Assembly: GCA_012862575.1 (NCBI GenBank)
Contig: BLSF01000057.1
Span: forward strand, 62,001 to 126,000
Direction: 5' to 3'
Length of the DNA: 64,000 nt
Origin: Parietichytrium sp. I65-24A
Lineage: Eukaryota > Sar > Bigyra > Thraustochytrida > Thraustochytriidae
Shown here: positions 1-64,000 of the stretch, piece after piece
Position numbering within the stretch: the stretch's first letter is position 1
Layout of the letters: every line of letters starts with the position of its first letter
Program-made: the position numbers and the translations under genes
The notes under the pieces: generated by a model
Databases searched by the model: none
Told to the model about the DNA's origin: nothing
What the model saw: the letters and a program-made list of their open reading frames with translations, nothing else

Positions 1-1
1 C

Positions 2-619
2 GGTAAAGTAGTTGGTGTGCTTTTGGGCGGTGGTTTCATGTTCATGCAGTCGCTGGCGTACATGGGTTACGTGGAAGTGGACTGGCGCAAAGTGGAACGG
101 ACGTACAACCGCGTCTTGGACCGCGACCACGACGGCAAAGTCACGGCCAAGGATTTCCAGATGATGCTAGATAACACCACGGAGGTGCTAAAGTTCAATT
201 TGCCGGCTGGTAGCGGCTTCGCCGCTGGGTTCACTTATGGTCTGAGCGGGTCGTTGAAAATGGCTCTAGGCACCGCAGCGGTTTACGGTGGAGCGACCTC
301 CGCTGCTCTCGGTGGCGTGCCCACCGACCTGTTCTCCGCTCAGGGCCTGCAGCGCTTGGCTAGCGAAGGCGTCTCCGGACTGCCTTCGATGTCCCAAGTC
401 ATGGGATCGATGCCAAAGATCGAGCACGCAGACCCGAAGCAGCAGCTGGAGAAGCGACTCAAGGAACGCTCCATCGAAGAGCTTCGCCAGATTGAGTTTG
501 ACCTGAAGCACGACATCGGTCTGTCCAGCTCTCTGCTTGGCGTCAAAACCGATGTCTTTGACAAGAAAGAGCTCCTTGACCAGATCGAGGGCGCTAAAAA
601 GTTTGTCAAGGGTTACTAA
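2..619 (+). CDS. FUN14 domain protein, 5' end outside the window
   Basis: The open frame runs off the left edge (codons are open from base 2), so the N-terminus is missing and about 205 residues plus a TAA stop are visible. The first residues are a Gly-rich hydrophobic helix followed by an aromatic segment (SLAYMGYVEVDWRKVE), the hallmark of the FUN14 family. These are small proteins of the mitochondrial outer membrane or other organelle membranes; FUNDC1 is a mitophagy receptor. An EF-hand-like acidic loop (DRDHDGKVTAKD) follows directly, then a second Gly/Ala-rich hydrophobic segment (GSGFAAGFTYGLSGSL). The last ~110 residues are a soluble tail with amphipathic Lys/Glu-rich helices that I do not recognise. 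Family membership is seen in the sequence; location and role are inferred from the family. Its 3' end converges on the lipase gene, 225 bp away. Confidence 0.8.
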   Translation, partial: GKVVGVLLGGGFMFMQSLAYMGYVEVDWRKVERTYNRVLDRDHDGKVTAKDFQMMLDNTTEVLKFNLPAGSGFAAGFTYGLSGSLKMALGTAAVYGGATSAALGGVPTDLFSAQGLQRLASEGVSGLPSMSQVMGSMPKIEHADPKQQLEKRLKERSIEELRQIEFDLKHDIGLSSSLLGVKTDVFDKKELLDQIEGAKKFVKGY

Positions 620-844
620 AGCCCTCCAAATCGAGCGCTTTTGTGGCTGCACCGTTTTATAAAAAATTAAATTCGCTTGAATGATTGCCTGAACAAAAGG
701 AGACGGAGAAGAACCGATTTTAACTTTATTCTCAAATTTATCATGTCTTCCATGTTGGTGTACCGGCAGGTTATTTTCATTAATCGCTGCGCTCCTCTTG
801 CCGGCCGAGGCGTTGATCTTGATTCACTGTTCGTCTATGTTTGC

Positions 845-3800
845 TCATATTCCGCAAGCCTCTTCAAAGGTCTGGTTGCCTTTTTGCGTAGGCACTGGGT
901 ATCCGTAGTCGGTGACACAGCTGCAGAGGAGTGGGCGCTCATTTCCGCTTGTTGGATTGTTTCCGCACTTGTAGAGAAGCTCGCAGAGTGTGCGCAAATT
1001 TTCGTGGCAACCTATAATGTCATTTGAGGTGGCCGTGCAGTTGATGCGCTGGAAAAGGGTCGCGCGGTCATCCGTATGGGCCACTGGGTCGCGGTCCGGG
1101 ACAATATTGAAGGTGTACGTGTTTAAATCGTACAAAGTGAGCTCTGGGTCGAAGGACCTGCGTGAAAGTACGGCGTTCGGCCCCGACACTCCGATTGCTG
1201 GCGTCTTCGTTTGCGCGCCAGTGATCATAGCGATGCCTCCGCCAAGACTGTGCCCTGTAATGGCAAGCCTTGTGTAGTTTTTCTCCTCGTAAAGCCAGTT
1301 TACGAATGCAGTTGTTTGTTTGTAGTAGCTCACTCTTTCCAAGTTGCTGGATTCGAGCGAAGATATGTACTTGATCAGATTTGGCAGCACTGGCGTCCAA
1401 ATGTCCCCTGCCGGGAGGAGTATGCGGACAAGCTGCATGAAGAGAGCACTCATCCACAGTTGCATGTCTGCAAATAGGTCGAAAGAATTTTGTGTTCCTC
1501 TGACGGCAACAACAGAGGTATTTAGGCTCTCGAATTCGATGAGCTTGAAGCTCACCGTCGTTTGGATGCGGTCGTCTTGGTCCAAGAACTCATCAACCAA
1601 GTTTTGATTGCTGTAGGCTACGCCCTCTCCAAACCAGTCATCGAGGATTTCGTTCGTGGTGTTCTCACTGTAATACGCCAAGTTGGCAAGAAAAACAAAG
1701 TCCACCAGGCTATTTTCGTCTCCGAGGTTCACTACGACACGGTCGTTGGTCTTGCAGGTAGGGTACTGAAGCGACATCTCAGGATCCACTTCGAAGCCGC
1801 GGACAAAGGTAGGCAAGGACGAGGTTCCTAGGAGGCTTTGTGGATCCGCAATTATGCTGGCCACGAAGAGCGCGAGAGCAAGGAGCACACAGAGTGTGAA
1901 GATCAAAATCCACCACATCCTCGTTGTCTGGTTGCTGACTCGCTGAACAATCATGCTAATACGAGCTGCTCGAAGCCATTGGGAGCCGTACGAGTTCGAG
2001 GTACGGGTGTATGCTTCCCCATTTTCTAATTTGCAGACGTCGTTCTCGTCGTTTGGTAGCTCGCTTGGATGCAGCTTGAGCTCCCCGAACGTTGCAAGCA
2101 AGACACGCGGGTTGCAAAAGTGCCTGGTGATGCTAAAGAGCCCTAGAAACAGGAAGACGATGCCAAGAATCCAATTACCAACAACATAAAGCGCCACCAA
2201 AGGAACAAGAAACCACACAAGAATCTCCAATACGAAAGAGGCATAGCAGAGGAAATTAGTTGGCTCTGCAATCCTGTACGCCTGCCAGATATAGAAGAGA
2301 CCGAGGGTCTCTTCGCCGTGTTCCCCACTCTCTTTGTTCTCGACATCCATTTTGTCTTTTTCGGTGCTGATGGTGCGCGCGTGCCGATACTTGCCCGCGA
2401 TACGGTAAAGCGTGAAGCCGAGTGGTACAAAAATTGCGGCCGCAGCAAAGATGACCACAATGACTATCACTGCCGTACTGGCTTGAAAAAATGCAAGGAT
2501 GCCCGAAATGACCAAGAGACACATTAATCCCCCAAGAATCGAACACGCGAGGGAGCTTCGAAGCTGCGTTGGAGTCAGCGCCCCAGGGCCAGATAAGATG
2601 GTGATGGACTCGTACGAAAACCCGCTGCAGAACATGCTTTCAAGCGACCAATTGACACCAGAGACGAACGGAATAGTTTCGAGTGCCTCGTTTATTGAGT
2701 ATGACCTTTGCATCGGATCGCATGGCGTGTACAAAAACTTTGGTAGACAATTTTGGGCGAATTTGGTAAACCAATTTGTGTGACGGGCATGTGGCTTGCT
2801 ATGTTCACAGGCATTTTCTTCCGCGGTTACGTAGAGGTGGTACTTGTACAGAGACAGACGATACTTTTGCCGCACAAGGAAAATGTCCTTCAGTATTTGA
2901 TACCACTTGGCGCCTTCACTTTCGGGGCTAGACTCGCTGTGCACGACTTGCATATACTCGATGCAGCAGCGCACCTCATACCACATCACCGCAAACGAAT
3001 AAACACAATAGAAGACAAAGACACAAAAAAACCAACCCAGCCCGGTCGTTTCCCAGACCCCGCTGTCTGCAACCATCAGTTTGATCGAAAATATGAGGGT
3101 AGGAATAAGAAGAAACGCGCTGAACTGGAGCCACTCGGATGTGCTTTTGCTCACATAGCCAATCATATGAAAGAACTGGAACCCATTCCAAACGTCGACC
3201 ACCAGTCCCACCGCGAGGGTGACCCCGGAGCTCACCGCATGCACCAGCAGCGGAATGGAGAGGATCCCGCACACCGCAAACCCAATGTCCGGTTCTCCCT
3301 TCTCGCCCAGCCCAACGTCAGTCAAGATCCCAATGAACACGTACAGGAGGAGCTCCACCCCCACCGTGAACACAAACCCTGTCAGCAGCGCCGCCACGGC
3401 TGCGTACACCAATCGCACGAGCCTGAGCCCCACGCTTCCCGAATGCACCACGCGCACTGTGCGTCTCGACAGAGCTTTTTCCCCGCGGAACCCTGCCGTG
3501 TTTCCCGACCCGCTGCTCGCCGCTTCCTTAACCCCACTTCCATTCTCATTCTCATTATCATTCTCATTATCATTCTCATCATCATCATTCTCATCGAATC
3601 GCCCGTCCTCCCCGAATTCGTACACCACCACCTGCGTACTCCCAGCTGCATGTACCACCTTTGCGCGCGCCCCTCCGCGGAGGCGCAGCAGGTTGGACGG
3701 CTGGCTCAACGAGCCATCGTCCGGTGCCCATTCCAGCCTTCTCCGCGCTCGTGCTGGCGACGAACGCGTGCTTCCATCCGCTTTTTCATTCGGACTTTGC

Positions 3801-3997
3801 ACTCCACGCGACTCACGGGACACGTCGGAGCTCTCCGGCTCTTGGGACCCTCGGGACCCTCGAGACTCTCGGGACCCTTGAAGCGCGGCTTTATCTTCTG
3901 CCGAGGCTGGCCCTTCTTCCGACGCCGCTTGGCCCATGCTGTCCGCGGTGTAACTTGCGCTGCTGCTCTCTTCCTCCCTGCCACTCCGCCGCAGCAT
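845..3997 (-). CDS. Polytopic membrane protein with C-terminal class-3 lipase domain
   Basis: A 1050-aa protein starting at an ATG. Residues 1-150 are low-complexity: Ser/Glu-rich, then an acidic Asp/Glu/Asn run encoded by a near-perfect codon repeat. Residues ~190-700 contain about eight to ten hydrophobic segments. The C-terminal ~300 residues are a Lipase_3 alpha/beta hydrolase domain with the nucleophile elbow ITGHSLGGG (Ser917), a following VPDRDPVAH stretch likely to hold the acid, and GCHENL near the end, a good candidate for the catalytic His. Class-3 lipases include sn-1 diacylglycerol lipases and fungal triacylglycerol lipases; a membrane region fused upstream recalls diacylglycerol lipase, but this one has many more segments than the usual four. 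Substrate is unknown. The stop lies 225 bp from the convergent FUN14 gene; upstream lies a long divergent region shared with the USP36-like gene. Confidence 0.85.
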   Translation of the reverse strand: MLRRSGREEESSSASYTADSMGQAASEEGPASAEDKAALQGSRESRGSRGSQEPESSDVSRESRGVQSPNEKADGSTRSSPARARRRLEWAPDDGSLSQPSNLLRLRGGARAKVVHAAGSTQVVVYEFGEDGRFDENDDDENDNENDNENENGSGVKEAASSGSGNTAGFRGEKALSRRTVRVVHSGSVGLRLVRLVYAAVAALLTGFVFTVGVELLLYVFIGILTDVGLGEKGEPDIGFAVCGILSIPLLVHAVSSGVTLAVGLVVDVWNGFQFFHMIGYVSKSTSEWLQFSAFLLIPTLIFSIKLMVADSGVWETTGLGWFFCVFVFYCVYSFAVMWYEVRCCIEYMQVVHSESSPESEGAKWYQILKDIFLVRQKYRLSLYKYHLYVTAEENACEHSKPHARHTNWFTKFAQNCLPKFLYTPCDPMQRSYSINEALETIPFVSGVNWSLESMFCSGFSYESITILSGPGALTPTQLRSSLACSILGGLMCLLVISGILAFFQASTAVIVIVVIFAAAAIFVPLGFTLYRIAGKYRHARTISTEKDKMDVENKESGEHGEETLGLFYIWQAYRIAEPTNFLCYASFVLEILVWFLVPLVALYVVGNWILGIVFLFLGLFSITRHFCNPRVLLATFGELKLHPSELPNDENDVCKLENGEAYTRTSNSYGSQWLRAARISMIVQRVSNQTTRMWWILIFTLCVLLALALFVASIIADPQSLLGTSSLPTFVRGFEVDPEMSLQYPTCKTNDRVVVNLGDENSLVDFVFLANLAYYSENTTNEILDDWFGEGVAYSNQNLVDEFLDQDDRIQTTVSFKLIEFESLNTSVVAVRGTQNSFDLFADMQLWMSALFMQLVRILLPAGDIWTPVLPNLIKYISSLESSNLERVSYYKQTTAFVNWLYEEKNYTRLAITGHSLGGGIAMITGAQTKTPAIGVSGPNAVLSRRSFDPELTLYDLNTYTFNIVPDRDPVAHTDDRATLFQRINCTATSNDIIGCHENLRTLCELLYKCGNNPTSGNERPLLCSCVTDYGYPVPTQKGNQTFEEACGI

Positions 3998-4078
3998 TGC
4001 CTTTGACTATTTATTCGCTTAGCCTTTGTTTGCTCTGTGGCAGGGTGGGTGGGCGTCCCTGTTGCACTTGTACGGAGT

Positions 4079-4093
4079 ACTCACTGTCAGTAC
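4079..4093. repeat. Dispersed intergenic motif, copy 1
   Basis: An exact 15-base copy of ACTCACTGTCAGTAC, preceded by GAGT, about 80 bp upstream of the lipase start codon. The same 15 bases recur at 46664-46678 and 60817-60831. Function unknown; a binding site near a promoter or a small dispersed repeat are both possible. Confidence 0.6.
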
Positions 4094-5972
4094 GTCCTGT
4101 GCGACCAATTCGACCAATTCGACCGTACGACGGTACGGCCGTCGGCGTAATAGCTCGCTCAGCAATTTAGTTTAGGTTGCTTTTCTTTTCTCCTGCTGGC
4201 GCTACACGCGATGCTGGGCTTATCGGTGTGTGATGCGGAGAGCCCGATGGATCTGATGCATTGGGTGATGTCCTCCCATGCGACGAATTGGCTTTGCTTC
4301 CAACTCTTGCAACAACGAATGAATTACTATTACTGGGCTGTAAATTCAATTTTTGAGATAGATATACAATGGACATAGATACGATAGATACAGAGATAAG
4401 AAGGGCACAGTGGGCACAGAGACAAAGACAAAGACAGAGAGAGAGAGGGGGGTGGAGAGCAAAGGGACAAGCACTAGCACTACTTCAGTGGCGAGTAGTA
4501 GCAAGGGTGTGCGTCGGCGAATTTGGGGAAATTATTGTCTGACTAGCTAGTCTGACTGACTCACAGTCAATTCAAATGATAAATGCGCTCGAAACTATAC
4601 AGCGACTTATGTTCGAGTTACGTCGCTGCAGGCCACGATGGCGATGACCACGAGGAGGCCGCGGTTGGAGCATGGGGAACTTGAAGAGGCTACAATAGAG
4701 GTTGCGCGGAAAGGAATTTGCAAAAAAAAGCGTTGATGCTTCGAGCTCCTGCTTCGGCGAAGCAGATGAAGAAAGGAGGACAGAAACCGGACGGATGAAA
4801 GAAAAGCCCATATACTATCTCCTGCACAGTCCTCACTCACTCGAAGACGCTCCTGGGACATGAGCTTTGTTGTCGGGCTCAGATCGACGCGTAGCGTTGC
4901 GAATGATCAAGTTACAAATTCGGCTTTTGACCGCCTGGCCATCAGGATGAAGAGTTTGCAGAACAAAACAAAGCAGAACAAACAATGAGCGAAAGCGGTC
5001 CTCTCAAGTCTGGTGCGCGTCCAAAAAAAATGCGTCGTATGGGTTGCACAGCACGCAAGCGAGGTCTATGGTTCAAGCTCCTCAGGCGAGAAACGGTCTC
5101 GACGAATCTCGACGAAGAGACATGCTCAGAGCAGCCCTGTGCTGGTACTCGACTATGATGTCCGAGCACTAGTGCTGTGTGCCAAGGCGGTAGGGTATCT
5201 GTGCTAGTAAGCTGCAGTGAAGCTGAGCCCGGTTTGGAAAATGCACTTTTGGGCGTTTTGATGGAGAGACACGAAACGGGGCGCAGGATGCTGGATACAG
5301 GACACAGGTCGCGAAACGTGGCGACTATTGTCAACGTGTGCATTCATTCCTCGATTCAGCAAGAAGGCGATCAGGTAAGATTAGAAAGTTGTCTTGATGT
5401 GTGTTCGATCTGTTTTGCACCAAGCGCCTTGTACAGCTGCATGTCTACTCCAGAGTTCATTGATCCTGGCGGCACCGAGATCCGAGCCGCGAAGCCTCCC
5501 ACGTCCCTCGCCCCACGTTACATGACAATCCATTCTTGACTCTCGCTGACTCGATGTCTTTCCATGCGACTGAGCGCGTCCTGCTGTACTCGAGTACACA
5601 GCACTGGGACTTGATGAGCGATCGAGCCCGAAACGCCACGAAACCGTGAAAGGCAGGACCTTCCTCCGCCCCTCAACTCTCTCTGGGCCAAAGCCACTTG
5701 AATCGCGGTCACATTATGAATACATGACTTTCTCCATGGACAAAACCTCAGATTCAGAAAATTCATAATTCATAAGTCAGATACTGGCGATGGGCTACAT
5801 AGCCGTATTTATAACGCCAGGAACCGAACGGGAACCGACTTCACAACGGCAGGAACCGACGCATCTATATATTCCTAGTCACCTCGCTTTGCCACGGGAA
5901 ACACTAATGACTCCTATGGCCGTCTACGCTGACCACTCTTTCTTGCTTTTTAGTGGGATGAATGAAAGTGAA

Positions 5973-5993
5973 GAATGAATGAATGAATGAATG
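5973..5993. repeat. (GAAT)n microsatellite
   Basis: About five tandem GAAT units, 160 bp upstream of the USP36-like start codon. A similar tract occurs near 63770. Confidence 0.8.
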
Positions 5994-6152
5994 AACGAAG
6001 AGCATTGCAGAGGACCTTCGCATACGGTCGAGTACAGTTTAAGTATTACTTAAACCATCGCGTAGGTGCGCGCAGTGTACCCGTAGTGGCGCCCTGATTG
6101 TTGCGATAGTGCGGTGTCGTTCAGAAATTCGTCGCCGTGGTTTAGTTGTGCT

Positions 6153-8483
6153 ATGGAGTGGGCTCGAGAAGGCGTTGGTGCCAAGCGGGAAGTGGTGTTT
6201 GTTGGCGCCCAAAAGGATACAGCCAAGCAGAATGCTTCCGGGTCGATTCTGGATGAAGCCCTGAAGGAAAAGTTTGAAGTGCACATAGTGACCACGTACA
6301 AAGCGGAAGAGAATGACCTTGACGGGCTCGCAAAAGCAGCCGGGCAAAGCGTCGACGGAAAGAATTCCGAGACGGAAAATGCGAAAGAGCAGACAGAAGA
6401 TGAAGGTGAACAGCTGTTTCCAAGACCAGGGCCAGGCAACTGGAGCAAGCTAATGCGATGGGTAAAGGTGACGCCAATCGGGCCGGGATTTGACAATGTG
6501 GGGAATACTTGCTTTTTAAATTCCGTTCTGCAATGCTTGACGTACATTCCCGCGTTTGCTCAGCTAGCACTGACGGGAGAGGATGGCAAGAAGCTGTACG
6601 AGTTCAACGGGCAGAGTTTCAAAGAAATCGCGGAACAAGCCAAGGTAAAAGCCACGGCCCGCGGGAACGAGGACAGATTCTGCGCACTCGAGAAAATCGT
6701 CAACCACATGCAAGCAATCCATGTCCTCCTCCTCGGCGACGGTGCCCGTTCTCTTGGCCGAAGAGCTTCCGTTTCTCCAGTGATGTTTGTGAAAAACCTG
6801 AAGAGAATATCTGGCAACACGATGCGAGTCGGTGTTCAGCACGATGCACACGAGTACCTGCGCCTGCTTATTGACAACATGCAACAATCGTGCGCCCTGG
6901 CAGCCGGTTTGAAGGAGACCTGTACGGAGCGCATCATGGAAACATCAGCAATAATGCGTTTGTTTGGAGGGTCGACCGAAAGCAAAATTGTGTGCGGCAC
7001 GCCGAAGTGCACCAGCACTTCGAGCAACATCGAGCCTTTTATGGATATTTCGCTCAACATCTTCGGGTCCCAGAGCTCAACCCTAGAAAAGGCTCTCGCA
7101 AACTACCTCGCCGAGGAGGTGCTCGATGGTGACAATGCCTGGAATTGTCCAACTTGCGGTAAAGTTAAGAAGGCAGTCAAAAAGCTGTCCATTCGCGTTG
7201 CTCCTAATGTACTCGTAATTCATTTGAAGAGGTTCGGATTTGGAACGCGAGGACGCAAGCTCAACGGGAGCGTTTCCTTTAACACCACATTGGATGTGTC
7301 TGAATTCGTTTTGGGAAACGATTCCCCCGTAGTCTATGAGCTTACCGGTGTGGTTGTGCACTTTGGAGTGTCCGTAAATCTGGGCCACTACGTGAGCTTT
7401 GTCAAAGCTGCAAATGGCATGTGGTATGAAATGGATGACGATGTGGTACGCCAAGTTAGTGTGCAGAGAGTTCTGGAACAGCCGGCGTATATCCTATTTT
7501 ACAGTAAGCAGGTCCAAGAGGAGAGTATCACAGATAGTACGACAATGGGCTCTTCAACTACAAAAGCTCATTTGACTGAAGGGACCTCGGACGACAACGA
7601 GACGGCAGCAGACATCACAGGTCTCGCTGCATTTGCGCAGGGCTTTTCCTCAAAAAGCAAACCAACAGCTCCGGCCTTGGAGGTGCGCTCGGATTTGTTC
7701 GGCAACTTTTTAGCTCCCGAAGAGCCAATGGAGGAGGAGGCCGTCGAGGGAGAGAAGTCTGGGGCGCAGTCTTCTTCAGCTCCAGTCAAGACCCAAGAGT
7801 TGGACACCCACAGGAGCGTTGTCGTCGGTGGGGTAAAACCCGCCCCACCCTTCTGGAAATATTGTTTTCTTGATCAAGCCTTGCCTACGAAAAAGCTCAT
7901 GCGGCAGCTTGAGCTTATACACTTCCACTCATTCCACCCAAGGTTTGTGATCAAGCGCAACCCAGATGCTCGCTTTAAAGTAAACAGCAAAGATACGGAG
8001 ACGGAGGCAAGCAACGTAACCGCAGATCAAGACAAGAAGACGCAAAAGGAAGCGTCTTCTCCGACGAATGAGATCCGCAAGAGCGAGCCAAACATTGACG
8101 TGGATCAAGCTTTTGCAGGCGGGCCAAGCCAGCCAGATCGCCATTCCGGGCGTGCTTCCCAGAGGAAAATTCTAGCACAAGCTGCAAAACCCGATCAAAA
8201 AATCGTGCTCGTCGGAAAACCTTCTCAGAAGCGACAGTCCGGGTCGGCAAATTGGCTAGAGCGCATAGCCGAGAACAAGAAGCGAAAGCGAGAAGAAAAG
8301 GAAGAGGGAGAAAAGTCAACTCACCGTTATGATGCGTGGGACCAAGCACTTGACCGTGGTCGACTCAAAAAGGTAAAGAACAAGACCGAAGAGGGAGACA
8401 ACTTCAAACCTGGTCCGAACAAGTTTCAGATGAAACAGAATCGAAAAAATGAGAATGAGCGAAAACGAAAGGGTCTTAAATGA
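6153..8483 (+). CDS. Ubiquitin-specific protease, USP36/Ubp10 type
   Basis: I take the first ATG of the frame, giving 776 aa. It is a cysteine deubiquitinase of the USP family: the Cys box GNTCFLNSVLQ places the nucleophile at Cys120, an HDAHEYLRLL segment follows, a zinc-ribbon CPTC pair is preserved, and the His box NLGHYVSFV places the catalytic His at residue 412. The catalytic domain occupies about residues 110-455. The tail is charged and Lys-rich, and ends with RYDAWDQALDRGRLKKVK followed by a basic stretch; a WDxxLDRGxxKKV motif near the C-terminus is typical of nucleolar USP36/Ubp10 enzymes. A nucleolar role is therefore inferred (deubiquitination of ribosome-biogenesis factors or histone H2B is known for the family). 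It converges tail-to-tail on the WW gene with a 13-bp gap. Confidence 0.9.
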   Translation: MEWAREGVGAKREVVFVGAQKDTAKQNASGSILDEALKEKFEVHIVTTYKAEENDLDGLAKAAGQSVDGKNSETENAKEQTEDEGEQLFPRPGPGNWSKLMRWVKVTPIGPGFDNVGNTCFLNSVLQCLTYIPAFAQLALTGEDGKKLYEFNGQSFKEIAEQAKVKATARGNEDRFCALEKIVNHMQAIHVLLLGDGARSLGRRASVSPVMFVKNLKRISGNTMRVGVQHDAHEYLRLLIDNMQQSCALAAGLKETCTERIMETSAIMRLFGGSTESKIVCGTPKCTSTSSNIEPFMDISLNIFGSQSSTLEKALANYLAEEVLDGDNAWNCPTCGKVKKAVKKLSIRVAPNVLVIHLKRFGFGTRGRKLNGSVSFNTTLDVSEFVLGNDSPVVYELTGVVVHFGVSVNLGHYVSFVKAANGMWYEMDDDVVRQVSVQRVLEQPAYILFYSKQVQEESITDSTTMGSSTTKAHLTEGTSDDNETAADITGLAAFAQGFSSKSKPTAPALEVRSDLFGNFLAPEEPMEEEAVEGEKSGAQSSSAPVKTQELDTHRSVVVGGVKPAPPFWKYCFLDQALPTKKLMRQLELIHFHSFHPRFVIKRNPDARFKVNSKDTETEASNVTADQDKKTQKEASSPTNEIRKSEPNIDVDQAFAGGPSQPDRHSGRASQRKILAQAAKPDQKIVLVGKPSQKRQSGSANWLERIAENKKRKREEKEEGEKSTHRYDAWDQALDRGRLKKVKNKTEEGDNFKPGPNKFQMKQNRKNENERKRKGLK

Positions 8484-8496
8484 TCTGGTGCTATGG

Positions 8497-10446
8497 TCAG
8501 AGATCTTGGCTTGTTCTATGTTGAATTTGCAGAGCGCTTTGCGCTGGCGTCACCTCCCAGTCTCGAACTTTACATCGTTTCAAAAGTCGAAGCTGGCTGG
8601 AGTCGAGCTTCTTGATGATCACCCGTTCGCTCGGTTCCGTCAAGGGCTTGTCCCACCTCGCCTCTCCGGAAACTGCGTCGAAGTAGAATGATTTCTTGTC
8701 CTTACTGTCATACTGTTGAATCCAAACTTGGCCATTCTCGTGCTTTCGATCTTGAAATGTGGAGGTTCTGGCTTTCTCGAGAAAGTATCTCGCGAAGTGG
8801 TAACCGCCTTGTTCCGACATGAGCTGCAAAGCTAGCTTTTCGCAGCTCAGACAGAATGACGATTCCTGAAGATACGTCAGAACCTGGCAGCCAAGGCACG
8901 GCGAAGTAGTCTTCTCTGTATCATTGACGTTCATCTTCTTCGAAAGGACAGAAAGACGACTTAAGCCCGTACCGTCTTTGGCCAACTTGGCAAGATCTTG
9001 ACCAGCTTGGAGAATGCGAACAGTGCTGCTCCTCAAAATTTGCGAACCTCTCCTCACTCGCCCCTGTGTGCTGCTATCCTCTGGCTTGCCATCTTTGCAG
9101 ATGTTTGGAGGCGGCTCCTTAGAGTTGTCGATTACATGCTCGGACTGATTATCGCTCCTGCTTCTTCGCTTGTTATGGATGATCTCCTCTTGCACAACGC
9201 GTCGAATCAGCTCGCGAGCACTGTAAATCCAGGCGCGTTTTGTGCTGACAGGAAAGCCTTGCTGAGCAAGCTTGCGCATGGATGCATACCGGTGCTCTTG
9301 TCCGATTGAATGTGCCGCCGATTTAGTGCAGCTCTTCATGGTTGAGATCTTCCGCTCCATGTTGTTCACCGCATTTCGAAGTCTTCGTCGTATAACCCTT
9401 TGAATCAACACCAGAGGAGCAAAAAGAATAGGATACTTCTCCAAAAAGTCCACTAATTTTTCTGCGTTTGTGGCACCGTAAGCGTCAAGGTGAAAACGGT
9501 TCATTACCAGAGCTTTCAGGAGGCGAATCTCATCGGAAGAAGCGCAATCACTGTGAATCTTAGTAATAAACATCTCCAAGTCGTCGTCAACGAGGAAGCA
9601 GTTCACTGAAAACTTTGCCAGGTCCTCCAAGGAAAGTTTGCAGAATTGGAATAGCCACATTCCAAATCGAATAAAGCTAACGGCATACAGCTCTTTATCT
9701 GCCTTGTTTCGCGCCTCTTGCACTGCGTCATTTGGATACTCTCTTGTGGAGTCAAACACCTGAATATATTCAATTTCACTCCTGTATTTTTGAAATAGCT
9801 GCAAACTGCTTGTCCTGCCGACGTACACCACATTGTCACGCACCTCCCCCCTGATGCCGTCGTGATGGATAACTATTGTCTCCCCGGCTTTGAATTCGTC
9901 CATTAGTGAGATTTCTCGTTCTGAGAAGCCGTCGTAAATCGCGAACTTTTCTCTTGGCCAAGCTGTTCCTTGGACAAGAAGACCTCTCAACTTTGAATTC
10001 GGCATGCGAGCCTTGCTGTTGGCAGCAGGGATCTCTGAAAAGGTCGCCCCCCTTTTAAAAAGCTTGCTTTTGCTTGCGCCAAGGTGCAACAGGCCATCCT
10101 CGGGGCGAGCGTTTGCAGGCTTCTTTTCCACATTTGCATATATACACTCCACCACCTTCACCATCTCCACCGTCGGGACCAGACGCATCGCCAATCGATC
10201 AAGCTTAAAGTAGTCCAACCCGCACTTGCCCTTGAAAAACTTTTCCAGGATCACACCTCCGCGATGCCAGCCTTCGAAGATGCAGTTCTCCAGATAGAGC
10301 CGCCTCAGCTGCCTTCGCTCGCAACCAAATTCCTCTGCCTCAGCTGTCAGCTCATCCCAGTGCTCCTTTTTGAAGAGCTGTCCGGGCCGCTTGACCACAT
10401 TCTCAAGAAACCAATCCGACGTTGCCGCAAGTGGCCCTCGCACCAT
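8497..10446 (-). CDS. WW-domain protein with paired CxxC motifs, function unknown
   Basis: A 649-aa protein from an ATG start. The clearest domain is a C-terminal WW domain at about residues 577-612 (W..., FYFD, RWDKP), which binds Pro-rich ligands. Just before it, around residues 515-535, two CxxC pairs (PCLGC and FCLSC) spaced by 11 residues, with following His residues, suggest a small zinc-binding module. A basic helix (RVIRRRLRNAVNN, about residues 350-370) resembles an IQ-type or otherwise amphipathic segment. The N-terminal half has helical stretches with acidic loops reminiscent of degenerate EF-hands (for example FLVDDDLEMF), but no canonical calcium loop. I cannot assign a family. 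It shares a ~1 kb divergent upstream region with the enoyl-CoA hydratase gene. Confidence 0.75.
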   Translation of the reverse strand: MVRGPLAATSDWFLENVVKRPGQLFKKEHWDELTAEAEEFGCERRQLRRLYLENCIFEGWHRGGVILEKFFKGKCGLDYFKLDRLAMRLVPTVEMVKVVECIYANVEKKPANARPEDGLLHLGASKSKLFKRGATFSEIPAANSKARMPNSKLRGLLVQGTAWPREKFAIYDGFSEREISLMDEFKAGETIVIHHDGIRGEVRDNVVYVGRTSSLQLFQKYRSEIEYIQVFDSTREYPNDAVQEARNKADKELYAVSFIRFGMWLFQFCKLSLEDLAKFSVNCFLVDDDLEMFITKIHSDCASSDEIRLLKALVMNRFHLDAYGATNAEKLVDFLEKYPILFAPLVLIQRVIRRRLRNAVNNMERKISTMKSCTKSAAHSIGQEHRYASMRKLAQQGFPVSTKRAWIYSARELIRRVVQEEIIHNKRRSRSDNQSEHVIDNSKEPPPNICKDGKPEDSSTQGRVRRGSQILRSSTVRILQAGQDLAKLAKDGTGLSRLSVLSKKMNVNDTEKTTSPCLGCQVLTYLQESSFCLSCEKLALQLMSEQGGYHFARYFLEKARTSTFQDRKHENGQVWIQQYDSKDKKSFYFDAVSGEARWDKPLTEPSERVIIKKLDSSQLRLLKRCKVRDWEVTPAQSALQIQHRTSQDL

Positions 10447-11457
10447 TCTCAGTCGCGACCTGCAAAGTTGTTCGTGCCCCGATCAAGCTTGTGTGGCAGC
10501 GTGGCCACGCTCGGCGATTGTCTGTGCATCAATATTTTATTGTACTCAGTACCGCCCACACTCTGCGTGTGCTTCGCAAAATCCCAATCCCTGTCGGGCT
10601 AGAATTTTTTAGGTGTGCACCAGCATCATCGTCGCTGGAACAGGGTAGACGCGACGCTATCTAAATATCGCTGCATGAGTTCCATTTAGAATAAATCAGT
10701 TAGTCACTTGTTGTCGATATTCGTGGGAGATCTCTCACTGAGGGTCACGTCATGCAACGGATCAATGCACGACGTAAGGCCGCAAAAGTGGACTACCGTG
10801 CGGCTATACAGAAACGTAGATGAGCCAGGAAGATTGGTACTAGCTACCCATGTAGTCCCAGTTACCAGGTGCACAGTCGGTGAACAATCTTGTTCTTCGT
10901 TGTTCCGTGTTGGTGTGTCCGACACTTCATCCTTGGATGACATTGACTGTGAAACCAAAGTTTGGTGAAATCTTTCGCTTTCTCAGCTTTCTCTCTTCTC
11001 TCTTCCTCACTTTCAGTTCATTCGATGAATGTTTGATCTGTTTTCTGAACTCTGTAAGAGGATACGATCTTCACCGTCGTCTGAATTCTAAAATTCTAAG
11101 ACATAAGTGGCAGGTCCGATCCTTTAGAGTTTAGTGCCGCCAGGCTTTTCACAACAACGTGAATGGAGTTGGACTGTGAATAAAAACGCGCGAACCCCTA
11201 AGTGGGATAGCACTTGCGCCAATGATGGCATCGGCAGTGGGTGCGAGAAGCGGACAGAGCACCACCACGTAGGAAAACTATGAACGCGACTGTGACACCC
11301 TATACTTTTAGCTGACACTCGTGACATCTCGTGACCCCAAACGCCATGCGACAGGCTGGGCAGACCTTTAACGCTTGAAGCATCTTGGTCGTTGTGCAAA
11401 GAATCTGTTGTTTGGAAGGGAGAAGCAGCGTGGGAAGAGCTGCGAAACATAAAAAAG
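10447..11457. other. Intergenic region, divergent WW / enoyl-CoA hydratase genes
   Basis: About 1 kb with no credible gene. It contains GTACTCAGTACC at 10542-10553, a short relative of the dispersed motif, about 100 bp upstream of the WW start codon. From 10978 onward the sequence is the first copy of the ~1.9 kb direct repeat. A TC-rich pyrimidine tract opens that repeat, and a 10-codon upstream ORF starts at 11346 ahead of the hydratase ATG. Confidence 0.6.
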
Positions 11458-12348
11458 ATGGGATACCAATACATCAAGGTGCAAAATGAGGGCAGGCTGT
11501 GCACGATTATGCTCTCGAGGCCGGAGATCAGGAACGCGTGGAACGAGAAACTGAGAACAGAGCTGGTACAAGCCGTCGGAGAAGCCAACCGCAATCCGCA
11601 AGTGCGTGTGATCATCTTGACCGGTGACCCGAAAGGAAATGCCTTCTGCGCCGGAGCCGATTTGAGCGGTGGAAAGATGGGCGGAGACAATGATGAGGCC
11701 AACTATATTGACGTGCCACCAGGAAGGAGGCGGGACGCTTCCACCTTTCGCGATGGCGGCGGTGTCGCAGCTTTAGCCATCATGAGGTGCACGAAACCAG
11801 TAATTGCAGCAATGAATGGTGCAGCCGTTGGAGTGGGCATGACCCTTTCGAGCGCGTGTGATTTGCGTGTAGCAGCCGCTGGGTCAAAGGTTGGATTTGT
11901 ATTTGCTCGCCGCGGTCTGGCTTGCGAGACTATTTCAAGCTGGCTGCTGCCACGCCTGGTGGGCATGAGCAAAGCAATGGAGCTCGTTCTCACGGGCCGC
12001 GTCTTCAAGCCGGAAGACGCCCCACCAGGCTTGTTTAACTACGTCGTGCCTAAAGACCAGGTACTTGCCAAAGCACGTGAGTTGGCTCTCGAGATTGCCG
12101 AGAATACTAGCGGAGTGAGCGTCGCACTTTCCAAATTCTCCCTCATCCGCGCCGCGAACATGACCATCGAGGAAACCCATCTTGCAGAATCGAAGACCAT
12201 CCTCTACACCAGTACCGGAGCAGATGCAAAAGAAGGCATCACCAGCTTCCTCGAGAAGCGCAAGCCAAACTTCCAAATGGACCCATACCGCGACCTGCCG
12301 CCATTCTTCCCATGGTGGTCCCAGATCGACACCGAGTCCAAGCTCTAG
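11458..12348 (+). CDS. Enoyl-CoA hydratase/isomerase family, peroxisomal (copy 1)
   Basis: A 296-aa crotonase-fold protein from the first in-frame ATG (MGYQYIK). It shows the CoA/oxyanion segments FCAGADLSGG and AAMNGAAVGVG, and the second active-site region LACETISSWLLPRLVG. The Glu in CETISSW is in the place of the second crotonase Glu, while the first catalytic Glu position reads FARRG; this pattern is common in crotonase-family isomerases and hydratases other than the mitochondrial beta-oxidation hydratase, so the exact reaction is uncertain. The protein ends in Ser-Lys-Leu, a canonical PTS1, so a peroxisomal fatty-acid role is inferred. The frame is open further upstream only with non-ATG codons. 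This copy is identical in protein to the one at 13353-14243 and may be an assembly duplicate. Confidence 0.9.
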   Translation: MGYQYIKVQNEGRLCTIMLSRPEIRNAWNEKLRTELVQAVGEANRNPQVRVIILTGDPKGNAFCAGADLSGGKMGGDNDEANYIDVPPGRRRDASTFRDGGGVAALAIMRCTKPVIAAMNGAAVGVGMTLSSACDLRVAAAGSKVGFVFARRGLACETISSWLLPRLVGMSKAMELVLTGRVFKPEDAPPGLFNYVVPKDQVLAKARELALEIAENTSGVSVALSKFSLIRAANMTIEETHLAESKTILYTSTGADAKEGITSFLEKRKPNFQMDPYRDLPPFFPWWSQIDTESKL

Positions 12349-12763
12349 GCGACCATCTCCTATATTCTCTGCTTCCCGGCATCAAAGTAACAACTGTCCA
12401 TGCAAACACAAACCATCAGAATCATTTTCTTCCTGACCGATCGCCTTCCGCAAAGTCGGGCACATTCAGTCGCCCATTCCTTTGAAAGATTCCATCACCA
12501 ACCTCCCCGATCGTCGGATACTGAATCTCGAGTAAGCAATCGTCCTCGACACTCATTCGCTGACCGTCAGTCATCAGTCACCAGTCACCCCGCGTCTCCA
12601 GTGTCTCCCATGGTTGATGGCTTGCTCTCCTGATGAGCTCATTGCCAAATACACATACACATACACACACACAGAAAGAGTCTTACCAAAGGGTGGCAAG
12701 TCTGTCGGTGGAAAGAAAGGTGTGGCAAAGCGCTTGCGAGTGCGTGGAGAGGTTTGGTAGGAA
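12349..12763. other. Intergenic region after hydratase copy 1
   Basis: Noncoding sequence between the hydratase and the truncated KDO-8-P synthase start, within repeat copy 1. It has a CA/TA microsatellite near 12648-12672. Compared with copy 2 it differs by several SNPs and indels, including a 9-bp extra segment around 12600 and fewer CA units. Confidence 0.6.
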
Positions 12764-12864
12764 ATGCTGGGCATAGTATCTAGGCGCAGCCGCGCAAGTG
12801 GCGAGCTGTTCTCGCGGCTGTGTGAGAAGCCGTTCGTAGTGGCGGGAACGAATGTGCTCCAAGA
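12764..12864 (+). pseudogene. kdsA: Truncated duplicate of the KDO-8-P synthase 5' end
   Basis: These 101 bases start with the same ATG and first 33 codons as the complete gene at 14660 and stop at the N. One difference in the coding part is synonymous (GTA against GTG). There is no continuation after the N, which restarts the repeat from its beginning. It is best read as the end of one contig, not as a biological pseudogene. Confidence 0.85.
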
Positions 12865-12865
12865 N
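12865..12865. other. Ambiguous base / assembly join
   Basis: The only N in the window, lying exactly at the junction of the two ~1.9 kb repeat copies. Confidence 0.95.
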
Positions 12866-13352
12866 CTTTCTCAGCTTTCTCTCTTCTCTCTTCTCTCTTC
12901 CTCACTTTCAGTTCATTCGATGAATGTTTGATCTGTTTTCTGAACTCTGTAAGAGGATACGATCTTCACCGTCGTCTGAATTCTAAAATTCTAAGACATA
13001 AGTGGCAGGTCCGATCCTTTAGAGTTTAGTGCCGCCAGGCTTTTCACAACAACGTGAATGGAGTTGGACTGTGAATAAAAACGCGCGAACCCCTAAGTGG
13101 GATAGCACTTGCGCCAATGATGGCATCGGCAGTGGGTGCGAGAAGCGGACAGAGCACCACCACGTAGGAAAACTATGAACGCGACTGTGACACCCTATAC
13201 TTTTAGCTGACACTCGTGACATCTCGTGACCCCAAACGCCATGCGACAGGCTGGGCAGACCTTTAACGCTTGAAGCATCTTGGTCGTTGTGCAAAGAATC
13301 TGTTGTTTGGAAGGGAGAAGCAGCGTGGGAAGAGCTGCGAAACATAAAAAAG

Positions 13353-14243
13353 ATGGGATACCAATACATCAAGGTGCAAAATGAGGGCAGGCTGTGCACG
13401 ATTATGCTCTCGAGGCCGGAGATCAGGAACGCGTGGAACGAGAAACTGAGAACAGAGCTGGTACAAGCCGTCGGAGAAGCCAACCGCAATCCGCAAGTGC
13501 GTGTGATCATCTTGACCGGTGACCCGAAAGGAAATGCCTTCTGCGCCGGAGCCGATTTGAGCGGTGGAAAGATGGGCGGAGACAATGATGAGGCCAACTA
13601 TATTGACGTGCCACCAGGAAGGAGGCGGGACGCTTCCACCTTTCGCGATGGCGGCGGTGTCGCAGCTTTAGCCATCATGAGGTGCACGAAACCAGTAATT
13701 GCAGCAATGAATGGTGCAGCCGTTGGAGTGGGCATGACCCTTTCGAGCGCGTGTGATTTGCGTGTAGCAGCCGCTGGGTCAAAGGTTGGATTTGTATTTG
13801 CTCGCCGCGGTCTGGCTTGCGAGACTATTTCAAGCTGGCTGCTGCCACGCCTGGTGGGCATGAGCAAAGCAATGGAGCTCGTTCTCACGGGCCGCGTCTT
13901 CAAGCCGGAAGACGCCCCACCAGGCTTGTTTAACTACGTCGTGCCTAAAGACCAGGTACTTGCCAAAGCACGTGAGTTGGCTCTCGAGATTGCCGAGAAT
14001 ACTAGCGGAGTGAGCGTCGCACTTTCCAAATTCTCCCTCATCCGCGCCGCGAACATGACCATCGAGGAAACCCATCTTGCAGAATCGAAGACCATCCTCT
14101 ACACCAGTACCGGAGCAGATGCAAAAGAAGGCATCACCAGCTTCCTCGAGAAGCGCAAGCCAAACTTCCAAATGGACCCATACCGCGACCTGCCGCCATT
14201 CTTCCCATGGTGGTCCCAGATCGACACCGAGTCCAAGCTCTAG
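13353..14243 (+). CDS. Enoyl-CoA hydratase/isomerase family, peroxisomal (copy 2)
   Basis: The translated sequence is identical to the 296-aa copy at 11458-12348, including the NGAAVGVG oxyanion segment, the CETISSWLLPRLVG active-site region and the C-terminal SKL peroxisomal signal. I also see no synonymous difference between the two coding sequences. No divergence at all in a freely variable class of site argues for one locus represented twice rather than two paralogues. Role and uncertainties are as for copy 1. Confidence 0.85.
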   Translation: MGYQYIKVQNEGRLCTIMLSRPEIRNAWNEKLRTELVQAVGEANRNPQVRVIILTGDPKGNAFCAGADLSGGKMGGDNDEANYIDVPPGRRRDASTFRDGGGVAALAIMRCTKPVIAAMNGAAVGVGMTLSSACDLRVAAAGSKVGFVFARRGLACETISSWLLPRLVGMSKAMELVLTGRVFKPEDAPPGLFNYVVPKDQVLAKARELALEIAENTSGVSVALSKFSLIRAANMTIEETHLAESKTILYTSTGADAKEGITSFLEKRKPNFQMDPYRDLPPFFPWWSQIDTESKL

Positions 14244-14536
14244 GCGACCATCTCCTATATTCTCTGCTTCCCGGCATCAAAGTAACAACTGTCCATGCAA
14301 ACACAAACCATCAGAACCATTTTCTTCCTGACCGCTCGCCTTCCGCAAAGTCGCGGCACATTCAGTCGCCCATTCCTTTGAAAGATTCCATCACCAACCT
14401 CCCCGATCGTCGGATACTGAATCTCGAGTAAGCAATCGTCCTCGACACTCATTTCGCTGACCGTCAGTCATCAGTCACCAGTCACCCCGCGTCTCCCATG
14501 GTTGATGGCTTGCTCTCCCGATGAGCTCATTGCCAA

Positions 14537-14569
<33 letters not shown>

Positions 14570-14659
14570 GAAAGAGTCTTACCAAAGGGTGGCAAGTCTG
14601 TCGGTGGAAAGAAAGGTGTGGCAAAGCGCTTGCGAGTGCGTGGAGAGGTTTGGTAGGGA
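14244..14659. other. Intergenic region, hydratase to KDO-8-P synthase
   Basis: A 416-bp spacer between two genes on the same strand. It contains a CA/TA microsatellite at about 14536-14570 and otherwise nothing I recognise. Confidence 0.6.
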
Positions 14660-15568
14660 ATGCTGGGCATAGTATCTAGGCGCAGCCGCGCAAGTGGCGA
14701 GCTGTTCTCGCGGCTGTGTGAGAAGCCGTTCGTGGTGGCGGGAACGAATGTGCTCCAAGACGAGGACACGGCGGTCAAGATCGCCTCACACGCGCGGCAG
14801 GTTGGAGAGCGACTCGGCGTGCAAGTGCTGTTCAAAGCGTCGTGGGACAAGGCGAATCGCACGGCAGCGGACGCGTTCCGCGGACCGGGCTTGGCGAAAG
14901 GGCTCGAGATCCTCTCTGCAGTGCGCAAGGAGACTGCGCTCCCGATCGTGACAGATGTGCATGAGACGGCGCAGGTGTCCGCTGTGGCGGCTGTGGCGGA
15001 TGTTGTCCAAGTGCCGTCGTTTCTGTGCAGGCAAACAGATTTGATCAGGGCTGCGGCGGCGTCAGGAAGGGTTGTGCTTTTGAAGCGGGGTCAGTTTGCT
15101 GCCCCTGGGGTGATGGGCCACGCCGTGTCGAAGTGCAAGGTAGAAGGGAATGTAAATGTGATTTTGTGCGAGCGCGGCATGACGTGCGGCGTGGAGGATC
15201 TGGTGTTTGACCCGAGACAAATTCCACAGCTCAAGGACGCGGCACGGGCGTTTGGCGGAGGCGGAGGCGGAAGCGAGCTCATGACTGGAAAGGTTCCGGT
15301 GATTGTCGACGTGACACACTCATGTCAGGTGCCTCCCAGAGCGAATGTAGGACACAGTGGTGGGAGCAGAGCGATGGTGCCGATTGTTGCGCGGGCAGCT
15401 GCAGCAGCTGGTGCTGACGGCATTTTCATCGAGTGTCACCCGGATCCCGACAATGCCCCCGTAGACAGTGCAATTCAATTGCACTTGGAAGATCTCGAAC
15501 CACTCTTGCAAGAAGTCTTGCCAATCATGGAGATTGCCCGGAGGTCCAAGTTCAATCAGCACAAGTAA
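14660..15568 (+). CDS. kdsA: 3-deoxy-D-manno-octulosonate 8-phosphate synthase
   Basis: A 302-aa protein from an ATG; family members are about 280-290 aa. It condenses phosphoenolpyruvate with arabinose 5-phosphate to KDO-8-P, the committed step to KDO, a sugar of plant rhamnogalacturonan II, algal walls and bacterial LPS. Motifs in order: AGTNVLQ (residues 27-33), FKASWDKANRT for PEP binding, VPSFLCRQTDL, KRGQFAAP, LCERG, VTHSCQ and IECHPDPDNA. Residues matching the KdsA metal site are present as His220, Glu258 and Asp269, but the fourth ligand position is Asn30 (GTNVL), as in the metal-independent E. coli type where metal-dependent enzymes have Cys. The first ~22 residues are Arg-rich, with no clear transit peptide beyond the normal N-terminal length. 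Its 5' end is duplicated at 12764. Confidence 0.95.
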   Translation: MLGIVSRRSRASGELFSRLCEKPFVVAGTNVLQDEDTAVKIASHARQVGERLGVQVLFKASWDKANRTAADAFRGPGLAKGLEILSAVRKETALPIVTDVHETAQVSAVAAVADVVQVPSFLCRQTDLIRAAAASGRVVLLKRGQFAAPGVMGHAVSKCKVEGNVNVILCERGMTCGVEDLVFDPRQIPQLKDAARAFGGGGGGSELMTGKVPVIVDVTHSCQVPPRANVGHSGGSRAMVPIVARAAAAAGADGIFIECHPDPDNAPVDSAIQLHLEDLEPLLQEVLPIMEIARRSKFNQHK

Positions 15569-16442
15569 CTTTTAATTGCCGTTAGCTCGAAGTCCCGTGC
15601 GTACCAGATTGTACCTTTCTGAGATTCTGCAAGCCCAGAATCTCATGCTTGCCTCATCCTCCATATCAACCAGCTCACGACGCACTTTGACAACGATTGC
15701 AAACCTTGATCATCGGAATAGCCGAATGCGCTCTCGCCAGTCTGAAACAGGAGTCATCTTCAGGGATTTCAATGCCAGCACTGATCGCCGGAACGGAACG
15801 TTGCCAGTGTTGCCAGGTTCCATCCACAGTACTCTCTAGAGAGTACCTGGCTGACCTCGACTTGACCTTGCTTTATTTACTGTTAGTTCCAACACACACC
15901 CTAACCTAATCTAACCAAACCCCCGAGACCACTTGCATTTTGGTGCAGCTGTGATCAGCTGTGAATTGATAGATTCACTCTGAAGACCGTGACCGTGAGC
16001 AAGCGAACGCGCATCGAAGGTCAAGTGCGCTGAGGAGATTGCGAGAAGGTTCGTTTCTGGAGGGCCGAGGTCATAAGGCCAAGGAGCAGCGCAGAGGGAG
16101 TCGCAAGCGTGCATAGGTGAGTGTGTTTGAGGGGTGATTTGTGCGTGGAAGCGTTTGTATCTATCTTTTCCCAGCTCGAGTGCCGGGAAAAGACTGTGTG
16201 GAGAGAAAGGCGGGGATGGAGGGCTTCCAAATGCCTCGTGCGACAGCGCTGCGATGATGTGTCGGTCTTCGGCATTTGTCTCGTGGGGATGTTCGTCGAG
16301 AAGGCAATATTAGTGCGTGTTCTTTAATAGTCTAGCGTGTCTGAAGCTTTGCGGTGACAGCGCCAGATAGGGGAGCACCGACAACAATGGATGTGGTCAT
16401 GAGCAATTCTTGGCATGGGTTCATACATTGACAATTCAGCGT
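15569..16442. other. Intergenic region, KDO-8-P synthase to IPK1
   Basis: About 870 bp with no credible gene. Two same-strand genes flank it, so it should hold the terminator/poly(A) region of the first and the promoter of the second. I see a short palindrome ACTCTCTAGAGAGT at 15831-15844 and nothing else of note. Confidence 0.55.
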
Positions 16443-17753
16443 ATGTTCGTGTTCAAATACAGGATGGGATTCACCACGGAGCAAGTGAAAGGCGCCTTTG
16501 CAGAATGCACACCGCAAGATTGGAGCTACATTGCTGAAGGAGCGCTGAACTTGGCACTCCGATATGTAGGGAGCGAAAAGGCTCTCGGCGGATATGTTCT
16601 TCGCGTGCGAAAAGACAACCCTGAGGCATCGGGAGGAAATACTGCGGAAAATCCCTGGGAGGAGTCGCTGCGCTTCTCCGAAAAGATGGTGCTTCCTTTA
16701 CTTGGCAGACGATACGTCCAGCCAGCGGTGGAAGTGCCTTTGAAGGAGGGCTTCATGCAGGCGCTTGGCGAACACATCGAATCTTCACGTCCGGAGAAGA
16801 GGCGCGTTCACACCCTGGACATGAACCTGAAAACCGGACTCTTGATGGTAGACAACACATTGTTGCCCGTTGGCGAAGGGCCGTCCATTTGTTTTGAGCT
16901 CAAGATCAAATGGGGCTTTGTTGCTGATGAAAGCCCTTTCGTTACGCACGACGTGAAAAAGCGCTATGACCGCTTTAGTATGCACCAATTCTACAAAAAC
17001 AAGCATGGCGAGCTGGACTCCTTCAGTCAATACTGTCCAATCGACTTGTTTTCGTACGACAAACCAAGGGTCTTGCACGCTCTTGAGGCACTCGTTGAAA
17101 CTCCCCAGAACAACTTTAGAATGTTCGTTGATGGCAAGATGATGTATCCTGATTCCAAGGGCCACGGTAGCCGTGCTATCTTTGAAGACGTTGTGAAGGC
17201 ATATCCGGGCATCAAAAGCGTTGATTCGCTGTTGAACAACGTTGCCGAACTTTTAGTCTGCGAGCCGCTCCTTGATCGCATCCGAACCATGCAAAAGATG
17301 GACGATTGCGACATTGAAGCGGTATGGCCAATTTACGAAAAGATCCTCGAGCGAGGAGAGAGCGTTCTTCCTCTTGCGGACGGCGAAACGCTATTGCCGC
17401 GCGAGACACCGTCCAGCCTCCCTTCGACCCCTGAAGAGGAGCACGAGACAGTAAGGCGGTTTCTGCTCTCTTGTACTGCGAAAGACTGTTCAACTATGAT
17501 TGTGGTAAAGCCCACGGAGGAGTCGCCTGCCGCTGCGGAGCTTGAGTCTTTCCGATCTAAAGCGCCAGAGATGGAAGGAGAGCGAAGCATCGTTGAAGAC
17601 AAGAAGAACGGCTTTATGTATTCGATCGCAGTTGTAGACCTGGACCCCAAACCTATCGAAAAGATGCATCACTACTTCAAGCTTGACAAAAAGATCGCGG
17701 AATTGGTGACGGAAGAGGAAGAGGAATTCAAAGCAAAAACCAAAAGGGTGTAA
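16443..17753 (+). CDS. IPK1: Inositol-pentakisphosphate 2-kinase (IPK1)
   Basis: A 436-aa protein counted from the ATG of MFVFKYRMGF; a second ATG seven codons on is an alternative start. IPK1 phosphorylates Ins(1,3,4,5,6)P5 at the 2-position to make phytate (InsP6), using ATP. The N-lobe shows the Gly-rich ATP segment EGALNLALRYVG and the VLRVRK strand with the nucleotide-contacting basic residues. The family signatures are the FELKIKWGF segment, KRYDRFSMHQFYK, the FSQYCPIDLFS motif with its conserved Cys, and ETPQNNFRMFVDG. Beyond about residue 330 the tail is less conserved, then YSIAVVDLDPKP, another family motif. Length is close to plant IPK1 (about 450 aa). It converges on the Kir gene with a 193-bp gap. 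Confidence 0.92.
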   Translation: MFVFKYRMGFTTEQVKGAFAECTPQDWSYIAEGALNLALRYVGSEKALGGYVLRVRKDNPEASGGNTAENPWEESLRFSEKMVLPLLGRRYVQPAVEVPLKEGFMQALGEHIESSRPEKRRVHTLDMNLKTGLLMVDNTLLPVGEGPSICFELKIKWGFVADESPFVTHDVKKRYDRFSMHQFYKNKHGELDSFSQYCPIDLFSYDKPRVLHALEALVETPQNNFRMFVDGKMMYPDSKGHGSRAIFEDVVKAYPGIKSVDSLLNNVAELLVCEPLLDRIRTMQKMDDCDIEAVWPIYEKILERGESVLPLADGETLLPRETPSSLPSTPEEEHETVRRFLLSCTAKDCSTMIVVKPTEESPAAAELESFRSKAPEMEGERSIVEDKKNGFMYSIAVVDLDPKPIEKMHHYFKLDKKIAELVTEEEEEFKAKTKRV

Positions 17754-17946
17754 AACTAGCTATGTAAGATACGCACGCAATTAAGTTAAGCCAACGGCTT
17801 GTAGAGAGAAAGAGGCAAAGAGAGATCAATTGATTCTGAAAACAAAATATATTCTTTTCTGATACAAAGGCTTCGTTCGGGACGGAGTGGTGGTATTGTG
17901 AGCATGTCCAGGAACCTAACTATTCCTGCTTTCTTCTTTTTTTCCT

Positions 17947-19239
17947 CTAAGGGTTCGAGATGATGTATAGAGGGGGCTCCGACATCTTGTCTGGCTCTAC
18001 CGGGTAAACTTTGTGGAACTCAGCGAAATCAAGCACCGCCTCCCCGTTCTCACCTTCCATCGTGCAAGGCACAAAATCGTGGTGCCAGCGGAGATCGGTT
18101 GGGCAATAGGAGTGTCTTGCCTGAATCGTGTCACTGGTTACAGCGTCGATCCCCTCAAGAATTACAACGATCTCCACGCGGTGCTGCTCCAGATAGGCAC
18201 GGATAGAGTCTTCCTGAGCTGCTTGGTCACTGGTGTTGGGAATACCTAGGCTTGTCTTCAATTCTCGATTTCCGTTCTCGATGTCACAGTCTCGTTGTAC
18301 TACGTCAGGGTATAGGTAAGTTGCGGACGGGTCATGTTGACCAACTTCTTTTGCGCGCGGCACCAGTGGCGAAAAGTTGTCCATGCTATGGACGACGACG
18401 TTCGGCAAGGCCATAAATAGCATCCCCCCAAGCTCGTCATCGGGTTTGACAAGTCGCATTGTATCTGTTCGAAAGTAAAATAATGGTGTGTCGACGCCCG
18501 AGCACTGATGCCGGCTAATGGCGTAGCAGCGCACATGTGCTTCGACCAACTGATGCTTGCGCATCTCGGCCACCTGAAACATGAAGTGAAGACGGGTCCC
18601 GATTCTCCTTATCACAGCATGATCTGAAAAGACGATTGTGGTGGCTCGCGTTTGCGCTCTTGCAAATCTCGCATACACTAGTCCAACAGCCACTGCGTCG
18701 CAGATCACGCCGAGTATAGACTCAAACGTGACCAACGTTACGACGGAATTGCACTGTTTAAAGTAATCTACAGTCCCAGGAAAAGTATACCCAATCGTCA
18801 TGATGGTTTCGAGTGAGAAGAGCCAGGCGCTCTTGAAGGTGACGAGGTCCAAGCTACAGGAGTCCGAAATCACCAAGAAGGCAAATGCAAACACGAGAAT
18901 GGTCCCCAAGTAAGACAAGATGAAAAATCCCATCACAACCCGGAGTTTCGAGTCTACAAGCGTGTGAAACAAATCTGACATATACAGCCGCCGCGACCTA
19001 TTCAGCCTATTCACTCTCAAAGCTCCAGTCGCCTGCCGGAAAGATCCTTCACGATTAATCAATCTCCAGCTTGACCCTTCCGCGTTCGCCACGCTGCTTG
19101 CTCTGCGCCACTTTGTCGCGTTGAGAAACCCGCGCCGCGCAAATAGCGTCTCCGACTCCTCTGTCCGCAGACCGTGTCTTGAGGAGGGTCCTCTGCTGTA
19201 CGGGCAGGTCGACCCATAGTTCACTTCGTTTCCAATCAT
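17947..19239 (-). CDS. Inward-rectifier potassium (Kir) channel with altered selectivity filter
   Basis: From the first in-frame ATG the protein is 430 aa. It has the Kir plan: cytosolic N-terminus, M1 (about residues 95-120), a pore loop bounded by two Cys as in the Kir extracellular disulphide, M2 with FESILGVICDAVAVG, then the Kir beta-sandwich cytosolic domain with KxRxxT-type and VIRRIG, RLHFMFQVAEMRKH and VEAHVRCYAI segments. The C-terminal domain is complete (TNTSDQAAQEDSIRAY, then the D-x-TSDTIQARHSY stretch typical of Kirs). The filter reads TIGYTF instead of TIGYGF, with Thr152 replacing the second filter Gly. All else argues for a Kir channel, so ion selectivity is the open question. 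It converges with IPK1 and is divergent from the USP16-like gene. Confidence 0.93.
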   Translation of the reverse strand: MIGNEVNYGSTCPYSRGPSSRHGLRTEESETLFARRGFLNATKWRRASSVANAEGSSWRLINREGSFRQATGALRVNRLNRSRRLYMSDLFHTLVDSKLRVVMGFFILSYLGTILVFAFAFLVISDSCSLDLVTFKSAWLFSLETIMTIGYTFPGTVDYFKQCNSVVTLVTFESILGVICDAVAVGLVYARFARAQTRATTIVFSDHAVIRRIGTRLHFMFQVAEMRKHQLVEAHVRCYAISRHQCSGVDTPLFYFRTDTMRLVKPDDELGGMLFMALPNVVVHSMDNFSPLVPRAKEVGQHDPSATYLYPDVVQRDCDIENGNRELKTSLGIPNTSDQAAQEDSIRAYLEQHRVEIVVILEGIDAVTSDTIQARHSYCPTDLRWHHDFVPCTMEGENGEAVLDFAEFHKVYPVEPDKMSEPPLYIISNP

Positions 19240-20507
19240 GCCGCCTACCGAGATGGCTTTCTCGCTGGCCAATCCGCTTTTGCTATACCCTTTACCCGTC
19301 AACCCTCAACTCTCAACCCTCAGATTCTTCTTCAAGGCCAGTCGCGCGAGCGCCGCTGGGTGCCACTGGCAACGCCTGCAACCTTCTGACAGCGGCATAG
19401 ATTGATTGAGTCTCTCAAGTCCCAGCTAGCTCAACCAGCCCTACCTCACATACGGACTCGGCCTCTAACGTTATGCTAAAGTCACGACTTCTGCAAGACC
19501 TCAAAAACCTCGGCGGCTGGCCGCGCGGCGAGAGAGAGATTGGCGACGCTGATTTTGTGGATCGCGTTCGTAGCATCATCCGAGATTTGAAGGTTGTTTG
19601 TGTTGAGATGGAGTCTAACCAGCACCAGCGCAGCGCAGAAACTGGAAATGTGGCTTGAGAAATTCGAGGCAACTATTCTTGGGACCGTTCGACCGCAAGC
19701 CGGCGCCACAGGTTGCAATCGTCCATTCACCCACCCTTCCATCCATCCATCCTTCCGTGCTCTGAAGCTGTGTTGTGTTCCATGTGGCGTGGAGCGGAGA
19801 GTTGCAGCCCCGGTTCCCTCGAGGAGAACTAACCAACCAACAAGCAACGCCCTTTGGCCTCGAATGAGACCATCCCTCCTCCCGCTGCTCAATCCTCTCA
19901 AGGATTGTCTTTCACTGTTGACTGAAATTGATTCACCAAACAATAATAACAGCAACAGCGATTCCATTCACAGTCAACTCATTGAACAACTTGCATCGAT
20001 TGGTTTTCATCATTTAACACTGCTTTTCACTCATTTACACCTACCAATTACAACCGGATGAAAAGAATTAGTGTGCAACTAACTACTTCACGAATGCATT
20101 CTGCCAACAAACATAAACTCCAAGCAAGTAAGAAGTAAAGGAAGTAGCAGAATAATCCCCGAAACGCAAGCTAGTAGGGTATGGGACGGCCTAGAGAGGG
20201 GTTATGGCTTATTGGTAGAAACTCATACGAGCGTCCACGGTGGTGCATACTTGTGGAGTGTCCTCTCTCGGTGTGGGGAGGCTCAAGACTTTGGTCCTCG
20301 AGACGCGTATATGTTAAGAAGGCGTTTCAGGAGGCTTTAAGCTGTAGAGCGTTGGAGTCTTTTGAGCGTTTGTACGAGTTGAGACTTTTGGATTGAGGAT
20401 CGAACTGTTGGGGTTCAGGAACGTAGTGTTTGGAGGTCAGGGCACACGGGTTCGAAAATTGCTTTTCTGGAATCTGTTTGGGTGGCGAGTGACTTTGTGT
20501 TGGGGAG
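19240..20507. other. Intergenic region, divergent Kir / USP16-like genes
   Basis: About 1.27 kb. A short (CCAT)n/(ATCC)n stretch lies at about 19738-19754. Overlapping open frames on both strands around 19480-20060 are of biased composition and I do not accept them as genes. No RNA gene recognised. Confidence 0.55.
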
Positions 20508-22814
20508 ATGGTCTGTAAACATCATCCGAAAAGCTATTCAGAGCTGCACCGAGCGTTGAAACGAAACTCGGCCCCGAAATCGAACGGGGAGCCTGCTGAC
20601 TGCGACGAAAATGATGTTCTCAAATCATGTGTGCTTTGCATGCACTGCGGGCAGTTCTTACGGGGCCCGGATCAAATGAAATCGCACGAGAAGGCACACA
20701 AAGTGTATCTTATAGCTCACAGCCTCGATGCGGTTTGCATGGAGTGTAAACGTGGGAACAAATTCTTCGACGTTGCGGTGTTTGTAGAGCTTGGCCCAGC
20801 CGCACACAAAATATCAACAGAAGTAGAGCAGTGGCTAGCGACCAACGATGTTTGTAAAATGCTTTTGAACAACGACTCCAAAGGCAGGGACGTCCGCAGC
20901 AGAGAGTCTGAGAAAAGCGCGCCGCCGATGACGCGCTCCACAAGCATCACAAGCGTGGATGACTTGACAATAGAGGTAGAGAGTTTAAATTTGAGGCCGA
21001 GGGAGGATGGCAAGAGAGGAAAGAAAATGAAAAATAAGAAGAGGAGCAGTGTTGACGAAGAACTCGCGGATGGGGCTCCTGTTGAGCTTGGATCACCGAG
21101 GCTATACGGGATTACTAACATCGGAAACTCGTGCTACCTAAATTCCGTGTTGCAAGTTCTCGCGCATTGCCCTGGTCTTATTTCGAACCTTGAAGAGGTT
21201 TTAGCGGAGCTTGAAAAGCAAGGAGAGAGTTGCGAAGCGGATTTGTCGTTTGGAGCAGCTATTTTAGAGATCTTACAAGCCGTGCAGCATGGTTTCGTAG
21301 CAACGGATATTGCTTCAAAACGTCGGAGAAACTCGCAGCATCTGAAAAAGTTTCCCGGCGGTCATGTGAATCCCCGAAAGATTCTTGGCTATATCACCGA
21401 AAAAGCGCCGCAATTGGAAGGATTTAAACAACACGATGCTCACGAACTGTTGGTGGAGCTCTTCCGCGCTTTGGAAGAGGAAGAAAAGGAATACTGGAAG
21501 GCATGCGGGTTTGATCGAAAGGGACCTTATGTTTGGAAGCTGTTCTCTTCAGACATCAAGAGGAAGGTCACCTGCAATTGCTGTCAAAACGAGTCTGGGC
21601 GCACAGAAGAAAGTGTAGTGACCAGTGTGGACATAGTCAGGGGAAAGGCGAAATCCATACGCCTGCGCGATTGTCTTGCGTCGACGTTTGCTCCTTCGGA
21701 ACTCTTGGCGTCTGAGGGAAATGGTTTCATGTGCGACAAGTGCTCCAAGATTTTGGATATGAAGCCTATCCCTCGTCAACAGACATTGACACGCATTCGC
21801 AGGGCTTCGTCTGCTGCCTCGTCAACCTCGAGCGGAAGACGCAGTCCGATGGCTGTTGATGTAAGACAGCTTTCCTTTCGCGAGCAGGACATACGTCAAC
21901 TTTCGTTTCGAGAAGATGACGAGCTTGAAGGTAGCTCCTCTTCTTTCTTACCGTATCCAGCTGGAGGTTTAAAAGACACCATTGATATTACAAAGGCGGA
22001 GGCAATGGGAGATAAAGCTGCAGTCGAAAACTCTCCTCCCGTGCCCCTCGCCTCTGGTGATGAACATGACTCGAAAGCCCTGTCGAGCGCTTCAAGAAAT
22101 CCTGCGGAGGAGCCGGTAAGCTCGCCAAGCTTGATTCCATCGACACAAGCAAGCCAAGAAGGAGGAGAGCGACCAGATTCGAAAGAATCTGAAAGTGAAG
22201 ACGAAAAGGAGTACGAGGCTTTGATGAATTCTTCTTCATCGGACTTTTCATCTTCTTCAGATTCAGATGATGAGACCGTCAATTATCGCAAGGTGCGCAA
22301 AGCAAGTATGAAAGTTGAGCCGCCAATTCCGGGCGCACCGATCAAACGTGATGCGACTCTCTCCGAGGTGTTTTGCCGGGCGCCTCAAGTTATGATATTG
22401 CATTTGAAGCGATTTGAAACCAGGTTTTTGCGCGGTCGCATCACGTCAGACAAGGTAACCCAGACCGTGGACTTAAAGGAGGTGGAGTCTTTTGAGTTCG
22501 ATGACGGCAGCACACACCGCTACAAGCTATTCGGGGTGGTTTGTCACAGGGGGAAGAATTTGCATAGAGGCCACTACGTGTGTTATGTGCGGCCGCTTCT
22601 CTCTCAAGACGAGACGGGCAGCGACGGACTTCCGATGCGTGGAGTTTGGTGGTATGCGAGTGACTCTGTGGTTATGAAGGTCCTGAGAGACTCTCAAGTG
22701 TATGCAGACGACGGCGCATATCTTGCCTTCTACGAACGTATGGATTCTGTCGCCCCTGAGGAGCATTCACCGAGAGAAAGGGACCATCTGGGTGGTTTGA
22801 GCTTGAAAGTATAG
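20508..22814 (+). CDS. Ubiquitin-specific protease with N-terminal ZnF-UBP, USP16/45 type
   Basis: A 768-aa protein from an ATG. Residues ~3-100 form a ZnF-UBP domain (CKHH, then CVLCMHCG, H-x3-H and CMEC), which binds the free C-terminus of ubiquitin. The USP catalytic domain follows: Cys box GNSCYLNSVLQ with nucleophile Cys209, HDAHELLVELF, a zinc-ribbon CNCC/CDKC pair and the His box HRGHYVCYV with His689. Between zinc knuckles and His box lies a ~200-residue Ser/acidic-rich insertion (about 425-615), a position where USP16/45 and yeast Ubp enzymes also carry inserts. Histone H2A deubiquitination is known for USP16; assigning it here is inference. It is a second USP in the window but not a close copy of the gene at 6153. 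Confidence 0.9.
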   Translation: MVCKHHPKSYSELHRALKRNSAPKSNGEPADCDENDVLKSCVLCMHCGQFLRGPDQMKSHEKAHKVYLIAHSLDAVCMECKRGNKFFDVAVFVELGPAAHKISTEVEQWLATNDVCKMLLNNDSKGRDVRSRESEKSAPPMTRSTSITSVDDLTIEVESLNLRPREDGKRGKKMKNKKRSSVDEELADGAPVELGSPRLYGITNIGNSCYLNSVLQVLAHCPGLISNLEEVLAELEKQGESCEADLSFGAAILEILQAVQHGFVATDIASKRRRNSQHLKKFPGGHVNPRKILGYITEKAPQLEGFKQHDAHELLVELFRALEEEEKEYWKACGFDRKGPYVWKLFSSDIKRKVTCNCCQNESGRTEESVVTSVDIVRGKAKSIRLRDCLASTFAPSELLASEGNGFMCDKCSKILDMKPIPRQQTLTRIRRASSAASSTSSGRRSPMAVDVRQLSFREQDIRQLSFREDDELEGSSSSFLPYPAGGLKDTIDITKAEAMGDKAAVENSPPVPLASGDEHDSKALSSASRNPAEEPVSSPSLIPSTQASQEGGERPDSKESESEDEKEYEALMNSSSSDFSSSSDSDDETVNYRKVRKASMKVEPPIPGAPIKRDATLSEVFCRAPQVMILHLKRFETRFLRGRITSDKVTQTVDLKEVESFEFDDGSTHRYKLFGVVCHRGKNLHRGHYVCYVRPLLSQDETGSDGLPMRGVWWYASDSVVMKVLRDSQVYADDGAYLAFYERMDSVAPEEHSPRERDHLGGLSLKV

Positions 22815-23199
22815 GTACCGGTATATGCGTTAGCTCAGATTGTGGTTGCCTTTTAGAGTTAACTTCTATGCACCCCGAGTTTGGCGAGGGTCGACCTGTG
22901 AAACAATACACGACTAGCAAACGTGACGCTGACAATCAGAGCATTGGATAGAGTTGAGAGAAACCTGAACTGATAAAGTGAAGTGTGGAAAAAAAAAAGT
23001 TGCATAGTGTGCATGTTTTCTTCTTCTCTTATATTTTATATTTTTTTTGCATGCGCAGAGTGAAGGCTTGCTTCGAAAAAGCAGACAACACCAACAGATG
23101 CACCCAAAAACGCATCAGCAGCTGTGACATCCCTCGCTCCTTAGCCGCGAGGGCGGCAACGCCGACGGAAGCAATGTTTGAAATGATGGTACTAGCAGA
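22815..23199. other. Intergenic 3' region between convergent genes
   Basis: A 385-bp region between the 3' ends of the USP16-like and AP-1 mu genes. It is AT-rich around 23025-23050; nothing else recognised. Confidence 0.55.
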
Positions 23200-24682
23200 T
23201 CACGCCATTCTCAAAGTGTATCCTCCTCTGCCTCCTTCGGGCTCAACTGCTCGAGTGATATATCTCACCCAAGGCAATGCCTGGTAGCCTGACTTCTCAA
23301 TAATCTTAAGGTATCTAACCTGAATGCCACTCACCGTGAAGTATGGAATCTCAAAGCTAACTTGGCAAGGCTTCTTCCAAGAAGTGTCCGAGGAGTCGGT
23401 GGTGGAAGGCAGTCCAAAGTGTGCGCGCATCAAATACTCGCGCGAGCCGTAAAACTGCTTGATCGTCCATACGATCGCATCTTTGTCAGGGACGTAAGTG
23501 ACCGTTCCGATGCTTGCTTTAAAGCTTGGAGAGTCGACGTCGGAGGGAACAGCGATGGTGATCTGCACGTTGTTGGCAATGGATCTCGCCTTGAACTGGG
23601 ACCTGGCCTTAATGACGTACTCCACACGGCTACTCTTATGTGGCTCGACGACGGCCTCTACCCAGATAAGGGGCTTTACGTGAGTGTTGAGGCGGTAACT
23701 CATCAGCTCAAACTCACCGTCTGGGGGAATAAAACTGATGGTCCGGTCGTTTTCAAATCGCGCAAGGCGAACGCATTGGTGAAATTTGATATCCTCCATC
23801 TCAACCGCCTTTGTTTTTGTGTAGTTTCTCCCAGAAGCTTTGAACATAAGCTTGTCGTTAAGGCCAAGCTTGAGCTCGGGCATGCCACTCAAAAAGGACT
23901 TCATGAGAATTTTCCCTCTGCTCCATCAAGTCGGATTATTCAAGCATTAGTTGACAGTCGCAAATTTATGCCACAAGAGTCGGAAAAAGCATTCGCGCAA
24001 CGTACTGTATTTCACTGTGAAGGACCTGGCCCGAAGTTGATACCAATAAGCTGAGGGTTTCGATCACATCCAAGAAAATTTCGTTCTTTCGATGCACAAT
24101 GCCTTCTGATCTCCAAGACACAGCATTCCTGTCCCGATTGCAGCCAGAAAAGAGAATAGGTTAGACATCGCGACCTCACAAAACTTCCCGGCGCCACGAC
24201 GTGAGGCCCAAGTTGGCAAAAAGAACTTACGTAAGTGCCTTTGAAGGCTGAGGTTGCTTCTCCGCCCTGTACCCGCTCTGAGTGATGAACTCCGCAAGAA
24301 TCTTCTGTTCAGTAGTCTGTGGGTAGCCAAAGTCCATCGTCTCATCCAACAGCTCGAAGGTGATGATAAAATTGTCGCGGAGGCTCTCTTCGGTGACCTC
24401 GCCAAAATATCCCTTCAGCACATCACAAAGCTTGACCATGTACACGAGCACCATGAACGCATTCACATTATCCTTCGTGACGCTGAGCACGTACAAGTTG
24501 CCATACTTAAGGCAGATGTACGTCACTCCATTCTCGACGTACACCGGCTTGAAGTCATTCTCATCCTCGTCCTGCAGCTTGGACGCAAACTTCTCGATCG
24601 TCGAAATCGGCACATCCCCGCGGTAGTTCCTGCTGATCAGGATCTTGCCCTTCAGGTCCGTAAAGAACAGTGCGCTCGCCAT
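23200..24682 (-). CDS. AP1M: AP-1 clathrin adaptor medium subunit (mu-1), three exons
   Basis: Joining exons 24231-24682, 24006-24128 and 23200-23917 gives 1293 bases, an exact 430-aa frame, the normal length for mu-1. It starts MASALFFTDLKGK, then NYRGDVPISTIEKF, matching AP-1 rather than AP-2 or AP-3. The joined frame restores the conserved NAVSWRSEGI segment after exon 1 and the SEIQGKILMKSFLSGMPE region across intron 2. The C-terminal domain shows FHQCVRLARFENDRTISF and FEIPYFTVSGIQVRYLK, and ends near the usual Kir-free terminus with YITRA. Mu-1 sits in the trans-Golgi/endosome AP-1 complex and binds tyrosine-based sorting signals. Both introns have canonical GT...AG ends and preserve phase. 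The gene would be called as two broken pieces without them. Confidence 0.95.
23918..24005 (-). other. Spliceosomal intron 2 of AP-1 mu (88 bp)
   Basis: GTACGT donor and CAG acceptor on the minus strand, with a CTAAT branch-like sequence before the acceptor. Splicing joins CA to A of a Gln codon. Confidence 0.9.
24129..24230 (-). other. Spliceosomal intron 1 of AP-1 mu (102 bp)
   Basis: GTAAGT donor and CAG acceptor on the minus strand, with CTAAC upstream as a possible branch site. Exon 1 ends in AC and exon 2 begins with G, completing a Thr codon. The donor sits in the perfect 12-bp palindrome ACTTACGTAAGT. Confidence 0.92.
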
Positions 24683-24874
24683 TTTACCCCGTTCCACCGT
24701 TCCACCGTTCCACGGTTCACGATCCCACACTGCCTCCCCTACAGTCCTACAGTCCCACAGTCCGCTCTCTCTCACACCCTCAACTTCCCACTAAGCCTCC
24801 CACACCTGCTCCAACAGCTAGCTAGCTGCAACGTATCAACGTGTCCGCGTCGAAGACTCTCTCAGTATCTCAGT

Positions 24875-24894
24875 ATAATAATAATAATAATAAT
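24875..24894. repeat. (ATA)n microsatellite
   Basis: About six tandem ATA units, 190 bp upstream of the AP-1 mu start codon. Confidence 0.8.
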
Positions 24895-25586
24895 GTTCAT
24901 AATGTTCATGAAAATATCTAGCTTAGAGGCCTTTCCTACGCTGACTACTACCCATCCCCTAGCTGGCAAGCGTGCATACGCCCGGGGCTATGGGTATCTG
25001 TACGACGCGTTTATCCACATCGGCTGGATGTTACCCGTAGGTAGCGGTACGGTGACCTTGGTGTTGGAAAACTGTGCTAAGGGTTTTGCGTGGCGGTCGC
25101 TTAGCCAGGTTGTTTTTGTTTTGGGCGGCGGGAAAATCCAGCGAAAAACCTTTTCAAAAATTATTTAAAAATTGGTTTTCTAAATGTTTTTTTAATTGTT
25201 TTTGCTGGAATTATATTTTACTTCATTCGGGGGTTCCTCTAGGTTCTGTCTGTTCGCTAAGTGATGGGTGGACGTGAGAACTATCGACTGACAGTGATAA
25301 ACTCTAAGTGACTCGTAAAGCGAAAGGTCTCACTATCAATCTCGAGCTGGTACGAGTACTGAGTACACCAGAACGGCTGGTAATTTTTGAATTTCTTTTG
25401 AAAATTGACGCGTTTGACGGGCATAAACTTTCGCACTTTTCAATTGAACCACCCGCTCCGTTCGTTCCTTTCCGTTTCGTTTCGAACCCAATTGCCCGCG
25501 ACCCTGCAGAACCCAAGAACCCAAGAACCCGAGCATCCTCGGAGTCAAATCCCTCAGCAACCGACGCCAAACTAGCGTACGCTGCC

Positions 25587-25802
25587 GGCTATCCTTTTCG
25601 ATAGCCTCCCCCATAGCGTCCCGAGGCTCAGCCGCCCCTCACAACAAGTCATTAAAAGTTCCAGGCCCTGAGGGTAACCGAGCGATAAGGATCGCATAGA
25701 CGCGCTTACCAGGAGAGTGTAGGGTAGCTGAGATACATCTGATGTATCAGTTGACCTTTGGCCGCAGAAGGTAGTACTATCCTTACGGTTGACAGCCTCA
25801 AC
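25587..25802. ncRNA. Possible structured RNA (cluster of short hairpins)
   Basis: Within 216 bp I find four short perfect stems: GGCTAT/ATAGCC (25587/25601), GCGAT/ATCGC (25682/25691), GATACAT/ATGTATC with a three-base loop (25732/25742) and GTTGA/TCAAC (25788/25798). In addition AAGGAT (25687) could pair with ATCCTT (25779). I do not recognise a known RNA family. Short stems also occur by chance, so this is tentative. Confidence 0.2.
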
Positions 25803-25900
25803 TAGTGCCTTTGACAGGTCAGGAAAACTTTAAGTGGCAGCCGACGTATCAGTGCGCATCGCATAATTCCGCGGGAGACGAACAACCCAAAAGACGAGTG

Positions 25901-25917
25901 GAGAGAGAGAGAGAGAG
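25901..25917. repeat. (GA)n tract
   Basis: Seventeen bases of alternating GA, 110 bp upstream of the small orphan gene start. GA tracts also precede RPB6 and MAPK on their sense strands. Confidence 0.8.
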
Positions 25918-26027
25918 TAGTGAGAGAGCAAGGCGCTGTAACTCTCAAAACTGGTGTGGGTTTTTACTTGCCCGCAGTGCGTGGAGAACAGACAGACAGA
26001 CATCGTTTGGCGTTTGGAGTTTGGAGA

Positions 26028-26306
26028 ATGCTGGTGAAGGACAGACTGAAGAGCCCGAAAGCTGGCAAGCTGGGCAAGGTGACTTTGTACCCGTCGGCGT
26101 TCGCGGGGACTACGGCGGAAGGCATGCAGGTGCTGGAAGGCAGTTTGCCCACTGCGGTGATCGTAGGAAATGGTTTGGTGGACGAGAAGGGACAAGGTTT
26201 TCAGTCAGTCACGGAGTTTGTAGAAGCTGCGTGCGTGGAATATTTCATGGCGTTTGAGGCTTCCGAGGACGGGGCCAGGGATGATGAACCGCAGAATGAC
26301 TTTTAG
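26028..26306 (+). CDS. Small protein of 92 aa, unknown
   Basis: A 92-aa open frame starting with ATG (MLVKDRLKSPK). The first ~20 residues are basic, the middle is neutral and strand-like (KVTLYPSAFAGTTAE, then SLPTAVIVGNGLVDE), and the C-terminus is acidic (ASEDGARDDEPQNDF). No motif or family recognised. Composition is protein-like and the frame is also open upstream for ~36 codons without an ATG. It lies in the expected place in the alternating gene order, between the divergent AP-1 mu and convergent HYOU1 genes, which slightly favours a real gene. Confidence 0.45.
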   Translation: MLVKDRLKSPKAGKLGKVTLYPSAFAGTTAEGMQVLEGSLPTAVIVGNGLVDEKGQGFQSVTEFVEAACVEYFMAFEASEDGARDDEPQNDF

Positions 26307-26920
26307 TCGCTCTGAGATGATTTGGTAAAATGCTTTGTTTGGGCTCGGCGTGGACGGCTTTATACAGATTGTGACTTGGATCACTCAATTTGCGACTATT
26401 GTTTTGACATGTGGGTGCCCAGTGCGTGGGATGCTGCAGTTTGCCGTGTTTCTCCTTCGATGAGAAGCAGCGGGCTTGTCTCATACCGGGGTCATGCTCG
26501 TGGCCTGGAGTTGACTTGGCGCTTTCACCGATCTCTTTCCGTTCAGTTTTAAAAGTTTCTTTTTGCCTTCTACGTATGCGTGAATGCGAGCGTATGCCTT
26601 TTGCAAGTCGGGGATATCATGAGCAAGTAAAGATTGAAAATTAGTTCCCGTTATTTAACATAAAAATGAAGACAAGAGTCCGCCATCGGCGTTCACTTTC
26701 TCACCTCATGACTTGATTTGGCGTGCAGGGCGAGAATTACAAGAATTGTCACTTGTGCGGAAAGCAGCATTGATTTCAGCCACAAGGGCAATGAAATGGT
26801 CAAGTGATCCGGGTCAAATGTAAACAAGCAACAAAAGAGACCAACCCAAAAAAATTCAACTAATGTATACTTTCTTTTTGCGTGCTTGGACTTTTATCAA
26901 GCGTCCCTCGGATAAAACTA
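26307..26920. other. Intergenic 3' region between convergent genes
   Basis: About 610 bp between the small orphan and the HYOU1 stop codon. No gene or repeat recognised. Confidence 0.5.
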
Positions 26921-29632
26921 CTACAACTCATCCTTCTCAGCACTATCGCCATCCTCCTTTGCACCGTCGTCCTTCTTTTCCTCGGCATCACTTGGCTTCT
27001 CCTCGGCATCAGCCTTGGTTTCGTTCTCCTTAGAAACATCCTTCTTCTTTGGCGGTTTAGGAGCTTGGGGGAGCGGGCGGCGCAGAGCCTGCTCCAGAAC
27101 AAGCTGGATGTCCTCCAAGTGGGCTGCAACGTGAGAGGCAGTCAAGACCGGGTCATCCTGCAAGGAAATAGCTTCTTGTTCGCTCTCCTTGCTCAACAGC
27201 CAAGTCTCAAAGTCTTTCACCTTTTCCAACACAAATTCGCACTCTGCCTCGGAGATCCATGGACGCTCAGTTGGCCAGACACTGTACACCTGAGAACGGA
27301 TTGTCTCCATAAGAGTCTTCGCCGCGCGAATTGTAGCTGGGCGCTGATCGAGTTCTTCGAGGCGGTGCATGATCTTGTTGATCCGTTTGTTCAGAGCAAC
27401 GCGCTTGGCTTTAAACTCCGAAAGGGGAGCGGAGCTGCCTTCGTCGTCCAACCAGTCCTCGAGGTTCATGAGGTCCTCGAAGAGCTGGTCCTTATCTGCC
27501 TCGTTCAGCACTTGGTCAATTTCTTCTTCGTTGGTGCGAAGTTTGTCGCGAGAGCCAAAGATGAATGCCTCAAGCTCGTTCTTGGCAGCCTCGTGCATGC
27601 GGCGGTCCTCTTCGCGAGTTTCGTAGTCCAATAGCACTTTGCGGGCTGCAGCCCTCATCTCTGCGTTAAGCGGTTTGAGCTTAAGAACGCTATCGGTTCG
27701 CTCGACAGTGAGCTCAAACTTGTGAATTTTCTCGGTTGGCTGCTTCTTCTTAGATTTCTTCTTGCTGCTCTTTTCCTTGACGGAGGCAGTGTCAGAGGCA
27801 ACCTTTTCTTCTCCTTCGGCGGTCTCAGACGAGTTGGTGGAGTCGGAAGTCTCACCACTCTCGGCCTGAGGTTCTTGGCCTTCCTCTTCGGAGCTTGCGC
27901 TTGGAGCGGAGTCCTCCTCGCTCTTCTTCTCCGCATCATCTTTAGCGTCGGCATCCGCGCCATCCTCCTTCTCTTCTTCCACCTCGAGCTTTTCGACAAA
28001 CTGTGCCTCCGCTTTGCCCAGGACAACAGTGTCGTTGTGGGTCAGATGGAAAGAAAGGCTAATTTTAGGCTTGCCATACTCCCCAAACTTTTCGATGGCT
28101 TTATCGACGCCAGAGATCTGAAACTCGGCAACTGGATATTTGTCGCCCTCAGCGCCGGACTGACGGTAAAGAGTACACAACAGATCTTTCTCCTGAGCAA
28201 AGCTAACGGCTTTTTTGGCATTGAGCGGAGTGGCGTACTTGAAGAGCAGAGTGCTTTTGCGCCAAATCTCGCCGTCGTCACCGGATGGCGTGTCGGTAAT
28301 CTCGCTGAGCTCAACAGTCACAGGCTGGACCGTGATATCAGACACGCCAATTGGTCGTACACGAAAAGCCTTGCTCATATTAGCACCGATGAACACAGAG
28401 CCGAACGCCTTAGCTTCGTCTCCGTTGAGGTGGTTACCGAGCTCTTTGCCACTCAAGTACTCTGACAAGATGTCCTTAATTTTTGGGACGCGAATGCCAC
28501 CGCCGATGAGCTCAACCGCATGCAACTCCTCGACGGTCGTTCCAGACTCGGCAAGAACCTTCTCGATTGGAGCAACAACGCGTTCCAACAAGGCTTTGCT
28601 GCTATCCTCAAACTGACCACGGGTCATGTCCATCTTGAGATCTTTGCCGTGGAATAGGCTCTCGATGGAAATTGGTATCTCCATGTTCGCACTGAGTACA
28701 GTTTTCACTTTGTTTGCTTGCGCGCGAATGCGCTCGAGGGCTCGGCGAGAGGAGCGAACAGTGTCGCCTACAACGCTCATGTGCATGTCGTCGAATCCCT
28801 TGATGATCATATCAAACATCGTCATGTCGAACGAGTCACCTCCCAGACCCTCATCCCACGCCTTTGCAAGAACCTCAATCTGGGTCGAGAACTTGCCGCC
28901 CGGAGCAGGCTTTCCGTAAAAATTGAACAGAGTTACCTTTGTGCTTGCGCTGCCCATGTTGTACAAGAGGATCTTGTGGGTCGAGTTGGGAAACTCGTGG
29001 TAGACACCGTGTTGAACAGCTGCAGCAACGTTTTCATCAACGAGGGTGAGAACATTAAGCCCAGCAATCTCAGCAGCGTTCAAGATTGCTTCCCTCTGGA
29101 TCTGATCAAAGAAGGACGGTACGGTGATGACGCAGTCAGTGACATCCTGCTCAACGTAGTTGCTGGAGATGCGCTTGATGTTGGCAAGAATCATGCCAAC
29201 AATCTCCTCGGGGCGGAACTTGAGCTCATTGGCGGTGCCGCGGTCAAGCACGACCTTGAAGCCGCCAGTCTCGCTATCTTTCTCGGTGTCGTAGATGATA
29301 TGCATATCCTTGAGCCGCTGCAGAGTCTCACTCTCCGCGTCGACACCGAGCAAATCCCTTGATCTTTGAAACACATACTTTGGGCTCCTGGCAGCCAAGT
29401 TGATCCCATCCGCTCCGTAAAGACGATGACCCTTGTCAAAGCCTAGCACGTTCTCCGTTTTCCTCTTGCTGTTCTCGTTCAGCACAATATCAAACATCTT
29501 GCCAGGCTGGACAAACGCCACCTTGATAAAGTTGGTACCAAAGTCGATCCCAACAATCACCGCACCATGGCACGCGCATGCCAGTAGCGACGCTACCACA
29601 GCCAGCGCCACTCCCACGCTGAACCTCGCCAT
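26921..29632 (-). CDS. HYOU1: ER-lumen Hsp70-like chaperone, GRP170/HYOU1 (Lhs1) family
   Basis: A 903-aa protein from an ATG. Residues 1-23 are a signal peptide (hydrophobic core ending CACHG). The Hsp70-like ATPase domain begins with the phosphate loop VGIDFGTNFIKVA and includes VPSFFDQIQREAI, SASTKVTLF and LIGGGIRVPKI. The substrate domain is followed by an acidic, Ser/Glu-rich and then Lys-rich linker (about residues 549-632), as in GRP170 family members, and an extended C-terminal helical domain. The polypeptide ends in Lys-Asp-Glu-Leu for ER retention. GRP170 acts as a holdase and as nucleotide-exchange factor for BiP. Length (about 900-1000 aa) and domain order fit. It is divergent from RPB6. 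Confidence 0.96.
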   Translation of the reverse strand: MARFSVGVALAVVASLLACACHGAVIVGIDFGTNFIKVAFVQPGKMFDIVLNENSKRKTENVLGFDKGHRLYGADGINLAARSPKYVFQRSRDLLGVDAESETLQRLKDMHIIYDTEKDSETGGFKVVLDRGTANELKFRPEEIVGMILANIKRISSNYVEQDVTDCVITVPSFFDQIQREAILNAAEIAGLNVLTLVDENVAAAVQHGVYHEFPNSTHKILLYNMGSASTKVTLFNFYGKPAPGGKFSTQIEVLAKAWDEGLGGDSFDMTMFDMIIKGFDDMHMSVVGDTVRSSRRALERIRAQANKVKTVLSANMEIPISIESLFHGKDLKMDMTRGQFEDSSKALLERVVAPIEKVLAESGTTVEELHAVELIGGGIRVPKIKDILSEYLSGKELGNHLNGDEAKAFGSVFIGANMSKAFRVRPIGVSDITVQPVTVELSEITDTPSGDDGEIWRKSTLLFKYATPLNAKKAVSFAQEKDLLCTLYRQSGAEGDKYPVAEFQISGVDKAIEKFGEYGKPKISLSFHLTHNDTVVLGKAEAQFVEKLEVEEEKEDGADADAKDDAEKKSEEDSAPSASSEEEGQEPQAESGETSDSTNSSETAEGEEKVASDTASVKEKSSKKKSKKKQPTEKIHKFELTVERTDSVLKLKPLNAEMRAAARKVLLDYETREEDRRMHEAAKNELEAFIFGSRDKLRTNEEEIDQVLNEADKDQLFEDLMNLEDWLDDEGSSAPLSEFKAKRVALNKRINKIMHRLEELDQRPATIRAAKTLMETIRSQVYSVWPTERPWISEAECEFVLEKVKDFETWLLSKESEQEAISLQDDPVLTASHVAAHLEDIQLVLEQALRRPLPQAPKPPKKKDVSKENETKADAEEKPSDAEEKKDDGAKEDGDSAEKDEL

Positions 29633-30637
29633 CTTCTCAAGCTCTCACGTGCTTGACCTGTTTCCTTGCAATCGTTTGTCGTAACCGCCCGACCGTCCAC
29701 CACAGACTTCAGACTACAGACTACAGTCTACAGCCTGCGGACCGCACAGCACAGCTGAATTCACTCGCTGCCGAGTGGACCTTCTCTCGATCTCCTCTCC
29801 TCCGCGAGCACGCACTCTTCTTCCCGCCTTGCCTCGACTGATGGTGTCGATCTACGTGCTCACCTGGTCAAGCATATGCTCAAGCAGCTCAAGCTCTTTC
29901 AATTCTTCCAAGACTTCCAATGCAACTTTCTAGTCAACTAACTCTCCAACAGGTGAACAGGTCATCAAACTTATCAAACTGCTCATCTTTTAGACGTGCT
30001 AACGTTTATCGCAGTCATTCGTCTGCAAGTATCTCATGATCTAAGCAGATTGCGCTCGCAGTGTTCAGGACATTCATTCTCAAGAGCAAGTCACAGATTG
30101 ATAATAAGTTGAGCGATCGCAAGCGGCGCCGACAGGTCTGAGGTGTTGGCGACGATGTTGTCGCTCTTTTATGCCCCAAAAGTTCAACAATGAACATACA
30201 GAATACAGAATTCAGAATTTTAGAAAAGATAGAAATGGCATCAGAAATGACCGGAAATTCAGACAAAATTGCCAAGGAATTAGTGCGAATTCCCCGTGAT
30301 ATTCGCGGGTCTACTGTTTGGGCTAGCCACCGATTCACGGTCAGCGCAATAGGACCCTCTGTCGCCTTACCTGTTTGCCTATAGAAACGGGTATCTATGG
30401 GGGAAAGTGCCAACCTGTCTCGAGGGAACATATTTCGGTTCATCCAGCCCCGCTCGTGAATGCTCGTGAAGGCACGTGAAGCGGCAGGCGGGATGCCGAT
30501 CTCAGAGAACCTTCAATTGCTCGTTTTGGCGGTTGGGTGTGTTGAGTGGTTGGCTGGAATTTCCCTGGAATTCTTTCTCATTTTCCTCCTCTTTTCCTCC
30601 TCTTTTTTTCTCCTTCACTCATGCACTCTCATCTCAA

Positions 30638-30676
30638 CAATCAATCATCAATCAATCAATCAATCAATCAATCAAT
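30638..30676. repeat. (CAAT)n microsatellite
   Basis: About nine near-perfect CAAT units upstream of RPB6. Confidence 0.85.
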
Positions 30677-30756
30677 GCTCACACGTTCACGCGTTCACAC
30701 AACACAATACAACTCAACGCAACTCAACGCGAAGCAAATTGCAAAAGGTCAAAAGA

Positions 30757-30794
30757 GACAGAGAGAGAAAGAGACAGAGAGAGAGAGAGAGCAA
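30757..30794. repeat. GA-rich tract upstream of RPB6
   Basis: Imperfect GAGA repeats ending about 25 bp before the RPB6 start codon; probably in the 5' leader or core promoter. Confidence 0.7.
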
Positions 30795-30819
30795 GTAAGG
30801 GGCAAGTGTGGTGGAGAGT

Positions 30820-31152
30820 ATGTCTGAGGAAATGGATATGAGCGGGTCGCCGGTGGAGCGGGTGGAGATCATGGCGGCAGAAGACGTGGAGGACGAAGAG
30901 GCGGCACCCAAATCGGACATGAAGCGAACGACCAAGTACATGACCAAGTACGAGAAGGCGAGAGTGCTGGGCACTCGTGCGCTGCAGATCAGCATGAACG
31001 CGCCGGTGATGGTGGAACTCGAAGGCGAGACTGACCCGCTGAGGATAGCGCAGAAAGAGCTGCAGGCGCGCAAAATTCCGATTATTATCAGGCGATACTT
31101 GCCTGATGGAAGCCACGAGGATTGGTCGATCGATGAGCTCATTATTGACTAA
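30820..31152 (+). CDS. RPB6: RNA polymerase I/II/III common subunit RPABC2 (RPB6)
   Basis: A 110-aa protein from the first ATG (MSEEMDMSG). The N-terminal ~35 residues are acidic and variable, as in other RPB6 proteins. The conserved core ([20 protein letters not shown], then [27 protein letters not shown] and DWSIDELI) is complete. RPB6 is the eukaryotic/archaeal counterpart of bacterial omega and is shared by all three nuclear RNA polymerases. A GA-rich tract lies just upstream. It converges on the GT90 gene. Confidence 0.97.
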
Positions 31153-31824
31153 ACCCCTGCGCCGGGTATGCGGGAGGTCTTGTAGTTATATGTCAAGGGA
31201 TATTTTGGAGGAGGGAAGTGCTCAAGCAATTGCTGCCCTTGTCGGAGAGCGAATGGTCTTCTTGGGTAGCAGTTGTGCTAGCGAGCGAAGGGTGAAGTGC
31301 TTGATTGGTTGCGAAGGTTATGCTGAAGCGAGCGCGAGAGGTGGAGTTGGCGCAAGTTATGGGGACCTTAAAAAAATTGGAAGGTGAAGTGAGCGACGCG
31401 CTTGCATCGTTGAGGGGAAGAAATTGATCGGAGAAATTTTTCATGACGTGATGCAAACTCGCTCGGCTTCTTTCGGCCAAAACTCTTCGAGTTTAAACGA
31501 TAAACTCAGAACAGAGTCTTGCCAAATTGATAAAGTTGCAGATTACTAGCAAATCGGAAATAAACGGGGTCTCTTGACCAAAAGTATACATTTTTATCTA
31601 ATTCTTTCGGTCATTGTGTGATGATCCTCCTTTCCTCTCGAGAAAGGTTCCGCACTATGTGCACATGTCTTTGCTCGCTCAGCGCTCTGGCTTTGGTTGT
31701 GCGAATCTGAAGAAAGAAAAGCAGGAATCAAGTTCTATTTACGAAGTTTTGCAGTCTCAGGTGTATTTCATTTTCCATGCCACTTACAGCCTCTCAATTC
31801 AATTGACTGGTACAGTGGCTGCAT
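31153..31824. other. Intergenic 3' region between convergent genes
   Basis: About 670 bp between RPB6 and GT90 3' ends. No gene or repeat recognised. Confidence 0.5.
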
Positions 31825-33414
31825 TCAGTCCAAAAATTCAAACTCGTTCACGTCAATGCCAAATTTTGGAGCCAACAACGGCAGCTCGGACTCGATGTTG
31901 AACCCTTGTATGCTCGATTGAGCAAAGAGCAAGCGAGTTACGTAGCAGTAGAGGTCTTCTGCCCGAAACCGTTCTCGCAGAAGACTAATGAGCCTGTTGC
32001 GTATTTCTTCGGACTCTCGTTCCCCGTCCGCGGTTTCAAGCCAATCACGTATTTGCAATAAATTCCCAAGATCAGAATCTAAAGGAACGTAGTGCTTCCA
32101 CGGCTTCAGAAGGTTGTAATAGTGCTCCCTGTACGTGACAGGGGAGCGCTGCCAGAGAACCACGCTTCCAAAGAGCAACTTGCTAATGAGCCCCCAGCTA
32201 GCAGTGTTTCCATCGACATGAATATGGTAGCGATAATCGCCAAACGCTTCTTTGGAAACAAGATCAGCAAGCCGCACGTTGCGCTCAAAGCCTCGAGCGC
32301 GCATCTCGCTGCTCACCCCATCAGTTGTCGTCATGCCAACGTCAAACCCTCGCTCTCTTCCTACGCGCAACCCGAGCGCTGGACGAGGCATCATGTACAC
32401 AAAGTCTGCGTCAAAGGGGATTCCAGTCGACCCACCACGCCAGAAAATTGTCTTACTCCTTTGAGACCAGGGCGTCCTGGACCTCCCAAGAATCGGCTCT
32501 TCTTGCGAATCAGTCCGCAGACTTGTAGTTGCCAATGGTTGGTTCTCTCCAACTCCTCCGTGAAAAGTACCATCATCATCCACCTGCATCGCGTTTATGA
32601 AGGGTGGAGTTGGGAGCAGCGCACATGGATGAGCGTCTGTGCCAACCAAACGCATAACCCCAGGCAGCGGGTGGACCCAGCCGTCTGACGTGTACTTTAG
32701 CGGACTCTCTGATTGCGGCACTGCATAGTCATTCCCATCAACACCGAACAAGAGGTCGGGAACCTCTACAGCGCACACAATTGCGCGGATTAGATTGGCG
32801 ACTCTGTAAAATGCGCGCGTCCCGGTCGCCTTGCGCTGGCATTTTATGAACCCCAATTTCCCGTTGCGAATCCACACTAGGAAAGGGAATGCATTGGCCT
32901 TGCACAGTCTCAGGAGACCTTTCAGGCCAAGCTTGTCCACGCCTAGCACCGTGAAGGTTTTTTCCAGTTCTGGCTCTCTGGCACTGCACTTTGCAATGCA
33001 CGTGAACTTGCTGAGACTCATCCTGTCTTTGCTGCACTTACTTTCCGTCGAGCTCTTGAGGAGATCTGACAGGCCCATTGAATTGTCTTGCTCAACTAAC
33101 CCAGCTACTACACAGTGTTCACGCCATTCTATTCCCACGCCAGCAGCTGCCCATGCTCTGCCTTCAATTGGCCTCGTCTCAGTGGCCTTGATGTATCCCG
33201 GCGGCGGCTGCAAGTATCCATCGCCATCTCCCCCTTCCGCTTGCGCCGCAACGGCCACGATGCGAATATGTTCCGGGGCAATCGACACCGACGGGATAGA
33301 GACAGGCGCTGGTGACGCGCTTTGATCGCGCTCCAACCGCAGCAGCATGTACCCTTGCGTGATCACCAGCGCACACAGGGCCAGCAGAGCCGCCTTGCGT
33401 TTTGTCAACATCAT
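31825..33414 (-). CDS. Type II membrane glycosyltransferase, GT90/CAP10 family
   Basis: A 529-aa protein from the ATG at 33414; upstream in-frame extension lacks an ATG. A short basic head (MMLTKRK) and a hydrophobic segment at about residues 8-25 form a signal anchor, giving Golgi/ER-luminal topology. The C-terminal half (about 320-515) is a CAP10 domain: KTIFWRGGSTG, a VDGNTASWGL segment, LLFGSVVLWQ and an EHYY-NLLKPWKHYVPL stretch. The family includes POGLUT protein O-glucosyltransferases and fungal/plant xylosyltransferases; the sugar and acceptor cannot be told from the sequence. The N-terminal ~290 residues are less conserved. Divergent from the PPIL2-like gene by about 550 bp. Confidence 0.9.
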   Translation of the reverse strand: MMLTKRKAALLALCALVITQGYMLLRLERDQSASPAPVSIPSVSIAPEHIRIVAVAAQAEGGDGDGYLQPPPGYIKATETRPIEGRAWAAAGVGIEWREHCVVAGLVEQDNSMGLSDLLKSSTESKCSKDRMSLSKFTCIAKCSAREPELEKTFTVLGVDKLGLKGLLRLCKANAFPFLVWIRNGKLGFIKCQRKATGTRAFYRVANLIRAIVCAVEVPDLLFGVDGNDYAVPQSESPLKYTSDGWVHPLPGVMRLVGTDAHPCALLPTPPFINAMQVDDDGTFHGGVGENQPLATTSLRTDSQEEPILGRSRTPWSQRSKTIFWRGGSTGIPFDADFVYMMPRPALGLRVGRERGFDVGMTTTDGVSSEMRARGFERNVRLADLVSKEAFGDYRYHIHVDGNTASWGLISKLLFGSVVLWQRSPVTYREHYYNLLKPWKHYVPLDSDLGNLLQIRDWLETADGERESEEIRNRLISLLRERFRAEDLYCYVTRLLFAQSSIQGFNIESELPLLAPKFGIDVNEFEFLD

Positions 33415-33697
33415 ATATATTGATATCAACTCCGAGCCTCCGCCAGCTCCTTCCGCCTGCACCCGCGACTACAGAGCGCGATGCGCTCTCCTATCTGCCA
33501 AACGAGGCCCCAGCCTCCGACACCCAGTCAGTCTTCAAGCCCCAGTCTCCAACGTCACACTACCAGTACGTGCCGCCCACGGTCTCCTGAACCAAAACCA
33601 ACACGTTCTTGCGCCAGTGACTCTGCCAAACTACGCCTCTGCTCCACGCCCCAGTCCCCAGTCCCCAATCCCCAGTCCCTGCGCAGAGCTCAGCGGC

Positions 33698-33740
33698 CTC
33701 GCGAGACTCAGCGAGACTCAGCGAGACTCAGTCTCGCGAG
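33698..33740. repeat. Tandem 10-mer with flanking inverted repeat
   Basis: Three exact copies of GCGAGACTCA lie between CTCGCGAGAC and its exact complement GTCTCGCGAG, so the single strand could form a hairpin. Confidence 0.75.
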
Positions 33741-33897
33741 CAGGATAGACTATTCGAGCTTCGCCACTTTCGCCACTTGTGCAAACGCCCAGGTGAAAGT
33801 CGTCCAAGTTGGCAGCTAGCTCCGGGCCAGCGCACAGCGCACAGCGCAGCGCAGCGCGAGCACAACGCGGTGTGTGAGGTCGGTTGGCAAGCTCGGA

Positions 33898-33928
33898 AGG
33901 TCAGAGGGTCAGAGGGTCAGAGGGTCAG
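33898..33928. repeat. 8-bp tandem repeat upstream of PPIL2-like gene
   Basis: Nearly four copies of GGTCAGAG ending about 40 bp before the start codon. Confidence 0.75.
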
Positions 33929-33967
33929 GAATTCGGAGGTTTTGGAGACGTTGGAGACGTTGGCGAG

Positions 33968-35329
33968 ATGGCGGTCGCACTGGAAGAGCTGGACGAAGAC
34001 TTGCGCGCAAGGTTGAGATGGTTCAAGCTCGCAGAGACGGGCAAGCTGGGATGCCCGGTGATGCGGAAAGAGTTCGCGGCCGGAAGCAAGGTGGCCGTGA
34101 TAGCAGAGACTGGGACGGTGCTGCTCCCGGAAGCGGCGCGGGCGATAAGTGCAGTGCGAGGAGAGTGGATTGACCCGGTTTCCAGCAGGGCGTTTAGCGG
34201 GCCGCAAGAGATTCTGAGCGTCAAGTTGCCGCAGATGATACCGGTGCTGGAGCACTTGGTCGGCCAAGGCGGGTTTGGTGTGTTGCTGGATGCGAATAGT
34301 TCGCAAGGGGAAACCAGAGTTGCTGAAAAGAGCTCCAAAGGAGTTAAACGGCCTAGACAGCCGGAGGCGGATCAAAGCGGGATCCGCATGTCCACGATCG
34401 GCAAGAAAATCATGGAACAAGCGAAGAAGGCCGAGGAGAAAAGGCTTGCAGAGCAGAGGTTAGCGGACCAGGCCCAAGGAAAAACAGCAAAGACCGGGGT
34501 AACTTCTCGATTCTCCTCGGGCATGTGTGGCGCTTCGCTCACATCGAGTGTCATATCGCCTGTCACCTCCAACCAACTTGCGGAAGCTTCCGCTGAAGAG
34601 GCTGATGAGATACGCTGGGAGAGAATTAGAGCGATGAAAAAGAAGGGCTATGTGCAGCTTCAGACAAACAAGGGAAATATCAATATAGAGCTCTTCGCGC
34701 ATCTCTGCCCGAGAACATGCGAAAATTTTATCGGGCTGGCCAAGAGTGGGAAATACGATCGTACTATCTTCCATCGTTTAATACCAGGTTTCATGGTTCA
34801 AGGTGGTGACCCGGAAGGCACCGGAATGGGCGGTGAGTCTATCTGGGGGCGTCCGTTTAAAGACGAAATTCCGACGGACGGAAATCCGCTTCGTAAGCAC
34901 TCCAAGCGTGGAGTCGTGTCAATGGCAAACAGCGGCCCCAATACAAATGGAAGTCAGTTCTTTATTACATTTGGTCCGTGTAGTCACCTTGACAAGAAGC
35001 ACACTGTCTTCGGGCATGTTGTGGGCGGCATGGAGACCCTTGACATCATTGAGAAGGTTCCAACCAACAAGCAAGACCGCCCTGATCCAGACTCGGTTCG
35101 TCTCGAGCAGGTTCTTGTGTTCGTGGATCCCATTCAGGCCGAGCGCGATGCAAGTGCTGCGGACCCATCTGCAAAGAAGAAGGATGCGCCAAGCGCAGAC
35201 TCCACCTTTCTCTTGGAACCTTCGCTGCCGCAGTCAACAAGCCTGTCCTCAAGCAAACCGACGCCAAGCTCCTCAAGACCCAAGCCGAAACCCTCTCGCA
35301 CCGTGTTTCAAAACTTCGACGCTTGGTAG
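33968..35329 (+). CDS. PPIL2: Cyclophilin of the PPIL2/CYP60 type, shortened N-terminus
   Basis: A 453-aa protein from the first ATG (MAVALEELDE). Residues 15-85 match the second part of the PPIL2 U-box region (FKLAETGKLGCPVMRKEF... SSRAFSGPQEIL); the first U-box lobe of animal PPIL2 is absent. Residues ~130-225 are a Lys/Glu-rich linker. The cyclophilin domain is at about 229-390: catalytic Arg270 in FHRLIPGFMVQGGD, then MANSGPNTNGSQFFI and LDKKHTVFG. The Trp of cyclophilin A that contacts cyclosporin is His here (CSHLDKKH); PPIL2 proteins usually have Tyr. The C-terminus ends FDAW, like the conserved aromatic end of PPIL2. PPIL2 is a spliceosome-associated prolyl isomerase/E3; ligase activity is doubtful with a partial U-box. 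Confidence 0.9.
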   Translation: MAVALEELDEDLRARLRWFKLAETGKLGCPVMRKEFAAGSKVAVIAETGTVLLPEAARAISAVRGEWIDPVSSRAFSGPQEILSVKLPQMIPVLEHLVGQGGFGVLLDANSSQGETRVAEKSSKGVKRPRQPEADQSGIRMSTIGKKIMEQAKKAEEKRLAEQRLADQAQGKTAKTGVTSRFSSGMCGASLTSSVISPVTSNQLAEASAEEADEIRWERIRAMKKKGYVQLQTNKGNINIELFAHLCPRTCENFIGLAKSGKYDRTIFHRLIPGFMVQGGDPEGTGMGGESIWGRPFKDEIPTDGNPLRKHSKRGVVSMANSGPNTNGSQFFITFGPCSHLDKKHTVFGHVVGGMETLDIIEKVPTNKQDRPDPDSVRLEQVLVFVDPIQAERDASAADPSAKKKDAPSADSTFLLEPSLPQSTSLSSSKPTPSSSRPKPKPSRTVFQNFDAW

Positions 35330-36307
35330 CTACTATAGCCGCTTTCCTTTCTCTCCATTGACCGTTTTGCTTTGCGAAGCTTCCTTAAGCCCTTGGGTCC
35401 ATCGTTTGTCAAACCTTCTCGTTAAGGTCCCACAGCTGGACGAAGATGAGCTCTCACTGCTTCCCAATTCCAAACCTACTTTCATCGCAGCGCCAAGCCG
35501 CAATTCTCAACACATATTCGCTCGCACTTGCGCTTTCAAAGTTCAATCATGTTCAATCTCCAACAAAGCCAGCCTTGCGCAGGCCTAATTGACCTGTTCA
35601 ATCCATTCAATTCTACCGTTAAATCTACCACTCACCGGCACTTTCTACAATTACCATTCTACCAGCACCCATAGTACACACCAGCCCCGCTCTCTACAGC
35701 ATCGTTAGTAGTACAATAGTCAACTTCTCTTAAGACGTGATACCATTTTCCTTACGACTCGAAATGCGGGATGAGAGCATTAGTTCGGTCGCTAACCTGG
35801 CCTAGCTAGCTAGAGTGTGAGGAACGCCTTGGAAAAGCCGACATGGATAAGGAGTGTAAGGAGGTCAGCGCGTACCCTTCAGCATAGTGAAATAGTTAAT
35901 TGTGCTTAAGGTATCATACAATCGCGTACGTACGCGTCTTAACGGATTGCGGTACGAACGAAAGCCTTGCTAGTGAGAGCGACCAGAGTGAGCGCGGCTG
36001 TAACTTCAACTTAGAGGGCTCGAGTGCGTTTCGGGGCAACAGTAATAAGGGTCGGCGGACAGCAGACAGCAGACAACAGACAGCGGCCAGTGAGTGGGAC
36101 AAAACACTTAGGTAAAAGGCGCAGTGTGTGGATCGATCGAGATGCAATTCATCGCTGCAATCATTCGGACTCATCAGAATCAGATTTAGTTATTGAGGCA
36201 TTAATTTGCGTTTTGAGGAGGATCCTCGCAGCAGCTGGCTGGAAGCTGGCGAAACACAAGGCAGACAGACACTGGACGCCTTGATACGGGAACTCGCGCG
36301 ACGCAGC
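35330..36307. other. Intergenic region, PPIL2-like to TTL-like gene
   Basis: About 980 bp between same-strand genes. A short CAGA-rich run (GGACAGCAGACAGCAGACAA, about 36056-36082) is the only repeat noted. No gene recognised. Confidence 0.5.
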
Positions 36308-38584
36308 ATGGAGGACGTGGAGTCCGGCCTCCGGCGCAAAGCTGGTCGCACAGCTGGCATCCGCTCTCGCGGCGGCGGCTTGGGATGCGAAGACCCCCTG
36401 CTCGGCGATGGGCTTGGTTCATCGGATTCGCGCAAAGGCACTTCTTCCGGACGACGCAGGAGTGGGAGCAAACGGCGCAGACGTAGCCGCGCAAAGAAAG
36501 CGCTTGCCGCCGTCGCTGCGCTCATGCTGTGGTCCGCGCTTGTGATTTGGGCTTACAAGGCTCTTGCGGAGACACCCACCCGGGAGGATGGAAGCGACGG
36601 GATCGATGGCCAAGCTGATGTAAGGGACGGGGACAGAGCTTGGGAGATGGCAAGGGCTCGCCCGGCGCTGGAACAGGCTGCTGGGTTTGGAAGCATGCTC
36701 GAAGATGTGCTCGATGGCAGCCCAATGGATGGGGATGAGCACCTCGAAGCAATTCGAGCGGTTTCGCAGCAAGTAAGGGAGCACCAGGATATCCTTGCGA
36801 GGCACGAGAAGCTTACAATGGATGCCATGGGCCATCCGGGGCGCAACAATGCCGGGGCAGATGATCTGACGGATCGGCCTCCTAGTCGATGGGATTGGGT
36901 GGATACGACAGTGAAGAAATACATGATCGCGGAGGATCTGGAAGGCTACGGGAGCGAGGGCGGCGACGGCGGACCTCAGGCCGAGCTCTCACCCATTGCT
37001 GAAAAGACCGACAAGATGAGCAGTAGCTACAAAAGCCTCGTATCACTGCTACGGATTCTGAAGAGCAAAGTTAATTGGGCGAGCATGGAAGGTAGCAAGT
37101 CTCACAAGAAGGCGAAAGAAGCTGTTGTCATTGGGACCACCAGCATCATCAAGAGAGACTTCACAGCTATCTCACAAGCGTACGCGGAACTGGGGCTGCA
37201 TGTTGAGAAGGCTTCACACTTGAGTGCAGCTGTCGCCCGTGGGCGCATCGACGGGAATTTACGCTCAGTCCGGAACCGCGACTGGGGTGTGATCCTCTGT
37301 CTAAGCCTCAACACCGAGAAATGCCTTTCCGACAATGAGTTTGCCAGGCTGGAGGCGGAAAAAGGCTCCTACTCGCGAATCAATCGCTTCGCCGGCCTTC
37401 AAGAGGTCCTCTGGTCAAAGGACAAGTACTGCGAAACTGCGCAACGAAGTGGGGTGTGGCTTTCCGCATTTACGTTTCCTTGTTGGATTCTCCCCAAAGA
37501 TGATGACGCGCTCATGTCCAGAATCAGAGTCCTCTCCAGAGCTCACGAGACGACGTCATGGATAGTGAAACCCTACAAACAAGGAGGAGGAAAAGGTATT
37601 TTCGTGTTGGACACTTTAAACGAGGTGGAGACCCTCATTGATCAGAACCGGAAGGTGGTGCTCCAACCTTACTTGCACAACCCGCATCTATTGGACCAAA
37701 GAAAGTGGGACCTCAGGACCTATGTGCTCGTGACCAGTGTCACACCCGTCGCGAGGGCCTATTTGTACCATGATGGGCTTGTCCGGCTGGCTACAGAGAC
37801 ATATGACCCCGACGCTAGGCACGGAGGCAATAAGACACAATTTCTCACCAATACCTCGATCAATAAGAAGAAGGTCGCGGATGTATCACAGCTGACGTGG
37901 CCGTTTTCGAAGCTGGAAGAGACCATTGGCCCACGAAAGTTTCAACTTTTGTTCTCCAGGATACAACGTGCGCTCGGCATGTTGCTTGTGACCGCTGAAA
38001 CCGCCTTTGGCAATTTTTTCGCAAGTATTAGCCCTCAGTTCAGGTGCTCGAATTGCTATCATCTACTTGGAGTGGATCTGATTGTAAACGAGGCTTTCGA
38101 ACCGCGGGTCATCGAAGTCAACGGCGAACCAAGCATGCAACTAAGTGGTGAGGTGCAATCTCATTATGACACTACCAAAAATGCGATGCAGAAAGAAGTG
38201 GCTCGCATTGTTTTGAAGCCACTGAATAAGGTCCCAGGTAAGCTCGTTCTCGACATGCAAAAAGCGGGTCTCTCAGCAGAAGAAATTGAGTTTATTGCTA
38301 GCGATGAGCAGACAATGCTCTACTTTATGAACCTGAGAAGAGAGTATGCCAACCTCAGGCAGTTTCGACCAGTTTACCCGGACCCGCTTGTATGTACCAG
38401 TGAAGGTAGGAAAGGGATGTGGGCAGCTTTTCTGGACTATCTCGCATCGACTTCGCGCTCAAGCGTAGGAGAGACTCTTCAGGATTCCCTATCTGCAAGT
38501 GAGTGGCGCATAAAATTTCATCGTATATTAGATCGGCTTGTCTGCGCTATAAAGGACTCCACATCGCCAAGCGCCGAGCCCTAA
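36308..38584 (+). CDS. Tubulin-tyrosine-ligase-like protein with N-terminal membrane anchor
   Basis: A 758-aa protein from the first in-frame ATG (MEDVESGLRRK). The N-terminus has a very basic stretch (SGRRRSGSKRRRRSRAKK) directly before one hydrophobic segment (about residues 64-84), a type II signal-anchor pattern that would place the rest in the secretory lumen. Residues ~290-640 carry the TTL/ATP-grasp signature: WIVKPYKQGGGKGIF (~417-431), RKWDLRTYVLV, FLTNTSINKK and LLGVDLIVNE...RVIEVNGEPSMQLS (~590-615), including the Asn-Glu metal/ATP region. TTL enzymes ligate Tyr, Glu or Gly to tubulin or other proteins. The ~220 residues between anchor and ligase are unrecognised, as is the C-terminal ~120. 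Acceptor and location are open. Confidence 0.88.
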   Translation: MEDVESGLRRKAGRTAGIRSRGGGLGCEDPLLGDGLGSSDSRKGTSSGRRRSGSKRRRRSRAKKALAAVAALMLWSALVIWAYKALAETPTREDGSDGIDGQADVRDGDRAWEMARARPALEQAAGFGSMLEDVLDGSPMDGDEHLEAIRAVSQQVREHQDILARHEKLTMDAMGHPGRNNAGADDLTDRPPSRWDWVDTTVKKYMIAEDLEGYGSEGGDGGPQAELSPIAEKTDKMSSSYKSLVSLLRILKSKVNWASMEGSKSHKKAKEAVVIGTTSIIKRDFTAISQAYAELGLHVEKASHLSAAVARGRIDGNLRSVRNRDWGVILCLSLNTEKCLSDNEFARLEAEKGSYSRINRFAGLQEVLWSKDKYCETAQRSGVWLSAFTFPCWILPKDDDALMSRIRVLSRAHETTSWIVKPYKQGGGKGIFVLDTLNEVETLIDQNRKVVLQPYLHNPHLLDQRKWDLRTYVLVTSVTPVARAYLYHDGLVRLATETYDPDARHGGNKTQFLTNTSINKKKVADVSQLTWPFSKLEETIGPRKFQLLFSRIQRALGMLLVTAETAFGNFFASISPQFRCSNCYHLLGVDLIVNEAFEPRVIEVNGEPSMQLSGEVQSHYDTTKNAMQKEVARIVLKPLNKVPGKLVLDMQKAGLSAEEIEFIASDEQTMLYFMNLRREYANLRQFRPVYPDPLVCTSEGRKGMWAAFLDYLASTSRSSVGETLQDSLSASEWRIKFHRILDRLVCAIKDSTSPSAEP

Positions 38585-39089
38585 ACACGTGAACGTGTAC
38601 TACTGAATTGCCACCTTCCCTTCTCCCAACACGAGTTTTGTTTGTATATCGTTCGAAAGACTACATCCACACCGAGTGTATCTTCTCGTATATAAGCCAA
38701 CTCGGCCAGATATGTTGGAGTTTGGCATACCTGTGAAAAATAAAGTCAAAAGGAAAGGTTCCAGATAGAATATATGGTGTAAACGAGAAAAAATGATCCG
38801 TGATATTTGAAAATTCCTGCCAAATCTTCGTCAAAGTCCAGCAAGTCCTGAACATAGAGATGCAAGTAGCAAGGAGGATTGAGAGTGTATGTGTACGCGT
38901 GAAGAGATGTGTATGTGTTTGAGTATGTGTTTCGCCATCGGCAAACAAAGCCTTTGCGTTGCTTGATGGGATCAGGCGCTGGTTTGAGGAAGGTTTGGTT
39001 GGGGCTGTGGGGTATTGTGGTGTGGTGTGGAAAGAACCTTTATACAGAAAGAAGAAACCCAAAGTCGTGCGCACTTGCCCAAGAGTTTC
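38585..39089. other. Intergenic 3' region between convergent genes
   Basis: About 500 bp between the TTL-like and MAPK 3' ends. No gene recognised; a GT-rich run lies near 38885-38935. Confidence 0.5.
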
Positions 39090-40306
39090 TCACTTCTCAA
39101 GCGCGGCAATTGCCAACGTTCCTTCTTGGCGGCGCATATGCAAGGCATGTTCCGCCTCTGGGTGAAAAGCACACATCTCCTTCCAGATCAACTCTTGAAG
39201 CATTGGCTTTGACAAGCTGTCTGTCTCATTCTCAAACTCAAACTTATTCGGGCACTCTGGTTCATCCTCAGGGTTTGCCAATGAGGCCATGTATGGATGG
39301 GCGAGAGCTTCCACCACAGAAATTCTCTTGGCTGGGTTGAATACGAGCATCTTCTCCAAAAGATCCACTGCGCTGTGATTTGCACGAGGGTACATGGTCG
39401 CAAATGGCAGCCTTGGACGGAACTCGAGTCCACGCATAAACCGTTTTGCCTTCTCGGAAGTGATAAAGCCGAGGTCCTCCTCACTTGGGGTTCCAAGACG
39501 CTCATTGATCAAAGTGAGCTGATGAATGAAGTCCTCCCCAGGGAACATTGGCTTTCTTCCCAGAAGCTCGCCCAAAATACATCCCACAGACCAAACGTCG
39601 ATTGCGTAGGTGTATTCTTTGCATGAGAGCATGATCTCTGGAGCGCGATACCAGCGAGTCACAACGTACTCTGTGAGAGCGACGTCGTCCTCTTCGTTGG
39701 TGATCACTCCGCGAGCAAGACCAAAATCGCACACTTTGAGATCGCAATTGGAGTTGAGCAAAAGATTCGACGGCTTGAGATCACGGTGCAGAACTCCAGC
39801 GCTGTGCATGTACTTGAGAGATCTCAGTACTTGGTACACGAAGTACTGGACATGATCGTCAGAGAGCTTTTGCTTGGAGTAGATGATGCGGTGAAGGTCA
39901 GTCTCCATCAGGTCCGAAATGATGTATACATCCTCAAAGATGTCAAGACTAGGAGGTTTCAGAATATCTTTCAGGGAGATGACGTTCTCGTGGTTAAAGT
40001 GCCGGAGCAGTTTAATCTCGCGCAGGATGCGCTTTGCATCAATCAAGTCATCAAAAGCGCGAGGCACTTTCTTGATTGCTACCTTCTCCCCCGTCTTTTG
40101 GTCAACCGCCGACCTGAATACCAGACCCAGAGCTCCGTCAGTCCACTGCCAGCGCACCAATTCCACTTCTCCAACCCGCGCAAAACTTACACCACGATCC
40201 CATATGCTCCATGCCCGATCGGCTTGATCAGCTTGTACCGTTTGTCCACCTCAAACTTGGTCCCGCTCACGCTGAACACGTGCGTGCCAGAGAGATCGTC
40301 CCCCAT
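39090..40306 (-). CDS. ERK-type MAP kinase, two exons
   Basis: Joining exons 40191-40306 and 39090-40113 gives 1140 bases, a 379-aa kinase. Exon 1 supplies MGDDLSG...RYKLIKPIGHGAYGIV, the first part of the Gly-rich loop; exon 2 continues SAVDQKTGEKVAIKK, with the ATP-binding Lys. Other landmarks are VLHRDLKPSNLL (HRD), VCDFGLARG (DFG), the activation lip TEY in LTEYVVTRWYRAPE, DVWSVGCILGELL, and the MAP-kinase C-terminal segment to HPYM. TEY identifies the ERK class, activated by dual phosphorylation. Length fits ERK1/2-like kinases; there is no long C-terminal extension. Reading the exon-2 frame alone from its upstream ATG would replace the Gly loop with unrelated residues. CT-rich tracts (GA on the sense strand) lie upstream. 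Confidence 0.96.
40114..40190 (-). other. Spliceosomal intron of MAPK (77 bp)
   Basis: GTAAGT donor after GT of a Val codon and CAG acceptor before G, on the minus strand. Splicing regenerates the Gly-rich loop GHGAYGIVVSAVDQ. No branch site is certain; CTGAC in the intron is a candidate. Confidence 0.92.
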
Positions 40307-40443
40307 CTTCCTCCGCTTGTGATTTGGGCTTTCCGTCGTTTTCTATCTCTTTCCCAACTTCGCCCCTGCCTCTGCCTTGTGCTCGCTCCTAACCTCCTTC
40401 GCAGATACTGACCCTCTTTCCCTTGCTCGATCGGTTCTGGTTC

Positions 40444-40572
40444 TCCTCTCTCTCTCTCTCTCTCTGTCTCTGTCGCTGTCTCCCCACTATCTCTGCCTTC
40501 GCATTGCACTCTCTGTCTCTGTCTCTACTCTCTCTCTCTCAATCTCTCTCTTCTCTGTCTCTCTCTCTCTCT
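40444..40572. repeat. CT-rich low-complexity tract
   Basis: Long (CT)n and CTCTGT runs upstream of MAPK; the MAPK sense strand reads (GA)n, a composition also seen upstream of RPB6. Confidence 0.8.
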
Positions 40573-40804
40573 ATGTCTTCCTACCTCTGTGCATAGTCTC
40601 CTCTACCCATCTCCGGCCGTTCACTCCGGCACGGCGAATACACTAGGACTAACATATGCCTGACTAGGTTTCCACCCGAAGGCACTGTTAGTAGGAAAGT
40701 TACCGGGATGGCGTAGGGCTGCGGCGGGTAGTAGTGAAGTGGGTAAGAGTGGACGAAACGATCTCTGTTTGGCTTTGGCCTGGCGTATGGTAGAAGATAT
40801 TAGC

Positions 40805-40879
40805 GATATCGGTGAGAACAGCCGGGCTACGGTTACTAAATATACTATAGATATCGGTAAGAACAGCTGGACTACAGTT
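40805..40879. repeat. Imperfect direct repeat, 30-bp unit, 45-bp period
   Basis: GATATCGGTGAGAACAGC... at 40805 recurs as GATATCGGTAAGAACAGC... at 40850 with four mismatches over 30 bases. Origin unknown. Confidence 0.7.
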
Positions 40880-42072
40880 TCTGCATAGGTCAATATGTAT
40901 CAGTAGGGTCAAAATAGACTAGGGCCAGGAGTCTATCGGTGTCTATTCTCACTTAACGTAAATTGTAGGATGGGCTCGAGAGCTCGTCTGGTCCACACTG
41001 GGCCAGATATCAAATAATTAATGTAAGTTGAGAGATTGGGGTGATTGGGGCTCTGAACTTACAACTCACTCCCAGTCAATGAACAATCGAAACTAGACCT
41101 AGAAACCCTGTAAACGCAGAGTGAGATTGATGCTTAGCATTGTATGATGCGGTCCGTACTGGGTACCGAGCACTGAGTACTGGGTAAGTTGTTGTTTGGC
41201 AGGTCTATCTTTCGCCTTTCGTCCAGCCTGGTCCAGATTGGAAGCGAGCGAGTGAGGTAGTATGAAGTACACTACCAAATTGGAATAAGCTTAGTGAGAA
41301 TTCGAGCGAAGGACTTCCCTGCTTAATACTGATACCGGTAATAGTACTCGGCGCCGGGACTAATGCCGGAGTTATAAGTTTAGATTGTTTAGAGATCACC
41401 ACTAACCATCTTCAGCTTGCAGTAAGGCCAAGCAATTGAAGGTGTTCAAGGAGGTGAATGCTTATTTGGAGTGGATTTGATTTGTCAACTACCTTGCCAA
41501 GACGCCGTAGCACATAGGCTCGATTAAATCGAGAGGATATGAGAGGATAGGGACAGGGGTTGACAACTCTACTCAGTGGCAGAGACTGAGGACCCAGCCC
41601 ATTGCCGTTTTCAGGCTTCTCGGACGTTGTGTGTGAAAAGTGCGATGGTATTGCATCGCATTTTCGACTTCAGAAGAATCAGAATTCAGATGGATCTGCC
41701 GATCCGAAATTTTGGAAACTCCGGCATCCGTGTACACGACTTACTTGAATATGTACCTCATCCTGAGCTGCTCAACAGTGTTATCTAGCTTTGGGGAGCA
41801 TAGAGCGCTAATTTCGCAGATGCCGTGACATTGGGAAACAGGATCTGCACAAACTACTAGATTCTGCCGATGCAACATGCAACCAGCATCAGTTATTGCC
41901 TTGTGTGTTTGCAATTGGCCCTGTCAAAAATTGTTGCTGTCGAAAGGTCTAAACTCTTCTGAGTTCTGAATTATTCATTCAAAGTCAGGCCCGAGTCTCT
42001 CATTGCACTAAGCCTCAGCTTTGCAATCTTGCAACGGCCGTCCTCCTGGGACGAACACAACGAACACATAGA

Positions 42073-42315
42073 ATGATTCACATCGATGGCGCCGATATAC
42101 CAGACTGGGTATCGGAGGTCCGTTACAACACTGCAAGCGGCGACATGAGCGACGGCCGCGCCGCGTTGGGGGCTCAGCTGACAGTGTCAGCTGCGAGTCG
42201 GCTCACAGCCTTGGGTTGGGCCGGCCTTCGCTATCGTTCATTCATTCTCGATCAAGAGGATCATGAAAATGGCGCCGGTCTTTGGAGCTTTAATTCGTCT
42301 GCTGTTATTTTTTGA
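42073..42315 (+). CDS. Possible small protein of 80 aa, unsupported
   Basis: An ATG-initiated 80-aa frame (MIHIDGADIPDWVSEV...) inside a locally more GC-rich stretch of an otherwise AT-rich spacer. The composition is protein-like, but there is no recognisable motif. It could equally be chance or a first exon. Confidence 0.2.
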   Translation: MIHIDGADIPDWVSEVRYNTASGDMSDGRAALGAQLTVSAASRLTALGWAGLRYRSFILDQEDHENGAGLWSFNSSAVIF

Positions 42316-42734
42316 AAACTCTTCGCAATTAATTCGATGACAAGTCTTGACGATCGAAACAAATTTCGTACTAGGTACCCGCCAAATTGAAAGGATTGTA
42401 CGCCCAGTCCTGGACGCTTATTCCCTGCAACAACGGAGGAACGACCTGGCGATGGCGTGTGCAAGGAGTAATTTATGGGAAACTGTGGAAATTTGGAACT
42501 TGGCAGTGATTGAAAACAGAACACAAAATTGAACAAATTGCAACTTATCGTTTCGTTTACATGTAACGTGAGTGTACTGCACTGGCACAGTCACATAGCA
42601 ACAGACACATAACTGGAGGCCGGGAACAAATTCACTTTGAAACCACGCGACGCACTCCTCCGAGCCCTGAGAGCACTGCGTGGTGTCCCACGACGGCATG
42701 TGGAATCAGAGCGCGCAAAATTGAAGAAGAGCGA

Positions 42735-45455
42735 ATGGCGGACTCTCAGTTGCTTGACCCCATCGCAGTTTCGAGCTTGCCAAGCCCAAACCCTGTCGCA
42801 AAGTGCGGGTTGTCTCCCGGCGCACTGCAGTCTTTGCTGGACCCGATCAGCACTACTGGGTGTCCCGTTGCCCCCGTCTCTGCGGAACAGCGCCCGAAAA
42901 CCGCGACGTCTGGCACAAAAAAGAATCATGGCAAGAGTCAGACGCGGCCATCGTCTGTGCAAGCATCAAGGAGCCAGTCCAAAGCGGTTCCAGAGGATGC
43001 TGACGTAGAACGGGAACTCATCACCTCTGCGTTTCTTCGCAAGCCAACGCCTCAGAAACAATTGCTAGTTCGCGAGAGAGCAACCGAGCTCTATCACCAA
43101 TACATTGTGAAAGATCGCCGAGTCAAAGTTTTGGAGCAGCAATTGCGAGACTTGCGCACAGGCACCACGCGTAAAATCGAAGCACTTGAGGACAACAGTA
43201 GACTGAGCCCATTACCTGGGCAGACTGGGCAGCAGGGGAAGAATCGGGACTTCGAACTGATCCAATCCCGCATTGTCGAGCTTTTAGAGGAATTCAAGAG
43301 CTTTCGAGCAAACAATCCACATTCTACCGATGACAACATCAGGAACTTTCAATTAGAGCTGGAGAGGGTGGTGAGGACCACAGCAAAAGCAATCGATCGC
43401 GTTAAAAATGAGCATGAAGCTCTCCAGAAGCAACGAAGGGAGGTTCAAAAATTGGGTAAGGATAGTTTCAAATCCTCGAAACGCGCAATTGCGTTGGAAG
43501 AGGAAGTGCAACAGCTGCGAATGCAGGTGTCTCAGCTTGAAGTTGAAAGCAAAGGCAAGGATGCAGAGATCCTCAGCCAAGGACGCAGAATTGACTCGCT
43601 AATGGCGCAGAATACAAGGCTCAAGGAAGCTCATGTGCAGGTGTCTGAGGTACTTCGGCGTGGCGATCATCCCACCGACTCTCCAAGATCCGAGAAGCGA
43701 AAGGAAATTGCGTACAGGCAGGCATACTTCGTCCTAAGCGAAGACAACGTTGAACTACACAGGAGGGTGGGAGAAGCCGAACGGAGGGTGGAGTCTCTCA
43801 AAACTAGTCTTAAAGGTGCGGTGCAAGAGCTTCGGCGTTCGGATAGAAGAGCGCGATCAAATCGCCCGACGCAACTCTCATTGCGAGTACTAGAGTTAGA
43901 GAGAGCTCTTGCTGGGCAACAAAGTCCCACTGAGCGCGACGAGACTCGTGAAACTCTGAAGGGTAAGAGTGGCTCAGCCGAATCCTTCCGAAGCAAAATA
44001 TTTCCAGACGATGCGCAGAGCCTGGATCGTTTTGTCGGTCACCGACGTAGTACTCTCGCCGGGGCAGAGCTCATCAAAAATATCGGAAAGGATGGTCAAG
44101 TCATCGACATTGGCGCGCTTCCTCTGGCCTCGGATTTTCGTGACGCAAAGAACTTTGACCTGTTACTTCAAGCGAACAAGGAGGAGGAATCACGAATGCG
44201 ACTGCTGTTGGATTCCGAAGCAGACCAATCTTATAATTCAACTAAGCGCCATTTGGAGCAGATGCGCGGCCTCCTGGAAGCAATGAGTCAGCTGTATGGA
44301 AATGCTGATTCGCCTCCTACCAAAGATGGTGAAATATCTTCTTGCCGCTCGGAAGAAGATATTGTAATTTCTGTCTCTAAGCAAGGACTGAGATGCTGCG
44401 GGGCGCAGGTTCTCAAGCTTTATTTGTGGGATTCTCGGTTGAATCTTTTGTGGACAAGATGGAGGGGCTCTCGAACAAACATAGATATCGAACTGCATCG
44501 TTCTTGGCAAGAAACGGCTCACGGAGATCTCTCCGAGCAGGACTTGGTCATTCAATGTTTTCGTTCTCGGGAGGCGATTCATATCGAGCCATCCGTGATG
44601 GACGTGCAAGGACTCACCCAAAACATTTTGCTCGTGCCAGTTCTAGGTCGAGGAGGGCTTGGCCAAGAAGAGGAATTGCTCGGAGTTATCTTTGCAGCTG
44701 AAAAAATTGAAGGGAAAGGCAAAAAAAGGTCTGTGAAGGACGCCTCCACTGCTTACTTTACTGAGTTCGACGAATCGATTCTCAAAATCCTCGCTGATCA
44801 TATTGGAGTTGCAGTTCTTGCTTCCGCTCGAGAGAAGAAGAGCGAGGTGCGGGCAAGATTAGATGCTGCAATTCGTACTATTCCCTCCCTTATCCACTCA
44901 AATTTCTCAGATGCTGATGTAGACCTGATGCTCGGGGCAAAGATCGAGTCGGCTTGCAAGAGCCTTATCTTTGGAAGACAGGCGCGCACGTTCTTTTTCG
45001 ATCTGAAAAACAGAAACAAAATGTGGAGTGTTTCCCGGGGTCGAGATGGAATCTGCGCCAGAAAGTATTTCGATGTGTCCGGCGAGTCAAGTATTGCGGC
45101 AGCCTGCATCAGTCGCGGCGAGGCATTTTGCGTCAAAGATGTTTTTAGAAGTGATTATTTCAATGGAAACATTGACATCAAGACAGACTCGTATCGAGGA
45201 GGTCCGATGGTATGCGTCCCAATTCTTCTTCCGCATACATGCGACTCATTTGTATCCAAGAGTGGGTCCGACACGCAAGCAGTTCTCGGTTGTGTCCAAC
45301 TGAGTCTCAACGAAACTGCCCAGAGTAGTTCAGCTCTCGAGAACCAACTTATCGATGCCTCGCATGCCCTGAGCGAGTTCCTGGCCTTAGTCGCTTTGGA
45401 AATCGATTCCATGTGGCTCGCCAAATCGATAGGGAGTACCCTCTCTTTTGATTGA
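42735..45455 (+). CDS. Coiled-coil protein with two C-terminal GAF-like domains
   Basis: A 906-aa protein from an ATG. Residues ~1-90 are Ser/Pro-rich and probably disordered. Residues ~95-400 are dominated by heptad-like Lys/Glu/Leu helices, so a long coiled coil and dimerisation are likely. The region ~545-695 has a GAF-like fold pattern ending in FTEFDESILKILADHIGVAVL. A second such module at ~739-890 includes FFFDLKNRNKMWS, ISRGEAFCVKDVF and GGPMVCVPILL, then a helix ending LALVALEIDSM. GAF domains bind cyclic nucleotides or other small ligands; no chromophore Cys motif is evident. No catalytic domain follows, so it resembles neither a phosphodiesterase nor a histidine kinase. Function unknown; possibly a ligand-controlled scaffold. 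Confidence 0.78.
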   Translation: MADSQLLDPIAVSSLPSPNPVAKCGLSPGALQSLLDPISTTGCPVAPVSAEQRPKTATSGTKKNHGKSQTRPSSVQASRSQSKAVPEDADVERELITSAFLRKPTPQKQLLVRERATELYHQYIVKDRRVKVLEQQLRDLRTGTTRKIEALEDNSRLSPLPGQTGQQGKNRDFELIQSRIVELLEEFKSFRANNPHSTDDNIRNFQLELERVVRTTAKAIDRVKNEHEALQKQRREVQKLGKDSFKSSKRAIALEEEVQQLRMQVSQLEVESKGKDAEILSQGRRIDSLMAQNTRLKEAHVQVSEVLRRGDHPTDSPRSEKRKEIAYRQAYFVLSEDNVELHRRVGEAERRVESLKTSLKGAVQELRRSDRRARSNRPTQLSLRVLELERALAGQQSPTERDETRETLKGKSGSAESFRSKIFPDDAQSLDRFVGHRRSTLAGAELIKNIGKDGQVIDIGALPLASDFRDAKNFDLLLQANKEEESRMRLLLDSEADQSYNSTKRHLEQMRGLLEAMSQLYGNADSPPTKDGEISSCRSEEDIVISVSKQGLRCCGAQVLKLYLWDSRLNLLWTRWRGSRTNIDIELHRSWQETAHGDLSEQDLVIQCFRSREAIHIEPSVMDVQGLTQNILLVPVLGRGGLGQEEELLGVIFAAEKIEGKGKKRSVKDASTAYFTEFDESILKILADHIGVAVLASAREKKSEVRARLDAAIRTIPSLIHSNFSDADVDLMLGAKIESACKSLIFGRQARTFFFDLKNRNKMWSVSRGRDGICARKYFDVSGESSIAAACISRGEAFCVKDVFRSDYFNGNIDIKTDSYRGGPMVCVPILLPHTCDSFVSKSGSDTQAVLGCVQLSLNETAQSSSALENQLIDASHALSEFLALVALEIDSMWLAKSIGSTLSFD

Positions 45456-46663
45456 CACCAGCCAAGTGAAGTTTACCGAGCAGGCACGGCTGAATAAACG
45501 GGACGAATGAATCGTAGGCACGAGAATTGTTGTTAGATGCACTACTTTTACGGAAATGTATGGTTCATCTCATGCGTCTGCAGAAGCGTTAATCCGGACC
45601 AAGACGGGTTTGAACTCCCCTTGAATTGCACCTTCTCCTCTTGAAAGCCGTCGAGATTTATTCACCATTTCATGTATCCCCACACAGCAATGTACCTCCA
45701 AGCAGCAATTATTCTCGAATGCTCGGAAAGATCGATGAAGATGTGATACCCGACCAAGATGGTTTTCGAGATATATGTTCAGAAAGTAAGCGAAGAAAAG
45801 AAAGACTTTGTGAGTCCTTCATACTGGAACGGAGATTGGCGTGTTATATGTGGATAACTCTTGATGCATCTCGCGGAAGTGGGCTTGCACTTGACGGAGA
45901 ATGTCAAAGGGCATTGGAAGGTTGCTGCGATTGATGCTGCCAAATGTCCCGAATGGTTGTATGCGGTTCTGACCGAGCATGAGTTCTGCACTCATAAAGA
46001 ATCAACAATCAATACCGATGAGTTTAGTTTCAGAGATGAATCGGTCTATTATGGCAAGTAACAATTAATCAACCTTTTTAATTTTAGAATGCTCGAGAAG
46101 TCAATGAACACCAAAAGGAGGGTTCCTGAAGATATAACAAGTGAATCATTAAAGCCACGAACCCTGTGCTGCGGGTATTGTATCTTGCCTTCTTAATCAA
46201 ATGGCCTAAATGTTCAAATCCCCCAGCAAGTCTGGCAAATCCAATTACCGTACTAGTGGACGCTAGAGTACTCAGTAGCAAAATATGTCGGTTAGGTCAA
46301 CTGTCTGGTTACACATTTCACTAGTAGATCTGCACGTTACCATTTGCTTTCTGCACTGCATTGGAAATGATCGCACACCCAAGATCAAGTTGGAGAAAAA
46401 GAAAAAGTCAAAGCGAGTTAGAAGAGGAGAATCTTGAGTCTTCGAGAGTCTTCGAGAGTCTTCGAGACCAGAAGAATTTGGAGTTAGGAAAAGAGATATA
46501 TTTTCACGACTCAGGGATCGGGATTTACTTCTTTCCTCTCGCAGTAGTTATTATAGGGGTAGGTGATTGTTCTCCAAGGCCGTTTGTGTCCACGTTCATT
46601 GTGTTTGACTCGATTTGAAAAAAGCTTCCCGCCCTGAACTGTCTTGCTTTCAGATTTGCCGGT

Positions 46664-46689
46664 ACTCACTGTCAGTACTCAGTACCGGT
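46664..46689. repeat. Dispersed intergenic motif, copy 2
   Basis: Exact ACTCACTGTCAGTAC (46664-46678) running into ACTCAGTACC, so the long and the short forms of the motif overlap here; both lie outside genes. Confidence 0.6.
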
Positions 46690-47364
46690 ACTGTCATTGC
46701 CCCTCGACCCACGAGTCTCCTCTTGCGGGATGCCAACGACGCTGCTATGGCCAACTAAACTGTCAAGATGAGGTGACGACGACTGTGGAACAAAGCAGGT
46801 CAGCCAGTCTTCACTGTTCGACCTGGCCCTATGAGTACCAGACGAGACACCCGCCAAGGCGCCATCAATGACCATCCGGCTTCATCCAGCTCAACAAAAA
46901 TCGCATCGTGTGCGGTATTGCACAAAACGGTTTCATCCAGTCCAAACACGCTGACTAGAAATAGAAAGTACGCTCTGGGTATTCTTTCATGAAACATGAA
47001 AGCTCTTTGGTAAACCACAATTGTGTCCTTCTTTGCAGCAGCTTGACATGTGAGTGAATATAAATCCAAGGCTCATGCATGATCTCTCGGTGAAGGAACG
47101 GCACCAAGATAGCTCTGCTTTCGATGAGCTGAAAGTGAATTCTTTTTTTTTCTTTTTGCTTCTGAATTGTGCTGGTTTTTCCTACTGTAGGCGTTGCTCA
47201 CGGAAACGATGGGAAATAGCCGCTAAATTTCTGCTCTCCAGAGTCCAAGTCGCTTTCACCCACTTCTTCTTCCATGCATTGACGACGATCAAAGCCTTGA
47301 GGTTAGGCCACGGAGGACAGCGTTCTACGAGCACTGCGCAGTCACAGCCTTCAATTGACCAAGC

Positions 47365-47412
47365 GCAGTGAGCAGTGAGCAGTGAGCAGTGAGCAGTGAG
47401 CAGTGAGCAGTG
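47365..47412. repeat. 7-bp tandem repeat
   Basis: Seven head-to-tail copies of GCAGTGA, about 900 bp upstream of the double K+ channel start. Confidence 0.85.
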
Positions 47413-48309
47413 TCAGAGGACTGCAAGTACATTCATATGCATGCATGATGAGCAAAACTACTAATACAAGTCACAACACAGTATTGACGTTTGATTGTTG
47501 AAGGTCACTCACAGCCCTCTCTCTTACTCTACCTCTCCTGTCTCACCTGTCTCCTCGTGGAAGACCAAGACGAGCAAGAGGGGCAAGAGGGGCAAGAGGG
47601 GCAAGGGCAAGACGGGCAACGTTACTCGCACTCCTGTCAGATCCCAGTCAGTACCAGTGAAGGCTCTACTCACTGCTCACTACTCACTACTCACTTCTCC
47701 CAAGCAACTTGGCGACTTGGCTACTGCGATTACGTTATCCCGCGCATGGTTGTCTCCTAAGGTTTACCGCTCCTTCGTGCCCGCCGGACAACTCCAACTC
47801 GGCAAGCCTCTCCGACATTTACTTCCTTCCTCAAGCCTCAAGCCTCAAGCCTTCGGCCGAGCGCAGGAGCGAGCAGCAGTTGCAGTTGCAGTCGTAGCGA
47901 AAGCCGTTGGAGACCGTCGCCGCCTCGAGAGAAGTAGCGCGGAGACCAGCTGGGAAAGCCGGCTGTCTTGCGCGTCGCAGGCAGTACCCGAGGTTGCCGT
48001 TGGAGGGTGGAAGGTCACCGTCGGTCACCGTCGAAAACCGTCAGTCACAAGGAGGCTTTAAAGTCACGTTGGCAAGGCCCAAGTGCACATTGGGACGGGA
48101 GTGGAAGCCGAAATTGGAGAAGCGGGCATCTTGGCTGTTCGGGGAAGAGGAAGCCAAGTGCGCGAAGAGCGACTCTCCGGCGAGGAGGTTGCGCAGGCAG
48201 AGTGGCGCTTTGTTTGGCTGCATGCAAGTGCAACGCTTGTGAGAAGGGCGTGCAAGGGGCCCGAGCGAGTTAGACTCTTCCTTTGCAGCTAACGTGGGTC
48301 CGGGGGGCC

Positions 48310-51300
48310 ATGGACGTCCCGCTTAGCAAAGCCGTGATCGGCGGTTTTACAAAGTCAACAAATTTTGAGGATCGCTTGAAGCTGGAGAAGAAAGCGTCCA
48401 ATTTGTTTTTTAATTCGTCGTCAAAGGAGAGCACGGCCGGCAGCTCGAAAAGCATAGGGGTGCAGTCAATCGCAGAAAAGGATGACGAGGACATTTGGAG
48501 GGAGCACAGCTCGCAAAATTTTTCGCAACCCATGTTTCTGAGGAGGATGGGCACTAACAAATCCAAGTCGTCTCTGCGGGGCCAGGGAATGAAGCGACAG
48601 TCGACCATGTCCATGCTGAGAAGCGTGTCGAGAAAATACCTGTTTGGAGAAGATGCTCAAAGTCAAGAAGAAGGTGAAGACGAGGATGATACGGAGCGAA
48701 TGACCGAGATGGACCGCCTTGGCTTGTTCCAGAGGGATGCAAAACTGCCATGGTACATAATTCACCCACAGAATCAGCACAAAATCCGCTGGGACATGTT
48801 CATTAGTGGGTTGATCCTATATTCTGTTGTCTTAATCCCTTTTCGTATAGGGTTCGCTCAGGAGGCGACGGGGTTCTCGTTTTATTTTGATTGGCTTGTA
48901 GATGGGTTCTTTCTTATGGACTTGCTTCTCTCGTTTTTCACCTCCTTTTGGGCGAACGATGAACTTGTGGACAGCTTATCGCAAATTGTAACATCATACC
49001 TACGAACGTGGTTCACTGTGGACTTTGTATCCATCATACCCATTGAGCTGTTTCTAGCTTCGAGTGAGGAAAGCAATGTGGCGCTTTCTTCACTCAAGCT
49101 AGTAAAATTTTTCCGTCTCATCCGCCTTATCAAGCTGGTTCGGCTACTAAAGCTCAGAAAAGTCGGGGTGAGCCTGGAGAGCGCTATCAATATAAATCCC
49201 GCCCTGCAACGACTTTTAAAGCTGCTTCTGAACATTATTTTTATTGCACACTTGCAGAGCTGCATGTGGTATTTTCTAAGCACACTGGTAGAGTCAAATG
49301 ACAACTGGGTGTCTGCAGCAGGTCTTTACGATGCGAGTGTCTCCACACAATATTTGAGCTCTCTCTACTGGACGGTGGCCACGATGATGGCGGTAGGGTA
49401 CGGAGATATTCATGCCGTAAACGACATCGAAAAAGTGTACTCCATTTTGGTGCAAGTGACTGGAGCAACGTCATTTGGCTTTATTATTGCAAACATTGCC
49501 GCCTTCTTGGAGACATTCGACCCAAGAGCTTCAGCATACAAAGCTCGAATTGATCGTCTGAAGCAATACATGCGGGACCGTGGACTCCCTAGAAAGTTAC
49601 AAAGGCGGGTGAAGCGGTATTACGACTACCTACTCTCGAAGGAGTCAATTTTTGATGACTCCACTATCCTCGCTCAACTCCCAAGCCACTTAATGGAGAC
49701 GATCGTGCTGCATGTGCACGGTGAGAAAGCTAAGCAAATCGACTGGTTATGCAATGAAGACTCTTCGTTCGTCGCCTATATAATGGCAAGGTCAAGAGTG
49801 ATGCTCGCACTTTCTGGAGAGGTTATTTGCGAGCAGGACTCGGTTGGCTTGGACTTTTATATGATTCTTCACGGTAAAGTAGAAGCAATCACTATTGAGC
49901 GGTCTGAACCCGTTGTGCCGTCATTTACCTCTCAAAACTCATATCCGGGTGACTTGGCTGGTGAAGCAGGAAACCCTCGGAAGGTGTCAGTGTCGAGCCC
50001 GAAGTCCGGTTCGTTACTTTACCTGAAAAGAGACTCTGCCGCTACTTTAGAAGAAAGCAAAAATCCCGAGAGCAAGCCGCAAGGCAACGGCGAAACTCCA
50101 TCAAGCCCATCCGCCGGGCCTTCTTCCTCTGGGCTGCGAAGAGGCAGTGTTGGTAGCCTTGGTTCGTCGGTTAGCTTGAGCCAAAATTCCTTTTCTCATG
50201 CCGTCGTCTGTGGACTATACAACCAGGGGTCCAATTTTGGAGAGATTGGAGTAATTCGCTCCCAACCACATAGTGTAACTTTCCGCGCAAATCGCACCTG
50301 CGATTTAATGTCCATTGCGAAGGAACACATGGACTACGCTATCTATATGTTTCCATCAAGCGCTTTGCGATTTAGAAAGAGGTGCGATACGCATGCAGAT
50401 CTTCTCGAGCTGAGCATGAAAGCTCCAACAGAATACTTTCCTGACACTGACAGGCGAATTAAGTCCACGGTCACTGTGGACGGGTGCAAGCATCAGCCCG
50501 CCAAAGTTGTGGAACCTAAACTCGGCCGAATGATTCTAAGTACGATGATTGCACATGATGGATTGGGCCGTTTCCGGTCTCAAGCGCAAAGAGAGAAGAC
50601 CAAAACTATGCTCAAGCAGGTTCCCTCAGATGTAACCTTGGTTCGCAGCTCTGTGAAAGTAAGGAGGGCAACCTTGACGGACGAAAAGGCTCTCAAATTG
50701 CCGAGTCCAAAGGCGAAGGGGAAAAATTCCACCAAAGTCAACCCTGAGCAAGGCAGGCAGCGCAATAAATTGAAGAGGTCGCAGACCATCAACACCGTCG
50801 TTGTCCGTGACGGGATTGAGGTGGAAGAGGTGGAAATGGAAGAAGATGATATACTAAAGTTACTGTGGGTCATTCCTCCTTCCCACCCGCTCAAAGTTCG
50901 CTGGGAGATGCTTCTGGGTGTCTTGATTGTGTACTCGGTCCTCATTGTTCCATTCCGCGTGGGCTTCGACCGCCCCTCGGAAGGAGGGTGGGAAATTTTC
51001 GACACTTGTGTTGACATCCTTTTCGGATTGGATATTCTCTTAACATTCCGGTCTGGATATGAATCTTCAGACGAAGATATCTGCGTCGTGGCTCCGGTGC
51101 TCATCGCAAAGCATTATCTTCGCGGCTGGTTCCTAGTTGACTTTGTTAGTACATTTCCGTTTGACAAGGTGGTTCAAGTGACGTTGAACGTGAGCGATAG
51201 CGACGCACTGCAGTCTTTTCGTCTGGTCCGGATTCTTCGCATGGCAAGGCTGCTCAAACTTTTTCGAGTGTTCAAGCTGAAAAAGATCTTTGAGACCCTG

Positions 51301-52806
51301 GACACTGACATTCTGGAGTTTGCAGGGATCTTCAAGCTGGTGACGCTTTTCCTGCAAATCAGTTTTGTTGCTCACATGTTTGCCTGTTTTTTCTTCTTCT
51401 CGGCCTCCAACAGCGAAGATTATCGCAATATGTGGTATATAAAGGCAGGTTTTTCTCCGGATTCAGACCAAGATGTGGCGAGTAAATACATTTCGAGTCT
51501 TTACTGGAGTTTTACAAGTATGACCACCGTTGGCTACGGAGACATCTCCCCTACAACGAACGAGGAGAGATTGTATGCTATTTTCATCATGATCATGGGC
51601 GCAACCATCTTCGGTTACGTTGTTGGATCCATCGCCTCGTTGATCCAGTCCCTAGATCTTTCGATGGCCCTGTACAAAGGTAAAATGTCTGACCTTGCTT
51701 CATTCTTGAGCGAGCAAGGCGTCCCTCGGGCGCTCCGCAAGGAGTGCACAGCATGTTATTCGTACTCGCTTTCTCTGAAGAGCGTGTTCGACGAGCGAGC
51801 GTTGTTGGAAGCCCTGTCACCAAGTCTTAGACACGAGACATTGATTTTCATCCATCAGAACGCAGTTGATGCAATTCCCATCTTCAAAGACCAGACGGCA
51901 ACATTCATCGCAGACCTACTTCAAATTATGACTCCACAGCTCTCTCTTCCCAATACATTTATCGTCCGTGCGGGCGAGATTGGAAGTCTCATGTTTTTCA
52001 TAGTCAATGGCGATGTAACAGTGTATGAAGGGGACTGGCCAGAGCCGGAGGAGAGCGGATCGATAGTCTTTCAAAAGAGCAAGATCTCAAAGATGAAGAC
52101 TGGCAATTTTTTTGGGCACGAGTCCGTTCTCACAGGAAGCCGCTCCAATGTGACGGCTATGTCTATTAGAATGTCGCAGCTTTATATTCTCTCGAAGGCG
52201 GCAATTGGCAATATTGTGGACTCAAACCCTTCGTTTGCTGTCTTGCTACAAGGGGCGCTTAGGTACGCTGTGAAGAAACAAGACATCCAATTTGGTCGGT
52301 ACGACGATCCTCGTAACAAGCGCAAGAAGCTATGGAGTGTTGTCCAAGACAGGTTTGGGGATATATTAAACTTGTCGCCTCAGAGAATGAAAAAGCTCTC
52401 AGGCGAGGCAACGAGCTCGAAGAAGCTTGAAGAACTTATTAGTACTATTTTAGGACAGAAAATCAGCAGCCCGCTCAGCCCCGGCCAGCCTTCAGGGAAG
52501 TTCACGCTTGCGAACACCATTTCCAAATTCGAGTCGAAAAACGCAAAGGAGTCTGGGCATAGCTCGGGCTTTCTTGGCACTGGATTTGGAAAGAAGAAGT
52601 CCAGCAAGAATCTCCCCACTGACAAGCCAACTGAACGTCTAAGCATACGTGAGGACCTTCGCGAGAGTCCAAAGGCCGCAGCAGCGCAACATCGTTCCCT
52701 ATTCGACGATTCGGACTCAATTCTCTCCATCGGTCCAGCCAAAAGCTCAGGCACTTCCTCTCAAGCCTCTGGTTCTACGCACGATGATGCTGCCACCAAA
52801 AGTTGA
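48310..52806 (+). CDS. Two-repeat voltage-gated K+ channel with two CNBD modules (KCNH/CNG-like)
   Basis: A 1498-aa protein from the first ATG (MDVPLSKAV). It contains two complete channel units in one chain. Unit 1: S1-S3 from ~residue 155, an S4 with a basic residue at every third position (KFFRLIRLIKLVRLLK), S5, filter VGYGD with Gly363-Tyr-Gly365, S6 and C-linker (RGLPRKLQRRVKRYYDYL), then CNBD1 from ~485 with Gly-Glu at 644-645 and a ~100-residue Ser-rich insertion at ~533-634. Unit 2: S1 from ~865, S4 (RLVRILRMARLLKLFRVFK), filter VGYGD with Gly1075-Tyr-Gly1077, S6, C-linker, CNBD2 around 1200-1320. Both filters are K+-type. Cassettes of both CNBDs lack the key cAMP-contact Arg. Two chains would make the four-unit pore (inference). 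Ends in a Ser/Lys-rich tail. One open frame with no intron. Confidence 0.95.
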   Translation: MDVPLSKAVIGGFTKSTNFEDRLKLEKKASNLFFNSSSKESTAGSSKSIGVQSIAEKDDEDIWREHSSQNFSQPMFLRRMGTNKSKSSLRGQGMKRQSTMSMLRSVSRKYLFGEDAQSQEEGEDEDDTERMTEMDRLGLFQRDAKLPWYIIHPQNQHKIRWDMFISGLILYSVVLIPFRIGFAQEATGFSFYFDWLVDGFFLMDLLLSFFTSFWANDELVDSLSQIVTSYLRTWFTVDFVSIIPIELFLASSEESNVALSSLKLVKFFRLIRLIKLVRLLKLRKVGVSLESAININPALQRLLKLLLNIIFIAHLQSCMWYFLSTLVESNDNWVSAAGLYDASVSTQYLSSLYWTVATMMAVGYGDIHAVNDIEKVYSILVQVTGATSFGFIIANIAAFLETFDPRASAYKARIDRLKQYMRDRGLPRKLQRRVKRYYDYLLSKESIFDDSTILAQLPSHLMETIVLHVHGEKAKQIDWLCNEDSSFVAYIMARSRVMLALSGEVICEQDSVGLDFYMILHGKVEAITIERSEPVVPSFTSQNSYPGDLAGEAGNPRKVSVSSPKSGSLLYLKRDSAATLEESKNPESKPQGNGETPSSPSAGPSSSGLRRGSVGSLGSSVSLSQNSFSHAVVCGLYNQGSNFGEIGVIRSQPHSVTFRANRTCDLMSIAKEHMDYAIYMFPSSALRFRKRCDTHADLLELSMKAPTEYFPDTDRRIKSTVTVDGCKHQPAKVVEPKLGRMILSTMIAHDGLGRFRSQAQREKTKTMLKQVPSDVTLVRSSVKVRRATLTDEKALKLPSPKAKGKNSTKVNPEQGRQRNKLKRSQTINTVVVRDGIEVEEVEMEEDDILKLLWVIPPSHPLKVRWEMLLGVLIVYSVLIVPFRVGFDRPSEGGWEIFDTCVDILFGLDILLTFRSGYESSDEDICVVAPVLIAKHYLRGWFLVDFVSTFPFDKVVQVTLNVSDSDALQSFRLVRILRMARLLKLFRVFKLKKIFETLDTDILEFAGIFKLVTLFLQISFVAHMFACFFFFSASNSEDYRNMWYIKAGFSPDSDQDVASKYISSLYWSFTSMTTVGYGDISPTTNEERLYAIFIMIMGATIFGYVVGSIASLIQSLDLSMALYKGKMSDLASFLSEQGVPRALRKECTACYSYSLSLKSVFDERALLEALSPSLRHETLIFIHQNAVDAIPIFKDQTATFIADLLQIMTPQLSLPNTFIVRAGEIGSLMFFIVNGDVTVYEGDWPEPEESGSIVFQKSKISKMKTGNFFGHESVLTGSRSNVTAMSIRMSQLYILSKAAIGNIVDSNPSFAVLLQGALRYAVKKQDIQFGRYDDPRNKRKKLWSVVQDRFGDILNLSPQRMKKLSGEATSSKKLEELISTILGQKISSPLSPGQPSGKFTLANTISKFESKNAKESGHSSGFLGTGFGKKKSSKNLPTDKPTERLSIREDLRESPKAAAAQHRSLFDDSDSILSIGPAKSSGTSSQASGSTHDDAATKS

Positions 52807-53502
52807 GGCATCATTTTGACGGGGAGATAGATGATCCATCCCATGAGAATCTTGCCGCGAAACTCATCGTATGCGGTGACAACACCATTTTATTAATTGT
52901 AAAACAGAGATAAACAGAGCACTGATCAGCTCGCGAGCGAAACAAACGATCTTATTGACCATGTCCTCCTTCTTTTCTCTCCTCTTCCTCGTTCCAGCTT
53001 GTCTCTCTCATCTACAACTTCCAAGACTTGGAACAGTATTGACCTCTTCCCATACATAACAGCAAGTTACTCAGCACGAGTACTCACAGTCAGTACCCTC
53101 TCTGCTCGAAATCTGCTGTATGCGCAATCGACTTTCGTAACATTCTGACTATGAGGCACTCTATGAGCTCCGGATAGCTAGCTCTAGTGAATAGAGTGTG
53201 GATAGGACTATTGATAGTAACAACGGTAGCTCTACAGCTAGTGGTGGTGCGCATTCTTTTTTCTGCTTGTCAATCCATCGATACCATCGATCGATTGATT
53301 GCATTGACTGCATTGACAGTGAGTGGATACGTTTTGCATGTTTATGCCACACTGTGTTGGAAGAGTCGTCGGAGAGATCTAAACAGAGCAGAGGGATCCG
53401 CGGTGGCGCGAAGAGTAGTCAGATTGCGGGAGTGTGAGGTCTTTCGAAGTCAGTGGAGATTGGTCAGAGTTGCTGGGCAGGAGTCAGAAGAGAAGGGAGG
53501 AG
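52807..53502. other. Intergenic region, double channel to SDR gene
   Basis: About 700 bp between same-strand genes. It contains ACTCACAGTCAGTACC at 53082-53097, one mismatch from the dispersed motif, about 400 bp upstream of the SDR start. No gene recognised. Confidence 0.55.
53082..53097. repeat. Dispersed intergenic motif, variant copy
   Basis: ACTCACAGTCAGTACC, one base different from the arm of the perfect palindrome at 60817. Confidence 0.5.
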
Positions 53503-54512
53503 ATGTTGCAAGTGGTGCTGCAAGTGCTCGGGGTGCTGTGGGCAGTGTCTTTCCTGACGTACCTTTTGCCGCAGCTGTGGCTGAAGGTCCGAGGGGAACA
53601 GAACCTCAAGGAAAAGTATGAAGCGAAATGGGCTTTGGTGACCGGCGGATCAAGTGGGATTGGACGTGAGTTTTGGCGGCGTTGACGCTGATGATGCAAA
53701 TCCAAACGAAATCTGCGTGCTAATAACTCTTTTGACTCTTGCCTGGCTTAGTCGCTGTGGTGAAAAGGCTTGCTGCGCAAGGACTCAACGTTGTGGTCGT
53801 CGCATATCCCGATGACCTCCTTGATAAAACCATGGAAGAGCTCGCTGCTCAATTTCCAAAAGTGGAATTTCGAAAAGTACCGGTCAACTTGGCGTCTCGC
53901 GACTTTATGGGCGCGATTGTGGAATGCTGCAAAGACATTGATGTCCAAGTTGTTATCAACAACGCTGGTTATGTAAAGACGGGATTCTTTGCTGACGGTC
54001 CGTTTGCGGCTCAGTTGGCAAACCATGATGTAAACGCCACAGCAGCTATTGAGATTACCCATCATTTTCTGAAACGAATGAAAGCGAAGAGCCTCAAGGG
54101 GTGCATCACCTACACGTCGTCCCCGGCCGGATTCATGCCATGCCCATCTTCGGTTCTCTATGGCGCTACAAAAGCCTACCTCACACTGTTTGCGCAGAGT
54201 CTGGCCCCAGAGGTTCGCTCTGACGGCATAGATATTTGCGTTGTGCATCCTTCGCCAGTAGCAACCAGATTCTACGAGAAAGCACACAAACTGAACACGA
54301 TCATGTTCTTCAAGAGCACAGCGACAGGCCCAGAGTCAATCGCCTCCGCTCTTTTGGCCTCCATCGGGCGAAGCATTACCGTGGATCAAGGCTATTACCC
54401 ACCATGCGTTAAGACTCTCACCAAAATCGCTGACGTCAACTTCCTTGCTGACATTATCACTTCTATTGCGCACATGATCCCTGACTTTCAGCAGCTGAAG
54501 GATTCAAAGTAA
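53503..54512 (+). CDS. Short-chain dehydrogenase/reductase with N-terminal membrane segment, two exons
   Basis: Joining 53503-53665 and 53752-54512 gives 924 bases, a 307-aa SDR. The first ~25 residues are hydrophobic, then comes the NAD(P) loop TGGSSGIG, completed across the intron as GIGLAVVKRLAAQGLNVVVV. NNAG, the Ser in TYTSSPAG, and YGATK (Tyr-x3-Lys) give a complete catalytic set. Membrane-anchored SDRs of this layout include HSD17B12/3-ketoacyl-CoA reductase-like enzymes and 3-ketodihydrosphingosine reductases. Substrate cannot be assigned. It lies downstream of the double channel in the same orientation but with ~700 bp between them, so no functional link is implied. Confidence 0.92.
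53666..53751 (+). other. Spliceosomal intron of SDR gene (86 bp)
   Basis: GTGAGT donor and TTAG acceptor, with CTAATAAC as a branch-like sequence ~30 bases before the acceptor. Splicing joins C to TC and restores the SDR nucleotide-binding helix. Confidence 0.93.
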
Positions 54513-55123
54513 GCCGGCCTTCTCCAGCTGCTTGTGCGCACCAGCATAGGAAGCGAATGAGGGCATCAGGCTTCTTGCGACCAACTACCTACCACATACT
54601 CAAAGTCAGTACTATTCATATATTACAAATACAATCAAAGCAATTGCAACTCGACACCTCCACAGCAAACGCGCATTCACTCACCATTCATCTCCACAGC
54701 CAATCTCTTTCGAAAATGAGCTCTTACCAGAGAAAGTGCACACTCGACAGATTTCCTCTACCGTACTTGGTTTGTTAGGCTAAACAATAGTCTAGGCTAG
54801 GCTTTTCTCCGCGGCGAACGGATCTTTTTACTTGTAGATATGAGCGCAGCAATTACATCATTGACACAGAAAGACGAGCGCGTAAGCCTTCGTGGACGAG
54901 CAAGCGCGAGGTTTGCTTGGCAACCCACCCCGAAAGCTTGTCGTCTAGACAGGCCAAAAGCAAAAGCTTTGAGCAGCTTTGACGTACCGGGAGTGGCTGG
55001 CGGTGTTTCGCTCGCTTCCTCTGGCAGGCCTGCAGGAAAAGAGCGCAACGCAGAGGTGCTTTGGTCGCGCGGAGCAGGCGCCTCGCAACGCGTCAGAGGG
55101 GATTCTCCGTCGGACCAGGTGCG
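54513..55123. other. Intergenic region, SDR to LRR gene
   Basis: About 610 bp. A degenerate relative of the dispersed motif (ACTCAAAGTCAGTACT) lies at 54598-54613. A 110-codon frame at 54840-55172 overlaps the LRR gene start in another frame and has no recognisable features; I do not accept it. Confidence 0.55.
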
Positions 55124-56224
55124 ATGGATTCCACAAAGGTATACTCGGATCCGCGCGCGGAGCTTGCGGTGAAGAATGCAAAGTATATCAAGCTGTGCCA
55201 AGAGCTCTACTTGGCGAACAAGAACATCGAGGAGATTCGAGGGTTCGAAAAATTTGTGAATCTGGAGTGCCTGTGGCTTAACAATAACAACTTGCGGAAA
55301 ATTAGCGGGCTGGACGCAAATTTCCGCATCAAGCACTTGTACATTCAGAACAATGTTGTTTCAAGTTTGTTAGGCTCCATTAAAAAGTTCAAATTCTTGG
55401 AGGGCCTGCATGCGTTTAACAACAAGCTCACGAATCTGGACAAGTGTTTGACTATCCTGTCTCGACTGAATCATCTCAAAGAGCTCAATCTTTTTGACAA
55501 TCCAATTGCCCAAGAGGAAAATTATCGACTCCGGGTCATTTATGCGATGCCGTCCACTTTGGAAATACTCGATATGCAGAAAATCGGACCGGAGGAGAGA
55601 GCCCAAGCCTCGCAATTGTTCGGGAAGAACCTAAGCGCAGAAGCAAGGGAACTAGCACTGGAAAAGTTTAATTCGAGAAGGGAAGTCAAACGCTCGCCAG
55701 CTTCGCTTGTTGGGGAGCTGAGCGGCGCGACGCAGATTTTGCTGTCGGAAATCGAAGACATATACAACCGAAGAGACGAGAAAGCAAAACTTGAGGAAGA
55801 AAAGCAAAGGGCGGAGGAGATGGCAAGTCTGAGCTACTACAACCAATTTGCGGAGATGAAAAGTATTCCGTACCCGACCTTTCGGCCGAGGATGAATCGA
55901 TCTGAGCTTGGCACGGCATCCTCTCCTTTGCTAGAGGATCGACAAGCGCAAAAAAACAACAACGAACACGATGTTTCAGGCCCAAGCCTTGCCGAAGAAG
56001 GAAGGGACTTGTCCCTAAGGCATGATTGCTTTACCGGAGTTGCATTTTCTAAAAGAGAATTTGCCAGGGACACCAATGATACAGTTCAAGTTCGACCAAT
56101 GTCGATGAAGAAGTACGCCCTCTTTGGAGACAAAATGAACCGCTTTAAAGATCGCACAGCACACAAGGAGAGCAGGCTGTCTTCTCCAGACACTCGATGC
56201 GAGAGGTATACAGTAACATTTTGA
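55124..56224 (+). CDS. Leucine-rich-repeat protein, SDS22/LRRC-type
   Basis: A 366-aa protein from the ATG of MDSTKVYSD. Residues ~25-150 form short LRRs of the SDS22-like type (for example NLECLWLNNNNLRKISGLD, FRIKHLYIQNN, LKELNLFDNPI), closed by the C-cap sequence YRLRVIYAMPSTLEILD. The rest is a charged helical region (Lys/Glu/Arg, about residues 155-260) and a poorly conserved tail. LRRs of this cap type occur in ciliary and phosphatase-scaffold proteins such as LRRC72-like, LC1-like and SDS22. A specific role cannot be given. Convergent with the ankyrin gene (171 bp). Confidence 0.85.
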   Translation: MDSTKVYSDPRAELAVKNAKYIKLCQELYLANKNIEEIRGFEKFVNLECLWLNNNNLRKISGLDANFRIKHLYIQNNVVSSLLGSIKKFKFLEGLHAFNNKLTNLDKCLTILSRLNHLKELNLFDNPIAQEENYRLRVIYAMPSTLEILDMQKIGPEERAQASQLFGKNLSAEARELALEKFNSRREVKRSPASLVGELSGATQILLSEIEDIYNRRDEKAKLEEEKQRAEEMASLSYYNQFAEMKSIPYPTFRPRMNRSELGTASSPLLEDRQAQKNNNEHDVSGPSLAEEGRDLSLRHDCFTGVAFSKREFARDTNDTVQVRPMSMKKYALFGDKMNRFKDRTAHKESRLSSPDTRCERYTVTF

Positions 56225-56395
56225 GTCTCCTGATCTTCTTGACAAGATAGCCAGCCGTCTACATTTTCAAGGAGGAAGATGAAAATTGTGCAAGCCAGCA
56301 CTGTGCTAGTGGGATCCTTCATTGTGACAATGATGGTGATTTCGATAATGAATATTACGTACAACAATTCTGCAAATTTAATTTCACGAAAATTT

Positions 56396-57469
56396 TCACG
56401 ACAGATATCTGATTTGAACATCTCCATCAATACCTTTAACTCTCGCCTCGCCTCTCTTTTCGTCTCCCACGTTGGTCTTAGTGTCTAGCCCAGAGACGTT
56501 CTTGGGAGACGAAGCAGAGTGTTTCCGGTGCGAGTTTGGGTACCTCTGTCTTGAAGGAGACTGATTCGAAGGGGGCGAAGCAACGAGGCCTGAGGCCAAT
56601 TTGCTTTCTACGCAAGCAATGTCCAGCGTAGCTATTCCGGATCCCGGCAATTTCTGTTCTGGCTCCTCGTGCGATCTGAAAGATTCTTCTTCCGGCTCTG
56701 CGCTGAGGCATCGCGCCATAACACTTGTTCGATTGGATGCCTCTTCTTGCTGCTTTTCAATGCGCTGCAGAACGTATATAATGTCAAGATCCAAACCAAG
56801 GAGACTCTCTAATGCAGTGGCACTGACCGAGGAAGATGGTCTTGCACCATACTCGATGAGAAGTGCAGCTACGTGGAGCAAGTTTGAACAAAGCGAGTCT
56901 TCTTCACTGATCGCGTCCAAATCGTCCAAGGCGTCTTGAAGGACCTGATCTATCAAACTCTCACGGTCAAAATTTTCTGTGAAGCAAAAGACGTTCAATC
57001 CTAGAGTCAGTAGCTCTTTGGTGGCCGAGATCCTTCCCATTTGAGCAGCGGAGTGAAGGGCTGACTCCCCTTTCTCATTTTGGCACTTTAAGCAACTTCC
57101 GTGTTCGACGAGCTTTTTGATCATGGCCACATCGTCCAGACTCGCTGCGAGTGCGAGAGGAAACTCTCCGCCTTTGCTCAATTTACGAGCATTTAATATG
57201 CTTCCACCCGCACGTAGACCCAGCTTTCCCTGTGAGGCTAGATCGTCAATTGCATTTGTGTTTCCATCGCGTACAGCACCAAAGACTTCTTCAACCGTGT
57301 CGGCTTCTTCTCCATCCAAGCTCTGCATCCATCCCCCCATGCAGCTCTCCTCGAGGTGCTGTTGATGCTCCTCCGAAGCAGACCCATCTGCTCGCCTAAA
57401 CTCCGAGAGACAAAAGCACTTCCCCCCTCGACTGTCGCACCCCTCGTCTCTCGCACCATATGCTACCAT
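56396..57469 (-). CDS. Ankyrin-repeat protein
   Basis: A 357-aa protein from the first ATG (MVAYGARDEGC). Residues ~60-200 contain ankyrin-type helices: FGAVRDGNTNAIDDLASQG, GGEFPLALAASLDDVAMIKKLVEHG, KGESALHSAAQMGRISATKELLTLG, then a divergent fourth with LLHVAALLIEYGAR. A long Ser-rich C-terminal tail ends with SRQRYPNSHRKHSASS and a charged stretch; no second domain is recognisable. Ankyrin repeats mediate protein contacts, so no enzymatic role is implied. Divergent from the coiled-coil gene (485 bp). Confidence 0.82.
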   Translation of the reverse strand: MVAYGARDEGCDSRGGKCFCLSEFRRADGSASEEHQQHLEESCMGGWMQSLDGEEADTVEEVFGAVRDGNTNAIDDLASQGKLGLRAGGSILNARKLSKGGEFPLALAASLDDVAMIKKLVEHGSCLKCQNEKGESALHSAAQMGRISATKELLTLGLNVFCFTENFDRESLIDQVLQDALDDLDAISEEDSLCSNLLHVAALLIEYGARPSSSVSATALESLLGLDLDIIYVLQRIEKQQEEASNRTSVMARCLSAEPEEESFRSHEEPEQKLPGSGIATLDIACVESKLASGLVASPPSNQSPSRQRYPNSHRKHSASSPKNVSGLDTKTNVGDEKRGEARVKGIDGDVQIRYLS

Positions 57470-57954
57470 GCTGCTCAGGCGCACAAGCCGGCGCCCAAGA
57501 CAGGATTCCCCACCGACTTTGACCTCCGCTTCAATGAATCACCTTCCTGCGTTGTGTCCTGTGCGCTTTGCCTTCACTTGCATCGCATAAAACACACTTT
57601 CTCCGATGCACAATAGGAGCTTCTGAGCTCTGCGCTCGCGAACGAGCTTCTTAAACGCAGACTTGCAGCCAAACGCTTTCTGTCTCGATGTCTATCATGT
57701 ACAGGGTAAGCCCTTTGCCGTGTCTGATGACCGTTACGAAACCCGCTGCGGAACGCGTCGCACACACCCATTACTACCCCTTATCCTTATATAGTGTTAG
57801 TTAAAATATTTTCATTCTAGCGACGGCCAAGTTACAGAGGTCGGCGACATAGCGAAGGGCTGGGGATCTGTGCGATGAAAGTCGGCGTTGGGAGTGCGTT
57901 GGTGCGCGCGTTTCGCAGGACGTCCCCGGTTGGAAAAGGACGTTCCTAGCGGAG
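57470..57954. other. Intergenic region, divergent ankyrin / coiled-coil genes
   Basis: About 485 bp serving as a shared upstream region for two divergent genes. Nothing specific recognised. Confidence 0.5.
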
Positions 57955-59931
57955 ATGCGCGGCACGTTTTCCCACAGCGAGGGCCATGGGGTGAGCAGGA
58001 ACGGGAGCAGCCGAGCCATTTCCAACGCCCGCAACCATGTGAGCGGTAAACCGCTCGGAGCGCAGTCGCCTCTGCGAGCTTTGCAGCACGGTGAAGATGC
58101 CAGAGTGTTAGCTGATGAGCAAGCGGAGCTTGGCCAAAATAAGAGTAGCTGGGCAGGAATCTCTCAAGACAGCAGTACGGAAGAGCGGACGAATAATGCT
58201 GTTCAAAGAGGTGCTACAATGAAAGATGCAAAAGATGACGAAGCCACAAGAAACTCCAAGAGATTACATGACGATCTCCTCGCGGGACTAGAAGAGTTGC
58301 TGGACCTGCACAACCCAGACGAACTTCGCGCGCTTGCAGCAGCATTGGGGCTCAGCGGGAGCGCAGGAAAGCAAGCAAATGTCCAGGAAATTTTGTCTCT
58401 AGCAAAGTCTGGCCAAGGCGGCAAGGACAAACAGCATACTGCTGCAAATGGTGCAGAAGTAGATGTGGCCGCTGTAGAGGCGGGGTGTCGTAGAATACTC
58501 AAAGCAGTGTGGGACGGGATCGTAATAGAGTATTTAAGGCAGTGCGGCAAGAATTTGTTAAAGTGTAGGTCCAATCTGAGGGGAGCAGTACTATCCCACT
58601 GGAAGCGCAACACAGTGGCAATTGCAGCATCTTCAAAGAAGCCCGAGGATTCTATGGAATCCCTCGCAGTTTTCATGCGTGAACGCTGCGGTTGGACAAG
58701 AGCTAAGCCCACCTCCGAGAAGGATGTTGCAGTCACAAACTTCTTGACTGAGCTTCACGGCGTCGAAACAGAGCTTAAAGCGGTTGAGAGAGGGCTTCGA
58801 TTGAGCCCGGACTTTGCAACAGTGACGGCATTCCTTGCAAAGATCCATCGCGTCAGGGAAATAGAAGGCGAATTCAGAGGAAAGGTGCTCTCGACGCTTC
58901 AAGAGCTTCTAGGCGAGAGGGATCGGGTATTAGAAAGCGAGCGTGATGCCGTGGCTCGTGCGAAACGAAGTGAGGCGGCCTTAGATACCATGGCCAAGAG
59001 AGAAACCTCGGTGAACTTCTTTCGTGGTTTGGAAGATATTATGCACCGTGACCGAATGCTTGACACTATTCGAGCAAACGTTCAGTTGTGTCATCGAGAG
59101 AACGATGTGGAATCGCTTCTCCGAAACATAGACGACTTAAAGCACAAACACATGGTCCGGGAGGGCGAGTTATTAATGCACATAAAAGCGCTTGAAGAAA
59201 CTATTGCTGAGCGCAACGAGGCTGTTGCTCTGACCCAAGAAAACTTAAGCCAACGCACACACGAGGCTAAGGACTACAAGAGGCGCTTTTTGGAGACAAG
59301 TAGACTATTCGAGCTCTATAGGCACGACGCACAGGCATGGGTGGACAGTCAAGTGTCGAAATCGGCCAGCACTGAAGCTGAGCTAGAACTCACCCAAACG
59401 ATCGCTGCCGCTGCCTCAGCAAGGGTAACGGAGTTGCTGGGAGAGCTTGAAGAAGAGCGGAATCGCTCGCAGTCGATTCTAGCCGAGAAAGAACAGTGGA
59501 ACATGGCTATGGAGGACTTGCTCAGCAAGCTTTCGGACCCATCGAACCGACCAAAGTCCGGCAAGTCCACTTCAAGAACAGGCAGATCGAGCAAGCCCGG
59601 AAGCAGTGGCTCAAAGTCTCGACCCAAATCGGCGAAAAAGAGCTCTTCTCCAAAGGGTAAAGGTGGGGCGAAAAAGAAATCCAAGTCGAGCAAAAGCGTT
59701 TCATCCAAGAAGAAGGACGGTGGGAAGTCTACGTCTCGCTCTCGGTCGCCTTCACCGGCTTCTTCCACGCGAAGTGTGGGATCCTCGGTGACCGCCAAAT
59801 CAAAGTCATCCGTTGCGAGTTCGTCTTCGGGTTCCAGCGGAGGGAAGAAGAAGAAGAAGAAGAAAGTTGTCAAGGGAAGCTTGAAAAAGCTGAAAACGGT
59901 CGATCATCTCAAAGAAGACCTACTTTCATGA
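57955..59931 (+). CDS. Coiled-coil protein with Lys/Ser-rich tail, unknown
   Basis: A 658-aa protein from an ATG. Residues 1-80 are polar and likely disordered. Residues ~100-520 are mostly helical with long heptad stretches (for example LTQENLSQRTHEAKDYKRR, ELLGELEEERNRSQ), so a coiled coil is expected. From ~525 to the end the chain is almost only Ser, Lys, Pro, Gly and Arg (for example KSAKKSSSPKGKG), resembling the basic tails of chromatin or phosphorylation-rich proteins. No known catalytic domain is seen. A block of GAA/AAG codons encodes a Lys run near the end. Convergent with the RidA gene (177 bp). Confidence 0.72.
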   Translation: MRGTFSHSEGHGVSRNGSSRAISNARNHVSGKPLGAQSPLRALQHGEDARVLADEQAELGQNKSSWAGISQDSSTEERTNNAVQRGATMKDAKDDEATRNSKRLHDDLLAGLEELLDLHNPDELRALAAALGLSGSAGKQANVQEILSLAKSGQGGKDKQHTAANGAEVDVAAVEAGCRRILKAVWDGIVIEYLRQCGKNLLKCRSNLRGAVLSHWKRNTVAIAASSKKPEDSMESLAVFMRERCGWTRAKPTSEKDVAVTNFLTELHGVETELKAVERGLRLSPDFATVTAFLAKIHRVREIEGEFRGKVLSTLQELLGERDRVLESERDAVARAKRSEAALDTMAKRETSVNFFRGLEDIMHRDRMLDTIRANVQLCHRENDVESLLRNIDDLKHKHMVREGELLMHIKALEETIAERNEAVALTQENLSQRTHEAKDYKRRFLETSRLFELYRHDAQAWVDSQVSKSASTEAELELTQTIAAAASARVTELLGELEEERNRSQSILAEKEQWNMAMEDLLSKLSDPSNRPKSGKSTSRTGRSSKPGSSGSKSRPKSAKKSSSPKGKGGAKKKSKSSKSVSSKKKDGGKSTSRSRSPSPASSTRSVGSSVTAKSKSSVASSSSGSSGGKKKKKKKVVKGSLKKLKTVDHLKEDLLS

Positions 59932-60108
59932 CTCAGAAATTGCGAAACTGATAAATAATATTTTTGCTGTAAGATTTTGGCAATAAATTAACCCCACTAG
60001 AATGAACGTTGTTATTGCGCTGTTGCTACTGTTGACACACTGTTCGCAAAAAAACGTTTTCTTTGACCTTCGCCAGAATTCGTGCGTAAATGGTCTTGTT
60101 TTTTCCAA

Positions 60109-60621
60109 TTACTCCTCCGGTACAGCTGCGATGACTTTAATTTCAACTAAAATATCCTTGCGCGCCATTTTGCTTTCTACACATGCACGGACTCCCTTGA
60201 AATCAGGATGAACCCAAGCGTTCCAAACCTCATTCATCTGCGCAAAGTGCGCGTCGATGTCTTTAAGCCATATTTGCGTGCTCAAAATATTTTCCTTGCT
60301 AGTGCCAGCTCGCATCAGGAGCTCATCAACCTTCGCTAGCGTCTCCTTCGTTTGCTGCTTGATATCAGTAGAGCTAAGTGTGTCAATGTTCGCCACTTGC
60401 CCGCTCAAATACACCGTTCCTTTGTGGCGCAGGGCAGCGCAAGCCCTTGCCTCGTTGCCCCACCGCTGGATGTTCGTCGCGCGGCTGCCCACAAACTTGA
60501 CCGTTCGCCTCGGCCAGACCAAAGCCGCCACTCCAGCTGCCGCGAACGCCGTCGCCACTCCGAGGGTAAAAGGATGCAGCGCCACATCCGCCAGCGACTT
60601 GGACGGTGAACCTCGCTCCAT
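60109..60621 (-). CDS. RidA/YjgF/UK114 family protein with N-terminal hydrophobic segment
   Basis: A 170-aa protein from the first ATG (MERGSPSKSLADV). The C-terminal ~125 residues are a RidA domain: GTVYLSGQVA, QTKETLAKVDELLMRAGTSKENILSTQIWL, VRACVES with the Arg matching the catalytic RidA Arg, and VEIKVIA with the conserved Glu. RidA hydrolyses reactive enamine/imine intermediates released by PLP enzymes. Usual family length is ~130 aa and soluble; the first ~40 residues here contain a hydrophobic stretch (LGVATAFAAAGVAALVW), suggesting a membrane anchor or organelle targeting. Which organelle is unknown. Convergent with the coiled-coil gene. Confidence 0.9.
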   Translation of the reverse strand: MERGSPSKSLADVALHPFTLGVATAFAAAGVAALVWPRRTVKFVGSRATNIQRWGNEARACAALRHKGTVYLSGQVANIDTLSSTDIKQQTKETLAKVDELLMRAGTSKENILSTQIWLKDIDAHFAQMNEVWNAWVHPDFKGVRACVESKMARKDILVEIKVIAAVPEE

Positions 60622-60816
60622 CTCGCTCCTTTGCACGCTGCTTCTTGCTTTCTCTGCACAACTCTGCACAACTCTGCACCCTGATTACCTGATCACCTCG
60701 TTCTCTGCTTCCCAGTTGCCCAATGTTTGCCCAATGTTGTTGCCCAGTGGAGATAGTGGAGATGGAGATCTTGTTTTATTGTCGTGGATCGCAAAACCTG
60801 ACAGTAAACTTCAGTA

Positions 60817-60849
60817 ACTCACTGTCAGTACCAGGTACTGACAGTGAGT
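60817..60849. repeat. Perfect palindrome with 16-bp arms
   Basis: ACTCACTGTCAGTACC, one spacer base (A), then its exact reverse complement. Each arm is the same sequence as the dispersed motif found at 4079, 46664 and, with a mismatch, 53082. It lies between two divergent genes, ~195 bp upstream of RidA. Confidence 0.95.
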
Positions 60850-61191
60850 ACAGCTAACAACATGCCCATCATGATGATCATGGTGACAACAGAGCCAACA
60901 GTAAACTAGCTCACTAGCTCCGGCTTATGTTCGTACAGAAATGGATTGGTTACGTTCAAGCATACCGGTACCTAGCCGCTAGACACTACTCGGATACTTA
61001 ATGATGATACCAAGCACTTCTACCTGTCCATTCCTCGGAAGTCCTGTTCTCTTCTTATCTGTTATCCGTATTGAATAAGGCTAATTATTGATTTATGGTA
61101 TCTGGGTATAGTGCTACCAGTGCTTTAGCGAGTTTCAATGACTCTTTCAGTAGTCACCGATTAGTCCTCCTCTAACGACGATTCACTCACT

Positions 61192-61219
61192 GTTCATCAC
61201 TGTTCATCACTGTTCATCA
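61192..61219. repeat. Short tandem repeat TGTTCATCAC
   Basis: Nearly three head-to-tail copies upstream of the flavoprotein gene. Confidence 0.7.
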
Positions 61220-61636
61220 GCACCAAATAGTAAATTTGTTGACTACCTAAGAACGCGTCTAGCGTGCCAATTATCAGAATCAGAATTCAGCTTATCTGTT
61301 CTGGCTACTACAACTACTTTAGCTTTCAGCTACTATATAGACATTATAGTAAGCAGTAATTTTTTTGTAGCATGTAATACTGAGAGTTTGAGTATGTCAC
61401 GGATTGAGAGTAGCCAACAGTAAGTTTATCAAGAGTAATAACTTGGAGTGAAAAGTGTGAAAAGATGTGAAAAGGGCGGACTTGTGGGGTGCAAACTTGA
61501 AGCTTGCGTACAGACTGTGAGTGCACACGTACACGTACGCACGTAAGTACCGTTAATGATAGTGAGTACGTACGCAGGTGGTGCCTTGCAGCGAAGGAGC
61601 AGCGAGGCGAGCAGTGTGGGTGAGCTGAGAGTGAGC

Positions 61637-63205
61637 ATGGTGCGGTCCAGGCTGGAGGCAATCGTTGTCGGCGCGGGGTTGAGTGGGTTGTTGCAAGGCT
61701 TGAAGCTGCAGCGGATTGGAATATCAGATTTTGTAATCTTGGAGAAGGAGTCCAAATTGGGCGGCACTTGGCACAAAAATGACTATCCGGGCTGCTGCTG
61801 CGATGTGAGGGCGTATGCATATCTTCCGCTCCACCACTTGCCGGGCTTTGTGCCACAGAGACTATATTCGACGCAAGCTGAAATTCAAGGGTTTCTAGAG
61901 GCTCTGGCGGAGCATCACAACTTGAAGAGCCTTTGTCGCTTCAATACATCTGTTGCAAAAGCGTTTTTTGACCAGGATGTCAGCGAGTGGGTCGTCATTA
62001 CTTCTGATGGAGCCGAGTACCAAGCGAGATATCTCGTCTTTGCGTGCGGGCCGCTCTCCCGTCCTTCAAAGCAAACAATTCCAGGAGTCGAGTCCTTCGA
62101 CCAGTCGGTCTGGCACACGGCGGAATGGAATTATTCGTTTGACTATACCGACAAAGTCGTAGGTGTGGTGGGGACAGGGGCAAGCGCCATTCAAGTGATA
62201 CCTCAGATTGCGAAGACCGCAAAGAAACTTTACGTATTTCAGCGATCTCCGGCTTACTGTTTCCCGAGAAACGACAAGCCTTTAGTCGACGAGAAGGACA
62301 TCCATCGCGGCATCGAAGAAGGCTCTATGGACCATCTCCTTCGATTACGAGCAGAAGTAAACGAGTTCATGGACCGCCGCGTCTACCCTCTTCAAAACGT
62401 GGAAGAATACAACAGAGCCTCGCAGAAGATACATGAGAAATTGGTTCACAAACTTGTGAAGAGCAAAGTCACCGCCAAAGCTTTGGTGCCAACTTATCCG
62501 CAGGGATGCAAGCGGCCGCTCCTTTCTGACAATTATTTTCAAACCTTCAATCAGAGCAATGTTGTATTGATTCCTTCAGCCGTAACTCGTATCAGCGGCA
62601 ACCTCATTCAAACCGAGCGGCATGGTGTGGTGGACGACCTCGACGCACTTGTACTTGCAACTGGGTTCAGAACCGGAGTCATCGACGACATCGAGATCAG
62701 AGGGGCGGACGGAATTACACTTCTTGAAAGTTATAGCCGAAAAGGTGGAACCCATACGATGTTTGGCCTCATGAGTTCCGGCTTTCCAAACATGTTTATG
62801 CTTCTTGGCCCTCAAAGCTGGTCGCCGCACGGAAACACAAGTGAGGCAATCGACATTCAAACAGATTGGCTCGCCCACGTCATCAGCAAAATGGAGAGAA
62901 ACAGTGCCACGCAAATAGAGCCTCTGGAGGAAGCGGAATCATACTGGTCCACAATGATCAAAGAGAAATCTCGCAATGCCGTCCAATCAAAGTGCTTGTC
63001 CTGGTACACAGATGCCTCAGGGAAACCGGTCATGTGGAGCGGCCGGTGGTATGACTTTGTTGACCAGCTATTGCAAGAGACCACTATCTCTTTCTCACTG
63101 CGGAACGCAAAGAATCAGACCCTTGATGCAAGCGAAATCCTTCGGGGATTTAACGTCTCCACGCACTCGTTGCCCCTGGCGGAACGAACCCCATCTCGAC
63201 TCTAG
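61637..63205 (+). CDS. FAD-dependent monooxygenase, Baeyer-Villiger/FMO-like, possible PTS1
   Basis: I choose the ATG giving 522 aa because the Rossmann strand begins eight residues in; an earlier in-frame ATG at 61556 would add 27 residues. FAD-binding GAGLSG (about residues 14-19), GTWHKNDYPGCCCDV, then NADPH-binding GTGASA. The Baeyer-Villiger fingerprint FxGxxxHxxxW(P/D) appears as FDQSVWHTAEWN: His and Trp are kept, but the Gly is Gln and the last residue Asn. Such enzymes oxygenate ketones or heteroatoms with NADPH and O2; the substrate is unknown. The chain ends Ser-Arg-Leu, a plausible PTS1 variant, so peroxisomal location is inferred. Confidence 0.88.
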   Translation: MVRSRLEAIVVGAGLSGLLQGLKLQRIGISDFVILEKESKLGGTWHKNDYPGCCCDVRAYAYLPLHHLPGFVPQRLYSTQAEIQGFLEALAEHHNLKSLCRFNTSVAKAFFDQDVSEWVVITSDGAEYQARYLVFACGPLSRPSKQTIPGVESFDQSVWHTAEWNYSFDYTDKVVGVVGTGASAIQVIPQIAKTAKKLYVFQRSPAYCFPRNDKPLVDEKDIHRGIEEGSMDHLLRLRAEVNEFMDRRVYPLQNVEEYNRASQKIHEKLVHKLVKSKVTAKALVPTYPQGCKRPLLSDNYFQTFNQSNVVLIPSAVTRISGNLIQTERHGVVDDLDALVLATGFRTGVIDDIEIRGADGITLLESYSRKGGTHTMFGLMSSGFPNMFMLLGPQSWSPHGNTSEAIDIQTDWLAHVISKMERNSATQIEPLEEAESYWSTMIKEKSRNAVQSKCLSWYTDASGKPVMWSGRWYDFVDQLLQETTISFSLRNAKNQTLDASEILRGFNVSTHSLPLAERTPSRL

Positions 63206-64000
63206 GAGTGCACACTCTTACACGAGCTTGAACAGGATCTGTGTTGACATGTGAATCATTTTTATCAATCAATCAAAAAATATCCGTTTCCAATGTCGAC
63301 TACTAGTAAAGTACTTCAGTTTGTGCTACGTGTACTAATTATTAGCTGGACTAGGCTAGACATAGCTACGAGAGTTGACAGAGTCTGTACTGTGCAATAG
63401 TCCCGCAACGTAAAAATGGACAGTGGTGGTTTTTTAGATTAGTTGGAATGGCGGAGCTCCAGAAGAGATGAAGCTTTGAGACACGTGGATTCCTGCGCAC
63501 AAATACAAAATGCGGAGAAGATCGCGACTTCTACGCTTCCTCGGGGTTGTCGCACGTGCGGAGTTTGATATGCCGGCCGACAAGTAACACTGCCTTCGAA
63601 TGGTTTGGAGCCACCTTTCAACGAATTATGTGGCCGAGCAACTTAAGCTCTGCCACCCGTCATGGATGCTAAACTAGCTGTAGGCATTTGGCGAGCAGAA
63701 CAGCTTTCATTCCGAGCTCGGAGTTGCTTTTAAATGTTTATTTATGTCAGTATACCCTGAGATGGCAGATGAATGAATGAATGAATGAATGAATGAGACA
63801 TCCAAGTGCCGGCCGTCTTTCTCCAGACTTTAGCCACCAGAGATCACCAGAGCTCGGCAGCTCGGGCGACTTTCTGACCGTGAACGACCGACTAGTATTC
63901 GCTGTTGATTTCAACACGACAAGCTTTGCGTTGAACAAGCAACTCTCAGAGCTTCCTCTCACTTTCGGACACCTGCGACTAGCGATCATGTTTTTATCGC
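63206..64000. other. Intergenic region to window end
   Basis: About 795 bp with no credible gene. A (GAAT)n microsatellite lies at 63770-63796. An open frame on the minus strand at 63747-63989 reads through the microsatellite and is not accepted. Confidence 0.5.
63770..63796. repeat. (GAAT)n microsatellite
   Basis: About six tandem GAAT units. Confidence 0.85.

Follow-up and report, generated by a model that had tools for sequence, protein, structure and literature searches.

Oomycetes and dinoflagellates were reported in 2020 to have two-repeat tandem CNBD channels (PMC7576140). The clades of that report come from Aphanomyces invadans, Phytophthora infestans and Prorocentrum minimum; labyrinthulomycetes, brown algae and diatoms are among the groups in which it identified no tandem channels. 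Its authors expect the oomycete channels to be nucleotide-gated, given that neither the C-linkers nor the CNBDs are shortened. Four-repeat CNBD channels (CNGK) are described there from metazoans and choanoflagellates, and a second paper places the four-repeat CNGK, or tetraKCNG, in animal sperm (PMC4749565).

The gene described here lies in the window, by which we mean the whole 64,000-nucleotide stretch of DNA that was analysed. By description, it resembles the published two-repeat channels in having two 6TM-CNBD repeats per chain that are about 30% identical, with TVGYG-type filters and a Lys/Arg-rich S4 in both repeats; unlike them, by description, it has lost key residues of the unit 2 nucleotide pocket, and the CNBD of its unit 1 is split by an insert (PMC7576140). 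With CNGK/tetraKCNG it shares tandem 6TM-CNBD repeats with K+ filters, but it has two repeats where those channels have four. The initial annotation had set the two-repeat form apart from the normally single-unit channels; as an architecture it is not new, given the 2020 report of the CNBD tandem (PMC7576140). Judged from its sequence, the window gene is a further, well-formed example of a rare, already known channel design.

The two-repeat frame in the window

A single open frame at 48310-52806 on the plus strand (C57:110310-114803 of genome assembly G000) translates into 1498 residues followed by one terminal stop, with no internal stops; its stop-to-stop length is 1510 codons, and the GC content of the window is about 0.5. 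A Pfam scan of the whole protein at E values up to 1 gave two stretches of Ion_trans (E 1.9e-55), two of Ion_trans_2 and three of cNMP_binding. In a genome-wide scan, both Ion_trans matches were above the cut-off (116.8 and 88.1 bits), as was the CNBD of unit 2 (33.6 bits, cut-off 27.5); the CNBD of unit 1 scored 24.4 bits, below it.

The transmembrane part of unit 1, S1 to S6, was delimited by Pfam and a structural model to residues 159-403 (48784-49518), with S4 at residues 263-284 and the filter AVGYGD at residues 361-366, in which Ala stands where Thr is usual. It is followed by the C-linker and the first CNBD strands (residues 404-527, 49519-49890; model and structure comparison) and by a first candidate phosphate-binding half located by profile (residues 547-575, 49948-50034). 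A Ser-rich insert within the CNBD (residues 592-629, 50083-50196) is modelled at low confidence and is probably disordered, and beyond it lie a second candidate phosphate-binding half and the next helix, recognised by profile and phmmer (residues 640-678, 50227-50343). An inter-unit linker with a coding-like score and no stop (residues 716-850, 50455-50859) leads to unit 2, whose transmembrane part occupies residues 863-1115 (50896-51654; Pfam and model), with S4 at residues 971-992 and the filter TVGYGD at residues 1073-1078. The C-linker and CNBD of unit 2, with the pocket FGHESVLTGSRSNV, span residues 1116-1303 (51655-52218; Pfam and model). All of these features lie on the plus strand. The initial annotation had described two full units within one frame, each with a basic S4 and with filters at residues 363-365 and 1075-1077. 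This description was borne out: there are 1498 codons without a stop and two Ion_trans matches, both units have the order 6TM, C-linker and CNBD, the GYG residues stand at these positions, and the compared S4 segment holds nine Lys/Arg in each unit. The units have also clearly diverged, as had been stated, being 31-32% identical.

Relatives of the two units and their nucleotide pockets

AlphaFold models of the units were made from 14-row alignments that combined the two window units with 12 bacterial channels, and structure matches less than 1 Z apart were counted as ties. The model of unit 2 (mean pLDDT 76.1) matched SthK 7rtj (Z 24.1, rmsd 17.1, 397 aligned) and HCN3 8io0 (Z 23.8, rmsd 14.5, 432 aligned), and its C-linker/CNBD part alone matched HCN2 and HCN4 (Z 21.6-22.8, rmsd 2.1-2.5). 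The model of unit 1 (mean pLDDT 61.5) matched HCN1 5u6p (Z 22.1, rmsd 18.7, 428 aligned), and its S1 to S6 part matched GORK 9khe (Z 21.5, rmsd 3.4, 243 aligned). How the voltage sensor packs against the pore and the CNBD in the models is tentative, because the whole-unit rmsd values are high (14-20 Å). Among solved structures, the best sequence match of the whole chain was HCN1, through unit 2 (E 1.3e-48), and that of unit 1 was HCN4 (E 8.7e-46). HCN, SthK and the plant channels AKT, SKOR and GORK are like each window unit in fold and sequence, but carry one unit per chain instead of two.

KCNH channels have an N-terminal PAS (eag) domain and a CNBD occupied by an intrinsic ligand. Scanning the full-length protein with Pfam to E 1 turned up no PAS family, and KCNH channels ranked lower in the lists of PDB relatives than HCN, SthK and the plant channels; the KCNH label of the initial annotation was therefore not retained. 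The units also differ from HCN channels as PMC7576140 describes them: the HCN filter is CIGYG, in contrast to AVGYG and TVGYG here, and metazoan and choanoflagellate HCN carry Ser or Thr for the basic residue in mid S4. By eye, S4 of both window units has Lys or Arg at every third residue, so that the mid-S4 Ser/Thr of HCN is absent. A search of a viral contig collection gave 22 pattern matches, none of which was a relative. A genome contig collection gave at least 593 pattern matches and at least 510 relatives, the best 80 of which were all bacterial by their titles; the best 12 bacterial relatives of these at least 510 had one filter each.

In the canonical CNBD pocket, Glu and Arg have the roles known from HCN2. 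In the pocket of unit 2, FGHESVLTGSRSNV, His replaces the canonical Glu and Ser-Asn replaces the Arg-Thr pair, and with these residues lost, unit 2 probably does not confer nucleotide gating. The pocket of unit 1 is less simple. A CNBD profile built here aligned to it twice, at residues 513-581 (16.9 bits) and at residues 638-690 (36.5 bits). At the aligned pocket positions, the first candidate half has Arg, with Asp instead of Glu; the second has Glu and has lost Arg (His). The unit 1 model rests on an alignment that used the first half and therefore cannot choose between the two. The view that the pocket is lost in both units was dropped on finding that unit 1 has two candidate halves, one of which retains Arg. 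From the sequence, unit 1 may take part in nucleotide gating, through either of its two candidate pocket halves. The canonical pocket is retained in the single-unit channels C47s and C93s of the same genome.

Two readings take the frame for something other than one continuous channel gene, and both were weighed against its coding signal, scored against the codon usage of nine further long frames in the window. The first holds that two neighbouring channel genes, separately transcribed and translated, share one frame by chance, which would suit units that are merely 31-32% identical and the nine in-frame ATG codons at residues 667-867. The 135 codons of the linker, however, hold no in-frame stop, whereas 2-9 stops interrupt every other reading frame, and they score 0.23 bits per codon in frame, against values below zero in the other five frames, 0.10-0.16 in five channel-domain stretches, and -0.16 to 0.06 in all frames of five control stretches between long ORFs. 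The linker thus looks at least as coding as the units. Between residues 530 and 870, no donor-like GT[AG]AG[CT] site was found, and there is one acceptor-like site, at 50621. The DNA gave no sign of mis-joined genes or of an internal stop between the units, two of the outcomes that the initial annotation had named as refuting its one-gene claim. Together with the 1498 codons without a stop and the same tandem design published from other protists (PMC7576140), these data make two separate genes very unlikely. The second reading takes the unit 1 insert (about residues 530-640) for a retained intron or an assembly error, with an ordinary working CNBD once it is removed. The insert is Ser-rich, its codon score of 0.03 bits per codon makes it the least certain stretch of the frame, and phmmer aligned the stretch after it to the HCN4 pocket. 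Against this, it is open in frame for more than 100 codons and lacks a GT[AG]AG[CT] donor-like site, and residues 531-634 by themselves matched the CNBD profile at 8.3 bits, compared with a best score of -0.1 among 200 shuffles (127 of 200 scored). We regard an intron or assembly error as unlikely. As read from the DNA, 48310-52806 is most probably one gene for a CNBD-type K+ channel with two tandem repeats, a design published in 2020.

Multi-repeat channels and other genes of the same genome

The genome assembly G000 (42.5 Mb, 172 contigs) gave 34 match rows for the window protein, its own row included. Four uninterrupted frames were each read as four 6TM-CNBD units: C5 (L001:42-7646, 2534 codons, or 2573 in one match row), C18 (L002:1222 onward and L021, 2758 codons), C47 (L003:1255-8643, 2462 codons) and C1 (L004:856-7863, 2335 codons). 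A unit profile built from both units of the window gene together with nine single-unit frames matched seven stretches in each of C5, C47 and C1 and five in C18, with the grouping into four units each and the unit boundaries set by hand; in part of the units, the first two of C18 among them, the match was confined to the pore and what follows it. Pfam stretches in C5, C18, C47 and C1, respectively, numbered 4, 3, 3 and 2 for Ion_trans, 3, 4, 4 and 4 for Ion_trans_2, and 4, 1, 1 and 1 for cNMP_binding, with the last codons of C18 left out of the scan. From these counts, several repeats have diverged beyond the reach of Pfam. A G[YF]G filter is present in every repeat of C18, C47 and C1, and in C5 the third repeat has AVVIGDT at the K+ filter position. 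An RGS domain lies at the C-terminal end of C18 (E 4.2e-12) and of C47 (E 8.2e-15). No N bases were found in the checked stretches of the four-repeat frames, which covered all but the last part of C18, L021.

Among the four-repeat proteins, blastp gave an alignment of more than 800 residues in all six pairs (20-27% identity), in differing registers; C18 1181-2224, for example, aligns with C47 1148-2152. These genes have the same repeat number as CNGK. Among the titles and abstract openings listed from the open-licence literature, there was no report of a four-repeat CNBD channel outside animals and choanoflagellates, and none of a stramenopile four-repeat CNBD channel or of an RGS domain on one. 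The four-repeat genes are the more unusual part of this genome, more so than the two-repeat gene.

Several other loci were observed. L014 (C2), L017 (C48) and L019 (C9) are related single-unit CNBD channels, joined at 100/100 in the 30- and 40-row trees described below, that have lost the K+ filter and retained the canonical nucleotide pocket. A 732-aa frame at L107:1019-3217 on the minus strand (C40), which may extend beyond an intron, holds two 6TM units with a TLEDWTD pore in each, and looks, we presume, like a bacterial Nav or EukCat channel. A 764-aa frame at L106:1022-3316 on the plus strand (C64) has two Ion_trans matches and no K+ filter, and is presumably TPC-like. An open frame of 5583 codons at C66:8562-22499 gave four matches to one part of the PfaA profile, which we take to be the ketosynthase, and by appearance may be a modular polyketide synthase; PfaA itself had no match above the cut-off in G000 (13 below). 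No chlorophyll-binding proteins were found in the G000 search. The elicitin search gave no match in G000 and was also silent in every control genome, so that absence from G000 is not shown. The 18S 3' ends in L024 and L025 both contain GAAGGTGAAGTCGTAACAAGG, which we take to be an oomycete-adapted ITS primer; the string did not occur in the papers listed by a literature search. A non-photosynthetic stramenopile is a guess at the source. In L024, at a contig end (C16), the 3' end of the 18S rRNA gene is preceded by a retroelement-like stretch, presumably of Copia type, and the junction is possibly an assembly join.

Origin of the repeats and proposed assembly of the channel

Units 1 and 2 were sisters in a 30-row tree (88/80) and in a 40-row tree (94/67), starred in neither. 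C5s and C36s, which lack the CNBD, and C15s, which lacks S1-S3, were left out of both trees; L016, which has an internal stop codon, was excluded from the unit alignment, and two match rows at C7:751539-752279 were left out. In a 17-row tree without four-repeat rows, comprising ten core-set rows from G000 along with C15s and six bacterial rows, the two units were not sisters, being joined in 55% of 200 bootstrap trees, and unit 1 stood with C11a at 44/27. The bacterial outgroup was drawn from the 12 best relatives, ten in the 40-row tree and six in the 17-row tree. The bacteria did not fall on one side of a branch, with two and one rows, respectively, on the wrong side, and the placement of the root is therefore unsure. 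Ten two-row clade tests were run on the 17-row tree, nine of them with an answer (all but unit 2 with C47s). C11b and C15s were rejected as partners of unit 1 or unit 2 (p 0.016-0.037). Pairings with C93s or C47s for unit 1, and with C93s or C11a for unit 2, were not rejected (p 0.08-0.49). Because the units are sisters in two of the three trees and not in the 17-row tree, internal duplication and fusion of two genes both stay candidates for the origin of the tandem, as far as sequence comparison goes. The stem joining the units is short (0.07-0.12) beside terminal branches near 1, a pattern consistent with an old event; the initial annotation had likewise called the fusion not recent.

The initial annotation had further proposed the two-repeat form as an intermediate architecture. 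An evolutionary step towards, or half of, the four-repeat channels of the same genome would share with them the 6TM-CNBD unit common to both kinds, and blastp does align window units with single four-repeat repeats (C5 534-995 with unit 2, E 3.3e-38). However, a clade of units 1 and 2 with the sixteen four-repeat units cost 29.8 log units and was rejected at p-AU 0.0069, for a group picked after seeing the tree and with long branches in play. In the 40-row tree, a starred set (96/94) unites units 1 and 2 with three single-unit channels, C93s, C11a and C11b, and in the 30-row tree the four-repeat units form one side of a branch without units 1 and 2, at just 42/77. With four-repeat channels present in the same genome and the joint clade rejected, we consider an intermediate position of the two-repeat gene extremely improbable. 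The four-repeat units did not form one branch side in the 40-row tree (3 changes), where they came together in 8% of the 200 bootstrap trees. Of C18 and C47, the third repeats pair in both trees (98/96 in the 30-row and 99/96 in the 40-row), the fourth repeats likewise (92/93 and 98/90), with a long-branch flag, and the second repeats pair in the 40-row tree (96/69) and not in the 30-row tree; the first repeats pair in neither. Since the third, fourth and partly the second repeats pair, the sequences fit a common multi-repeat ancestor of C18 and C47, not proven for each repeat.

For the two-repeat gene, read as one tandem channel, we propose that two chains would assemble with units 1 and 2 alternating around one K+-selective pore, in whose filter AVGYG and TVGYG would each occur twice. 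A linker roughly 135-170 residues long would run from the cytosolic end of unit 1 to where unit 2 begins, also in the cytosol. Voltage would be sensed by both strongly charged S4 segments, and cyclic nucleotides would probably not gate the channel via unit 2 but could do so via unit 1.

For the genome as a whole, we put forward, at even odds, that one protist genome contains CNBD K+ channels with one, two and four repeats side by side, the two- and four-repeat kinds being of separate origin, and that two of its four-repeat channels, ending in RGS, are K+ channels linked directly to signalling by heterotrimeric G proteins, in a lineage other than the CNGK of animals and choanoflagellates. The RGS domain would make one protein both a pseudo-tetrameric K+ channel and a regulator of G proteins. 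The loss of the nucleotide pocket in one repeat argues against presuming nucleotide gating for all such channels, and the four-repeat genes would be natural concatemers for testing unit-by-unit specialisation in filters, S4 charge and pockets. If the proposal is true, chaining of CNBD units happened repeatedly, and four-repeat K+ channels, two of them with RGS, exist beyond animals and choanoflagellates.
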